A DNA stretch of 64,000 nucleotides from Laccaria trichodermophora (Eukaryota; Basidiomycota; Agaricomycetes; Agaricales; Hydnangiaceae): contig JACTVC010000003.1 of the NCBI GenBank assembly GCA_018417955.1, positions 496,001 through 560,000 on the forward strand, read 5' to 3'. This document shows positions 1 through 64,000 of this stretch, in pieces. Position numbers and translations under genes: made by a program. Positions within the stretch are counted from its first letter, which is position 1. Each line of letters begins with the position of its first letter. The notes beneath the pieces were generated by a model. The model had not been told where the DNA came from. It ran no database searches and saw only the letters and a list, made by a program, of their open reading frames with translations.

Positions 1-1105
1 CAGTCACAATTGAAACTGGTTTGGTTATTCCTATGCAATCAATTGGCGTTGCAGCGATGGTAAGATTTGAGCTTCCCCACTTTTTACTACTCATGAGCGC
101 CCTTCAGAGCAGTGGATTTGAGGATATCGATGGCATTCTTGGGTACAGGTTTACTTATCTCGTGGAAAGCCTTTGTCTCATCTAGGCAATGCAGTGTCGG
201 CCCGGTTGACTTGACAGCAGGTAAGCCTACGACTCTCCCTCTCAGGTTTGTTACTCATGCACACATAGGCACTTTGAGAACTAAACCTGGGTCCACAACC
301 ATCCCAACGGTAACTGATAACTTATTTAAGAATGGCGCCATCTCTTCGAACGAAATTGGTGTATTCCTCGCACTAATCACTCAGGCACCTGGTCAGGGGG
401 GGGAAATTACCTGGGGTATCTCACCTCTCACTTACTCTTCTGCCTCAGACTCAGAATGATATCAGGCGGAGCTGACACCGCTAAATTCGACGGCTCAATC
501 AACTACACTCCGATCACTGGAACCTCGTCCGCTAGTGCTTACTGGGGAATCGACGAGTCTATCACCTATGGAGGGACAACGATTCTCGAAACTACGGCCG
601 GCATTGTTGACACTGGTTAGTCCTCGTTTGAAATTTTACGCCGACAAGAAATACTCAAACTTACAGGGACTACCTTGATTCTGATTGCCACCGATGCTTA
701 TAAGAAGTACCAAGTGGCTACTGGCGCCACTTTCGACAGTGCCACTGGTCTACTTACTATCACCCTCGCCCAATACAACAATCTACTGAACTTGGTCTTC
801 ACCACCCCGGACGGCGTAGGTGCTTTCATGTCCAATACCACAATTCGGGGCTCATGACGGGATTAAAGGTCGATTATACGCTCATCCCAAATGCCCAGAT
901 CTGGCCCCGTTCCTTCAACGAAAACATTGGTGGAACTCCAGGTTCCATCTACCTCATCATCGGCGACCTTGGCAGCAACAGTGGGCAAGGGCTAGATTTT
1001 ATTAACGGTTTCGCATTCTTGGAGCATTTCTACTCAGTTTATGACACCGGCAACTGGCGCGTTGGACTTGCAACTACACCTTTCACGACGTCGACTGCTA
1101 ATTAA
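1..1105 (+). CDS. Aspartic protease, pepsin A1 family (polyporopepsin-like), 5' end outside window
   Basis: C-terminal two thirds of a secreted pepsin-fold endopeptidase. The first visible exon reads VTIETGLVIPMQSIGVA from base 3, followed by exons with DIDGILG, GPVDLTAG and GEITWGG. The second catalytic motif is VDTGTTLI, split by an intron near 616-665. The last exon gives YTLIPNAQIWP and ends in GLATTPFTTSTAN before the stop at 1103-1105. An apparent frame break near 820-868 is resolved by an intron at about 816-868 (GTAGGT to AAAG), which joins TTPDG to VDYTLIPNAQ in phase. At least five short introns are visible. The first catalytic Asp and the signal peptide lie upstream of the window. 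Family knowledge: such enzymes are secreted acid proteases of wood- and litter-decay fungi. Nothing suggests a pseudogene in the visible part. Confidence 0.9.
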
Positions 1106-3759
1106 GGTTGACCGGGATTGTAGACATGATGGGTTCAGCCAGGGATCGACTTTCCGAGTTCTTGAAAACTTATTTCACGATTGGACTTCTAGGTTACTGT
1201 AGTTTTGTATATGGGCTGAAATGCAAACCGTCTTGTTAAACGTCATGCGATGTTTTCGTAAACCGTTTCTCCACAGCCAATGTACATCTATATTATATAT
1301 GAGCACCAAGTAGCACATCCCTTTTGGGACGAGATACATCGTTCCTGGTGGCAGGTCGCAGTGACTTGTCGAATTGGGAGGACAATCTCCTTGAAAGCTA
1401 GCTTCACATGAGACGCGAAGTGAGATAAAAATCTCACAGGTAATGCTCCAGGATGAAGATATGTCATACACGATACTTGAACGAGTGGATGAGTTGTTCC
1501 AGATGACAGTGGTGCCAACCCCCTGATGAACAGTGAGAGACAAGGTGCGTACAATCTGTACTGCAAACGACGGAATTTCGATTTGATTTCGATATCTCTG
1601 CGAGTTTGAAACCCAGGGAACGTTTTATTTCTAGAGTGACTCACGAGATGCTTGAGCACGATGGAATAGCTGACTCCTTCACCTAGGGCAAGATTTTAGT
1701 GAGGTAGAGTGTCGTAGCCATCCGCGAGGACCATCCAACTTTTCGAGGGCACCCAAAGTCCGATGGCTCGACGAGGCTCGCAGAAGGACGGCTAAAAGGT
1801 TCAGTAAGTCATTGGATCGGCCGGATTCTGTCAATCAGGACTTCCTGAGTTGATTCCTAGGATCCTAGCTGGTCAAGGTATCACGCCGTTGCCGTGCCAA
1901 TGCCGTGCAGTTGAGAGTTGTAGCCCTCATTGCCAGTACTTTATCCATCCGTTCTACGTTTGGGGCAGTATATAATCTAAGCAGATATATGTCAGAACGG
2001 AAAGAAACATAGATGGTGAATGGCGTACCTTGAAAAACGGCCTGGCACTTGATGAGCTTGATGTTCAAAGGTGTAGTATCAGTTCGGAAAGTGTCGTATC
2101 CCCCAAATTTTGCCAAATCGTTGGCACAAACCCGATGATTTTCCGCAAGCGCGCTGATGCCTCTGACAAGAGATGTGGATACTCAAGAATTGAAGCTGAA
2201 GCTCTGCTGCCAGTCAGCCTGGAGTACTGGAGTGACGAGCGGAACGACGATGAGAAGCTAAGAATAAACGTGATGAGACGAGACGCGATCACGCATCTTG
2301 ACCAAAACCACAACCTGAAGTACAACTCAAGTACGACTGGGACTCCCGACATAGGACTTCAAGGACGCCGAAACTACTACAATGTCGCTCTCGCAAACGC
2401 CTGATGTTTCTCTGCCGCGAGTTGTTCCGCTCCCATATGGGCCAAATGGATAGCTCTTTGAAATAGAAGTTTCATGCGTAGGGATACTGCGAAGGTGACA
2501 ACAGTACGTCTGTCGAATGTACTCCAATTCTTCTTTTCCTGACACATCTGACAGCCAATAAGAGGTGTATGAGTAGCACCGCAATATTTGCCTTAGACCC
2601 ACGCCAGTGTGCTTTGATGAAGTTTTCAAACTGTATCCTTCACGTCGGAACAAGCGAGAACATCCCGTCATCCGTTCCAACTGAAAATTTCAAGGCCTCT
2701 TTTACACCACACACCACCGAGCCACAAATTTCAGGCGAATTTTCACTGTCGCAGTAGCTAGGACGACTGCCTTCTGGCGTCGATTTTGGCAAGCAGGAGG
2801 TACAGTCCCTTCAATGGTGCGTACCCCTCGTCTCCGTTCTCGTGTGCAGAGAATTAAGGATAGACTTTCAAAGGACTGGCTTATGTCGTGGTCCCTCGTG
2901 TTGAGATTTGCCAAGATCGATGCGACGAGAACGAAGTTCGGCTCGATATCTATGCCTTTGGTCAGCCTCACTACACCTCTCTATATGAACCTCTTATTTA
3001 TTCGAAGTCTATCTGACAGCTGTCGGTCTCACCTTTACCAAGAGGTGGAAAGGCAACTTGACCAGCTTCCCCTGTCCAAAGGCCTCACCGGATCGAGCGT
3101 TCCCTTATGGTGGCAAGGTACCTTCTTCCGAGAAAGGTCAAAAGGCCAAGTTAATACCCTTTCCTGTTTCCCTACCGGGGCACGAGGCTAATTAAAGCCT
3201 CGTCATACGGACCCCAAAGCATTCGACACATATCACCCCCGCCTTGCCAAATTCTTGAGGCTGAGGGCGAAGCGTTCCGCAGGCAGAGAGAATCTGGGCC
3301 TTTGCGCCAGGCAAGATTCCAATGCTTTTGATTTCACTGGCTGGCTTCTGAAGTGATGAATACTTTGTATCAGTGCGCAACTATGTCCACTTAGACCCGC
3401 TCATGCCGGAACGGAGAATTGATTGGATTTGTAAAAAGCGTCAAAGGGGCCTATGACTGGTCAGCACAAGGGCTACCTAGATAGTCATGATTGATTTCAC
3501 CAGCAGGGTTTATCATGCAAAAATTGTCAGGCGTGCAACACCGCGCAATGAGCACTTAAGGCGAACTCAAAGACGAGCCAAGTTTTATCGGATCCTCACG
3601 TTTTGTCCATAGAAACGTGTCGTTTGGGTTGTGGCGGGTGAGCAGAACCCATGGAGCCCGAGGCGTCTCTGCTTCGGATCTACCTCTCTCGAAGCCATCA
3701 TGGTTCCATGGCTTACGGTACATAATACCAGGTACCTTGCTATTGCCCACGCAGCAGCC
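1106..3759. other. Long region without a gene I can support
   Basis: No convincing exon chain was found. Open frames of 90-125 codons exist on both strands but lack recognisable motifs or clean splice sites. A short stretch near 2885-2990 reads DIYAFGQ in one frame, which resembles a protein-kinase subdomain, but it stops soon after. This may be old degraded gene or transposon sequence. Confidence 0.4.
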
Positions 3760-5768
3760 ATGACGGTTGCTCTTGACTTGCTCTTCTCTATCAACGAGCG
3801 CTCCTACCAACTCCTCTTCCTCGGCGCCATCGTATTGGTCGTATTGCTGGTTCACCATGTCGGCGAAACTCGTAAAGTGCGTTTGCCAAGCCCTCCATGT
3901 CTTAGAGGATTCATCGCCACTGCAGTTGAAGCATATCCCTACCATGGGTTTCGACTTCCCAATTTTATCTTATCTTGGCGCCTTTCGCTACTTCACCGAC
4001 TCGAAGACCTTCGTTGACGAGACTGTTGCCAAGGTGTGTCGTGAAATTCAAAGGTGTTCCATTTTTGACGAATGCGTATAGTTCCCGAACAAAATTGTCA
4101 AAGTGCCAGACTTTTCAAAGTGGAAGGTGGTAGTGTCTGAAGCTAATGCGATCCAAGAACTGGGTTTAATCTCCGAGCACGTGCTGTCGTCCTTGGACGC
4201 TTTCAGCGAGGTGCTGTACACCAAATTTTTCGGATGATCTACGGCACTTTTCTAATCTATCACTCTTAGTTTCTTCAATCATTTTATATCTTTGGCCCAG
4301 GCGTTACACGATCGCCATATCACATTCCTATCATCCGGTCACAACTTACTCGAGCCCTTCCAAAACTTGTTCCGGAAGTGCTTGACGAGGTTGTTTCGGC
4401 TTTCGATGACTTGGTCGTCCAACCCAATGATTTCGGTCAGCCATTTGTGGTGATGGCTTTTGCTTTCATTCTCACGAAGTTTTGGCCAGAATGGAAGACA
4501 ATTACAGCATTGGAAACGATGACAAAAGTAGTTTGCAGGGCGACCAACCGCACTCTTGTTGGCCTTCCTTTGTGTCAGTCGTTGCCCATTGTCGTATCCG
4601 TGAATTCGTGTTTATGATCTCGGTTCAGGTCGTGATCTGGACTATCTGGAGCTCACCACTCAATTCGCTGCTGATGTTGTCACAATGAGCTCCATCCTCC
4701 GATTGACACCTCCATTCTTGAGGCCGTATGTCTCATTGTCTTTCACATTTAATTTTTTAAGATTAGACCTTTTGCAATAGAATTATCAACCGCCTGTTTT
4801 TCAAGCTCCCTCAACGTCTTGAGCGGGGAATGAAGCACCTCAAACCGATCATCGACTCTCGCAGGGAAGAACAGGAAAAGATTGGTAATGGTTATGAGAA
4901 GCCGGTTGGTTTTCATCCGTCCTTGACCTCGATTCTGTTGCTCAATAATATTAAACGATTCCTATCAGCTAGATTTTTTGTCGTGGCTTATGGAAGCGGC
5001 CCAGGCTGAGGAGCAAACTATAGAGAATCTTACAAGACGAATTTTGGTTGTGAATTTTGCAGCGATTCACACGTCTTCGATGGTGAATCCCAATTTATAC
5101 ATCCCTTACACCGAATTGATCGAGAGAATTCCAGTCATTTGTGCATGCCCTCTTCTATTTGGCCGCCCTACCCGAATACATTGGGCCTCTTCGCGCAGAA
5201 GTTGAAGAGGTCATCGAACGCGAGGGCTGGACCAAAGAGGCTCTGGATCAGATGCACAAGGTCGACAGTTTCATCAAGGAGTCGCAGCGAAAGACCTCGC
5301 TGGGCATTCGTGAGTGCCGCCCCATCCTGTATATACTTTACGCTGACAGAAACAGTCGTGATGGAACGAATTGCCAGGGAGGATTACACATTTGCGGATG
5401 GCACCCGTATTCCTCAAGGAACTACGGTCGGTGTCAATCTTGCACAAGCACATCACGACCCGGAAACGTACGAAGATCCCAAACAGTTTGACGGCTTCCG
5501 CTTTGCGAAAATGAGGCTCCAGCAGGATAGTAAGAAATATGATATTGTTTCCACCTCCCCAGAGTTCTTCACTTTCGGATACGGGCGTCATGTGTGTCCT
5601 GGACGCTACTTCGCAGCTTGCGAGCTCAAGATCATGCTCGCGCACACTGTTCTCAACTACGACGTGAAGATGGAGAATGAGGGCGTGCGGCCCCCTGATG
5701 TCTGGTTGGCATCGTGGTGTCTGCCCAATCCGAAAGGTCAAGTTATGTTCCGCAAACGTGCAACGTAG
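3760..5768 (+). CDS. Cytochrome P450 monooxygenase, microsomal, CYP512-like
   Basis: Heme-thiolate monooxygenase probably anchored in the ER membrane. The chosen ATG at 3760 gives a membrane helix (YQLLFLGAIVLVVLLVHHV) about 15 residues in. Exon 1 joins IPTMGFDFPILSYLGAFRYF through a GTGCGT...GCAG intron, then KIVKVPDFSKWKVVVS. Further exons give HIPIIRSQLTRALPKLVPEV, the I-helix NFAAIHTSSM (oxygen-binding region), the K-helix ExxR as ESQR, and the heme loop FGYGRHVCPGRYFA with the axial Cys near 5597. The end, PNPKGQVMFRKRAT, is typical of the family. About eight short introns are needed; the one around 4218-4288 is poorly defined. Total length is near 500 residues, normal for a P450. The substrate cannot be told. 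In-frame ATGs at 3631 and 3700 are alternative starts. Confidence 0.88.
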
Positions 5769-5859
5769 AGAGGTTCTAAACTGATGTCTGTAGATGGATT
5801 TGTACGTTTGGGTAGTGATACGATTGGTGGCTGCTTCGTGGGTGTATGAAATGGGGTCG

Positions 5860-6335
5860 GAGACGAACTTGACAACGCCAAGTCAACATCGCAGGGATTG
5901 AAGGCGAATTCACGGTAGCATAAGTGAAAGGCACTCTCAAGGACGAAGTTGACGTTGAGGAATCCATTGTCCAAAGAGGGAATAACACCCCAGCGAACGA
6001 ACACTGTGCTCCGCATGGACTACGTCCGTCTCGTTCGCGTCCGCCGTCTGAGATTGGGCTCCAGAAGCACAACAAAACGGTGGCCTCCCAATTCCGAGAG
6101 ATTACGTGCGTATTGCGTGGAGTGGCGGTTGTGTCCTAAGTCCAACCTTTTTGAATCTCAACTTCCATTTCACGTCATTCAGGCCCACAGAAACCATCAA
6201 CCGGGCAGGGCCTGCAATCAAGCACAACACCCTCAGTCGCGCGCTGAGCCCACCCAGCGTCGAACACGTCGATTCTATGTAACAGTGGAGGGAGGAGTTA
6301 GCGTGGCGATCCAGGGGGTATGGATGGAGGTTTGA
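5860..6335. repeat. Block B copy 1 (partial segmental duplicate)
   Basis: First, shortest copy of a GC-rich block found about six times between 5.8 and 28.6 kb. Diagnostic phrases are 'gaattcacgg' followed by 'gtgaaaggca', then 'ccaattccgagagatta' and 'cacaacaccctcag'. Only the left part of the block is present here, directly after the P450 stop, so duplication breakpoints lie near 5860 and 6340. Its small open frames are shared with the other copies in different frames and I do not call a gene. Confidence 0.7.
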
Positions 6336-6519
6336 TGACTACTGGTCTAGCTGGTTGTGCCAGGGTTGTGCACGAGCACTTGTGTGTGTTTCCAGAGAGG
6401 CCTTGAGCAGGACTTGATCATCGCGATTCACGCGTATCTGAGGGTGGCCATTTTACGCTGTAAGAAAGAAGCTCAACATTCGAGAGACGTACCTTTGTCA
6501 CCGATGTCTTCCCAATACT

Positions 6520-6845
6520 TAACATGTCGGTGAAGTCTTGTCAGGTGGACGACCATTGATAGACGACGCTTCGCTAGCTCTCGCCCAAGTGCTGGCTTTC
6601 ACTGATGGATGATTGAAGGCGCGAGTTATCAGATGTCAAGGTATGAGTTCCAGAAATCGAACATTCGGAGATTCAACACATGTAATACTTAGACTCATTC
6701 ACTTGGCCCTGACTTGGCCCGACGCCAACTCATTTCCCATCTTTCTAATCCGGCTGGCAACGAAGCCATCGCAAGGCTTGACATGTTCCAGACCTGCCAT
6801 TTGAACGCACATTCTGAGCGCTAATCTTTCTGATTTCACACCACC
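6520..6845 (+). repeat. Duplicated 5' leader segment, copy 1
   Basis: This segment and 14985-15270 are diverged direct copies. Both contain a possible exon reading DDASLAL followed by QVLAF, then a match around 'gagattcaacaca' and a shared 'cacattctgagcg' just before the start codon of the next gene. Here it precedes the G-domain gene; there it precedes the WD40 gene. The two genes therefore seem to share an ancestral 5' region, by duplication or exon shuffling. Confidence 0.6.
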
Positions 6846-8492
6846 ATGTTTTCCTCCGCGATTGGGAGCTTTGCCACTGGAGGCCCCAGCATCGAGATTT
6901 TCGGCAAGTCCTCCCAGAGTTTTGTCACCGCTGAAGCTGAACATCTAATTTCCCCGTCTCAGAAATCCACGTTACATCTCAGAGCGTTCTCAAATCGGTT
7001 GAGCTTTCGATCGGATCGTTCAAGCAGGAATCACCCTGTCTCCCGGGCGCAAAGGCCCACACATTCGAGTTGTCATCCCCCTGGTGAGCTGATGGTCATG
7101 TGTAGCATTGGATGACAAACCCACTGGTCCGAGTAGTCAACTTTCGCCTTCAGAGCCCCTCTATCTTCGAGTCCGATTCCGCGAACTGTTTCTTGTTGTG
7201 TCGAAGAATACGATACACCTTTATGAATTGCTAAGCAACGTGGACCCCCACTCCTCTGGAAAACAAGGTAAATGCCTCCCATTTGCAATCGCTCCTGTCT
7301 TGTTGATCCAGAACTTTCTACTCTAGAATGGTTAAAATCATTTGACAAGTTCGACGTCGTCCTTACAGTGAAGTCTAGCCCATATGCAGGGGTGTGTGCA
7401 CTCTTCGAAACTAAAAGCTTCTGCCTAATGCGGCTGCGATCGATCTTAGGGTGCTTTAGCCAACGCGGAATGTTCGGATGGGTTATTCAAGTTGGTTGAA
7501 CGGTCAGTCTGATCAATCCCCGCTTACTGTGGCTTACCTTGCTGCTAGATTCCGAGTCCTGGTCATCGGCAACGTAGTTCTCTCACGTCTCTTTCCCCAT
7601 GCACTAGCTCATACTTTTGTTGTTGCAGAGTGGTGCAGGGAAATCTTCCCTTATCAATGAATGCTTCGGCGTCAAGGATGCTGTGAGGCAACCTCCGTAT
7701 CTTCTCAAAATCCGCTACTAACCTTGCCATCCTTCCCCAGACCGTGTCTCATTCAACAGCTGGCATTTCAGATATCAATACTGCGATTACAGCCAATAAA
7801 AATGGAAAGTTTGTTCTGCACGAGTGCCAGGGCTTCGAGCATGGGGAGGGTCAAAACTTCCAGACAGTTGTCGACTTCTTGAAGGCTCGGAAGGACATGT
7901 CAAATGTGAGGGATCAGGTTCATGCTATCTGGTATGTATATCGCTGCTCGATCACTTGTGCGAAAAAAGCTGATCAAGGTGTTGTACAGGCTTTGTTTCC
8001 AAGTACCCTTGTCTAAAGGTGATCGGTTGCTCGAGGCCGGGGTGGAAGACATGCTCTGTATGAAGTCCAGCGGAAAACTTGGCCCTGGTATGTAGTTTTT
8101 ATTTTTTTGGGTCGACGTCACTCACACTTTGATTCAGTTCCTGTGATCACCGTCTTTACCAAGTACGATCGGCTGATAACGGAGGTCAAATATGGTAACG
8201 GCATGGAGTTCATGTGCCGTACGAAAACCTTGGATCCGGACGCGCGCAATGCACTTTTGGTTGAGGAGACACAGAAGAGATTCGAAACACTCTGTGTCCG
8301 CCCCTTTAGGGAAGTGGTCGGCCCAGACGTCCCTTATATCACTGTCTCAAGTAAGTTCTTGACGAAAAATTTTCTAGATTGTTGTTTACATTCGCGATTG
8401 CAGCTAAGAAAGGGTACAATGGTTCTCTGAAGGACCTTACTGCACTCACTGCAAAATGTGTGAAAGAATGCCTTGCAGTGAAGGTCCCTTGA
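6846..8492 (+). CDS. P-loop GTPase (G-domain protein) with N-terminal C2-like region, possible 3' frameshift
   Basis: Multi-exon gene of a G-domain family common in Agaricomycetes. Early exons (MFSSAIGSF, then VELSIGSFKQE, PLYLRVRFRELFLVV, FDVVLTVKSSPYAG) resemble a C2-like beta-sandwich. The G domain follows: FRVLVIGN joined by an intron to SGAGKSS (Walker A, 7555-7655), HECQGFEHG at the G3 position (near 7820), and FTKYD at the G4 position (near 8157-8171). Seven or more introns of about 45-60 nt are visible. In the reading frame the protein ends at a TGA at 8490-8492. The next frame continues as GPLIWDQCVQAEL to 8638, which looks like the rest of the protein, so a one-base frameshift near 8480 is likely. 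Exact substrate or pathway is unknown; the start at 6846 is tentative. Confidence 0.62.
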
Positions 8493-9107
8493 TCTGGGAC
8501 CAATGTGTTCAGGCTGAGCTCCAAAACGCGAACATTACGATGCTGACTGAATTCGATTGGATCCCGGGCACCTTGCCACCCGTCTACGAGGTTTACGAGC
8601 TGCAGGCGTTTGGCATTCACGCCAGGGGCGGGCTTTAGAGCATATCTCGTAGGCGCTCATCGCGAGGAGCACTTCCTCTGCCTTTGAATCACTTAACAAT
8701 CAGGCTCACAATCAAGCGCTCTTTGCACTAAGAGTCGCCAAAGATCGCGAGCCTGGGCCAACTCTAGTTAACACCGGGATATTTCTCGTTGTGTCTAGGC
8801 GCATTTGTATGCTTTTCGCCGTCCCAAGACTTTCGATGCTCGTCGTGGACCTGGTGACCTGAAGTGGAAGCGGTTTCCCTGTTGACGCATAGTTATGTAT
8901 GGACTATCTTGACATTGGGCTCACGGACAGATGCATACTTTGATACGTGCCCTCTGGCAACCCTACCTCCGTCACGCGGCTGGTAACATCCCTCCTCACG
9001 CCAATGAATCCGTTTTTTACGCTCTCTCTACATTATTCCAAGTTGAGCTGCCTGGAACTCGACCTCTTAACAGAACGAGCCTGAGGTGTCTCAGACAATC
9101 CCATTCC

Positions 9108-9114
9108 TATATAA
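9108..9114 (+). promoter_or_regulatory. TATA box of the first MGDPS gene
   Basis: TATATAA, 43 bases before the ATG at 9157, in a conserved context (tgtctcagacaatccca just upstream). The second paralogue keeps CATATAA in the same place (21035-21041). The third has lost it. Confidence 0.6.
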
Positions 9115-9156
9115 TTGGTTCATCTCCCAGGGTCCCAAGGTACTATTTTTTTCAAG

Positions 9157-9876
9157 ATGGGTGATCCGAGCTGTCTCCGCTTTGTACCCTCCTCTTCCGT
9201 CGCCACCCCCATTGACTGGTCTAAAGTTTCTGAAGCATCCAAAAAATATTTCCTCGAAGGCTATGGTATCAACCTCTTCGAGATGGTGACAGATACTGAG
9301 TCTGATTCAGACTCCGAGGGGCCTCGCCCACGCCGATTCAAAACACACCCACTCCCCGGGACCACTGGCGAACTTTCGAACATGTTTGATGGATTCAAAT
9401 TCTTCGGCTATATGACAGCTGAACTTTGCACGCTCCTTCTTGACATCAGCGAATTTGGGCTCGTCAAACCCCACCCTACTGAAACCACTGGTCTTCCAGT
9501 TGGACCGCGCTTCTACATGAAGTATCTGTCCGAGATTTGGTTTATCCTTTTTGTGCCGGGGTGCAGGCATGGGATTACCGGCTACAGCCCAGAGATACCA
9601 GACACTGAGGACTTGTATGAAGAACAGGAAGCGGAGGGGATTGCACGCGAACAAGCATTGGCTGAGGATTACGACGCGAAGCTCTGTCAGGAAGTTAGTC
9701 GAATGGGAACGGCTGGGGTAGCTATCTCTAATAAGGTGGCTGGATGGGAGGGTTCCACACTAAAAAGCAGCCTGGAATCTGCACAGTTGACGGAGGCAAC
9801 CATGCGACTTCCAACTGACCACCCAGCGTTTGTGGCCCTGATGCAAGGTTGGATGAGCTTGGTGACTGGTCGGTGA
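9157..9876 (+). CDS. Unknown 239-residue protein, MGDPS family, intact copy
   Basis: Single-exon gene with an ATG preceded by a TATA box. I do not recognise the family. The protein starts MGDPSCLRFVPSS and has a short acidic, serine-rich stretch (TDTESDSDSEG, about residues 47-57). A conserved middle follows (FFGYMTAELCTLLLDISEFG, then PVGPRFYMKYLSEIWFILFVPG), and the C-terminal third is helical, ending in QGWMSLVTGR. No signal peptide or clear membrane helix is seen. Two paralogues lie at 21094-21818 and 25543-26250, each followed by a tRNA-like cassette and a block B copy, so the gene travels with a segmental duplication. This is the only copy with an uninterrupted frame. Function unknown. 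Confidence 0.7.
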   Translation: MGDPSCLRFVPSSSVATPIDWSKVSEASKKYFLEGYGINLFEMVTDTESDSDSEGPRPRRFKTHPLPGTTGELSNMFDGFKFFGYMTAELCTLLLDISEFGLVKPHPTETTGLPVGPRFYMKYLSEIWFILFVPGCRHGITGYSPEIPDTEDLYEEQEAEGIAREQALAEDYDAKLCQEVSRMGTAGVAISNKVAGWEGSTLKSSLESAQLTEATMRLPTDHPAFVALMQGWMSLVTGR

Positions 9877-10145
9877 AGTGTCGGAAACCCTGTCCACAAT
9901 GAACAGTTTGTAGAGTACACTTGAAGCATTCATGGATCCAAATGTTTTACAGTTTTCAAGTCTGCCAGCCTGGGATTCGATATAATTTTCCGCAAATGGC
10001 GGGCGCTTGTACCCCATTATGCTAACAAAAACACGAACTCAACATCCCTAAAGAAGATTGAGTTCCTGTGTTGACCCGAGAGACGGTGGTATGAATAAGT
10101 AAGGGTAACTAAAAGGGATCTCAAGGACATTTATGGGACAGGTAT

Positions 10146-10231
10146 GTCTTTGTTTGGGAGTCGAAACCAGCTTTTTTTCCTAATTGACGACACCACCGGC
10201 GTGTTGTAGTCGCCAATTTACTAACAGAGAC
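10146..10231 (-). ncRNA. tRNA-like pol III cassette, copy A (most diverged)
   Basis: On the minus strand it has a near-consensus A box (tagtaaattgg), a degraded B box (gtttcgactcc) and acceptor-like ends that pair only imperfectly (gtctctg with caaagac). A CCCTTTTAG run follows downstream, as in the other three copies, and could serve as a pol III terminator. The T-arm has drifted, so this copy is probably inactive. It lies between the first MGDPS gene and block B copy 2. Confidence 0.5.
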
Positions 10232-10419
10232 GCTGAAGGGGTGTGTCTCTGACAGATTGTGAGCTTGGATATGAAGGTCTGGCGCTTGGTGACTCGAAGC
10301 AGCATAATGGGGGCGTTGATTTTTGCAAGCGTAAATGTGCAATCAACGTAAAAACTATGATTATGCATAATAATCAGTACTTGAACTTGACAGCGCAATT
10401 GCTCCTCCTTGGTACGATG

Positions 10420-11850
10420 TGGGCGAGCGTCTCTGAGGTTGATATCGTCTAAGCTGGCATGGTCTGCATCTCCTCTTGCAAAATCACCATATATTACGCC
10501 AACACAGTTACCATCCACACAGCATATGCCCAAACCCACCCAACACCTTGATGCCCTCGAAAACACCTCGTCACCAGCAGCACGTGCACGAATATTATCA
10601 CGCGTGTGTGTAGGAAGGGGCGGAAGCAGAATGAGCTCATACCAGGCTCATACAGACGAACTCGACAAAGCCAAAATCGACATCGCCGAGGTTGAAGTTG
10701 AAGGTGAATTCACGGCAGCAGAAGTGAAAAAAAGATGAAGTCGTCGTCGAAGAATCTTCGTCCGAGATTGGGCCTGAGAAGGGCAACAAAATGGTGATCC
10801 GAGTCCCCAATTCCGAGAGATAATGTGGAGTAGAAGTTGTGTCCCAAGTCCAACCTTATTGAATCTCGCCTTCTTTTCACGTCATTCAGGTCCACGGAAA
10901 CCCTGGCATTCCTCCTGTGGAGCCTGAAATTGAGCAAAACACCCTCAGCCGCGCTGCGCCCACCCAGCCTCGAACACGTCGATTCTCAGGGTGGAGAAAG
11001 GACTCCCGTGCGAAGATGACGAGGCGGAGTTTATCTTGTCCGAGGGTAGAGGGAAGTTTGGAGGAGGGTTGATGGAATTTGACGTGGGGGAGAGGCAGTT
11101 GAGGCGGAAGACGGAGGATCCTGGGTGGTATGGGGGATTGAGGCGAAAGGGGGAACTTTGCAGGATTACTTGGAGGGGAAGGGCCGGTGCCAGCCGCCAT
11201 AGTATGGGAACCGAATCGGAGGTCTACTTTGCAACACCTTCGTCGAGATTGCAGTGATATTTCAACCGCCTCTGCATCATGCAGCTATTTGAGGACGGTG
11301 TCCGTGAAGGCTCTGCATGCAGGTCTGAAGGGGAGGGGATGGACGAAGGAGGTGAAAGCCACACGGTGATTGTGGGTTTATGTGGGGTCTTTCAGAGACG
11401 GGCGGCATGTATCATGGATGCATGCCCTCCTGGATGAGATCGACGGGGATGGGAAGTCGGCAGTTGTTCCGAAGCGTACCTGGCTTGAGGGGCGATAGAA
11501 GAAACTGTGTCTTTCCGAAGTGGCGGCCTGGAGAGTAGACTTGAACATCAGATGCATTTGAGCATGTTCTTGTTGGACATGACACCGTCTTTCTTTGGAA
11601 AATCGTCAATCGCATATCGTTGATAAGAGTGGCACAAACCTTCCACATCTTTGCTCAATAAGCTGCATAGTTGGGTCGCCCATTTGTCGACGTTTCTCGG
11701 AAACCAGCGCTTGCAGAACTTCCCCAGCACGTATCGATGGCTGGCCACCAGTCGGAGCCATCTCCCCTCCCTGAGTACCCTCCTTTCCCTACGCCAAATC
11801 CGCGACCCTTTGCCAAATCCACATCCCTCCGCATCTCCTGTACTAAGAAC
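10420..11850. repeat. Block B copy 2
   Basis: Copy of the segmentally duplicated block, running from 'tacgatgtgggcgagcgtc' to the 'ctttccctacgccaaatcc' end. Minus-strand frames show fragments such as CRAFTDNVLKQLHD and FPRNVDKWAT that recur in other copies, which suggests the block derives from a minus-strand multi-exon gene now decayed. No copy keeps a continuous frame. Confidence 0.65.
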
Positions 11851-12028
11851 AGCTCCAAGTGAGATTCATCGTACACGTTGATTTGTCTGCCTGGGATTCC
11901 TTCCTGTATATGGCGGGCGCTTGTACACCAATATACTCAACATCCCTAAAGAAGGTTGAGTTCCTGAGTTGACCCGAGAGTCGGTGGTATGAATAAGGGC
12001 GACTAAAAGGGAGCTCCAATTTGACTAT

Positions 12029-12110
12029 GCCTTTGTTTGGGAGTCGAACCCGGCTTTCCTGACTAACGACACAACCAGCATGTTGTAGTCGCCAATCTAC
12101 TAACAACGAC
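12029..12110 (-). ncRNA. tRNA-like pol III cassette, copy B
   Basis: 82-nt minus-strand unit. The acceptor-like stem pairs gtcgttg with caaaggc (wobbles allowed), the D-arm-like hairpin is GTAG/CTAC with loop attggcga, and the B box GGTTCGACTCC is perfect. A possible anticodon arm pairs ACAAC with GTTGT around a 6-nt loop, one base too short for a normal tRNA. CCCTTTTAG lies about 25 nt downstream. It may be a tRNA-derived SINE head or a decayed tRNA rather than a working tRNA. Confidence 0.55.
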
Positions 12111-12289
12111 GTTGAAGGGGTGTGTCTCTGACGGATTGTGAGCTTGGTGACTTTAAGCAGGCTGTCTTCATATGCATAATGGGGGCGTTGATTTTTGCAA
12201 GCATAAGTGTACAATCTTGAAAAATTTCCACACTGGGATGTAAGAAGTCATAATAACCAGTAGTTGAACTTGACAGCGCAATCGCGAAA

Positions 12290-14400
12290 ACGTTCACGTC
12301 CTTCAAGTTGGTACGATGTGGGCGACTCGGAGCGTCCATACTTTCTTCTGGAATCGTCTAAGCTGGCATGGTCTGCATCTCCTCTAGCAGAATCAACATC
12401 TATTATGCCAACACGATCACCAACCACACACCACCCGTATGCCCAAACCCACCCAACACGTCCTCCATCAGCAGCACGTGCACGAATAACACGTGTGTGT
12501 GTAGGAAGTTGAATTTGATAGAGTGGGGTCGAAGACGAACTCGACAAAGCCAAAGTCAACATTGCCGGGGTTGAAGGTGAATTCACGGCAGAAGGGGTGA
12601 ACGGCGTCCTCAAAGATGAAGTCGTCGTAGAAGGTCTTCGCGTCTGCCGTCCGGCATTGGGCTTGAGAAGCGCAACAAGATGGTGATCCCCAATTCCGAG
12701 AGATTATGTGCGTATTGCGTGAAGTAGAGGTTGTGTCCTGAGCCGAAATTTTATCTTCCTTTCATCTCATTCAGCCCCACGGAAAGGCATTCCTCGCGCG
12801 CTGCGTCCACCCAGCGCATGAATTCTAACAGAGGGGGTTATATGGAGGGAGGACTTCGCGTGGCGATCGTGCGGAAATGACGAGACGGAGTTTATGTTGT
12901 CCGAGAGTTGTCCTAGGGGTAGAGGGAAATTGGGAGGAGGGTTGAAAGAATTTTGAGTGGGTAGAGAGGCAGTTGAGGTGGAAGACGAGGGATCCCAGGG
13001 GGAATGGGGGATTGAGGCAGAAGGGGATACTGCTTAAAGGAAGGGCCGAGTGCCAGCTGTGGTATGGGAACCAAAGCGAACGTCTGCTCTGAGCATGGCT
13101 CTTCGGACGTAGTGGACCCCCGGGACTGGATCTGGCTATGATATTGCAGTTGCGGGTGCTGATTGTGTTTAGAGAAGTCTTGACTGTGACGCGAAAACAG
13201 ACCAAGGCCAGGAGGAAGACGAGACGTTGAGAGCTATGAGTGATGTAGAGAGGGTGTGGATTTGACAGGATGGAATGGGAAAAGGGGGCAGAAGAGCAGC
13301 AGGGTGATCTGCCAAGGATAGAGACGGGCGGAATGTATCACGGCTGTATGTCCTCCTGGATGGACACAATGAGAAATCGTCAGCGGTCCGAAGTGGATCT
13401 GGCTTGAGTTGATGATTTGGTGGAGCAGTAGAAGAAACCGTGTGTTTTCAGAGTGGTGGCCTGGAGAGTAGGCGTGGAGCAGGACTTGAACATGACATGC
13501 ATTTGAGGATGTTCCTCAACTTGTTGGACATCAAGATTGTTCACTGTCTTTGATTGGAAAATCGTCAGTCGCATATCGTTGGTCAGAGTGGCACCAACCT
13601 TCAACATCTTTGCTCGATAAGTAGCATGCACGAGTCGCCCATTTGTCGACGTTTCTCGGAAACTCGCCGACGGCAGGCGGGAACCAGCGCTCGGTAAACT
13701 TCCCCATCACATATCGATAGTTATTAAACCACCAGTCCGAGGCATCTCCCTCCCCGAGTACCCTCCTTTCCAACTCCTTCCCCTACGCCAAACCCGCATC
13801 CATCCACATGGTGGATATCTTGAGATGAGTACGAACGTGTCCTGAAGCTGTCGAGTTAGCCCTTGGACAGCTAAAGAAATGAGGAGTCGTACCATATAGA
13901 GAGAGACTTGACTCAACAAGCCCCTCAGATGTGACATGCAGTCAAAAGTGGCCTTCGTGGACCTGGTAGTGCTGGAGGAGAGAAGCAGTATAAGTTTGAA
14001 CCTCGGAGTTTGATTTGAGGGAGCGTAGGATAAAATGTCTTGCAACTTCAAGAGCCGTTTCTGAATTTGTCCGACATTGGTATTTTTGCCCTGGGCAACG
14101 GGAATGCACATGCAGCGAACTGGCGGTGGGCATCGCAGAAGCTGACTTTGGCTGAGATTGGCGACTCGGTGGCGGGAGTCTCGCTGCGAACCACCTCAAG
14201 TTTTGTGAGTGGGTGACGGCTTCTGGTATACACGTCATTACCAGCTGGGACGAATTTTTGACTGCATATACACTTCTAGAGCTTACTGTCAAAAAAAGAA
14301 GGAACCCAGCTTTTATAGACGTACCTCGCTGGTACCTCGTCACGTTCGCAATGCCCTGGCCATGTGCTTGGAAGTCTAAACGTTCAACGCTGTTCAATCA
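12290..14400. repeat. Block B copy 3 (longest, with minus-strand open frames)
   Basis: Longest copy. Its right part (13,780-14,400) carries a 134-codon minus-strand frame with CMSHLRGLLSQVSLYMV and LAVQGLTRQLQDTFV; the same stretch recurs at 17,996-18,643 with small indels. A second overlapping frame reads ETALEVARHFILRSLKS. I cannot name the ancestral protein. Frameshifts between copies argue that at least most are pseudogenic. Confidence 0.6.
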
Positions 14401-14979
14401 ATTGAATTCCTGGACGAAGACATACTTCTTGCTCAACCTCAAGGCCCTCAGCCAGCAGCTACACTGAGTAGGCCTGTTGTAGATGATTAGTGGTGGTGAG
14501 GCTCGACATCATAGGTATCATTTCGTCGGCCATCCTAGGTTTTGGGTAAAACTTAATCTAAAAGCGATTTACATGAAAGCTCATTGAAGAAACACCAGTA
14601 GGAAACGACACACACGGACACGGAAAACTGATTGGTTGTAAACTCGGACTCCTTAAGAGCGGTCCCTGTCCTTCAAGTTGGTTTTTGGGCTGCATAAGAT
14701 TTTCCGGTTTTTCTCACCTCTTTCCACGCAAATCAAAGCTGAGCCTTTCAAACCTCGTCAGGAATGCTGGAAATTTGTTCAACGACGAGCGGAGTATGGA
14801 GAACGAGGCACGGGTGGTTGTGACTGTTGGTGGCAAGAGACATGATCATCATCACGCTGGTTGAACTCGACCACAACAATTACTCGCCAAACTCACTGCC
14901 AGCTCAATCACAATGCTCTTAAAGGTGATTTTGTTGTTTAATGCAATCATTCGTGCTGACCTTGGCTTGTTCAGGTATT
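14401..14979. other. Intergenic, nothing recognised
   Basis: No exon chain, RNA or repeat was recognised between block B copy 3 and the duplicated leader of the WD40 gene. Confidence 0.4.
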
Positions 14980-15261
14980 GGCAATTAGCATGTCGGTGAA
15001 GTTCTCTCAGCAATAGATGACGCTTCGCTAGCTCTCACCCAAGTGCTGGCTTTCGCCGGTAATGTCAAGGTGTGAGATTCAGAAATCGAAGTTCACCATC
15101 CTTTGGAGATTCAACACAACTTTATGTAGATTCATTCAGTGGTCCCGACACTGAGCGCCTTATCCACCGTCTTTCTGATCCGGCTGGCAGGGAGGCTAGG
15201 TCATGGCACTTAACATGTTCGTTATCACACATTCTGAGCGTTAATCTCTCCGATTTCACTG
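14980..15261 (+). repeat. Duplicated 5' leader segment, copy 2
   Basis: Diverged direct copy of 6520-6845. One possible exon reads HVGEVLSAIDDASLALTQVL and is followed by GTGTGA. The similarity runs into the first codons of the WD40 gene (atgtcttcctcc here, atgttttcctcc at 6846). The segment takes the place where a GID7 gene would carry its LisH-CTLH-CRA exons. Confidence 0.6.
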
Positions 15262-16858
15262 ATGACCACCATGTCTTCCTCCAGGAGTGGGAGCTCTTTT
15301 CCGAGAGTCACGACCATTATCCTTCAAGCGCATACCGATGAGGTGTGGGATATTGAATGGAGCCACGACGGCCTTTACCTGGCGAGTGCCAGTAGAGACA
15401 AGAGTGCTATCATTTGGCGTACTGGGGTACGCATTATCTATTTGTCAATACTTATCAGCAAGTGAACTGACACCTGCTCGAAGTCTTCTGCTCCTCATGA
15501 GGCTGACCCGCACCAGGATTGGACCCCACACTTTGTTTTACGTGATCATCCCTACCCAGTGACCTGCTTAGCCTGGTCGAAGGACGACTCTGTGCTTCTC
15601 ACCAGTGCTGACAACTACATCAAACTGTGGAACACCAAGGTGACCGTTGCGAGTGAATTTGTTTGATTAATCTCACATCAGACCCCCAAGACTGGCGTAT
15701 GCATAAACACGCTTGATGAACACACTGATCCGGTGACAGGGCTTTCGTGGTTGCCGGACGGATCAGGATTCATATCAGGAGGTCTCGATGGTAAAATTAT
15801 ATACTGGGTACGAGGAACGACATTCTTCTCCCCCTCACTTTCTCGAACGTCTTTTGACGTTACGGACATTGGTCACTTACGCATTTGTTTCAATGTTTAG
15901 GAGGCAGACGGTAAACCACGTGATGCATGGGACGCAACGGCCATACGGATAACCGACCTGGCGGTGACACCCGATTGTACACGTTTGGTGACTGTCGGAA
16001 TGGAGATCCAACCTGGCCTGCCCTCGAACGTCGAAGTTACTCGGTCAAGGGGAGGGCCGGCTGGTGATGCACCCACCCCCTCTGGCGGTAATCCTCCATT
16101 GCCCGTAGGATCGAAGTATGCATGCGGGATGATCGTTTTTGATTTGCCGACGAAGCAAACGGAATTGTATGTATTGTTATTCACGCTTCGTTGTCTAAAA
16201 TCAGACTCATTACCAGCCTTCTCTGAAAAGGTCGATCCGCTTAGAAGGCGAACTCACGAGTGTCAAAATTTCCCAGAATTCACAGTATGCTCTCATCAAC
16301 CACTCGCCAGATGTGAAGTACTTTGAGTTTGTAGCGTAACATTCATCTCACCTATCTGTCTTATAGGAGATTTATCTCTGGGATCTGAACTCGGGAAGAG
16401 TGGCACGCAAGTATACTGGGCAACGACAGGGGCGTCATGTTATCCGCAGTTGCTTCGGCGGTATCGACGGAAACTTCGTAGTTAGCGGAAGTGAAGGCAC
16501 GTTAATTTAATCAGTCTCATCTCCACGGAAAATTTCAATAATGTCGCAAACAGATGGCAACGTGTATGTATGGCACCACGATACTGGCGCTCTACTGGAA
16601 GTTCTCTCGGGTCACGGCGAAGGAACTGTTAACTCTGTTGCTTGGAATCCTCGTAACGAACGCATGTTTGCGTCATGCTCGGACGACAACACAATCCGGA
16701 TATGGGGGACACCTCCGCCGGAAATGTCGATCGACTCAATTTTGCACAATCCGAGCCGCACGCCCCCTTTCCCTGGTGAAGGGAAAGGAAAGACGCAGCA
16801 GCGCTGGGATGAAGATGAGGTGGATTCTGTTTCAGGTTCTAACGCCACGCGAATATGA
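15262..16858 (+). CDS. WD40 protein matching the C-terminal half of GID7/WDR26, N-terminal domains missing
   Basis: A beta-propeller of WD40 repeats. Exons read AHTDEVWDIEWSHDGLYLAS, RDHPYPVTCLAWSKDDSVLL, TDPVTGLSWLPDGSGFISGG, then ATAIRITDLAVTPD, EIYLWDLNSGRV, DGNVYVWHHDTGALLEVLSG and FASCSDDNTIRIWG. From memory of the family these correspond to the propeller of GID7/WDR26, a subunit of the GID/CTLH ubiquitin ligase. The protein begins just before the first blade (FPRVTTIIL), so the LisH-CTLH-CRA half that binds the complex is absent. Expected length is near 420 residues against roughly 700 for the full family. Six or more introns are seen; one near 16498 starts GC rather than GT. Second ATG at 15271. 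It may be a truncated paralogue or a pseudogene. Confidence 0.75.
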
Positions 16859-17289
16859 GCCCACTTTTTTCTTCAAAGGTTTCAATCGACGACGAAAGGC
16901 CGTCTGGTCTCCCTCCTTGTATACACATACATCATCGCTTGAACGCTCCAACATACGTATTATCGCATCTTATCTAACACTTCGTCATCACGGCTGTATT
17001 TGCGTAGTTACAACACATCAATCGACGTAGACCTCTTCGTCAACGCACACAGAATGATAGAAAGCTTTGGTTTTTGTCCTAGCCCTCCCGCCCAAGTACG
17101 CGAAAGGTAGTTGACTTTGTTGCTTTACATAAATCATCCAAACTATTAATCTGAATCTTACCCTACTGCACCCTTTTCCTTCCCTTCCCCTCCCTTTGCC
17201 CCTCGCAAAATTCACATACCTCCATCCATAAACAACTCTCAGCATCCATTCGTACACGGCGCTGAATAGATCAATTTCATGTGCCCAGT
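16859..17289. other. Intergenic, 3' flank of the WD40 gene
   Basis: Probably 3' UTR then a pyrimidine-rich stretch near 17165-17210. No gene recognised. Confidence 0.4.
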
Positions 17290-18730
17290 CGAACTTCCTT
17301 TCGGTATTGGTATCGTCTACGCTGGCAAGGTTTCCATCTCCGCACCACCCGAGTCGTCGAGATTGCGGTGAGGTTTCAACCGCCTCTGCATCGTGCAGCT
17401 GTTTGAGGAGGTTCTCTGTGAAGGCTCTGCACGCAGGTGCCAGGAATGGTGGTGAGGTCGAAACGGTGTTAGGATCTAAAGGGGCGAGGGAGAACGAAGG
17501 AGGGTAGAAGCCACACGATTATGGTGGGTTTGAGTGGGGTTCTTCGAGGACGGGCAGCATGTCCTCCTGGATGGGATCAACACACACATGAGAAATCGGC
17601 AGTCGTTCCGAAGTGGACCTGGCTTGGGTTGATGAGTTGGTGGGGCAGTAGCAGGGACTGTGTGTTTCCGGAGTGGAGGCCTGGAGGGTAGGCCGTGCGC
17701 GGGACTTGAACATCACATTCATCTGTGGCTGTTCTTGTTGAACGTCAAGATCGTTTACTGTCTTTATTTGTAAAATCGTCATTCGGAAATCGTTGGTTAG
17801 AATGGCACCAACCTTCCACATCTTCTCTCGATAGGTACGACTGAGTCACCCATTTGTCAACGTTTCTTGAAAACTCGCCGACGGCAGGCGGGAACCAGCG
17901 CTCGGTAAACTTCCCCATCACATATCGATAGCTGACCATCAGTCCGAGGCATCTCCCCTCCCTGAGTACCCTCCTTTCCCTACGCCAAATCCGCATCAAT
18001 CCACATCCTCACAGTTCCCAGCGTCCGATCGCGAAAGCGCCTGGAGGATACTCAGAAACTTGCTCAGCTGCCAGGCAACAATCGACCCCCCTCCGCTGGG
18101 AAGTCGGGAAAGATACGAATGATTGGTGTTAGGATCCGAAAAACGACGGTTTGAGTGGTCGCGTGCTCGATTAGGGTGGATATCTTGAGAAGCACGAGCG
18201 TGTCCTGAAGTTGTCGAGTTAGCCCTTGGACAGCTAAAGAAATGAGGTGTCGTGCCATATGGAGAGACTTGCCTCAACAAGCCCCTCAGATGTGACATGC
18301 AGTCAAAAGTGGCTTTCGTGGACCTGGTAGTGCTGGAGGAGAGAGGTAGCCTCGGAGTTTGATTTGAGGGAGCGTAGGATAAGATGTCCTGCAACTTCAA
18401 GAACCGTTTCTGATTTTGTCCGACATTGGTATTTTTGCCCTGGGTGACGGGAACGCACATGCAGCGAACTGGCGGTGTGGGCATTGCAGAAGCGGACTTT
18501 GGCTGAGATTGGCGACTCGGTGGCGGGAGTCTTGCAGTAAACCACCTCGCATTTTGTGAATGGGTGACGGCTTCTGGTATACACGTCATTACCAGCTGGG
18601 ACGAATTTTTGACTGCATATACACTTCTAGAGCTTACTGTCAAAAAAAGAAGGAACCCAGCTTTTATAGACGCACCTCATTACGTTCGCAATGCCCTAGC
18701 CATGTGCTTAGAAGTCTAAACGTTCAACGC
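17290..18730. repeat. Block B copy 4 (right part only)
   Basis: Starts abruptly with 'gtcgagattgcggtgaggtttcaacc' and lacks the left third seen in copies 2, 3, 5 and 6. No tRNA-like cassette or MGDPS gene precedes it. The 215-codon minus-strand frame at 17,996-18,643 aligns with 13,707-14,397 of copy 3 but reads partly in another frame. Confidence 0.6.
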
Positions 18731-18889
18731 TGTTCAACTCCAGCGAGCTGTCCACTTGTTCAGCCTCAAATGATCTGTGTATCTGTCTTGTCTAGTCAGG
18801 TCGGTTCCAGTCGTGCTTCAAGTTGCCGGTATAGTAGTTTTGTTCAACATGCGTGATTGCGTGCAAGTGATGAAACTGTTTGTCCAATT

Positions 18890-20540
18890 ATCAGCCTGAG
18901 GTCGTTGTGAGGTCGAAAGGCCACTACGGAACTGACCCTCTCGAATAACCAGAAGCAAATGTAGAAGCCGTGGATCGCAGCAGCAGCATGGCCAAAAGCG
19001 TCATTCGTGACAGGCAAGCCAATGCCAGTGGGAGATCCACCATTTTTGCGAAAAGTATGTGTCTCCGATGCTTGTGCTCGTCGGGCCGGCAAGGAGCTAT
19101 AGCCATTGGGAAAGCTCAACTGCTTCATCATCAGAGGCAACGTCGCTGAAGCTTGAGTGACGGCGGCTGGACTAGAAAATCAACGCGAGAGGGAGGCCCG
19201 GGTGAGGAGAGGAAAGACGTATGGGCAATGGGTGTAGGCTGGCTGCAGTGTAGGTTCAACTTATGAGAGACGTGTATTTCAGACCGCCCTTACGCTGTCA
19301 CGCGTCACGCATCATCACTTGAAGTGAGTATACGGTATACCACAACTTCAAGTTAGTCTGCAAACCCGACCCTGCGGCTCTACGGCGATGGCTTGGCGAT
19401 GGCATTAGGTTTTTGGCTATGGAAAATTGTTGTGTTTAGCTTTCCTGCTGCTCTCCTCGATGAGGAATGCCAGGATGCTGTCCATGCTTGCTCTGGGCAT
19501 TACTATGAGGGCCGTGTTAGGACTTTCTTTCGGTGAGCTTCGTGTTCGCGACCGACGCTCCATTAATCTGACCGTTTCAACGTTGGCCGAAACAGCGGGT
19601 AGCAACAACCCAGAAATTCCATCGTCTGAAGCGTGTCTTAAGCTTCTCTGAGGAGCTGAATGTGCTTGGAGTCAAACTCGTGGAAATCTCGATGTTGCAC
19701 CGGCAAAAGTGAGATTCCGCTCCTCACATTTTGGATGAAGTCAACTCATTTGCCGATCTAGGACCCGCCTTCACCATCGTGTTGAACAACTACCTGACAC
19801 ACAAATCTCTCCAGACAAGACGCATCTCTACTCTCTACGTGTTGCCGGTGAGTCCTTCTCAATCTTTCTACCTCGTATGAAGTTGATCATTCTAGCTATA
19901 AAGAGAATCGTCGCACCACCAACGACTCACACACTCCCTGATCATCAGTCGCGACAGATTTTCATCCCTTCTGGAGTGAACAACTCGATGCCCTTGCGCC
20001 CTCTTTGAAGTATTTCACCAAAATGGCGTGTCTAATAAGAAGGGACGAACCCGTGCATCTCATCACCGTCGGGGAGACTAGTTTTACAAGTAGGTCTTTG
20101 TCGAGTTTCCGTCGAGGTGGGTGTGTTATATTTGTTCTCAGGTGTCTGAACTGTGCGCTTACCAGAACAGACCCAAGATTTTGACGACGATCACGGCACC
20201 AAATGGCTCGGACAGTTCAACACGCTGAGATGGAAAGCGCTCATCCACGGGAGCTTTTCATATCTGATTTACCAATGCCAGAAAAGCGCTCCTCGCTGGA
20301 CTGATCAACCCAATTTCGCTCGGGGGTTTCTCACTGTCGGCTTCAAATCATTTCGGAAACCGGCTCTTACAGGCACAGGCAAAGCTTGCCAAAGTTCACA
20401 AGGATGTGCGGTGTGCATTTTTGACTTTTGCTTGCGAGAACAACGCACAAGATCATCGAAAGGACGAACAACGTTGGCCAGATCTCGAGACTGCTTATTG
20501 CAGCACCACTTGCATGATGGCCTTTCTTTTTAACAAGTCT
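18890..20540 (+). pseudogene. Decayed multi-exon gene, copy D1 (unknown family)
   Basis: Exon-like pieces on the plus strand: RVLSFSEELNVLGVKLVEIS (19,635-19,695), FTIVLNNYLTHKSLQTRR (near 19,770-19,830), FWSEQLDALAPSLKYFTKMA (near 19,970-20,030), DFDDDHGTKWLGQFNTLRWK (20,170-20,230) and INPISLGGFSLSAS (near 20,310). They are separated by plausible short introns but also by stops and frame changes. A second, more degraded copy lies at 24,270-25,460. The pieces have the feel of a fungal F-box/LRR-type protein, but no motif proves it. A minus-strand segment near 18,900-19,140 is also shared by both copies. Confidence 0.45.
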
Positions 20541-21034
20541 TGGGCGTTCAGAAATTGCATAGGAAGCGGCCATTAGCTATGTGAAGATTCAGATCTTGTG
20601 GGAATGGTGGCACTCAAGTACCTCATATGACCTAGTTGATAGCAATTCAGGCTGCCCACAATGCTCTCTTTGCTGTTCAAGCAGGAATACCCAAACCGAC
20701 CTCAACTCACTATGGTGCCAGCTTACAATGCCTACCCTCCAAAACACCATGGTGGATGCTGCTCAGCGCGAGGTCGAAAGATTAGGTTAGGCAAGTTCAT
20801 AGTTTTCACTTCCACGTGGGCTCGTCATATTACTCGACGTCGAATCGCAAACTGCACAAATTGGGGGAATACGCAGGAGGCCAACAGGGGGCGAAGTTGG
20901 CAAGGAACGATTCGAAGGAAAGCAGGAATGAATCATCAACGTTTCAACATCCTTTGGCGTGACGGGTACACCGACCCAATGTTTCTGTGAATATCACGCA
21001 TGATGTAAATTAGATGTCTCAGACAATCCCACCC

Positions 21035-21041
21035 CATATAA
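21035..21041 (+). promoter_or_regulatory. TATA-like box of the second MGDPS copy
   Basis: CATATAA about 53 bases before the ATG at 21094, after the same 'tgtctcagacaatccca' context as the first copy. Confidence 0.45.
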
Positions 21042-21093
21042 CCAGACCACCTCCTCACACTGATTCTCAACGCCATCGCCCACTTTTCCCAAG

Positions 21094-21818
21094 ATGGGTG
21101 ATCCGAGCTATCTCCGCCTTGTACCCTCCTCTTTCCCATCGACTGGACTAAGGTCCCTGAAGCATCCAAAAAATTTCTCCTCGAAGGTTGGGGTACCGAC
21201 TGGTCCGAGACAGAGACAGATACCGAGTCTGACTCAGACTCCGAGGGCTCCCACCCACGCCGATTCAAAAGCCGCCCACTCCCCACCATCGGCGACCTTG
21301 CGAAGATGTTTGATGAATCCAAGTTTTTTGGCTACATGACACCTGAGCTCTGCACGCTCCTTCTCGACATCAGCGAGTTTGGGCTTGCAAAACCCCACCT
21401 TACTGAAACCACTGGTATTCCAGTAGGCCCGCGCTTCTACATGAAGTATCTATCCGAGGTTTGGTTCGTCCTTTTCGTTCCGGGGCACAGGGATGGGATC
21501 ATCGGCTACAGCCCAGAAATACCAGACATTGAGGACTTGGATGAAGACGAGGACTCGTATGAAGAACAGGAAGCCGAGGGAATCGCACGTGAAAAAGTAT
21601 TGGCTGAGGAATACGACGCGAAGATCTGTCAGGAAATTAGTCGAATGGGAACGGCTGGGGTAGCAGCCTTTAAAAAGGTGGCTGGGTGGGAGGGTTCCAC
21701 ACTGAAAAGCAGCATGGAGTCTGCACAGATGACCCAGGCAATCATGGGACTTCCAATTGACCACCCGGCGCATATGGCTATGATGCAAGGTTGGAGAAGC
21801 TTGGTGACTCGTCGGTGA
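21094..21818 (+). pseudogene. MGDPS family, copy 2, frameshifted near the N-terminus
   Basis: Begins MGDPSYLRLVPSS in one frame, but the rest (PIDWTKVPEASKKFLLEGWG through QGWRSLVTRR) reads in the next frame. Against copy 1 the sequence near 21,131-21,140 has lost about seven bases, which shifts the frame after 13 residues. No intron fits. The remaining 220 codons are open and similar to copy 1, with an extra acidic insertion (DLDEDEDSYEEQEAE). An internal ATG at 21306 would give a 170-residue product. Confidence 0.6.
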
Positions 21819-22162
21819 AGTGTCAAAACCCTTGGGAAACCCTGTTCATGTTGAAGGGTTTGTAGAGTCGAAGCATTCGTAGATCCATTTACGTGCATCC
21901 AGGATCAAATTGCGTTTCCTGTTTTTATTCATGCAACCATTTGCCCTCCACATCTCATGTACTTCGGCAACAGCTCCAAGTGAGATCCATCGTACACCTT
22001 GATTTGTCTGCCTGGGATTCGATATACATAACCTTCCTGCATATGGCAGGCGTTAATACTTCAATATACTAAACATTCGTAAAGAAGATTGAGTTCTTGT
22101 GTTGACCAGAGAGTCGGCGGTATGAATAAGGCCGACTAAAAGGGAGCATAAGGACAAGTAAT

Positions 22163-22244
22163 GCCTTTGTTTGGGAGTCGAACCCGGGTTTCCTGACTAA
22201 CGACCCGACCAGCGTGTTGTAGTCGCCAATCTACTAGCAAAGAC
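22163..22244 (-). ncRNA. tRNA-like pol III cassette, copy C
   Basis: Minus strand, 82 nt. The 7-bp acceptor-like stem gtctttg/caaaggc is fully paired with one G-T wobble. The D-like arm is GTAG/CTAC, and the A box (tagtagattgg) and B box (GGTTCGACTCC) are both good. The anticodon region no longer forms a stem. A CCCTTTTAG terminator-like run follows. Confidence 0.55.
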
Positions 22245-22429
22245 GCTGAAGGGTGTGCCTCTGGTGGATTGTGAGTTTGGAGGTCTGTCGCTTGGTGGAT
22301 TGAAGCTGTTTTCATATGCATAATGGGGGCGTTGATTTTTGCAAGCGTAAATGTGCAATCGACGTGAAAACTATGATTATGCATAATAACCAGTACTTGA
22401 ACTTGACAGCGCACTCCTCCTTGGTACGA

Positions 22430-24190
22430 TGTGGGCGAGCGTCCATACTTTCTTCTGAGATTGATATCGTCTAACCTGGCATGGTCTGCATCTCCTCCAG
22501 CAGAATCACCATCTATTATGCCACCCCGAACACCTTCCACATCCACACCATCCGTACTAATGCACAAACCCACCCAACACTTCGTCACCAGCAGCTCGTG
22601 CACGGATGTCTCGTATGTGTGTAGGCAGTGGGCTCGCGTGAAAGTGATCGCAGTGATGTGTAGATGAGGAAGGAGTTAAATTCGATGAAGCAAAATCTGA
22701 CGTTGAACTCGACAGAGTGAGGTCGAAGATGAACTAGAAAAAGCCAAAGTCAACAGCGCCGGGGTTGAGCGTGAGTTCACGGCATCAGAAGTGAAAGGCA
22801 CCCTTAAAGATGAAGTCGTCGTCGAAGAATACAAAGAGGGGAACAAATGCAGGGCATGTACGCTCCTGCAACCGTCAAACGGTCGAACATGCTTGGCATG
22901 GACACAACTCCCTCTCGTTCGTGTCTGCCGTCTGAGGCTGGGCTTGAGAAGCGCAACAATATGGTCATCTCCAACAATTCCGAGAAATTATGTGCGCATT
23001 GCGTGGAGTAGAGGTTGTGTCCTGAAATCTCATATTCCTTTCACCTTATTCAGCCCCACGGAAAGGCATTCCCCCTTACAAGAAACCTGAAATTGAGCAC
23101 AACACCCTCAGCCGCGCGCTGCGCCCACCCAGCATCGAACACGTCGATTCTAAGGGTGGAGGGAGGACTCCCGTGCGAAGATCATGAGGCAGGGTTTATG
23201 CTATTCGAGGGGTAGAGGGAAGTTTGGAGGAGAGTAGGGGTAGGGGTGGAGGGTTGATGGAATTTGAAGTCGGGGAGAGGCAATTGAGGTGGAAGACGAG
23301 GGATTCGAGGGAGATTGAAACGGAAAGGGGGACTTTGGAAGACTACTTCGAGGGTTAGGGCTGAGTGCCAGCCATAATATGGGAACGAAATCGAAGGTCT
23401 ACTCTGCCTGCAACCCCTCGTCGAGATTGCAGTGAGATTTCAACCGCCTCTGCATCATGCAGCTGTTTGAGGACGTTGTCTGTGAAGGCTCTGCACGCAG
23501 GTGCCAAGGATGCTGGTGAGGTCGGCCATATAGGATCTGAAGGGGCGAGAGAGGACGAAGGAGGACGCAAGGGTAGAAGCCACACGATTATGGTGGGTTT
23601 ATGTGGAGGACGGGCATGTATCACGGATGCATGCCCTCCTGGATGGGATCGACACAGATGAGAAATCGGCGGTGGACCTGGCTTGAGTTGATGAGTTGGT
23701 GCGGCAGTAAAATAAACTGTTTCCAAAGTGGTCGCCGGGAGAGTAGGCCTTGAGCAGGACTTGAACACCAGATGCATTTGAGGGTGTTCTTGTTGGACGT
23801 GTCACGTCAAGATCGTTTACTGTCTTTAATTGGAAAATCGTCAGTCGCATATCGTTGGTAAGAGTGGCACCAACCTTCCACATCTTTGCTCGATAAGCAG
23901 CATGACTAAGTCGCCCATTTGTCGACGTTTCTCGGAAACCCACCGACGATAGGCGGGAAACCAGCGCTTCTAGGACTTCCCCGGCACATATCGATAGCTG
24001 ACCACCAGTCCGAGCCATCTTCCTCCCCGAGTATCCTCATTTCCCTACACCAGATCCGCATCCATCCATATCCTCACAGCTCCCAGCGTCCGATCGCAAA
24101 AGCACCTGAAGGATACTCGGAAACTTGCTCAGCTGCCAGGCAACAGTGGACCCCCTTCCGCTGGGAAGTCGTCATAGTCGGGTGTTAGGA
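22430..24190. repeat. Block B copy 5
   Basis: Nearly full-length copy, with the same order of sub-segments as copy 3 but small deletions. It ends at the 'cagctgccaggcaaca' motif also present in copy 4. It follows the second MGDPS copy and tRNA-like cassette C. Confidence 0.65.
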
Positions 24191-24269
24191 TCCGCCAAAC
24201 GGTGTTTGAAGGGGTCGCATGCTCGATTGGGGTGGATGTGCAAGAAGGTGTCTTGATGTTGTCAAGTTA

Positions 24270-25460
24270 GCCCTTGACAAGCCAAAGAGATGTCGTACCA
24301 TCTAGAGGGAGAAGCATGGTCAAATGTGTCAATCGCGACAGGCAAAGTGGTAGATTCACCTCTTTTACGAACGGTATGGCTCTCCAAAGTGTGCGCGATC
24401 GTGGTCGTGGGGCCAGCAAGGAGCTATTGAAAAGTTCAACTGCTTCATCAGAGGCAACGTCACTGAGGCTTGAGTGACGGCGACTGGACTGGAAACTTGA
24501 CGCGAGGGTAAGGCCCGGGTGAGGGTGAGGAGAGAAAGGATGTATGGGTGAAAGCAAGGGTGAAAGTTAGGCGTGTGTATTTCGTACCAACTTTTTTCGT
24601 AAATGCATATCCGATATACCACTGTACAACTTGGACTGCAAACCCAACCCTGCGGCTCTACGGCGATGGCGTTAGGTCTTTGGGAGTTCTATGGCACATT
24701 GTCGGTACAATTCTTGATTCTTGTGCTCTCCTCGACGAGGAATGGGCCGCTGTCCATGCTTGTACTGTCTTTGGGCACTTGACCATTCCAGCGTTGGCCA
24801 AAACAGCGCGTAGCAACAACCCAGCAATTCCATCATCAAAAGCGTGTCCTAAACTTGTCTAAGGAGCTCAATGTGCTCAGCGCCTCAAACTCGTGGAGAT
24901 CTCGATGTTGCATCGCCCAAAGTGAGTTTCTGCTCCTCACATTTTGGAGGAAGTCGACTCATTTGCCGCTTCAGGACCCGTCTTCACCATCGTGTTCAAC
25001 AACCTGGCACGACAAGACATAGTGAGTTCTTCTTAATCTTTCTACCTCGCACGAAGTTGATCACCAATTAGCTAAAAAGAGAGAATCATCCCACCACCTC
25101 AACGACTCACACACTCCCTGATCATCAGTCGCGACGGATTTTTATCCCTTCTGGGGTGAACCACTCGATGCCCTTGCGCCCTCTTTGAAGTATTTCACCA
25201 AGATGGCATGTCCAATAAGAAGGGACGAACTCGTGCATCTCATCACCGTCATGGAGACTACTTTTACAAGCAGGACTATGCCGTTTCCAGTCCAGGTGGG
25301 TGTGCTATATCTCTTCTCAGGTGTCTGAACTGTGTGCTTACTGGAACAGACCCAAGATTACGACGACGGTCCAACACGCTGAGATAGTAAGCGCTCATCA
25401 ACGGGAGCCCTTCATTTCTGATTACTCGATATCGACAGAACCTACTACTTTCAAAATGCA
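24270..25460 (+). pseudogene. Decayed multi-exon gene, copy D2
   Basis: Aligns in the same order with D1 (18,890-20,540) but is shorter. It shares 'accctgcggctctacggcgatggc', the 'ctcacattttgga' region, and the 'acgactcacacactccctgatcatcagtcgcgac' region. Stops and indels are more frequent than in D1. It precedes the third MGDPS copy exactly as D1 precedes the second. Confidence 0.45.
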
Positions 25461-25542
25461 ACTACTAGAGATTCGTGAATGTCACATGCAAGCTGCATGT
25501 CTCAGACAGTTCACCACCATTTTTCCGCCCACTCGTCCCAAG

Positions 25543-26250
25543 ATGGGTGATCCAAGCCATCTCCGCCTTGTACCCTCCTCTTCCGCCACCATCCCATCGA
25601 CTGGACTATAGTCCCTGAAGCATCCAAAAAATTCCTCCTCGAAGGCTGGGGTACCGACTACTCCAAGAAAGAGACAGATACCGAGCCCGACTCAGACTCC
25701 GCGGGCTCCCGCCCATGCCCATCAAAAGCCGCCCACTTCCCGGGACCATCAGCGACCATTGCGAAGATGTTTGACCAATCCAAATTTTTTAGCTACATGA
25801 CACCTGAACTTTCCACGCTCCTTCGACATCAGCGAGTTTGGGCTCGCCAAACCCTGCCTCACTGAAGCCACAAGTCTTCCAGTAGGCCCGCACTTCTACA
25901 TGAAGTATTTGTCCGAGATTTGGTTCGTCCTTTTCGTGCCGGGGCACAGGGATGGGATTACCGGCTACAGCCCAGAAATACCAGACTCTGAGGACTTGTA
26001 TGAAGAGGTGGGGATTGCACGTGAAAAAGCATTGGCTGAGGCTTACGACGCGAAGCTCGGTAAGGAGGTTGGTCGGATGGGAATGGTTGGGGTAGCAGCC
26101 TTGCGAAAGGTGGCTGGGTGGGAGGGTTGCACACTGAAAAACAGTATGAAGTCTGCACAGATGTCGGAGGCAATCAAGGGACTTCCAACTAACCACCCGG
26201 CGTGTGTGGCTATGATACAAGGTTTAAGCAGCTTGTGGACTCGACGGTGA
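25543..26250 (+). pseudogene. MGDPS family, copy 3, several frameshifts and no TATA box
   Basis: ATG and MGDPSHLRLVPSSS are kept, but the frame hits a TAG near 25,605. Further single-base changes lie near 25,712-25,740, and a two-base loss near 25,822 breaks the LLLDISEFG region. The last 116 codons (MKYLSEIWFVLFVPG to LSSLWTRR) are open. The upstream 'tgtctcagac' context remains but the TATA-containing stretch is missing, unlike in copies 1 and 2. Clear pseudogene. Confidence 0.75.
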
Positions 26251-26628
26251 AGTGTCGAAAACCGTTGGGAAACCCTGTCCATATTGTCAAGCGTTCATGG
26301 AGCCAAATGTTCTCCTATTTTCTGTGCATCCAGGATCAAAATGCATTTCTTGTGTTTATTCATGCGCCCCTTTGCCAAATCCACATTACGCCAAAGCTCC
26401 TTTGCTCCATCAACAGCTCTCAGTGATTGCTCAGTGATCCATCGTACACGTCGATTTGTCTGCCTGGGATTCAAAATAACCTTGCATATGGCGCTTGTAC
26501 TGCAATACACTAACAACAACACAACTCAAAGGAAATTGAGTTTCTGATTTGACCCGAGAGTTGGTGGTATGAATATTAGTAAGGGCGACTAAAAGGGACC
26601 ATAAGGATGCACAGTCAGCACATGGCAT

Positions 26629-26710
26629 GCCTTTGTTTGGGAGTCGAACCCGGCTGTCCTGACCAACGATACAACAAGCGCATTGTAGTCGCCAGTCTGC
26701 TAACAAAGAC
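26629..26710 (-). ncRNA. tRNA-like pol III cassette, copy D
   Basis: Minus strand, 82 nt. Acceptor-like stem gtctttg/caaaggc is intact and the B box GGTTCGACTCC perfect. The A box is changed (tagcagactgg) and the D-like stem has one mismatch. A short ACAA/TTGT hairpin remains in the anticodon position. A CCCTTTTAG run follows downstream. Confidence 0.5.
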
Positions 26711-26899
26711 GTTGAAGGGGTATGTCTCTCGCGGATTGTGACTCGCTTGGATACGAATGTCTGGCGCTTGGTTACTTGGAACTGTTATTATATACATAAT
26801 GGGGGCGTTGATTTTTGCAAAGGGAAATGTGCAATCGATGTAAGAACTATGATTATGCACAATAACCAGTACTTGAACTCGACAGCGCAATTGCTCCTC

Positions 26900-28610
26900 C
26901 TTGGTACGATGTGGGTGAGCGTCCATACTTTCTTCTGAGATTGGTATCGTGTAAGCTGGCAATGGTCTGCATCTCCTCCAGCAGAATCACCATATCTTAT
27001 GCCAACACGCTCACCATCCACACCCACACCTTCCGTATGCCCGAACCCGCTCAACACCTCCCTGATGCCCTCGAAAAACGCCGCGACCACCTCGAGATTA
27101 TTCGTCACCAGAAGCACATGCACGTGTGTGTGTGGGAAGTGGTCTCGCGTGAAAGTGGTTGTAGTGTGTGACTGAGGAAACGTAGCACCATCTGAAATCG
27201 AACTTGACGGAGTGGGGGTCGAAGACGATCTCGCAAAGCCAAAGTCAACATCGCCGGGTTGAAGGTGAATTCACGGCAGCAGAAGTGAAAGGCACCCTCA
27301 AAGATGAAGTCGTCGTTGAAGGCCAAAGTGGGAAACAGCACCTGTACCACGCAGACTAAATACGCTCCTGCACCGTTTAACCGACGGACATGCTCCGCAT
27401 GGACATACGTCCCTCTCGTTCGCGTCTGCCATCTGAGATTGGGCTTGAGAAGCGCAACAAAATGGTGATCCCCAATTCCGAGAGATTATGTGTGTATTGC
27501 GGGGAGTAGAGGAGTAGGGTTGTGTCACAAATCCAACTTGAATCTCAACTTCGTTTCACCTCATTCAGGCCCTCCTCACTAGAAACCTGAAATTGAGCAC
27601 AACGCCCTCAGCTGCGCGCTGCGTCCACCCAGCGTCAATTCTAACAGAGGCGGTTAGGTGGAGGGCTTTCCGTGGCGATCGCGCGGAGATGACGAGGCGG
27701 AGTTTATCTTGTCTGAGGGGCAGAGGGAAGTTTGGGGGAGGGTTGATGGAATTTGAAGTGGGGGGAGAGGCAGTTGAAGTGGAAGACGAGGGATTTGAGG
27801 TGGAAGGGGGGATTGAGGCGGAAGGTGGAACTTTAGAGGATTACTTAGAGGAAGGGCCGAGTGCCAGCTATAGGAACCAAATCAAACGTCTACTCTGCAA
27901 TACCCTCGTCGAAATTGCGGTGAGGTTTCAACCGCGTCTGCACCGTGCAGCCGTTTGAGGAGGCTATCTGTGAGGGCTCTGCACGCAGGTGCCAGGGATG
28001 CTGGTGAGGTCGGCCATGTAATCGGTGTCAAGGGGCGAGGGATGACGAAGGAGGGTAGAAGCCACACGATTATGGTGGATTTATGTGGGGTGCTTCAAGG
28101 ACGGGCGGCATGTACCACGGATGCATGCCCTCCTAAATGGGATCGACACAGATGGGAAGTCGGCAGTCGTTCCGAAGTACATCTGGCTTGAGTTGATGAT
28201 TTGGTGGGGCAGTAGAAAAAACCGTGTGTTTTCAGAGTGGTGGCCTGGAGAGTAGGAGTGGAGCGCAGGACTTGAACATGGATCTGAGGGTGTTCCTCAG
28301 TTGGACATCAAGATCGTTTACAGTCTTTAATTGGAAAATCGTCAGTCGCATATCGTTGGTTAGAGTGAAACCAACCTTCCACATCTTTGCTCGAGAAGTA
28401 GCATGACTGAGTCGCCCACTGGCATTTGTCAACGTTTCTTGGAAACTCGCCGACGGCAGGTGGGAACCAGCGCTCGAAGGACTTCCCCGGCACATATAGA
28501 TAGCTGACCACCAGTCCGAGCCATCTCCCTCCTCGAATACCCTCCTTTCACTACGCCAAATCCGCATTCATCCGCATCCTCGCAGCTCCCAGCGTCCGAT
28601 CGCAAACGAG
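26900..28610. repeat. Block B copy 6
   Basis: Full block again, ending with 'cagctcccagcgtccgatcgcaaa' near 28,605. It follows the third MGDPS copy and tRNA-like cassette D. After it the sequence changes character. Confidence 0.65.
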
Positions 28611-29221
28611 ATTTGACTCCCCGACATCACGAATCTCGTATCATGGTCTCATGAGCCTGACAAGAAGCAGCCTTTGGATTATTCTATAGACCCACCCGGA
28701 GGGTAGAAGCCACACGATAATGGTGGGTTGATGTGGGGTGCTTCAACGAGTCACGCGTGAGCTGTTAGATGCGAGTCAGAGGGTTATCGTGGTGAAGAGA
28801 TAGAAGGTATTACTATTACAGAGCAAGTTTTTTGAGGGGATTTTCAAGATCTTGTTAGGACGAAATGTTTCGTTCCCTGGAAATTGCGAATCCATACTCC
28901 AAAGTTCAAATGCCAGGGGTTTGAATTTCGTCCCAGAACGCTCGCCGCAGCCAAGAGCTGCAGATTAGAGAGCCGTTTTTTGAGTGAACCGGCAGGAAAG
29001 TTAACCTCGCGAGGCTAGTCACAGAGATGGCTGGGGAGTGCGAGTTGGTGTTCAGTAGAGCATCTTAGTTTCGTCGCCAGATTAGGACGAATGCAACCGA
29101 ACTCCGAACGATCTCACATCTTCTTCATCTTCTTCATCGACCACGACGACCACCCGACCTATCGACGTCTTTAGTCCTTGAAACTTTCCTAGTCTCCATA
29201 TTACAACACGTCACTCCACTC
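28611..29221. other. Upstream region of the NACHT gene
   Basis: No gene recognised. Contains a second short match to block B near 28,690-28,745 (ggtagaagccacacgat). The last 150 bases are a likely promoter and 5' UTR; I see no clear TATA box. Confidence 0.4.
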
Positions 29222-32200
29222 ATGGAATCTTCCTCTACAACCGCACTGCTGCAAAACGCTATCGGAACCACCATATCTGGAAGCGCACAGGTTATAAACG
29301 CGGGCCGCGATGTTGTTCTTCATGGCCCTCTGCCCGCTGCAGGTACGTCGAGCTTTTACAATACATTGATACCACTAATGTAGTTGATGACATGTAGGTC
29401 TAGCCAGCTTGCTTAGGCCTGTCAGCAATGCTACACATATTCGCTCAGGTCATGTCCCTCAATGTGATCCTGGAACTCGTTTGGAGGTGATTGCTCGGAT
29501 CCGACAGTGGCTCGATGGCCATGTCAACGATAAGCGAGCTGTTGTTTGCTGGCTTAATGGACCAGCTGGCTATGGCAAATCAGCATTGGCACAGACCATT
29601 GCGGAGTGCTATGCTGCAGAGGGCCGCCTTCTAGGGAGCTTCTTCTTCTTGCGAGGTGCAGGTGAACGCAGCCATATATCTCGCCTGATCCCTACTCTTG
29701 CATATCAGATCTCCCTTGCTGTTCCTGCTATTAACCTTTGCTTGAGAAGGCTCTTGAGGATGAGCCGGCCCTGCTAGGGGTGACTGTTGCTTTGGCTCAT
29801 CGACTTCGAAGACTCATCATAGAGCCAATCCATCTCTACACTTCACAGCTCTTCTACACCTCTCAAGATATCTCTAGTCTTGTGAGGAAACAGATTATTG
29901 TTATTGATGCTCTTGATGAATGTGATGACAAAGCTGAGATGGCAGAATTCATTGATGTCTTGCTCAGTTCATCATCAGGGGTGACTCATCTTCCTTTCCA
30001 GATTCTCTTCACTAGCAGGGTAGAGGAACATATCCGAAAAGAGTTTGATAGTTCTAAAGCTCAGTTTTTGCACTGCCTGGAGCTACAGAAATTTGATGCT
30101 CGTCTGGACATCCACATTTATCTTCAGAGGGCATTTGGTTGCATCTATGACCAAAATTGGCGAATCATGCAGAGAATACCAAAGCCCTGGCCATCAGCTG
30201 AAGATCTCTCTGCACTTCTTAACAAGTCTGGCAGTTCATTTGCATTTGCCACTACCTTGATCCAATATGTTGGTGGAGATCGCATGCCACACAAGGCCTT
30301 GGAAAGACTTCTGGCATCAGGAGTTAATGGTCTAGATCTACTCTATGAACAAGTTCTCTCTTCTGTTTCCTTAACAGAAGACTTCTGTCAAATTCTTGGA
30401 ACAATCATGATTCTGGAGGATAACAAGTCTATTTCCTTTCTCAGCTCTCTCCTCTCTCTTCAGCATGAGGAGGTCATTTGTGAGCTATTGCAAGTACAGT
30501 CTGTTATTAAAATTCCTGGAGATGATAATAAGCCTATTATGCTCTATCACACATCTCTCCGGGATTTTCTGACCATGAAATCACGGTCAAAGCAATATTT
30601 CATTGATCCTCCTCTCCGACACCTTCATCTGGCCATACACTGTTTGAAGCATCTCACAGAATACCCTTCAGAAGATTTTTTTGAGGGTGATGTGGCCAAC
30701 TATGCTTGCTTTCATTGGCCAAACCATATTCTTTTTGGATTCCAGGAGCAAGGATTAAATGTGGATGAAAGAATTCTGACCTCTTTGGTAACTCTCATTG
30801 CCAAATTACTAACTTTTCAGTGTAAGACATGGTGTAATACCATGCTGACTTTTACACATGATAACAGGAGAAGGATGTTAAGCTGTATGAAGGATGGAAA
30901 GATTTTGTTTCAAGTCAGTTATTGCAATTCTCAGATGGTCATCATTACACTCTTAACATGTATAAGACATTGCAGGGGTCAATTGTTACAAAGAATCTGA
31001 TCAAGATATTTCAAGAAGTTACTGATTTCTACCAAGTAAGAGTTTATAACTAGGGTATTTTTACTAATTTATCAAGATCTTCAAACAGACAGTAAGTAAC
31101 AGGAGAATAATGCTGCTCAAAAGTTAATCTATAAGTGTAATAGGAGGTATGTGGTAATAAACCATAACTAAAAGGTATCAAAATAAAATATTAACCTGTT
31201 TTACAGGATGTAAGCCAAGACACGTTAACATTTTATTGCTGTTGATAAAGCACAGGAAGTAAGAACAAAACAAGTATCAAGCAAAGAAGAGTTTGATTCT
31301 TATTGTTGTTTTTTCTTGCAGAATGTATGTCTACAAATTGAAGTTCTTACATGTTCTCATGGTTGTTATTAGTGGGTGGGCAATTGTTTTGCATAATATG
31401 CCACATCTTATCATCAGATGTGCCTTTCTTTTAGAAAGTAAGTAATAACTGTTGATCTTGCTACTTATACAGCTAATTATAAATGCAGAGAGTAATATAT
31501 AGTCTATTCACATTGTCTCTGTATGCCTCTAACAGATTTTTTTTAGTGGGTAAGTGATTATAAAATGTCTGAAATAACTGTGTTCTGACTCAATTCTCTG
31601 CTGAACCTACCATGTCTTAGGCAGTAAGTTGTTTGCCTATTGATTATTATTTCTTTGGATAACTCATTCTCTGGCTTGTTCATTTCTTTTGCACTCTTCT
31701 GGTGATCATGATGTGCTTCCCCCTATTTCAGAAAGTATGCTTTCTTGCATTTTATTTTGCACACCTCTAAAACAATGCTCTGGCCATTTTTTCACAGAAT
31801 GTGATTTGGCCTCTAGTTATTGATATGCACTTCTTCTGATGACAGAGACTGTGGCCTGTCTTGTTTCAGGAAGTGAGTGGCCTGCTTTTACATGTGCACT
31901 CTCCTGGTGACACTGACTGTGGCCTGTCTTGTTTCAGGTGGTGAGTTGGCCTGGTTTTTAATGTGCACTCTTCTGGTGACACTGACTATGGCCTGTCTTG
32001 TTTCAGTTGGTGAGTTGGCCTTATTTTTGATGTGCACTCTTCTGGTGACACTGACTGTGGCCTATCTTGTTTCAGAAGGTGAGTTGGCCTGGTTTTCAAT
32101 GTGATGACACAAACTGTGGCTTGTCTTGTTTCAGGATGTGAGTTGGTCTGGTTTTTTATGTGTGCTCTTCTGGTGACACCAACTGTGGCCTGTCTTGTTT

Positions 32201-34371
32201 CAGTGGGTGAGCTGGCCTGGTTTTAAATGTGCACTCTTCTGGTGACACCAACTGTGGCCTGTCTTGTTTCAGAGAGTGAGTTGGCCTGGTTTTAAATGTG
32301 CACACTTCTGATAATACTGACTGTGGCCTGTCTTGTTTCAGTTGGTAAGTTGGCCTGGTTTTGAATGTGCCCTCTTCTGGTGACCTGACTGTGGCCTGTC
32401 TTGTTTCAGGATGTGAGTTGGCCTGGTTTTTGATGTGCACTCTTCTAATAACACTGACTGTGGCCTGTCTTGTTTCAGCAGGTGAGTTGGCCTGGTTTTA
32501 AATGTGCTGGTGACACTGACTGTGGCCTGTCTTGTTTCAGGATGTGAGTTGGCCTGGTTTCAAATGTGCTCTCTTCTAGTGACACTGTGGTCTGTCTTGT
32601 TTCAGGATGTGAGTTGGCCTGGTTTTTAATGTGCACTCTTCTGGTGACACCGACTGTGGCCTGTCTTGTTTCAGTGGGTGAGTTGGCCTGGTTTTAAATG
32701 TGCACTCTTCTGCTAACACTGACTGTGGCCTGTCTTGTTTCAGTTGGCAAGTTGGCCTGGTTTTTGATGTGCACTCTTCTGATGACACTGACTGTGGCCT
32801 GTCTTGTTTCAGGATGTGAGTTGGCCTGGTTTTTGATGTGCACTCTTCTAATGACACTGACTGTGGCCTGTCTTGTTTCAGCAGGTGAGTTGGCCTGGTT
32901 TTAAATGTGCTGGTGACACTGACTGTGGCCTGTCTTGTTTCAGGAGGTAAGTTGGCCTGTTTTTGATGTGCACTCTTCTGATGACACCATGGCCTGTCTT
33001 GTTGCAGGAGGTGAGTTGGCCTTATTTTTGATGTGCACTCTTCTGGTGACACCAACTGTGGCCTGTCTTGTTTCAGTTAGTGAGTTGGCCTGGTTTTGAT
33101 GTGCACTCTTCTAGTGACACAGACTCCTGTCTTGTTTCAGGTGGTGAGCTGGCCTGGTTTTTAATGTGCACTCTTCTGATGACACCAACTGGGGCCCGTC
33201 TTATTTCAGTGGGTAAGTTGGCCTGGTTTTCAATGTGCACTCTTCTGGTGACACCAACTGTGGCCCATTTTGTTTCAGTTGGTGAGTTAGCCTGGTTTTT
33301 GATGTGCACTCTTCTGGTAACAATGACTGTGGCCTGTTTTGTTTCAGTTTGTGAGTTGGCCTGGTTATAAATGTGCACTCTTTTGGTGACACCAACTGTG
33401 GCCTGTCTTGTTTCAGCCAGTGAGTTGGCCTTGTTTTTGATGTGCACTCTTCTGGTGACACCAACTGTGGCCTGTCTTGTTTCAGAGAGTGAGTTGGTCT
33501 GGTTTTTTACATGCACTCTTCTGGTGACACTGACTATGCTGTCTTGTTTTGCTCTCTTTTGGTGACATATATTTTGGTGCTTTTTTCTTCAAAGGTAAGG
33601 TGCTTTGTTTTTGGCCATGATTTACTCTCATCACATCATCTCTCTTTACTTTCTTAGAATGTGAGTTATTTGTTTTCACTGTATGTTGCATGAATCATCT
33701 TCATTTTATAGAAAGTATGTGGTCTCTCCTGCATATCTTGTGAGTTTTATCTGGTAGCTTCTATTTTTCAATTTACATGTATTCAATCATTATTGTTCAT
33801 CAGGTTAATCTTCAATCAATATCTTTCAAGGAGGTTAGTCAAATTTCAGCACCCCATAGACCAACTTTATGACATCTCCATATTTCTTTTTAGAATGTAG
33901 GTTGTCTATTCATTGTTATTGCCATCTGACATGTGCTTCTTTTAACTCAGATTGTAAGTTTTATTTTATGTTATACAAGAATACTTATGTTTTGCAGCTT
34001 GTATGTCTCTGATCCATTTCCAGATCTTAACACCTTCCCCCTTTAACCATTCTTTTTGTTAGAAAGTATGTCTTTCTTTACATTATTTGACTAGGTCACT
34101 TATTTCAGGTATATAGTGGGCAAGTCAACTACATTTTCTATCATCTTGGAATATTTTGTCTCATACCATCCTGCTATTTTTAGAGGGTATGCTTTATTTC
34201 TTTGTCTTACTGCTCACTCAATATTCATCTTTAAAATGTATAGAGAGATACAGAGCTATGGGAGATTTAATGGGCCTATTCCTTTGCAAAACATCAAGTT
34301 TTGTATGTGTATTTACCCACTCTACTTCTTCTTATTCACCATCTCCACTCCCCTCAGTGGTTGATACATGA
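29222..34371 (+). CDS. NACHT NTPase (STAND/NLR-like), one frameshift, 3' end built of single-codon micro-exons
   Basis: Exon 1 starts at ATG 29222 (MESSSTTALLQNAIG, ending HGPLPAA). A 55-nt intron (29343-29397) leads to the NTPase: Walker A GPAGYGKSALAQT (near 29,558-29,596), Walker B QIIVIDALDECDD (near 29,891) and sensor-like LPFQILFTSRVEEH. Then come LYHTSLRDFLT and a helical region. Near 29,733 the frame shifts by one base (AVPAIN to LEKALEDEP); no intron fits, so this is a mutation or an assembly indel. After an intron at about 30,786-30,866 an exon reads EKDVKLYEGWKDF to EVTDFYQ and stops at donor GTAAGA (31,034). From there the gene seems to run through about 46 exons of 3 nt, then a last larger exon (GRFNGPIPLQNIKF) and a stop at about 34,371. 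NACHT proteins act in fungal self/non-self recognition. The 5' half is well supported; the 3' splicing is my inference. Confidence 0.7.
31089..31800 (+). other. Single-codon micro-exon ladder, 5' non-repetitive part (12 units)
   Basis: Each unit is [acceptor AG][3 nt][donor GT]. Positions and codons: aca 31089, gag 31144, gat 31207, gaa 31256, aat 31322, tgg 31373, aaa 31435, aga 31489, tgg 31547, gca 31621, aaa 31732, aat 31798. Donors are mostly strong (GTAAGT, GTATGT, GTAAGC), with GTGGGC, GTAATA and GTGATT as weaker ones. Most acceptors carry long T/C tracts (for example tgttttttcttgcag). The spacers are 46-108 nt, normal fungal intron lengths, and are unrelated to each other in sequence. 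No stop codon occurs. Confidence 0.7.
31870..33488 (+). repeat. 62-69 bp minisatellite carrying 25 single-codon micro-exons
   Basis: About 25 units share 'gtgagttggcctggttttt..atgtgcactcttctggtgaca' and '...gactgtggcctgtcttgtttcag', and differ mainly in the three bases between AG and GT. Codons: gaa 31870, gtg 31938, ttg 32007, aag 32076, gat 32135, tgg 32204, aga 32273, ttg 32342, gat 32410, cag 32479, gat 32541, gat 32606, tgg 32675, ttg 32744 (donor GCAAGT), gat 32813, cag 32882, gag 32944, gag 33008, tta 33077, gtg 33141, tgg 33210, ttg 33279, ttt 33348, cca 33417, aga 33486. Two shortened units, each after a cag, show that multi-unit blocks were duplicated. Confidence 0.8.
33594..34186 (+). 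other. Single-codon micro-exon ladder, 3' non-repetitive part (9 units)
   Basis: Pattern AG-NNN-GT continues outside the minisatellite: aat 33658, aaa 33712, gag 33831 (donor GTTAGT), aat 33894, att 33951, ctt 33998, aaa 34063, tgg 34117 (donor GCAAGT), agg 34184. Spacers are again unrelated to each other. Two places, 33,594 and 33,803, show AG directly abutting GT with no exon base between. The next exon, about 34,247-34,302, is longer and ends at a GTATGT donor. Confidence 0.65.
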
Positions 34372-34384
34372 TCTGTACCTATGA

Positions 34385-34746
34385 TTCCTCTAACATCTCC
34401 ATGGTTTAGTTATTTATATGGTGCAAAGAAGGAAAATCCAGTTTCTATCTCTTGAGGGCATAGGCAACTAAAGATGTAATCAATATCTCAAGGGGAAGCC
34501 TTGACACATTATCATACAAGGAGTTTATCACCTGGTAAAGAGGTAATAAAAAGCAGATAGTTATGTTGGATGGTTAATTCCACACTAGTGTCAACCAAAA
34601 AAATCTATTTCTATTATTTTGCATCCCTGGGGTTTCCTTGGAGAAGCATGCTTTTTGAAGAAGTGGTGGGTCTGCCACTGGTGTCAGCTTGCTGGTCATG
34701 AATGACGCTTTTGGCCATGGCGCAGCCCTGATGTGGGTGTTTAACC
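34385..34746. other. 3' flank of the NACHT gene, nothing recognised
   Basis: AT-rich sequence without clear exon or repeat up to the target-site duplication of the next element. Confidence 0.4.
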
Positions 34747-34749
34747 TTA

Positions 34750-36910
34750 GGGCCTATTCAGTAACTGAGTTATCCCTAACCAAAACCAGGTTTGATGAGG
34801 GTCAGTTTGGCTTGTGAGGTACAATTCAATGTGACTGAGTTGGTGAGGCTTGTCACCTCTTGTCATGTACTCCAGAATTAGAGAGTTTGTGCATGCCACG
34901 AGGGAGCCACAGGGTGGCTCAGACTGTTGTGCAAACAACACAGCCACACAGTGGCCTTTGCCTTGATAACAAACTGATAGCGATGTCTCTTGAGATCGAT
35001 GCACTTCCTCCTGTTCATTCTTCTGCTACTTGTGTGTATGTCAATGATTATTCAGAGATAATCTAATGATCATGTTACATGACAATAGTATGTAGACCGG
35101 GACTTTTCGTGGGTATGAGCTACCTAAACTATGTAACTGTCCTGCCATTTATGCCTGCTTTCGTGACTTTCCGTTTGTAACACTAATCAGGACTTTCAGG
35201 GGGGCCCATGGCTTAACCCTTACAAGTGTAGGAACTTGATCACTTCTTTTACTCCCTGAGCTACCTTATCATCGCACCTAGATCTCACAGCACACCATCA
35301 TGTGGCTATCGCTGGCAGGCATTCTTGTGGGGAAACCCCTAACCCTGTAAGACTAACCCCATTTGACCTTAGTTCTTTCCTCAAGCAGAGGCCTCATGCC
35401 CCCTCAGATTTTTGTTCAGGCCTAATCGGTAGATGTGTGGAATAACCCAACCCTTTCGCATATTGGTGTTTGTTGATTGGCAAGGGGACTGGTTTACCAG
35501 CCTCGACTCTGTGATTTTTGCACATCATTTGTCAGCCACTAGGGCCTGTCCCAAGACTTCCAGTCTGCTTCTTCGGCAAATCTTCTTTTTCCAAGATAAG
35601 AGGAGTAAACATGGCCATGATATCATTGTGATCAGGGGGTGTGGGTATGTCATATTCGGCATCAGGGTCTATACAACAGACTGCATCACCTTCCCATACA
35701 CCTGACCTGTCTTGGCATCTCCCAGGGGTGTTGAATGCACATGGTGTCTAAGTTGTTTTCCACATGCAGGGGATTGAACTTGAGACCTTGTGGACCCAAG
35801 CCAGACAAACAATGGTGCCACCTGAGCCACCGTGCCCCCTCTGCTACTTGTACTACACTGTGTGCTATAGCTGAAGACTTACCCTGATTGTTTGATGGAA
35901 ACTCAGATACTGCAAGGTTCAGTTTCCTTCTTGAGTTTCATTGAGGAAATGTTGAAGGCCCAAGACAAAGACTCCCTATGCAGAGCTGGGAGCCTGTGGC
36001 CAGGTGGGGGGATAGATTTGAATAATTTGGGAGACAATGTTTGGCTGGAGCAGTTTCAGTACTGTTCCTTGTTTTTCTTCATGTTTTTTATTGATTTGTC
36101 ATAGCTTTACTTGCAAGGAGGTTCATTAACTTGTTGATGCTTTAGATTTAAGCTTGCCAGTGAGTCTGGTGTCCATTATGTGATTGCCTAGTGATGAAAG
36201 CTGTTGAGGGAACAAACTCCATTGGTCCTGAGGTCGAGGCATCATTGTCACGCTGAACACTGCCCAAAACATCAGGTTGTTGGGTAGACAAAGGCAAAAT
36301 TTCAAGGGGAAGTAAGCCCACCTCACAATCCCATGGCAGGGACTTTGGAACAGCTTTCGGTTTCTTCTTGCAACCTTTCTTTGGCATGGAAATAGATGAT
36401 GGGCAAATGAAGCCATGTTGTGGCTTCTTTATTTGCACAACAAAAACAAACCACAATATGGGAATCAGGCAGCCTGTGGCTTGCACAAACTCTCTATTAT
36501 CCAGACTTCTGCCATGTTGCAGGACACGTCACCAAAACACCTTCAGCATTGTTTAATGTTGAGTGGCAGGGCATATTTACCTCCATTACAAAGTATTTAC
36601 CAGTGAAAAAAATTGAGGAAACACTATACCTGAGTGCTAGGAATGAGTATTCAGAGAGTGCACCGAATTGGGGCCACAAATGAAAGATTTAGTCAAGCTC
36701 ATTGTTGGAAATGGCAAGCAGCAAACAGTGAGCATGAATCTTTGATGGTATTGTGTGACAAGCCCAAATCAACCCTAACCTACCCTAACCAGCAGTTACC
36801 GAACGAAAATTTGGCTTGGTTTTGAGGTTAACCATTGATTTCCTTTTTTGGGGTCTAAACCTGACCAAACCTGGTTTTGGTTAGGGATAACTCAGTTACC
36901 GAATAGGCCC
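34750..36910. mobile_element. PIF/Harbinger-like TIR element, non-autonomous
   Basis: 2161-bp element with terminal inverted repeats of about 45 bp (one mismatch in the first 45) beginning GGGCCTATTC. It is flanked by TTA at 34747-34749 and TTA at 36911-36913. A 3-bp TTA/TWA duplication with GGGCC-type ends is the hallmark of PIF/Harbinger and Tourist-like elements. A second, subterminal inverted pair contains 'agagagtttgtgca' near 34,876 (plus) and its complement near 36,490. No transposase or Myb-like ORF is seen. A tRNA-derived SINE head sits inside on the minus strand. Confidence 0.8.
35765..35838 (-). mobile_element. tRNA-derived SINE head
   Basis: On the minus strand it begins GGGGCACGGTGGCTCAGGTG, with an A-box-like tggctcaggtgg and a B-box-like AGTTCAATCCCC 50-60 nt later. 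The body seems to continue toward about 35,430, but the 3' end is not clear. Unrelated in sequence to the tRNA-like cassettes at 10-27 kb. Confidence 0.6.
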
Positions 36911-36913
36911 TTA

Positions 36914-37206
36914 GGAGAAAGGCCATCAATTAACGATGAGTAATTTGACAAAGAGGGGGTGGAAATTTGATGGTTGAGGCCCCAATGTAAAAGCAATATG
37001 CTCACCACTGATAGGACTCAAGAACACAACACTAGCTTTTGACTTATTGAAATGGATTTTGAGCTCATACTACAACAAGAAGTTACAATGTAAGGAGACA
37101 GTGGGTGAAGAACACAGAGGGCAGCATGACTCAGAAGGGCAAAAAAATGTATATCAACTGGTCACAACCTCAAGCAACATGATATCAAACAGTGACTGGT
37201 ACTCCA
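36914..37206. other. Spacer, nothing recognised
   Basis: Short AT-rich spacer between the Harbinger-like element and the 3' end of the ferritin-like gene. Confidence 0.4.
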
Positions 37207-39053
37207 CTACCAAACTGGATGGAGGTTCTTGCCAATGTAATGCTCAATTGAATTTAGCCTAAGTCTCTGCTGTTCCAGTGTATCATCAGGAACAGCACAA
37301 ATCGCCTCCCTCACTCTAAGCTTCAATTCCCGATACAGATACTTGGGCCTCAAAGGCTGCAGAATAGGCACAAGACTCCCATCAGCTGCAGTGATCAACA
37401 TGTAATAGTTGAAGCACGGAGCAGCGACATTCTCTGAGTTACCCCCCAACTTCTGCTAAATGAGGATTTCAGCAAGGGGTGTGAGTAGGTTACTCATGAT
37501 CCCATGAATGTTTTGGAAGAGGACGGGGTGGAGGGCTTTTTTGAGGGGGTGCCAGACCCACTGGATGGTTTGTAGTAGATAGCAATAGGTTGCGTCAAAT
37601 GCAAGGGAAAGCTAGGCATGTGTGCTTGAGTGCAGTGTGATAAGAGAAAGGTGAGTTCTCTTACCCTGTAAATGTAGTTATTCTGATATATATTCCAATA
37701 ATCCACAGTCTTCGGATTGTCCAGAACTTGATGGACATCCCAAACCTGCGGCCTTGAATAGAGCTTGGAGAAAACATCATAGTGGGAATTGTCAACCCTG
37801 AGGTTGCCCTCCCCTTGCTCGATGATAGTCCTCAATGCCCAGAGAGCAGTAGATTGGTCGTTAATCACAAAGAGGTGGTCCCCAAAAAACCTATTCCTGC
37901 AGAACTGCACTCCTGGGTTCTTCATAAAATTCTTGTCAGGAAGACCTCTAATGCCTGCGAGGTATATATGTTTTAATGAGAAACAGAGGATAATAAGAAG
38001 CGCTAGTGACCTGTGATCAGATCCTTGTAGAGTTTGCCAATGCTGCTGTACTGGGAAGCCAGGACATCATGATCATTCATGGGTGAAGATGCACCACCAT
38101 CGGCTGCAGACTCAATCTGGTGCAAGTTGCCATAAAGGTGATGTGAGGTTGAACCTAGAAGCCAAGATACATACTTCCATGAAATGGCCTAAACTCTCTG
38201 TCTTAAGTGCCTCCAAGATCATCAGGATCTTGCCATATAACATGCAGCCAGGGTATTGAGGCATGACACAAGGGTCGTACAGTTCCACAGAACCTCCAAG
38301 TGCAGAGAGGAGGTTGCCAGCCAAAGAGAGATGGAGCATTTCCTGCTCTACAACACCTGTGAAAAAATCTGTCAGCAAAGCTACTAGAAGGGGGGTTTGG
38401 GAGGGATATGTCTTACTCCTGAGGGTTGTACGGACCTGCAAAGTGACAGCTTGGTTGGTTGGCTTGATACTATACATTGCATAGAGATAGAGGGGGATGG
38501 TACTCAGTTCAATCATCATGCTGGCATGAATGTGTTTGATCATGGCACCATAATCCCAATGCTGGGGTGGACCTTGGGGTAGCTGGAGTGGTGGGATTTG
38601 TGGGGCTCCACCTCCACCTCCACCTCTGCCATTGCCTCCTGCGCCTCTGCCTCCACTGCTGACTCCTCCACCTCCACCTTTTTTGTCTTCTTTCTTTCCA
38701 CCTCCATGGATGCATGCCGCTTCGCCTGTGTGTTTGAGGTCTGCAAAGGTGACAGGGTGTTTGTAGGCTGTGGATTGAACATCGGGTTTGAGGGATGCAG
38801 CTAGAATGGTGTGTTTGAGGGCTGTCAATTGGGTTGCAGGTTTGAGGGCTGTAAAGTGGGCTGTGGGTTTGAGGGCTGCGCCTTCAATGGCGCTTTGGAG
38901 TGCTGCAGATAAAACCGCAGGGTCAAGGGCTTCAAGTTGTGTGGTGGGTTCAAGGCCAACAAATTGGACAGCACTTTGGAGGGCTGCAATTTGGATGGCA
39001 GGTTTGAGGGCTGCAGCTTGTACGGCATGTTCAAAGATACCTCCGAAAAGATT
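37207..39053 (-). pseudogene. Ferritin-like (PF12902, VioB/iminophenylpyruvate dimer synthase-like) gene with an in-frame TAG
   Basis: Minus-strand multi-exon gene. The N-terminus has about eight 9-residue repeats (pattern xxxALxPAx, such as HFTALKPAT and QLTALKHTI), then a Gly-rich linker. The ferritin-like bundle follows: MIKHIHASMMIELSTIPLYL, VVEQEMLHLSLAGNLLSALG, YPGCMLYGKI, then ASQYSSIGKLYKDLI, TIIEQGEGNL and NSHYDVFSKLY. E in MIEL, ExxxH in VEQEMLH, and EQGEG...SHY are the family's metal-site and signature residues. Introns at about 38,356-38,412, 38,120-38,179, 37,953-38,010 and 37,609-37,661 restore the frame. One codon, 37456-37458, reads TAG between ILI and QKLGGNSENV; all else is open to VW-stop at 37207. 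It is either a recently broken gene or a single C-to-T difference from CAG. Start codon not found; the first exon seen begins after an acceptor at 39054. Confidence 0.72.
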
Positions 39054-39254
39054 CTAACTACCCCATTTCTATCCCACACTCAAAGCATGGCAGCTGGTGG
39101 TTGTAATTCGAATCAGAGATACCAACGGCTTGCAGTGGTCAATGACAAGAACTGGTCATGAGGCGTCCCGAGTTTGGTAAAGCCCGTTTGCACATAAACA
39201 AAGTGGCTGAACACTCAATCTCTTGTCACAAGGGGGTGTCAGGATAATAATAAA

Positions 39255-39430
39255 AAGACCTAGGGTCAATTTTTTTGGTAGTGAGCACTGGGCTGAACCA
39301 ACCACCCAACGTAATCAGGCACATGTCTATTTTAGGAAATATGACATCACCATTGTGACTTTTATTCCTGCCTCGGGCCTCTTGAGTCTTGATTGAGTCC
39401 CGACGTTGAACATGCATTGCAGACCCAATG
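39255..39430 (+). repeat. Interspersed repeat R1, copy 1
   Basis: Starts 'aaaaagacctagggtcaattttttt' and includes 'cgtaatcaggcacatgtc'. A direct copy lies at about 44,928-45,100 inside the hAT-like element. Element type not identified. Confidence 0.6.
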
Positions 39431-39856
39431 CATAGGCACCTGCACAAGGTCAATGCAAATGAGGTGATATCAGAATGGTTTGACATGAAGATGTAACTAT
39501 GTTTACACTGAAACCCTAACAGAAAGTGGGTTTACCAATTGACCACCTTCACATCCCACTGGATCACATTGCTGGTGGTCAGCTCTGCTTGGGATCCACA
39601 AAAGCAATCCTCCAATCAATCTTACATTTTCATTTTTTGCACTGACCTCATGTTTTCTTGCTGTACAGACCTTTCGGAAATTCATGTCCACATGTTTTTT
39701 TTTGTGAAAGAAATAAAATAAATTGAATAAATGTAAAAATTGCTGCACTGTCATGTTCTCACTCTGCAATAGATTTCTGGTGATGATTTACCATCATATT
39801 AGTGCAGGTATGAAGGGAGAGAGACCTCCAGTTCATAGAATTAGGGTGGGACACCA

Positions 39857-40273
39857 ATGAACTTGCTGCCATCCTCGGTGTCTTGGGGAAAAGCACTGAG
39901 CGATACCAACGGTGCTGCCAATAATATTGGCCCTTCTGTACCAGATTTACTGTTTGGTGCCAGCAATGTTCCACCAGGAGAGAAAGGGAGTGGATTCCAG
40001 AGTCAACAGGAGGCTTTAAATCTTTTGCAAACCAATCTCAGCAGTGGGCAGCATTCAGATTCTCATAATTTGGGGAGCAAATTCCACAACTGCAAATCCA
40101 GCAGTTCCAGCAACAGCAGAAACCTCAGCCTTCCCTCTTTGGACAATCTCATTCCATGCCAGGTACCTCGTTCGGTGCAGCTCCATCCCAGCAACAACCT
40201 CAACCTTCCCTCTTCGGACAACCTCATCAACCTCAGCCTTCCCTCTTCTATGCAACCCACTGGCACAGCATAG
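39857..40273 (+). pseudogene. FG/Q-rich gene fragment
   Basis: One frame reads QFQQQQKPQPSLFGQ and later QPQPSLFGQPHQPQPSLF; another, just upstream, reads NNIGPSVPDLLFGASNVPPG. SLFGQ repeats with Q-rich spacers resemble FG-nucleoporins, but the frame changes near 40,070 and no structured domain follows. Probably a captured or decayed fragment. Confidence 0.35.
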
Positions 40274-40737
40274 TCAATCCGAAATCGGTCATGGACATTG
40301 CACACTCATACAAAAATACAGACGCATACTGTTTAGTGTTGCTGAAGTTCAGTCCTGAACCGACGGTTTGGACTGAACTGGCAGAACTGAACTGTCAGTT
40401 CAGTTACAGTTCTGGTTCCTGTTCGGGCTGGTGGTGTCATTTCCAGTTCACGGTTCGGCCCTTTTCAAAATTTCTGAGAACTGAGTTCGGACCTGTTCGA
40501 ACTGAACTGAACATACGATTTTTTTCATTTAGAAATGGCTAAAAAACATTGAACAAGAGTTGCATTGGTGAGTGTTTACGAAGTTTCTGTTTCTTTCCTA
40601 GTCAAATTTGTTGACAGACACATACAGTGAGCACAGAGTAACATGTAACGATTGTGACTGACCCTTTTCTTTCACCACCACCACATCAATAGATGCCAAC
40701 ATCATCACCCAATCGACTGGGGCTGCTGTACAATACT

Positions 40738-41115
40738 TTACCATCCCCCACGCAATCCACATGGACTCCACTGGATCCCACTGGCTTCCACTGGATTCCA
40801 CTGGACTCCACTGGACTCCACTATATACTGGACCATTATAACAATATTCACAAATCTGGACTCCACTGGACTCCACTGGACTCCACTGGACTCCCAACAC
40901 AAAACTGGACTGGACTGGACTGGACAAACTGGACACCACTGGACTTTCCCAACACAAAACTGGACTGGACTGGACTGGACTGGACTGGACTGGACTGGAC
41001 TGGACTGGACTGGACTGGACTGGACTGGACTGGACTGGACTGGACTGCAAATCACAAATCTGGACTCCACTGGACTCTCCCAACACAAAACTGGACTGGA
41101 CTGGACTGCCACAGA
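40738..41115. repeat. ACTGG pentanucleotide and ACTGGACTCC satellite
   Basis: A (ACTGG)n run occupies about 40,975-41,045, flanked by ACTGGACTCC decamers and interrupted by short unique sequence ('caaatctgg'). It is open in several frames (WTGLD repeats) with no sign of real coding. Confidence 0.85.
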
Positions 41116-41218
41116 CCTAAATTAATTTAGAATTCCTGAACTTAGATCTCAAAACAAAAAATAAAATTGAAATATATTAATTAATTAAATTAATTAAATT
41201 TACTAGATTCTATGTTAC

Positions 41219-41480
41219 AGAGAGGGGGAGGGAGAAGAAGGAAAAGAAAGGGGAGAGGGAAGAAGGGGGAAGGGAGGAATGGAGGGGGAGGGAGTGGTGT
41301 CAGGAAGGGAAAGGGAGGGGGGAGGGAGCAAGGAAGGGGGAAGGGAAAGGGAGGGGGGAAGAGAGGAATGGAGGGGGAGGGAGCAAGGAAAGGGGGAGGG
41401 GGAAAGGGGGGAGAGAGTGGAGGGCAGAGGGAGTGGTGAAGAGAGGAGGTAGTGATGGGGGGAGAGAGTGGAGGGGAGGG
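41219..41480. repeat. Long G/A-only tract
   Basis: About 250 bases made almost only of G and A on the plus strand, rich in GGGGGAGGGA and GAAAGGGG runs, with a handful of T/C interruptions. Able in principle to form triplex or G-quadruplex structures. No coding value. Confidence 0.85.
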
Positions 41481-41549
41481 GGTGGTGCTGCTGGGCCCTT
41501 GTCGCCGTTCTGCGTTGGCAGTGGTGGGCGCTGTCGCATATCATTGTGC

Positions 41550-41850
41550 TCGCATGTTGTTGTTGTTGTTGTTGTTGCGTGTTGTTGTTGTCATGTGTCG
41601 TTGTTGTTGTCGCGTGCCGCTGCTGGTCCCTCATCGCTGTTCCGCGTTGGCGTTGGCGGTGGTGGGTGCTCATTTGTCGTCGTTGCATGTCGTTTGTTGT
41701 TGTCGCGTATCGTCGTGCTTGCATGTCGTCGTCGTCGTGTGTCGTCGTCATCATCGTCGCGTTGTCGTTGTCGCATGTTGTCGTGCTCGCGTGTCATTGT
41801 CGTCGTCATTCTCGCACGTCGTCGTCCTCGTCGTTGTCGCGTGCTGCTGG
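41550..41850. repeat. Degenerate TTG/TCG trinucleotide repeat
   Basis: Mixed gttgtt, gtcgtc and gtcgcg units, strongly G/T/C biased. All six frames are partly open, so the 200-codon frames here are artefacts. Confidence 0.8.
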
Positions 41851-42329
41851 CACCTGTCATGGTGAGAACTGGGCATTGGGGTGGTGGGCATACGTACCCT
41901 TGGCCCATGATGTTGCCATGTCATGGGCGTTGTCCCTCGTTCTTGGCCCGTCATTCCGCGTTGGCGTGGGCGTTGTTGGCATGGGCATGGGCGTTGTTGG
42001 CATGGGCGTTGTTGGCGTGGGCAGCGTTGGCGTCAGCGGTGTTAGAGGACAGTGGTGGTGGTGGAAGGGAAAGGATGGTCACGGATGTGTGACCATGCCG
42101 CAAACATGATACGTGACGATATGGCACACCCTCAAGTAGTCATGTGACCTCACCCTGCAGACTGACCAAAATCATGAATCCTTATTGCAGCTATCACTAC
42201 CTATACTAATATGTATATCATTACCTTTCTATTCATTGATCAATAGAATTATAAGTTTGTATAGTCCATTTTGCTTTTTTTGTAGTATTCATAATTAATA
42301 ATAATAAGTAATAAGCAATAATGCACTGG

Positions 42330-42605
42330 AATCACTGGAATCCACTGGACTCCAGTGGATTCTGACTGGACTCATAGTCCACTGGACTGGGACTGGACTC
42401 AGGAAAGTGGCTTGTAGTCCAGTGAGAGTCCAGTGGATTGGACTGGACTGGACTGGACTTGAGTCCAGTGGACTGGGAATTGTGCAAGCCAATTTGGCCT
42501 GACAAATGGGCCACTGGAATCCACTGGACTCCACTGGAGTCCACTGGAGTCCACTGGAGTCCATATGGATTACGTGGGGGATGGTAAAGACCTTGCTGCT
42601 GTACA
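42330..42605. repeat. Second ACTGGACTCC array, inverted relative to the first
   Basis: Contains perfect short palindromes (CCACTGGACTCCAGTGG near 42,345) and ends with 'gtgggggatggta', the complement of the start of the first array at 40,738. Confidence 0.75.
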
Positions 42606-42982
42606 TGAAGCTGTCAGCATTGGCGCTTTCGATACGCAGCACAATGATGGATGTGACCTCTGCCTCAGAGCTGAGCACTGATGGTGCACAACCACGGTAA
42701 GTTTTTATGGAACGTCTCATTCCATTGTCAACAACTTACCACCATATGTCCTAGACTTGGAGGTTGACAACACTACATGTTTCAAACCACTTGTTGTTGA
42801 GAAAACATGGGTGCATAGTGGGGCAGGTGGTGTAGAGAGGGAGCAGGGAGATGTGGAATGGAATGGTATGTGTATCCTCTTTACTGTTTGTCCTGAACTT
42901 TCATCTACATTTTCCTAGGTCATCCTCGTTACCGACTTGCCCATGTCCTTACAGCCCCTCTTTGGAAACTGACCATCATCTA

Positions 42983-43249
42983 TCAACAGCCGCACATACA
43001 TCTGGTTTGCCTGACCGAAAAATCATCGAACATCCATTCCAACATCCCCCTTCCTCTCTCGTATCTTAACACGAACTGCTTCACCCTCCTCTCAGCCACA
43101 TCCCACTCCTCTTTCCCATCAAGCCATCGTTTCTGGATGTCCCTAACGTCGCTTTGTATCCCCTTCATCTCCCCCGCAGCACTGGAGAAGAGTGCGTACA
43201 TGTTTGCACAGATGGATGGAGGTGTGGCAGTGTTGTTGAGAGTACCAGG
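42983..43249 (-). other. Possible gene fragment of coiled-coil type
   Basis: Minus-strand frame with MYALFSSAAGEMKGIQSDVR and KEEWDVAERRVKQFVLRYE, whose composition looks like real helical protein. The opposite strand is also open here. No family recognised and no exon neighbours found. Confidence 0.3.
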
Positions 43250-44494
43250 GGTGCATTTGAGGAGGGACGAGGGACATAGATGTACCCTGTTACACAGTTG
43301 ATGACATGGGTGAGATTGATCATAGAGGTTTTGTCCTGAGGTCAGGAGTGAGTGGGATTGTTTGAGAGTGAGAGGGCACTTGGGTACCTCGACTGCAAGA
43401 GTTTCTAAGTTTCTAATTTGACAAGGCTGTAGTCTTCAACTAGTGATATCATGTTCAAGGCAGCGAATTGGGGTGGGGGGAGGCAGAGTGTGATTTTTCA
43501 AGTTAGGCTAGGTCTTGTACTTTGGTGTAAAAGTCCAAGTTGAATTCTGGACAAAGTATGAGTCTGATTTTGGTACTACAGAAACGAAGCATACCAAGCT
43601 CTCCATATTGTCTATCTTGGATAAGACATAAATTTTTGGCAGTTTGGCAGTTCGAACCGAGAACTGAACAGAACTGGATGGGAAAGAACGGTTCTTACCA
43701 GTTCAGTCCTGTTCGGTCCTCAGTTCTGTCTGGAGGTCATCAGTTCAGTTCTCAGTTCTCAAAAAGAGGTGAAGAACCGGACTGAACTGAACTTTGGCAA
43801 CACTAGTACTGTTTGGCAGGTGCCTTGTTCTCCATGCCTTGTTTGAGAGGGGTGCCCATCTGCACCCTGTCTGCCCTCACTTGGGATGACCCAGATGACT
43901 GGACTTATCATATAGCTCACATCCTGGCTCCCAACATCCTGAATCTGACCGCCAGCTTCTCCCTTCCGCTCCAGAGGTGCAGGAATTTGAGAGGTTCATT
44001 TATGGGTTCATCGTTGTCAGAGTTGTCAGACATGGTGAGAGATGGTAAAGGAATGTTGGGACACCCGGAAATAGAGATCAGTAGGCTAGTCACATACACT
44101 GTATGGTCGGTATAGATGATGCCAGTAATTTTCACATTTATTCAATTTATTTTATTTCTTTCACAAAAAAAAACATGTGGATGTGAATTTCTGAAAGGTC
44201 TGTAACGGTTGCCACACTACTGCAAGGAAAGTTATCAAATGGTCCAATATTATTATTGTCTTATGTAAGCAGTCTCAGTGGTCTTTTTTGGTGCATCCTG
44301 AGGCATTTAGCACATCTTGAGGATTTCTAGTATCTATTATGTATAATTTATCCACCAGGAAGGCTGCCCATAATGTTTTTGGGCCAAAATTTTTGAGCTT
44401 CCAATTTTTTTTTAATGGCCTGATGGCCCAACCAACCAACCAGCCCCCAGTCCAGGATTATGATCCTGACACTCCCTTGTCTTGTCATTCTCCC

Positions 44495-46755
44495 CAGTGT
44501 TGTCTTGACCTGTTTGACTCTGTCAAAAAAAAGGTCAAGTCAAAGGGTCAGTCAAGAATTGACCAGGTCAGTCAAAAAAGGTCAAGGGGTCAATGTCATG
44601 CAAAAGTCACATTGACTATGATGACATAAATGTAATTCAGGACAACGTAGTACCTCGTAGTACAACTTGTACAAGTGTCAAGACAAGCACAGCAATAATG
44701 ATATTGGACACTGAAGGGGTACCGAATATGCTAGCTCAAAGTGGGAGGGCATGAGTGCTGAAGCACTGAAATCTGTAAGCTGTCATGCCCTCAAAGTCGC
44801 ATCTGTGGAACCACTCCAAGTCTCCAACATAAATTTCCAGAACAAACACACACATGCTAACAAATATTGTGTCGGTGTGTACATCCGAGCTAGTCAATCC
44901 ACGACGGTGCACAAGGGGGCTCTGGCATTGAAAAAAAAGACCCAGGGTCGATTTTTTTTTTTCCTCAACTTTAGGTGGACTAACTAACTACGTAATCAGG
45001 CACATGTCCAAATATGGTAATACTACGTCATCTGCAGCTTCTTTTCCCTCTTCCTTGAGCACACGTCGTGCAGACCCTGTTTCGAGGTTCCTGCTCAAGT
45101 GATACGCACTGCAGGTGGTACTGATAATAAAATGTAAGTAAGATCAAGTGTGACATGATGGAATTGAATAGTAAATACCCATTGCGTTTCACAGCCATTC
45201 TTTTTACACAGCAAGGCACCCTCCGATGATGGTGCTACTACTAGACCACAAAGGCACTCGTTGAGCACGTCAATTTCTGCCTGTCGCGGAATCCTTTTTC
45301 ATTTCGATTGTCCAAAGTCATCGGAATTGTCAGGTTCAACTTCTGCAGCGATGGCAACTTGAACTTGAGGAACAAGCGAAACAGAAGCTTTACTACTTGC
45401 CTGAGATTGTGTCGCAGGTTCCATTTTTGTGTCGTAGATTTGAAAATTGTTTGTGTGATTTGTGATAAGATGACTTTTGGTTGCATAAGCGTGTTTATGT
45501 ACTTAGATACAGCCAAAACTACTGGTATTTGAACTCTACGACACTGAATAACATGCCTGGAGGTCCAGCTGGGTCCTGGTAAGTTGATATGATGTTCTAT
45601 GACGATTTGTGACCTTAGTTGTCGAGGCTTCCAATTTTTTTTTTTTTCGGACCAACACTTGGACTAACTAACCGGGTTCCGGTCCGGCATTCTATTGCCG
45701 GAGCCCCCTTGACGGCGCACTCGATAGCTCTTGCCGACCTTTTTTAGTATATCCCGAAGCTTCAACTGCAAAGTCGGAAAAAGGGTTGGTAAGTATTCTA
45801 TTGAATTCGAGGTAGCTACTTTATACTGAAGACATTTCTCGTACTTTAAAACTGAGTCTACCTTGAGTCTATGTAACGAATCTCTGCAAGTGTAAGTATG
45901 AGGCACCCTCTCGGCCCGCGCTTTCCGTTATCCCACGAAAGCTCTTGACCCAGGTCAGTCAAGAATTAGTCTAGGTTCACGTGTGGGGTCCGAACCGTGG
46001 TACAGATATTCGGTATCAGTTGACACACGTGCCGACCACTCAATGCCAAATAGCACGCTCGCGTCAACTAATTAGCAGTTTATTACGCGTCTGCAGCCTT
46101 ACTTTTTCATCTGTCATTTACACAATCCGTTCTACCCTCCATATTCTGTGATTTGACTATGTAAGTTTGTCGTGTTTCGTTTGGCGGGGCGTGTATTGCC
46201 GTAGCGTGGCTGGTGTTGCACCTGGAGTGGAACTCAAAGCTGTACTTGGACGCTTTTTCGATGGACCCGATGATGCGGATGGCAAGTTTTCGTCTTGGTC
46301 TTCTCGAGATCGTTTCTTGGTTGTGCGGTGTCGAGAATTGCATGGTGTCAATGGAGTTTCGAGGATAGATTGGAGTATGGATGGCGTGGCGTGATTGGAT
46401 GGTGTTGGAGTAGCTGGCGCGGTCGATCCAAGCCTGAATGTGGTGAACATGAGCAGCGCGTTCGTGGTGATAAGCAAGACTGAAGTCAGGTGGGCACGCG
46501 GTGGCTGTGATATATCGCCTTATAAGGCAATAGTTGACAACCTTGAATTTGAATGTGGGTACCACGGTTTGATGGGCGCGCGTGAAATCAGACCATATAT
46601 CACTGTCGAGTCTCGACCTCCCTTCCCCTTAAAAGAGACAAACGTGATATTTATAGGGCTGACTACGGGAGACTAGTCAAGAATCTTGACTTGACCCCCC
46701 TTTTTTGACTGACCCTTTGACTGACCCGGTCAGACCCGGGTCAATGACAACACTG
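44495..46755. mobile_element. hAT-like DNA transposon with perfect 8-bp target duplication, non-autonomous
   Basis: 2261-bp element. Left end CAGTGTTGTCTTGACC, right end GGGTCAATGACAACACTG, i.e. inverted ends starting CAGTGTTGTC. It is flanked by ATTCTCCC at 44487-44494 and again at 46756-46763. CAGTG-type ends with 8-bp duplications are diagnostic of hAT elements. Both subterminal regions are dense in GTCA/TGAC motifs. No hAT transposase (BED finger, dimerisation domain) is seen. It contains R1 copy 2 (about 44,928-45,100) and a minus-strand open frame at 46,157-46,477. Confidence 0.85.
46157..46477 (-). CDS. Hypothetical basic/Ser-Pro-rich ORF inside the hAT-like element
   Basis: 106 codons. 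Contains TPSILQSILETPLTP, then KKRSREDQDENLPSASS, SKKRPSTALSSTP and YTPRQTKHDKL, with several TP/SP sites and KKR patches that look like a nuclear, phosphorylated protein tail. It does not resemble a transposase. It may be a host gene piece carried by the transposon. An overlapping frame (46,107-46,565) is also open, so coding status is unsure. Confidence 0.35.
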   Translation of the reverse strand: MLITTNALLMFTTFRLGSTAPATPTPSNHATPSILQSILETPLTPCNSRHRTTKKRSREDQDENLPSASSGPSKKRPSTALSSTPGATPATLRQYTPRQTKHDKLT

Positions 46756-46763
46756 ATTCTCCC

Positions 46764-47270
46764 TGTCTAGTTATCAACTGTCTATCGACGTATTTTCACA
46801 TCGATAGACCCATTTCAAAAACCTAGCGCTCAGCGTTTTTGTGTAGTTGTGGAGCGCGTCCGAAGGTGATGCGTATGAACCCCTCATTCGCTCTCACAGT
46901 CTTTTGTGAATCATTTCTCACCTAAAAGTTTGACAGGGAACAGCCTCAGATGGGCTCTGTATCATGTAGGCCTGCACAGGCTACCTCTGAATGTGGGTCG
47001 GTCCTGCAAGTCTTGTTCATCGGCCTCCTTGACATGCCGAAACGTCATATTCTCAAAACGGGACCCGGGTTTCGATATATCATATCGAAATGTTAACTGT
47101 AAGCTGCTTTCAGGATAAGCGTTCCGAGGCGGCGTCACTTATCTGTCTCCACTGTCCATGTGAGTACTTTCTCCATTAATCATACCTTCACTGACCTGTC
47201 GACAGCACCAAAAGCAAGTTATATCTTTACTTCCGACGCGCCTCCCCCAATCCTCTCGCTTTGTACTACT
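46764..47270. other. Upstream region of the lodA-like gene
   Basis: No gene recognised. Between the hAT-like element's right target duplication and the lodA-like start, so it probably holds that gene's promoter. Confidence 0.4.
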
Positions 47271-49763
47271 ATGCCGCGTCTACATATTCTCGGCGACCCC
47301 AGCACGGCCGCTCACTACCTACCAGTTGACCACAACAAGATCGTCCGCCTGGAGATTTTCCCGCCCATCGGTATGGCACGTGTCGGAGACTCTGAAATCG
47401 AATGCTTCCTCGCCCCGGAGGTGCCTGGTCGCACCTACCCTTCCAACGGCCTACGCGTGCGTCCGAATGGCCAGGTGTGTTCCTCTTTGTTCCCTCGCCC
47501 CCAACATACTCAATCACACGTTCCCCAGGAGTTCAAGTTTCGGGACGCTCACCAGAGGCTCAGACGCCAGGTCAATCCATTCCATGGACATGAAAGGTTA
47601 CATGCCATTGACAATTTGGTATTGATCAGGCCGTCCGCTTTCGCGTCTATGCGTACGATGCCCATGACAAACTCCTTGGCGAAGTTAACAGCGAGAACGG
47701 GTACATTCTGAACTGGACCGTGCAAGTCGCGAACAAAAAGGCGGCAAACTACGTACACCAGCGCGGAGATATTTGACCGCCTCACCACCCGCGTTATCTT
47801 CACTCTCATAAGTTCACACTCGTCCTCATAGGCTACTTCGATCCACACGAAACCGCTTTGCGCAACTCAAAAATCCAACCGGATGTGCGCACCCCATTCC
47901 TTCTCGAAAAACGTAGCGCCTTGAATTTATTACTCACCAGCTAAACCTCGAAGACCGCTCCCTCCTTATTGTTGCAGACGAGGGAACCATAGCGTCAACA
48001 GATCCCCTGAACACCTTTGTTCTGCTCAATAAGGGCACCTTTCAGGGATCACGCGTGGAGCTCGCACAGCTTCAGTGTGATACCCGTGGCCGTTTAGTCT
48101 TTGTACCTGGTAAAGGAGAAGCCCGTTCTATCGCAAATCCTTCCAAGCCCCAGCCACCCATTATTTCTGCAATGGACAGCTCCAATTGGATTTGCGATGG
48201 GCAGGTGAAGGTCGTGGTGACAAGGGCCAGGACTGATCACAAGTGATTACTTTGCTCTTCGCTGTTGGTTCTTTGAATCTGAAAGGACTTTTATAGAGTC
48301 GGCGAGTTAGGACGTCCAGCTACGGTCCTCAGTGCACCACCCAACTTTGCTTGGGGCATCAACGCGCCTACTACATTGTACAATACGATCGAAAACATTT
48401 ATCGCGAGGAAGGACACCCACTCGTTCCCAGACCTACCGTTCACAACCTGGACTTTTGGAAACACATCTGGCCGGTTTTACTTTCCGCTTCTTCATTGTC
48501 ATGGACCAACAACCAAGCTTTCCAAGGACATGGTACATCGAGTCCAATCCAATGTGCCAGTGAAAAGTTTACTCAAGAAAAAAAAAAACAGGTGTATCCA
48601 GCAATGGACATTACAATTTTTGGCAGGTCCTCGAGTTGTTTGTAGGTGATGCAGGGGAGGACTTGGAACTCATAAACAAGAGGAAACATTTCAAGTCCCA
48701 TATCTTCGAAAAACTCCGGAAACCACTGAACCGACATAATCCTGATCAACTCCAAGCAGACACAAGGTACATGCCACGCCTTTCCGGTGACGCTGGTAAG
48801 TCCTGCCCAGTACCCAGCCTCCGACGTGGTACATGAAAAGCAAAAATGACGACCACAACTGCGTTTAGGTGAACTGCCAGAGCCAGGTACTTTCACAAGC
48901 AACCTACAACCCGACGCCCGGAAGTTCGCTGCACTCACCAAGCTCCAGCACGACCGTTTCCGGATATGGACAAATGACGATACGTTCCATCTCCCCGCCG
49001 ATGGAGTCCTTCCCATTCCCCGAGAACGTCTCGAAGATGTCGACTTGAAGGATCAGACGGGGGAGCTTACGCGCGCGATTTTGGAGACAGCCATCGGAGA
49101 TCCGCTTTATCCTGGTATTGAGATGTATTGGATTGCGAAATTGAACACGACCGTGAGTCCCGTTCCGCTGATACCCTTTTATGTAGGAATAATATTGACG
49201 ACGATTGTTGGCACAGTACGACACGAACCATGCCGTCCTGATCAATCCTCCCTTCAGGATCAACACAAACACCATTCTCCCTGGGCATCTCACGCGAGGG
49301 CTTAGTCTGCCCTGGCAGTGCGACTTTGATTTGTGCAAAACACACTGGTAAGTACGGCGAATTTTTGTGGTGTCCGCTCTGAGCCTCTCTAACCCCTCCA
49401 CAAGGTGGCCCTCCGTTCGCCCAGACGATATCGTGCCAAAAGTAGTCTTCCACGCTACCGTCCAAGGGTCCAACAACAAGACGGACTTTGACACGGCTAT
49501 AACTGCACGAACCAAGTGGACGCGAGGACTTCGTGATACGGGTGAGGTTTCTCCGATTGTTTTCATGCTCCCTGCCTATTTTTGTCTCATGATTATCAAT
49601 TGTAGTCATTGTCACACCTACCCAGGAAGACTGGCCGGGGAGCGATGATATGGTCAGGTACTGGAAGTACCTTGGTGTGGTGAGGAAAACTCGAAATGCG
49701 TTCACAGATCGCCATGGTTGGCAGCATAGTGCGTTCCTTGAAGATGAACGTGTATGGATGTAA
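47271..49763 (+). CDS. LodA/GoxA-like quinoprotein amino-acid oxidase
   Basis: Oxidase of the LodA family, whose bacterial members oxidise lysine or glycine, release hydrogen peroxide and use a peptide-derived cysteine tryptophylquinone. The ATG at 47271 gives MPRLHILGDPS, then the family N-terminal signature IFPPIGMARVGDSEIE and LAPEVPG. Later exons: VRFRVYAYDAHDKLLGEVNS, NWTVQVANKKAANY, PDRLEFITHQLNLEDRSLLIV, GTFQGSRVELAQLQCDTRGR, APPNFAWGINAPTTLYN, RYMPRLSGDAG, then GLSLPWQCDFDLC and HWWPSVRPD, which is the conserved C-terminal core likely to include the cofactor tryptophan. Ends DERVWM, stop 49761-49763. About eight or nine introns. The intron between IQPD and RLEF seems only about 32 nt, so that junction needs care. 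Convergent with the lodB-like gene 300 bp downstream. Exact substrate unknown. Confidence 0.85.
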
Positions 49764-50069
49764 GGCCCGGAGACAACTGTCATTGTGATTCTGTGTTGGC
49801 AGCTGGTAGCGAAGTATGTGTATCGTGATTTTGTTGTGTACAATAACCCCAATGCAATGTCGTTGTCCTCTATGCCTTGATTTTCTTGTTCCTAGGTTGT
49901 TTCACGTCATCCTCACCAGAATCCGCAATAAATTTATATTGCTGTACAGACTTGGTAACGGCTGGCTTCGGGTACGAAGAGTCTAAGTCACCACTGCGAC
50001 AGCCTCGAACGTAAGTGGCCTGGGACGGGAGACAGAAGGGGCAGATGGACTGTCCGTTTGGAAAGTCAT

Positions 50070-51424
50070 CTACAACTGTCTTTTCGCCCAAAATCCCCCG
50101 TCAAATCGTGCAAGACCATAATATTGTTTCTTCTCGTTTTCATATTGTTGGGCAAGGGCAGCGTAGTAATCGGGAATGCTAGATATTTCGTCAGATCCAG
50201 CACCTTCCGATGAGTCCATTATAATTCGTTTGGCCAGTTCCTCCCCAATGAAGCAACCTGCGTTCAATGCAGTGATCATGCCTTGCGAAGATAGAGGGTC
50301 AAACGCCATGGCTGCGTCTCCCACAGCACACCAGTGTTCCGTCTCATCGCAGATCGGATCCAAAACTGATGAATTAGCCGACGCGGAGCGGGGGAACTTC
50401 ATCCCAGGAAAGAAGTCGTGGTGGTGCGTCGTGATAATCGACGAGATATAGTGGGTGTGGTTGTGTAAAAGATCAAGGAACCCATCAGTCGTGCGCGCCA
50501 ATTTGGCAGATGGATCATCGTCGTCGGTATGATAGACCACTATCCGCCTGTTGTGTGGGAGGGATGAGGTATACCACCATCCCGATTCGGTAGCCTCGAT
50601 TAGCGTCCGACGGTCTCCGTCGTCTTCTGGGGAAACGAAGAGGGAATAGAAGGCGAGGAGTTTGTCGGTTTTTAGTGTTGTTGCACCTAGCTTCGGATGA
50701 AAGTTGGTCAAGAAAGTCGCTGTGGCGAAACTACGAGTAAAAAGATTACTGATACCTTTCGAGCCAGCGAAGCTTTCCTCCCAGTAGCATCGACCGCCCA
50801 TTTGGAGTAATAACAATTTGTTGTGCCAGTGTCTAGGTGCTTCGTATGCACACACCATACGCCGTCGTGCTTCTCTATGCACACGAACTGCTCCCTCACG
50901 ATTCGGGATGGAAGACTATTATTGTGGTTGGTCTTGTTACATCCTTCCCTCACAGCCTGTCTTAGAGACTCGTCGAACAAGGCGCGGTCAAGGTGCCAGC
51001 CTGAGCCATAAAGACGCGTAAGACTGTATTCTTCGTGGAGCTCCTGCGAGCTCCAAACAGACGCATTTCCCGAACAGCGAGCATGGTCCCCTTGTGCGAT
51101 GTCATGCGATAGGCGGTCTGATAGGGTAGGAGACAGGTATGCGAGGGTCTGAAGGGCAATACCTGGCAGTGATTCGCCAATCTGTTATCATCTGAAATTC
51201 AGACAGCGAAAGTAGGAGAACCGCTGATAGTCGCCTTGAATATGGTTGGATCGGCGTCATCGATCAACAAGACGGAATGGGGCGAGTCGATTCGATGCAG
51301 AGCTAAAGCTGTAGCACAGCCGGCAGGTCCCCCTCCGACGATGATCACTGAAAAAGAATTGATAAAATACTCGTTGAAGCGAGGAAGCGATGATATTACC
51401 GTCATATACTTGCTGAGTGGCCAT
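50070..51424 (-). CDS. LodB-like FAD-dependent oxidoreductase (tryptophan halogenase-like fold)
   Basis: Flavoprotein. Start ATG at 51424: MATQQVYD, then a 51-nt intron (GTAATA...TTTCAG), then VIIVGGGPAGCATALALHR, the FAD-binding Rossmann motif. Then KIGESLPGIALQTLAYL (GES motif), GSGWHLDRALFDESLRQ, KWAVDATGRKASLARK, LGATTLKTDKLLAFYSLFV, ESGWWYTSSLP, WCAVGDAAMAFDPLSSQGM (second FAD motif) and the C-terminal NEKKQYYGLARF. In bacteria LodB is encoded beside LodA and is required to build its tryptophylquinone. The gene here faces lodA tail to tail. The intron after IFK starts GC (GCGACT...ACAG), since no GT fits. About 415 residues, normal for the family. Confidence 0.85.
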
Positions 51425-51917
51425 AGACGCCGGAGATAGAGATGGTCACCAAAGCTGGTGAAGCCTGAGCGCACAGCCTGACAAGTCACGGTCCAGGACT
51501 CAGCGCTTCAAAGCTCCAAGTTCAGCTGCCACAGAACATCACTTCGTGATGTTCGTGTTCGCATCTGCTTCGCACAGCTGAGAGGATGGAATACTGGGCC
51601 ACCGGGTTCGCGTTATTTCTGGCTGTTCGACGCGAATCGTTGGCTGATGCTAGTTCCAAGGGGTACGCAGAAAAAAATCCCCTTGCATGGAGGATTTCAG
51701 CTAAGACTCTCCAAACCAAATAGTGATACACAACGCGACGAGCCTGCACTTTCGTGTTGTCTATTACCAGCCCGATTGACTGCTTAGAATATACACCGTA
51801 TCCAAATGACATCTTTTGGAGAGTACTCGTTAGGACTCAGAAGGAGCCATTCAGGGGTCATTGTCGCGGAAAGGAGACAAATGTATCACTAATATTATCA
51901 TTCTCTGTTTAGCAACC

Positions 51918-53654
51918 ATGTCTAACACTACCACAGGACCTCACTCCGAATCTCCACTCTTGACCTCTCCCAACCTCCCTCCCATCTCCGAAACGGAAGC
52001 CAAAGTGTGGTACTACGGCCTACCCTCCCGCCCAAATTCAATCGCACGCACCGGCAGCGTTCTGTTTAAGCTTGTCCGAAGCTACGACGCAGGCTTCCCA
52101 GATCACCCCGAAACTAAGGAGCTCCGCATCGTAGGCGAGCACAAGATCCAGGATGTCTGGGAGAGCGAGCTAGCTCATAAGATCCACGCTCTGCTCGATG
52201 AAAAACAGGTAGATTGGACTAGCACGGACGTCGTTCGGATAGCGACTATCGATGAACGAGAAGAGTTGAGGAATAGCGTTGTTTTGTGGATTGGTGTTGT
52301 CCCCGAGTCGTTGTCGTATGAGAGGGGTATAGATGTTGCGTTAAGGTGTAAGAGGGTTTTGGTGGATGATTATGGGATTGAGGATGTGGATGTTGAGATA
52401 CGGACGTCGAGCGTTGTCAAGGCCGCTTCAGATGCTAGGCCGAGGATGTTTGAGCCTGCTTTACGTTGCGAGGATAATGAGAAGATGTTGGAGGAAATGG
52501 AGCCGCTTGCTCATACGCTTGGGATACCGATTTGTGGGAGGGATACGCAGGAGGTGGAGGGTACTGCAGGTTTTTTCCTCAATGAGAAAGGTGATGGCGA
52601 GGGCGATGGGGGGAGGCTGTTGCTCGTCACTGCGCGGCATGTTGTTCTCCCTGATCTAGATGCCGATGAAGGCTTTGAGCGCAGGCAGGAGAGGGAGGAG
52701 AGGAAGCCGCGCGACGTTCTGGTGCTCAACGACGCGTCATTCAAGAAACACGTTGCAGCTGTTGAGAAGGCGATCTGGTCGGAAGATTCAACCATCGACT
52801 ACTTGAAAAGGTATCTTGCGAGTTTGCTGAACGAAACTGGTGAGGGTGTGGAGAGAGAACGGAAGGCTTCGCAGAAGGAGGGGGAACAAGCGGAGAAGGC
52901 GGCAGAGCTGTTGACGGATTATCGTGTGGAGGTCTTGCAGCATTGGGCGACTGAAGACAATCGTGTCTTGGGGCATGTGATCTACTCTCCGCCTATGGAC
53001 GTGGATTCTACTTCGGGGTATGCCCGAGATGTCGCTGTTATTGCTGTCGATCCGGACAAGGTGGACCCAGCGAGCTTCCCGGGGAATATGATAGACTTGG
53101 GGGGCGAGCGCAGCCGTATTAATCTTATATTAATGATGCCGCGCAACCCCAAGAACGTGCACCCATACTCCTACTCCTGTTTCTCCAGCAAGTTGGGTCT
53201 AAGGGGGATCGTTCCGGACGAGGAGATGCGCAAACCTGTTGACTACGATGAAGACGGTAATCCGTGCATCGCCGTTCTTATGCGAGGTGCCACCTCGGGG
53301 TTGAAGATCGGTCACGCAAGTAGCATCTTTTCCTACACCCGTGATGATAAAGGGCGGGTATCCAAGCAGTGGCCTATTCTGCCTATACCGAAGGCGAAGT
53401 TACGGGCCAATAGCTATGACCGCCGGTGTACTACGTTTGGGAAGGTGGGTGATTCGGGGGCGGTGGTTGTTGATGCTGTAGGGAGGGTTGGCGGGATTGT
53501 TGCGTGCGGTGCGGGTGATAGGAAGTGCGAGTTTGATGTTACCTATGTTACACCTGTTGGAGCTGTGCTGGAGTTTGTAAAGGCGGGTAAGGGGCTTGAT
53601 GAGGTGAAGATGAGGGAGGGGCCGGATGAGAAAACATTGAGAAAGCTATTTTAG
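51918..53654 (+). CDS. Trypsin-fold serine protease-like protein, intronless
   Basis: Single exon, ATG 51918 (MSNTTTGPHSE), 578 residues. The first 200 residues form an uncharacterised region common in Agaricomycete proteins (AKVWYYGLPSRPNSIARTGS). A trypsin-like fold follows: GTAGFFL, His motif VTARHVVLP (about residue 240), Asp motif ARDVAVIAVD (about residue 375) and Ser motif KVGDSGAVVVDAVGRVGGIV (about residues 513-532). A charged helical insert (RERKASQKEGEQAEK) lies between the His and Asp motifs. No signal peptide, so probably intracellular. The triad looks complete. The neighbours do not suggest a pathway. Confidence 0.8.
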   Translation: MSNTTTGPHSESPLLTSPNLPPISETEAKVWYYGLPSRPNSIARTGSVLFKLVRSYDAGFPDHPETKELRIVGEHKIQDVWESELAHKIHALLDEKQVDWTSTDVVRIATIDEREELRNSVVLWIGVVPESLSYERGIDVALRCKRVLVDDYGIEDVDVEIRTSSVVKAASDARPRMFEPALRCEDNEKMLEEMEPLAHTLGIPICGRDTQEVEGTAGFFLNEKGDGEGDGGRLLLVTARHVVLPDLDADEGFERRQEREERKPRDVLVLNDASFKKHVAAVEKAIWSEDSTIDYLKRYLASLLNETGEGVERERKASQKEGEQAEKAAELLTDYRVEVLQHWATEDNRVLGHVIYSPPMDVDSTSGYARDVAVIAVDPDKVDPASFPGNMIDLGGERSRINLILMMPRNPKNVHPYSYSCFSSKLGLRGIVPDEEMRKPVDYDEDGNPCIAVLMRGATSGLKIGHASSIFSYTRDDKGRVSKQWPILPIPKAKLRANSYDRRCTTFGKVGDSGAVVVDAVGRVGGIVACGAGDRKCEFDVTYVTPVGAVLEFVKAGKGLDEVKMREGPDEKTLRKLF

Positions 53655-53948
53655 AGTAGAGGAAGAGTTTGAATCTGTATCAAAACATAAAGACGTTTGG
53701 TCCAATGCGGCTCCAAAACGCGGTCACGTGTCAGCTGCTAGCGACGATTCAGCAACGGAACAACAACTTGTCAACAACGGTTGAGTACTCTGGATCTGAC
53801 TCCCCCGGTTCAGCTTGAGGCGCAAACTTCTATATTTCCTGCCGGTTCTGACCACCTCCAGAATCCAGGTGTACGTATATCATTCCATTATACATATCCT
53901 TTAGGCACCTTCATTTTGTCCATTACTAGCCTTATTGACATGATTAAG

Positions 53949-56900
53949 TCAAGAATTAAATAAGGTCTTCATCGCGAAGATGCCAACAGTGATCACAAAA
54001 AACCAAACAGTAAAGCTCCAGCATGCACCATTCTCCAATGCCCTCCGATCCGCCTCATCCTCTTCCTGAAACTCCCTTGCCAATTGTAAGAGGCGAAATT
54101 CCCTTTCTCTTGCTTCTCTCATCCATTCTCCCCTTTGGCGCACCTCCTTTTGATGTGCATCCTGTTCCCTCTGTCGTCGAGCCTCCACTTCCTCGGCCTG
54201 AGCTCGTGCCAAAGCCTGCAAGCGTTGTATCTCCCGTTCTCGTTGTTGCCCCTCTAATTGTTGGCGTCGAAGTTCCCTTTCTCTCGCAGCTCGAGCTTCC
54301 CTCATGCGTGCTTCTCTTTGGCTTGCTTCCTCCCTTTGGCGTACCTCTTCTTTTTGACGTGCTTCCTCCCTCCGGCGCCGTGCCTCTTGGATACGCATAT
54401 TCATCTCTTCCCTCTGCCGTTGAGCCTCAGCCTCAGCCTGTTCCGCAGCCTGCAAGCGTTGTATCTCCTGTTCTCGTTGTTGTCTCTCCAACTGTTGCCG
54501 TTGAAGCTCCCTCTCACTGACAGCTTGAGCTTCTCTCATCCGTTCTTCTCTTTGTCGTGCCTCCTCCCTTTGTCGTGCCTCCTCCCTTTGTCGTGCCTCC
54601 TCCTTTTGTCGTGCCTCCTCCCTTTGTCGCGCCTCCTCCTTTTCACATGCCTCTTTCCTCTGGCGTGCCTCTTGGATAAGCATATTCGTCACCTCTCTCA
54701 GTCGTTGAGACTCTGCATACTGTCGTCGGCGACTCTCCGCCTCAACCTGAGCCAGTTCCACAGCACGCAAGCGTTGTATCTCTGTTTGCTCCAGCACAGC
54801 AGCCTGTCTCTGTTGTTCGCGTTCTCGTCGCTCGCCCTCCGCCTTCTCCGCGGCTAAAAGCTGGGAGTTCTTTGGTTTCTCCAAGACCGGCTCTGGCGGT
54901 TCGTCATGCGTGTGCGCACAAATCGTTTCTGGAGTAAAGATGCCCATGCACTTCCAACAAAGGTGAACACCACATCTACACGTCAAGTGGTTGGATCCCT
55001 CTGCCTTCTCGATCCAGATGCCACAGGCAGGGCATTTCTTGATGCTATGAGCAGAAGCCCAACCGTCGGTGAACCACTTCTGTTCAGTTGTGGGGTTATA
55101 ACGCATCCGTTGTAAACAAGTCATTCCCTCGTGGGATTCGCCCTGGCAGGAAGAACAGATCGTCGAGAAACAAGCGGGACATTGCAGGATATGTTTTAAG
55201 TCCCTCGAGTAAATCTGATAGCAATCCGGAGTTGTGCAGTATCCAAATTCCCGCGGATGTTGTTCGAGATGGGACAGAAAAGCAACCTCAACGAGTCGAT
55301 TGAATCGTTGCGCTGTCAGGAACTTCTTGATGAGAGGAATTGATAATGGCGTCCTGCAAGCGGCGTTGTTGCCCACACAAACGAGCGGGAATTTCCTTAT
55401 GTTCGCCGCCCATTCCAGATAATGCCAAAGGCAGGCTGTGCAATACGAATGCCCACAGCCAAGGTTTTCGGGGTAGGAAATGGTATCGTAGCAGAAGGAA
55501 CAGGTATCTGCATGGCCTGGGTTGGAGCCGGGGTTCAACAGAGATTCATCCATGACCCGCTTTAGGTGATGGTGAGCATCGTCTCCACCCTTGATCGTCA
55601 ACCTCCAAGGAGCGCAATCTAAGGAGACGTTGTCACTTCCAATGACTTCCTGCAACAAGCCCAAGCCACGTGTCAGGAAATATTGAGCGGATTGCTGCGT
55701 CAACGGCATAACCTGCTCCACAAGGGCGAGTCTCTCAATCTCTTCCTTGATCATCTCCTTAGCTTTGACCAGCATCTCCGTGTCCCCGTAAACTCTTAAC
55801 GTTTGAACCTTCTGGTTGCTCAGAACGTAAGCACCTGACGTGTCGTGGACCTGCTGTAAGAACTTGAACCCGGCATTTGTAGAAAAAGACCGATCCCAGT
55901 AGCTAGGATCCAAACGCTCCCCAGCAGCAAGGCGTTCAACTCGAACTTTGAGGGTGCCAACTGCCTTCATGTCATTCCCTTCAACCAAGATAACAACACG
56001 GCCATCCCACTGGCAGCGCTCGTTGACGTGAACGCACGCCATTCCCTTTCCTTTCTCTTGAACGAGTGAGTCCCATTGTCGTTGCTGGGAATGATACTGT
56101 TCACGCGGAATGTCGATGACAAATCGATGGGCTTTGGGAAGGAAGGCGTGAATGTAAGGATAATTATCCTGTAGCCTGCGGTTGTCCAAAGAATCGCAGG
56201 CAAACTTTGCTTCCTCCCAGGTGTTGAATTGAATCTCGACTCGGATGGTGGAATTGAGGGTTAAGCTGGAAAGACACGCAAATGTCCCTCGAATGGCACC
56301 CGGAAGACCCTCGAGATGCTTACGGAGGAACTCGATGAACCCTTCAAGGATGTATATTGGAGAATTGACAACATGGAGGGAAGACGTTCCAGAGAACGCC
56401 TCAACTTCGGTTATTGGCACATTTAAAGGAAGGTTCATAATCTTGACGGAAGGGAGGTTGCTTTCGCGCCAGTTGTGGGTCGTTGGGGGCTGGGTATTCA
56501 GAACGGCTCTTACCCAGCACCCGCCCAACATCTTGCCATCAAGCTCCTTGGCCTTGGCTTTCGCGACTTCCAGTGTGGGGTAAGTGGCGATCGCCAATGT
56601 GGAAGAAACCCGCCAGTAGACGGTCAGGGTATTGGTGTTGTGCGATGAAAGGACCATAGATTCTCCGGACGCAATTGGGCCAACTTCGAACCGCAGGCGC
56701 TGACCTTGGAAATCGATGGTGCGGTCCGGGCCAAAGATGGGAGCCTGGTCCGCCCCTAACAAAAAAATGGCATCACCATTGGGCCGTGTTTCCTCGAGGA
56801 AAACATTTTCGGGATTGACGCCCAGTTGTGTGAAAACTGCGGCCACCTCATGAGGATTGGCGTTACAAGAAAGGTCTTTCACCACAACTCGGCGTAGGTC

Positions 56901-58116
56901 AAACCCAGTGACAACGGAGCGGATGTCGAGTCCAGCACCAAAAGTTACCAAGGCGGAACCGAGAACCATCTGTTGCATGGTCACCTGGGCTTCATGTGCT
57001 CGCCTCTGTTCCAGTTCAGCTTCCCTTGCTTTCCGCTCAGCATTCTCTCTTTCTTCCTTTACTTTCTGCGCCGCATTCGCTCGTTGCTCTGCTTCCTCCC
57101 GGGCCACTCGCACTGCAATGGCCCGTCGCTCAGCTTCCTCCGCCGCCTCTCGTTCCGCCGCCTCTCGTGCTGCATTGGCCTGCCGCTCAGCTTCCTCTGC
57201 CGCCTCTCGTTCCGCTGCCTCTCGTGCTGCATTGGCCTGCCGCTCAGCTTCCTCTGCCGCCTCTCGCTCCCCTGCCTCTCGTGCTGCATTGGCCTGCCGC
57301 TCAGCTTCCTCTGCCGCCTCTCGTGCTGCATCGGCCCGCCGCTCAGCTGCCTCTTTTTCCGCCCTTTCCTTTCGCCCAGCCTCTTCTTGTGCCCGTTGTC
57401 TTCTGAGACGCGCTCGTTCTTCGGCTTTACGCTCTTCCTCCCTTTCTTCTCTTTCCTTTCTCGACGCCTCCTCCTTTGCGCACTCCTCAGCCTGTATCCG
57501 CGCCACCTCAGCCGCCATTCTCTCCTTGGCCCTTCGAGCCTCCTCCCTGTCTCTGCGTCGCCCTGCCACATTACGAGATGGCGCCTGTGGTTCTTCCTCC
57601 TTCACTGGTTGTTGTGGGTCTACAGCTGTAGCATTCCGTATTTCCCCAATTATCATTCGTACCCTTTGTTCGGCCCTGTCAGCGACGTCGTTTTCCCGCT
57701 GTTTGACATGTCAATGTTAGAGGAATTCACTAAATGTAAAAAAGGGCAAGCGGCAGTACCAAAGTCTCGTGCGTACTAGAAGTCAGTCAAATTTTAGCCA
57801 TTGTGACCGCGATCGTTTAAGGTAAGGACATACACAGGCTGCGGAGCCGACAAAGGCTCTTTCAAACTCGCTGTCTGTGTTGCGGGTGGTATAGGGTTTC
57901 GACGACGCCTATTCCGCCCGTGTCTTCCTGTTTCACTGGGACGAGAAGGAGGCGTTTCCTGTACGTAGATCAAATTAGCTGTTGATTTCGAAAGCTTTGT
58001 ATGTGACGTACAGTAGTATGAAGATATCTGCATCTTTCGCCGTCAGGACAGCTGCCGTACAAAAAACGACGGCACCGTTGTCGAGATGAACCACTAGAGG
58101 TGGACTCAGTAGGCAT
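53949..58116 (-). CDS. CCCH zinc finger-RBR E3 ubiquitin ligase with Ser at the RING2 catalytic position
   Basis: Minus strand. Exon 1 (58,116-58,013): MPTESTSSGSS, then a CX7CX5CX3H finger (CRRFLYGSCPDGERCRYLH). Exon 2 (57,958 to about 57,830) is Arg/Pro-rich and ends PQPVY. The main exon, from about 57,709, reads RENDVADRAEQRVRMIIGEI and runs on as a 1235-codon frame from ATG 57656. In that numbering: charged coiled coil with AEEAERQAN repeats (about 20-240), RNA-binding-like folds (about 250-700), RING1 CSFCYDTI...CGHSYCTAC (about 717-770), IBR (about 800-850), and RING2 KKCPACGIWIEKAEGSNHLTC (from about 873). Then comes a second EEARQ-rich coiled coil and a C-terminal membrane helix (FTVWFFVITVGIFAM). 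The Cys expected in GGCNHM is Ser888 (codon at 54993-54995). The layout resembles the C-terminal part of DEAH12-type proteins. The exon 2-3 junction is tentative; alternative ATG at 58206. Confidence 0.8.
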
Positions 58117-58209
58117 CGCGGATGCGTAGATGGGCGTTGCGAAAAAGGAACGATTTTGACGCCTGAGCTCGGATTGCGGATTCCCGCCATACCTATTACG
58201 GCACACATC

Positions 58210-58819
58210 AGGTGCTTCCCAAATTCGCTGGCGACGCCTGGCCCAAGCTGTGAACCCGGTGAAATTCCGATGAGTTTTAGATTTTGAATGCCATGGTGAG
58301 GCCTTCAGTCTCAGGTCGTAAACTTTTAGGTCACTGAAGCCTTGGAAAGCAGTAACAGGATAAAAATGTCGAAAACAAGCCTTTAGAAGACAACACTCAC
58401 TCGAAGTCGTATTCTATTACGTAGCATTGAGTGTGATTGGGATCTTTGGTATGCTTTGGAAATTCCGAAGCCGCGAGTGTCTAGTAACAGCCCGTGGCTT
58501 GTCGACAGTAGAACAACAGTTGACTTGCGGATTGGGGAGAGATTCATTATTTGTTTCTGTTTTTTTTCTTCTTCTCAGTTCCCTGGTCGTGCGCGTGAGG
58601 GGTGGCGTCGAATGTGAGATTGGAGCATCAATGGGGAGCAATAATTCTGCGTAAATGTACAGGTTCTCCGGTGTCTGGGGCTGTCAGACGTGCGGAAACG
58701 ATGGAGAAGCTAATTTATCGGTCAATGACCCTCAGGCCTGTCCCCAGGCGCCAATTATAAGTTTGAAAAACACAGAAACGACGCCTATCCTGGATATAAC
58801 TGCACACAAAGATGCCGCG
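58210..58819. other. Intergenic between RBR gene and VPS28
   Basis: No gene recognised. Probably holds the RBR promoter and the VPS28 3' flank. Confidence 0.4.
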
Positions 58820-59783
58820 CTATGAAGGATCGTCCTTCCCCCCACTCAAACTACGGAAAAACTCGGCGTATGCATGATCAACATCGAAAAAAAGCTAGTA
58901 CAACATCTCAGTACTTCCCAATAAATAGGCCAACAAACGAAAGCACACACCTGTCTCGACTGTTCCTCCGTTATCTCTTCCGACGCTTTCATTCCATTCA
59001 GCGTGATAAGCCTGATTGGAGTGTTAAGATGGATGGGGCAAACGACGACGAAAAAGGAAAAGAAAAAGTCATACCAAGAAACCATCTTACTTCGCCCCTC
59101 CCAATCTTTACTCCCCTTAAACCTCGCATATCCCGTGACGAGCTCTTGTAAGATAGGATGGAGCTCATCTTTGGCCCGTAGCCGTAGTTTCAAGGCGTCC
59201 ATGAAGGTGATGAAGCTCTGTTTGGGAGGAGGTGGTGAGTATAATCTCAAAACGAGACGCAAGATGATTCCATGCGAGGTAGGTGGTACCTGTGTAGTCT
59301 GCGCAACCCATTTACCCGTCTCTGGCCCCGCCTCACTTGAATGTTCCACCGTCGCAGGTACGCCGACCCTGATTCTATGCAGCGCAGCGGGATGATCCAT
59401 CTACATCAAAGAAGCCATGAGTCTCAAAATTCCACGTAAAATCCATGCATATGCACCCACCTTGTATCGGCTCATAAACTCCTCGACAGACGGTACATCA
59501 TCCCCAACAAGCCTCAACATCGTCTTATACTGCGATAACAAGCGCGTACAAGCAGGCGAGTATCTCTTCGAAATCAGCTCTATGCCCACTTGGGAGCAAG
59601 GGAACTTGGAACTCACTCGGCTGCGGTGATGGAATCGCGAACGTATGCCCGCTCGAGGTAATCTAGCGTGACGATGATGCCAAAGAGAGTTGATAAGAGG
59701 TTGTAGCGCTCCCGCTCGGCGTTGGTGTTGTAGAGCCGGACTTCTTCATCGAGGGAGAAGGGCGCGCTCATCGCTGTGGTCAT
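58820..59783 (-). CDS. VPS28: VPS28, ESCRT-I subunit
   Basis: Endosomal sorting component that joins VPS23 and VPS37 and links ESCRT-I to ESCRT-II. Exons in order: MSAPFSLDEEVRLYNTNAER, LFGIIVTLDYLERAYVRDSI, YSPACTRLLSQYKTMLRLVG, PSVEEFMSRYK, MDHPAALHRIRVGVPATVEH, FITFMDALKLRLRAKDELHP, LVTGYARFKGSKDWEGRSKM, LITLNGMKASEEITEEQSRQ, and after a last intron LFFDVDHAYAEFFRSL ending GGKDDPS (stop 58820-58822). Both the N-terminal core and the C-terminal four-helix domain are present, so about the full length of 215-240 residues. Starts possible at 59783 (MTTAMSAPF) or 59771 (MSAPF). Six or so short introns. A conserved housekeeping gene, useful as an anchor for synteny. Confidence 0.93.
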
Positions 59784-59930
59784 TCGTGAAGGTGAAGGAT
59801 CAATTAGTAGGTTTATTTGTATGTGTAATTTGTAGACGACCTTCAACTGCAATGACGTACCACTACATACTTACATCCTGCTTAGCCAAAAATAGCCAAG
59901 GTCAGCCACTGGTTAGCCACCGCAAAATCC

Positions 59931-59938
59931 TATATATA
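59931..59938 (+). promoter_or_regulatory. TATA box of secreted protein 1
   Basis: TATATATA within 'ccgcaaaatcctatatata', about 135 bases before ATG 60072. The same context precedes the paralogue at 61358. Confidence 0.6.
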
Positions 59939-60071
59939 CCCGAACTCTGTTCGAACATGGTTAATTCCAACTCATACAGGAACCACGTCTTCGCCAGCCT
60001 CTCCTTTCACAACTACACGCTCTTTCAACTTCTGAACCCTTGCTGAACCCTTTACTATCTTTCACGTCAAC

Positions 60072-60942
60072 ATGCTCGCCTTTACTCCCCACCTCGCCAT
60101 GCTCGCCGCCCTCCTCGCCGTCACCATCTTACCCGCGTACACCATAGCCGCCGCCGTCATCGAGTCCGAAGGTTTAAATTTTGCATTCGTTGGTAATTCT
60201 GGAGACAACTTCGGCGTAGCAGGCAAGAGGCAGATGTTCGAAAGAGACGACAAGAGTTCAATCAACAACCCACTCGGTGTGCCTGGAACGATTCAACTCA
60301 AAGTAAGCCCTCTTCATCTGCTTGATGATTTAATTCCAGGGCTGACAGGATTTTTCATTTCAGAGCTTAGCGGGCGGCCACGCAGCCCACGCTACTGCCC
60401 TCGTCGTACAAAACTTCGACAACGGCGGCGAGAGAGCTGTTTTGGCCGAAGCGGATGGTACGAACGGGACGCCGATGTTCTTGGTCCAAGCCCAGTCCAC
60501 CAACACCGGGTCCATTCCACCTGATCTTAACGCGTTTCCCGGGGTTGCAGTCAATATCCACGTAGCACATGGCTTCGAGTTCCCGACCGACGACTACTAC
60601 TGCGCCACCGCCAATCTTGACACACATCGCGATTCGCCTTTAACAGTAAAACGTTGCTCCAACTCCAAGGACGCCGCTAACGCGCACAAGACCCAAGTTT
60701 TCCGGTATAACAAGCAGTCAGGGGTTATTCAAGCACTACGGCCCACTGGCTCTACTTCGTCGAACGGCGCGCTGCCAACTGGACCCTACCGCGGCCGTAC
60801 TCTTACTTTCGTCCCGGGTGTAGCGAAGACCGAGGATGGCAAGGACTCCTCTTCGAGCGCTGATGTGACGACGGCGGCGAATACCGAGGCAGAGGCGGAG
60901 ACGGGGGCAAGCGCACAGTCTGGATCTAGCACCTCGGCCTAG
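60072..60942 (+). CDS. Small secreted protein 1, tandem paralogue pair, unknown function
   Basis: Starts MLAFTPHLAMLAALLAVTIL, a clear signal peptide, followed by a KR dibasic site (GKRQMFERD) that fits Kex2-type processing. One intron (GTAAGC to TTTCAG, 60,302-60,361) joins VPGTIQLK to SLAGGHAAHATALVVQNFDN. The mature part contains TPMFLVQAQSTNTGS, a YYCATANLDTH stretch and a matching VKRCSNSK, i.e. a possible disulfide pair. It ends in a Ser/Thr/Glu-rich tail (TTAANTEAEAETGASAQSGS), which could be cell-wall associated. About 270 residues. I do not recognise the family. The downstream paralogue shares promoter, signal peptide and intron position. Confidence 0.75.
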
Positions 60943-61241
60943 TGAGAAGCGATGAGTTTTGTGGTTCCTTCCAGTCGGTTACGTTTATTATACCCAGCAA
61001 GTTGGATCGGATTTGTGGTTTTATTCCTGACGAACTATCCTTGGCATCGTGAAAATAATTTGAAGTAGTGCGTTGAAAACTCATGCGCCATAAGTAATGA
61101 CAAAAAGTCTTCCGTCTTGATGCTCTCTTCAAATTTTGCGTCTTCAAAGTTTGTTCACTGTGCCTTGCGCCATCCCTTCGAAAGGATCCTGAGGATAATA
61201 CAGATGCCTAAGTCAGCCGCTGGTCAACCGCCGCAAAATCC

Positions 61242-61248
61242 TATAAAT
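61242..61248 (+). promoter_or_regulatory. TATA box of secreted protein 2
   Basis: TATAAAT in 'ccgcaaaatcctataaatgcc', the same position relative to the gene as in paralogue 1 (ATG 61358). Confidence 0.6.
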
Positions 61249-61357
61249 GCCTGAACTCTTTCTCAACGAGGTTCATCCCAACTCATCCAGACCACTTCCT
61301 CGCCAGCCTCTCCTTTCGTAACGACACTTTCTTTCTTCTACTATCCCTCACGTCAAC

Positions 61358-61896
61358 ATGCTCACCTTCACTCCCCACCTCGCCATGCTCGCCAGTCTCC
61401 TTGCCGTCACCATCTTACCCGCGTCCACCATAGCCGCCGCCGCCGCCGAGGCCAAAGGTTTTAATCCGCTCAATAGCATTTCTGGAAACAGACTCGGAGG
61501 ACTCAGAGGCAAGAGACAGATGTTCGAAAGAGACGTGATAGACGAGCCATTCGGGGTGCCGGGAAGGATTGATATCCAAGTAAGTCATCGTCTTCATCAT
61601 ATGTTTGATCATTTGACTCTAGGGCTGACCGAATATTTCAGAGCTCTGCTACATCCCTCTTTCTCAACATCAGTACTTTAGCTCTGGACGAATCGTACAC
61701 GGACGAGACGCACTTGATCATGGCACCGTCTGCCGCGATCGTTATGTCCTCTCCAATTCACGCTACCCCTCCGAAGGCAGCTTTAGTGTCTCTCCACGTA
61801 GCAGATTTCCCGACCTTCGGCAACTTGAACTGCGTCACCGCCGGTCTGGACACAGCACATCCTTTCAAAGTAGAACGTTGCGCCGACTCCAAGTAG
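61358..61896 (+). CDS. Small secreted protein 2, shorter paralogue
   Basis: MLTFTPHLAMLASLLAVTIL signal peptide, KR site (GKRQMFERDV), an intron at the same place as in paralogue 1 (about 61,581-61,640), then SSATSLFLNISTLALDESYT and the paired LNCVTAGLDTAHPFKVERCA. It stops after ADSK at 61,896, where paralogue 1 continues for about 90 residues. Sequence after the stop (frame with SHMGPITTEQSD) weakly resembles that missing part, so the tail was lost by a stop or frameshift. Whether the short protein still works is unknown. Confidence 0.65.
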
Positions 61897-62370
61897 TTAG
61901 TTCAGTCACATGGGTCCAATAACAACGGAACAGTCGGATGTGACAATCAGTCGTAGTGAACGGGTCAGCCGGGGCGGCCGGTTTGATTGCTATTGTTCCG
62001 TTGGCAACGAAGCAGCCGGTTTCTGACCCTGGCAGGGTTTACGCTCCCACGGCGGAACCACTTTTTCAACCGACAGGCTCTGACCACGTCCCGACGGGCT
62101 CTCAGCCCATCCTGATGGAACTACAAAAAAATTTAACTGGGGCCTCTCTCCCCTTACTTACATCATCTAGATCTGTAGCATAATGTATCTTAATCTTTAT
62201 CTCATCCAACTCCTGCAAGATAGTCTCCATATCAACCAAAAATTGAATTTTGTCTTAACAGGGAAACACTCACCTTGTAGTTAAGAAATGAAAGCTTTTC
62301 ATTTAGCTACTCACACCTTGTCTACTCATTTGTGGCTCCATTGGGGTGTCAAAGTGGAATTGATGGTTCT
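61897..62370. other. 3' flank of secreted protein 2
   Basis: Contains possible remnants of the paralogue's lost tail to about 62,180, then AT-rich sequence. No gene. Confidence 0.4.
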
Positions 62371-63475
62371 GTTGGGGATGTCTCCATCAGGGTGTTTGAC
62401 ATTGAGATTGAAGGCGCCACGGGGGATGTCTCTGTCAGGGTGCTTGTCATTGAAATTGAAAGCGCCATGGTGGATGTCACTGTTGGGGTGTTTGACATTG
62501 AAATTGAAGGTGCTGTGGGGGATGTCTCCATCAGGGTGTTTGTCATTAAAATTGAAGGTGCCGTGGGGGATGTCTCTGTTGGGGTGTTTGTCATTAAAAT
62601 TGAAGGTGCTGCGGGGGATGTCTCCATCAGGGTGTTTATCATTAAAATTGAAGGTGCCACGGGGGATGTCTCTGTTGGGGTGTTTGTCATTAAAATTGAA
62701 GGTGCCGCAGGGGATGTCTCCGTCAGGGTGTTTGTCATTAAAATTGAAGGTGCCATGGGGGATGTCTCTGTCAGGGTGTTTGTCATTAAAATTGAAGGTG
62801 CTGCGGGGGATGTCTCCATCAGGGTGTTTGTCATTAAAATTGAAGGTGCTGTGGGGGATGTCTCCATCAGGGTGTTTGTCATTAAAATTGAAGGTGCCAT
62901 GGGGGATGTCTCCATTGGGGTGTTTGTCATTAAAATTGAAGGTGCTGCAGGGGATGTCTCCATCAGGGTGTTTATCATTAAAATTGAAGGTGCTGTGGGG
63001 GATGTCTCCGTCGGGGTGTTTATCATTAAAATTGAAGGTGCCATGGGGGATGTCTCCGTTGGGGTGTTTGTCATTAAAATTGAAGGTACTGTGGGGGATG
63101 TCACCGTCAGGGTGTTTGAGGTTGAGATTGAAGGCGCCGCAGGGGATGTTTCTGTTGGGGGTGTTTGACATTGAAATTGAAGGTGCCATGGGGGATGTCT
63201 CTGTCAGGGTGTTTGTCATTGAAATTGAAAGCACCATGGAGGATGTTGCCATCGGGGTGTTTGAGGTTGAGATTGAAGGTGCTGTGGGGGATGTCTCAAT
63301 CAGGGTGTTTGACATTGAAATTGAAGGTGCCGCAGGGGATGTCTCTGTCGGGGTGTTTGTCATTAAAATTGAAAGCACCATGGAGGATGTCACCATTGGG
63401 GTGTTTGAGGTTGAGATAGAAGGCACTGTTGGCAATGGCCCCATTGGGGTGTTCAACATTGAAATTGAAAACATG
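62370..63475. repeat. 48-bp (16-codon) minisatellite, open in several frames on both strands
   Basis: About 23 imperfect units with consensus 'gggggatgtctc..tcagggtgtttgtcattaaaattgaaggtgcc'. Because the unit is a multiple of three, frames on both strands stay open: 405 and 278 codons on plus (repeat GMSPSGCLSLKLKV or FVIKIEGAAGDVSI), 385 and 251 on minus (FNFNDKHPDGDIPHST). End units (from about 63,180) replace 'cattaaaattgaa' with 'gaggttgagattgaa'. I see no splice sites, domain or start context that makes one frame convincing. Confidence 0.85.
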
Positions 63476-63519
63476 ACCTCCACAATATGGTCATCTGTGG
63501 CATGATCTTGAATATGTCA

Positions 63520-64000
63520 AGTTAACAGAGCACTTTATTGACTGTGGCAGGGCATTTGATTGACACTGACAGGGAATTGAGAATTCAAAATGTTGACTCC
63601 TGTGGGGCATTTGATTGACTCTGATGGGGCATTCAAAATTCAAGATAGAGGAGTCAATCCACTACAGCATTTCTAAGCTGGTGCCCAGATTATCCATCCA
63701 TGTGAACTGAAATGTGCAATGGCTTGGAATATGTGATTTGCAGAAACAAGAAATATACTGTCAAGAAATCAATGCACAATATCAATGAAAGGTCCTGCTA
63801 GTAGCCATGACAAATCCTCATAATACAAAAGAAAGATCCACTGAATTGGAGGTCAGATAGTTGAGGTGTGCACCATTTAGTTTTTAGAAGTAGAACAACT
63901 CTGGCAGCCCGCCTTACCAAATATGGGCCAGCGGCAACCTAATATGGAAGGAGCACATTATTCACACACCATCTGAAACTATGCACTGCGCCGCGCTCAT
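63520..64000. other. Right end of window, no gene seen
   Basis: Two imperfect copies of a 'ggcatttgattgac...attcaaaattca' unit lie at about 63,550-63,645. The rest is unassigned. Confidence 0.5.

Follow-up and report, generated by a model that had tools for sequence, protein, structure and literature searches.

Can a gene be built from a long series of exons that each hold a single codon? The question is raised by a NACHT gene in a stretch of Laccaria trichodermophora DNA (contig JACTVC010000003.1, positions 496,001 to 560,000; 64,000 nucleotides, referred to here as the window), behind which 3' and 5' splice sites follow each other again and again with exactly 3 nt in between. The explanation that we favor, and that we consider quite probable from the sequence, is that this 46-unit ladder is spliced codon by codon into the hypervariable C-terminal tail of an NLR-type receptor.

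A ladder of 3-nt units behind a NACHT gene

The ladder consists of 46 units, each made up of a 3' splice site, exactly 3 nt, and a 5' splice site, and it spans the sequence between the donor at 31,036 and the predicted terminal exon at 34,244 (Table 1). Twelve units form a unique 5' block, 25 lie in a 69-nt minisatellite, and 9 form a unique 3' block. The initial annotation of this DNA had counted about 46 consecutive 3-nt units behind the NACHT gene, with 21 of them outside the minisatellite, and both figures hold. A parse that allowed 3-nt exons only returned 44 units (41 under a stricter unit cost), to which we added by hand two units whose splice sites are weak (GAA, 31256; AGA, 31489); the former was found by pattern in 10 of 12 genes. 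Reading all 46 triplets confirmed that none of them is a stop codon, and the residues TEDENWKRWA, earlier assigned to the first ten triplets, were read again in the 5' block. The spacers of the units outside the minisatellite had previously been put at 46 to 118 nt; the introns of the 44-unit parse measure 44 to 116 nt, with the exception of one further intron of 169 nt between R33486 and N33658 that has a degenerate unit inside. The counterpart of this degenerate unit reads AG/CAG/GTGAG in paralogs L036 to L038 and AG/CCA/GTGAG in L039. In addition to the GC donor listed in Table 1, a second one occurs at rung W34117 (TGG/GCAAGT). A conserved TCAG[GA]T[AG]AT element (AG/RTRATT) lies in the long intron before rung E (window positions ~33797 to 33833); at the homologous place, the type-1 paralogs described below have AG/GT in some genes and AG/AT in others.

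Table 1. Features of the NACHT gene and its ladder, in window coordinates
Feature	Position	Strand	Details or basis
Predicted first coding exon, MESSSTTALLQNAIG...PLPAAG	29222..29342	+	Splice consensus and frame only
NACHT (NPHP3_N-type STAND NTPase) exon, end ...MKDGKILFQ	29398..30913	+	Pfam and genome-wide NACHT search
Predicted intron ahead of last ordinary exon	30914..30975	+	62 nt
Last ordinary exon, GSIVTKNLIKIFQEVTDFYQ	30976..31035	+	Phase-0 end at donor GTAAGA (31036)
5' block	31036..31869	+	12 single-codon units, unique introns
5' rungs 1 to 6	31089 T, 31144 E, 31207 D, 31256 E, 31322 N, 31373 W	+	
5' rungs 7 to 12	31435 K, 31489 R, 31547 W, 31621 A, 31732 K, 31798 N	+	
Minisatellite	31870..33488	+	25 intron plus one-codon units, period ~69 nt
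Minisatellite codons	31870..33488	+	E V L K D W R L D Q D D W L D Q E E L V W L F P R
Rung TTG (L)	32744..32746	+	Followed by GC-AG type donor GCAAGT
Degenerate rung (0 nt)	33587..33600	+	AG directly followed by GTAAGG (CAAAG/GTAAGG, AG end 33,594)
3' block	33658..34186	+	9 single-codon units
3' rungs	33658 N, 33712 K, 33831 E, 33894 N, 33951 I, 33998 L, 34063 K, 34117 W, 34184 R	+	
Predicted terminal exon, RDTELWEI and stop	34244..34270	+	Phase 0, acceptor TATAG; in-frame stop after 5 to 9 codons, 10/10 genes

The exons on either side of the ladder had to be revised. The first donor, originally placed at 31,034, lies at 31,036. The preceding exon had been given as EKDVKLYEGWKDF...EVTDFYQ, a reading that takes the upstream exon out of frame and passes through the predicted intron at 30914 to 30975. 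At the other end, a last exon containing GRFNGPIPLQ had been proposed; the phase-0 reading is the short terminal exon of Table 1. The frame set by its TATAG acceptor reaches a stop in 10/10 genes and accommodates a 3-nt insertion in paralog L033. A longer last exon (IQSYGRFNGPIPLQ...) was also considered and was dropped because its codon-position pattern is unlike that of a constrained coding frame.

In Pfam searches, the window piece at 29738 to 30913 matched PF24883 (1.8e-8), as well as PF05729 (0.18) and the winged-helix model PF25521 (0.0035), the last two below their cut-offs. The protein of paralog L038, the gene at C76:520361, matched PF24883 at 8.5e-25 and PF05729 at 6.1e-10, which indicates that a NACHT domain is present, and the window gene has its own entry in the genome-wide NACHT search (C23:525544-525750). 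Judged by domain content, the host genes are NACHT/STAND receptors. The NACHT exon of one paralog was 79% identical to Laccaria amethystina proteins, the closest named source among the best 120 of 454 matches. Pfam (E <= 5) detected no ankyrin repeat (ANK) family when given the window piece, the L038 protein, and three predicted tails, and the predicted spliced tails gave nothing above any Pfam cut-off. A TWYNTML segment is ANK-like by eye only.

Two ladder families in the genome

Genome-wide searches were done on the 59-Mb assembly, which includes the window. The pattern TTTCAG-NNN-GTGAGTTGGCCTGG (2 mismatches) occurred 301 times, and its reversed control occurred 0 times. Twenty NACHT regions were examined, 8 of them picked via unit-pattern matches, and a strict chain search found a ladder in 12 of the 20. 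Four ladder-less regions (L040, L041, L046, and L047) carry 126-nt (42-residue) tandem arrays that look WD40-like by eye. The DNA of the 3' end of the window ladder had 17 matches in the genome including itself, at 74 to 100% identity, and 16 of these lay downstream of a same-strand NACHT hit, no more than 9 kb away. One orphan match (G000:C34:1153808-1153987) has no listed NACHT hit nearby. Ladders of this kind (type 1) were read behind 11 NACHT genes besides the window, and their 3' end has matches behind four more. An end-to-end parse was obtained for ten genes, including that of the window, with 44, 45, 28, 34, 25, 45, 26, 102, 49, and 37 units. L032 and L034 yielded no end-to-end parse and were left out of the unit and stop counts; the triplets that the strict chain search recovered from them (17 and 24, respectively) include no stop.

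Some members of the family may be pseudogenes, given that the NACHT exon is interrupted in 4 of the 11 type-1 paralogs (L031, L032, L034, and L037) and that the window copy has an apparent frameshift near 29727 to 29745 relative to L031 and L038. On account of this frameshift, the window's own copy may itself be a pseudogene. In L036 to L039, the intron before the last ordinary exon has no acceptor, 60 nt before the GSI/ESM exon. Together with the failed parses of L032 and L034, these defects are what would be expected if the window ladder, and perhaps others, were fossils of a dying family that was once spliced, a scenario that would be compatible with codon-by-codon splicing in the past. We regard it as conceivable and still rather unlikely, as the NACHT exon is open over 507 to 597 codons in 7 of the 11 paralogs and no stop triplet has accumulated in the ladders. 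Moreover, L036, L038, and L039 keep the NACHT frame open across the former intron as far as the ladder, with 20 extra residues from what seems to be an exonized intron (L037 has the same run-through, by eye only). Beside the ladder gene of L038 (positions 1 to 2879 of that locus) are retrotransposon-like open reading frames, integrase- and reverse-transcriptase-like by eye.

A second kind of ladder (type 2) was found in L048, where 72-nt units end in TTTCTAG-NNN-GTGTGTG. The core of this unit had 111 places in the genome (control, 0), and those listed form three clusters 3' of NACHT hits (C48, C49, and C30), with a few singles elsewhere. Parsing gave 95 units in the C49 cluster, 34 in the C30 cluster, and 22 in L048. 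The type-2 introns share nothing evident with the 69-nt units, and by this comparison the two unit families are unrelated.

The exon size of 3 nt

When exon length was left free between 0 and 12 nt, 385 of the 401 exons in the 10 parsed genes came out at 3 nt, with the other 16 being 0 nt (8 exons), 7 nt (4), 5 nt (2), 11 nt (1), and 12 nt (1). The splice-site weights for this parse were trained on 3-nt units, a mild circularity, so it is not fully independent of the expected size. When a single exon length (0 to 9 nt) was forced on the whole ladder, a full path existed in 10/10 genes only at 3 nt. A length of 7 nt gave a path in 9/10 genes with a score much lower than that for 3 nt, and the other lengths gave no path. 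Some rungs carry weak splice sites. Rung W34117, which depends on its GC donor, was never 3 nt long in the free parse: it appeared as a 7-nt or 5-nt exon in 6/10 genes and was skipped in 4/10. We also searched the 64-kb window on both strands for other chains of at least 4 units with exon sizes of 2 to 4 nt, and we found only one 4-unit chain, which lies inside an unrelated tandem array. The constant 3-nt size is more than an artifact of how the parse was constructed.

Codon-like signals in the triplets

None of the 435 type-1 triplets in the 10 genes is a stop codon, against ~30 expected from per-position composition. Joined in order, these triplets have no stop in phase 0, 20 in phase 1, and 68 in phase 2. 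The 151 type-2 triplets (L048 to L050) likewise include no stop, which brings the pooled count to 0 of 586 parsed triplets; off-ladder AG-NNN-GT sites had 2 stops in 44. Because duplication links the units, their triplets cannot be treated as independent trials. Only 33 triplet types occur among the 435, and at the level of types we estimated by hand that the absence of stops is a ~3% event. NAG triplets (CAG, AAG, and GAG; 48 of 435) and NAA triplets (AAA, GAA, and CAA; 43 of 435) are common, and the lack of TAG and TAA is therefore not due to an avoidance of AG or AA. The lack of TGA is less informative, NGA triplets being scarce in general (AGA, 5). Just 1 of 435 triplets ends in C, which we take as a donor-site constraint. 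Finally, the last ordinary exon leads into the ladder in phase 0, and a phase-0 stop follows 5 to 9 codons past the last intron in 10/10 genes. These observations fit translated and diversified codons, predicted to be included in the mRNA, rather than splicing decoys. A gene segment with one codon per exon, as the initial annotation had suggested, thus gains from the missing stops, from frame closure in 10/10 genes, and from the invariant residues and codon-restricted variability described below; its splicing is predicted.

The initial annotation had offered a chain of removal sites as the alternative. On such a reading the triplets would never be retained, each unit would be a recursive-splicing step of one long intron, and the protein would end at the ladder or jump it. 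The spacing of AG and GT by 3 nt agrees with such a chain, as do the 0-nt AG/GT junction at 33,594 and the conserved AG/RTRATT element before rung E. A profile search with the spliced tails among 5.8 billion proteins, which gave 6 hits that all run through predicted intron sequence and no joined triplets, points the same way; since no spliced transcript or protein was found, inclusion of the triplets in mRNA is a prediction. Recursive sites have no need of a coding triplet, however, and yet stops are avoided throughout. Units of 3 nt rather than 0 nt, a number of invariant residues, and a phase-0 stop shortly past the ladder also argue against it. With stop avoidance and residue conservation both speaking against it, recursive splicing appears unlikely.

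It could also be argued that the minisatellite is an ordinary coding repeat, with units of ~23 residues that are read through and splice motifs that are incidental. A 596-residue frame does cross the array in L038. Each of the 10 whole ladders, however, has at least 21 stops in every frame, on which ground we rejected read-through coding for whole ladders, and the intron lengths are not all multiples of 3. This reading seems to us extremely improbable.

The predicted ladder peptides showed no periodicity (80 tests in 10 genes; lowest P = 0.027). Alternation of hydrophobic and polar residues at lag 1 was seen in L030 (P ~0.001) and L049 (P ~0.0005), the two longest of 11 arrays, and was absent from the other nine (combined P ~0.01). 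Block duplication could produce such alternation, which is therefore only a hint.

Conserved ends and a hypervariable middle

Aligning the 10 genes showed residues shared by all of them, namely W at one rung of the 5' block and I, L, W, and R at four rungs of the 3' block; other rungs are similar. Triplets are more conserved than intron bodies in the 3' block (identity of 0.852 against 0.798) and less conserved in the 5' block (0.724 against 0.794), and the splice sites are conserved most (0.951 and 0.925 in the 3' and 5' blocks, respectively). Inside the window minisatellite, the three most variable columns of the unit are those of the triplet. The same holds for 6 of 8 arrays overall, with L030 and L031 as exceptions (L035 and L039 had too few units and were left out of this test). 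The ratio of triplet distance to intron distance was 4 to 31 within 8 type-1 arrays and ~3 within the type-2 arrays L049 and L050.

The 25 units of L038 illustrate the pattern: intron bodies carry 0.06 bits per column, against 1.5 to 1.7 bits at each triplet base. Identical introns occur in 67 pairs of L038 units; the triplets of these pairs match in 12 cases and differ at every base in 44. The triplet is the same in 22 of 128 identical-intron pairs from six type-1 arrays and in 3 of 29 from L048. On these counts, simple recent duplication followed by point mutation cannot account for the pattern in L038. Homogenization of introns combined with selection for different codons can explain it, and insertion of introns between old codons could produce it too.

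Introners are near-identical introns found at many positions. If introner-like introns had been inserted serially at the codon boundaries of an older, uninterrupted exon, as the initial annotation proposed, the codons would be old and the introns young, and identical introns would stand beside unrelated codons, as they do here (25 of 157 identical-intron pairs have the same triplet). Pairs with the same triplet, however, also have more of the adjacent upstream intron half in common in several arrays (P = 0.0005 in L030 and L049, 0.008 in L029, and 0.012 in L033; P = 0.05 to 0.08 in L036 and L038; no linkage in the window or L050). Linkage to the downstream half was found in the window, L029, L030, and L036 (P = 0.006 to 0.034), and some far intron halves are associated with the triplet as well. 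Such linkage to the neighboring intron halves, weak and present in several but not all arrays, would favor duplicated units with exchange inside the introns. Among the 100 of 210 places listed, the unit bodies were in ladder loci only, which may set them apart from introners, and the protein search found no ungapped relative. Serial insertion at successive codon boundaries is thus an improbable origin for the array, and the linkage fits tandem duplication of an intron-plus-codon unit.

Codon-by-codon splicing of such duplicated units could work as follows. Intron definition would take out the short introns and make exons of 3 nt tolerable. With one phase-0 codon per exon, the frame would survive the gain, loss, or skipping of any unit. 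Single codons would be added, deleted, and reshuffled by unequal exchange inside introns that are nearly identical, with selection maintaining codon diversity. The logic would be the same as in fungal NLR repeat arrays, except that the conserved scaffold is spliced out and the variable residues alone are retained. In fungal NLRs, the hypervariable C-terminal repeats are the recognition part, according to the accessible text of PMC4986451. We therefore propose that this receptor branch uses the ladder as its recognition tail, with ligand recognition being putative.

Relation to known genes

Both readings of the ladder had been held to be new, and in this respect the claim must be withdrawn. According to the accessible text of four papers (PMC9815663, PMC3689799, PMC4986451, and PMC10197012), codon-sized exons are already in print for Tuber melanosporum, whose NACHT-ANK genes contain dozens of alternatively spliced 3-bp exons. 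The likeness extends to an expanded NACHT NLR family and to the placement of the exons in the C-terminal recognition part; at the sequence level, the C-terminal 3-nt exons number 46 in the window and 25 to 102 in the 10 parsed genes. Iotti et al. (2012) is said to be the original source on the Tuber genes. Tuber is an ascomycete with NACHT-ANK genes, whereas the Laccaria ladders occur in a basidiomycete, in genes without ANK by Pfam, belong to two unrelated unit families, and reach 102 parsed units. The 3-bp exons of Tuber are reported to be alternatively spliced, and units of the Laccaria ladders may be skipped in a similar way. The literature that we searched, drawn largely from outside the subscription papers, contained no description of such ladders in Laccaria or any other basidiomycete. 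As far as the sequences tell, the basidiomycete host, the lack of a detected ANK, the two unrelated unit families, and the arrays of up to 102 parsed codons are new, and so is the codon hypervariability against homogenized introns.

Three other systems invite comparison. The WD40, ANK, and TPR repeats of fungal NLR/NWD genes (het-d/het-e type; accessible text of PMC4986451) are tandem units homogenized by concerted evolution, with a few hypervariable codons each. High-identity tandem repeats with variation at few codons are also what we found in Laccaria, except that the conserved part is intronic here: the homogenized sequence is predicted to leave the mRNA, and a single codon of each unit would end up in the protein. 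Schistosome micro-exon genes have many tiny symmetrical exons that can be skipped without loss of frame, and these small exons are most of the coding region, as stated in the accessible text of PMC4350168. The ladder in the window, in contrast, amounts to 138 nt of coding sequence after a NACHT exon of ~1.5 kb, and every unit is exactly one codon. In aphid bicycle/megacycle genes, exons are longer than one codon. These genes resemble the ladders in their long microexon runs and fast evolution; they differ in that their internal exons are nearly all phase 2 and that they encode putative secreted effectors, and the accessible text of PMC9168663 makes no mention of tandem intron-plus-codon arrays.

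A more general proposal, which we believe and doubt in about equal measure, is that with one residue per DNA repeat, recombination within introns would edit the receptor one residue at a time and safely with respect to frame, that skipping would multiply its forms, and that this arrangement arose independently at least twice here (in the 69-nt and 72-nt units) and once more in truffles. If the triplets are translated, the ladder would be a hypervariable recognition domain without a conserved protein scaffold, the conserved part of the repeat being a discarded intron. Two questions could then be addressed: whether fungal NLRs use exchange inside introns to diversify the residues that bind ligand, and how the spliceosome copes with runs of up to ~100 one-codon exons. 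Such tails would be missed by gene finders that disregard exons of 3 nt, so mushroom NLR receptors may be annotated without their sensor.

Other features of the window

The window contains three further repeat-rich features. At 40747 to 42563 are minisatellites of the CCACTGGA/ACTGG type together with purine-rich repeats. A 1,235-codon open reading frame on the minus strand (53949 to 57656) has RBR/IBR ubiquitin-ligase-like homologs and repeat-rich parts; it is 48 to 54% identical to proteins of L. bicolor and L. amethystina, and its residues 420 to 900 are 91% identical to a metagenome protein. A tandem array of ~22 copies of a 48-nt unit lies at 62358 to 63407 and is open in several frames on both strands.
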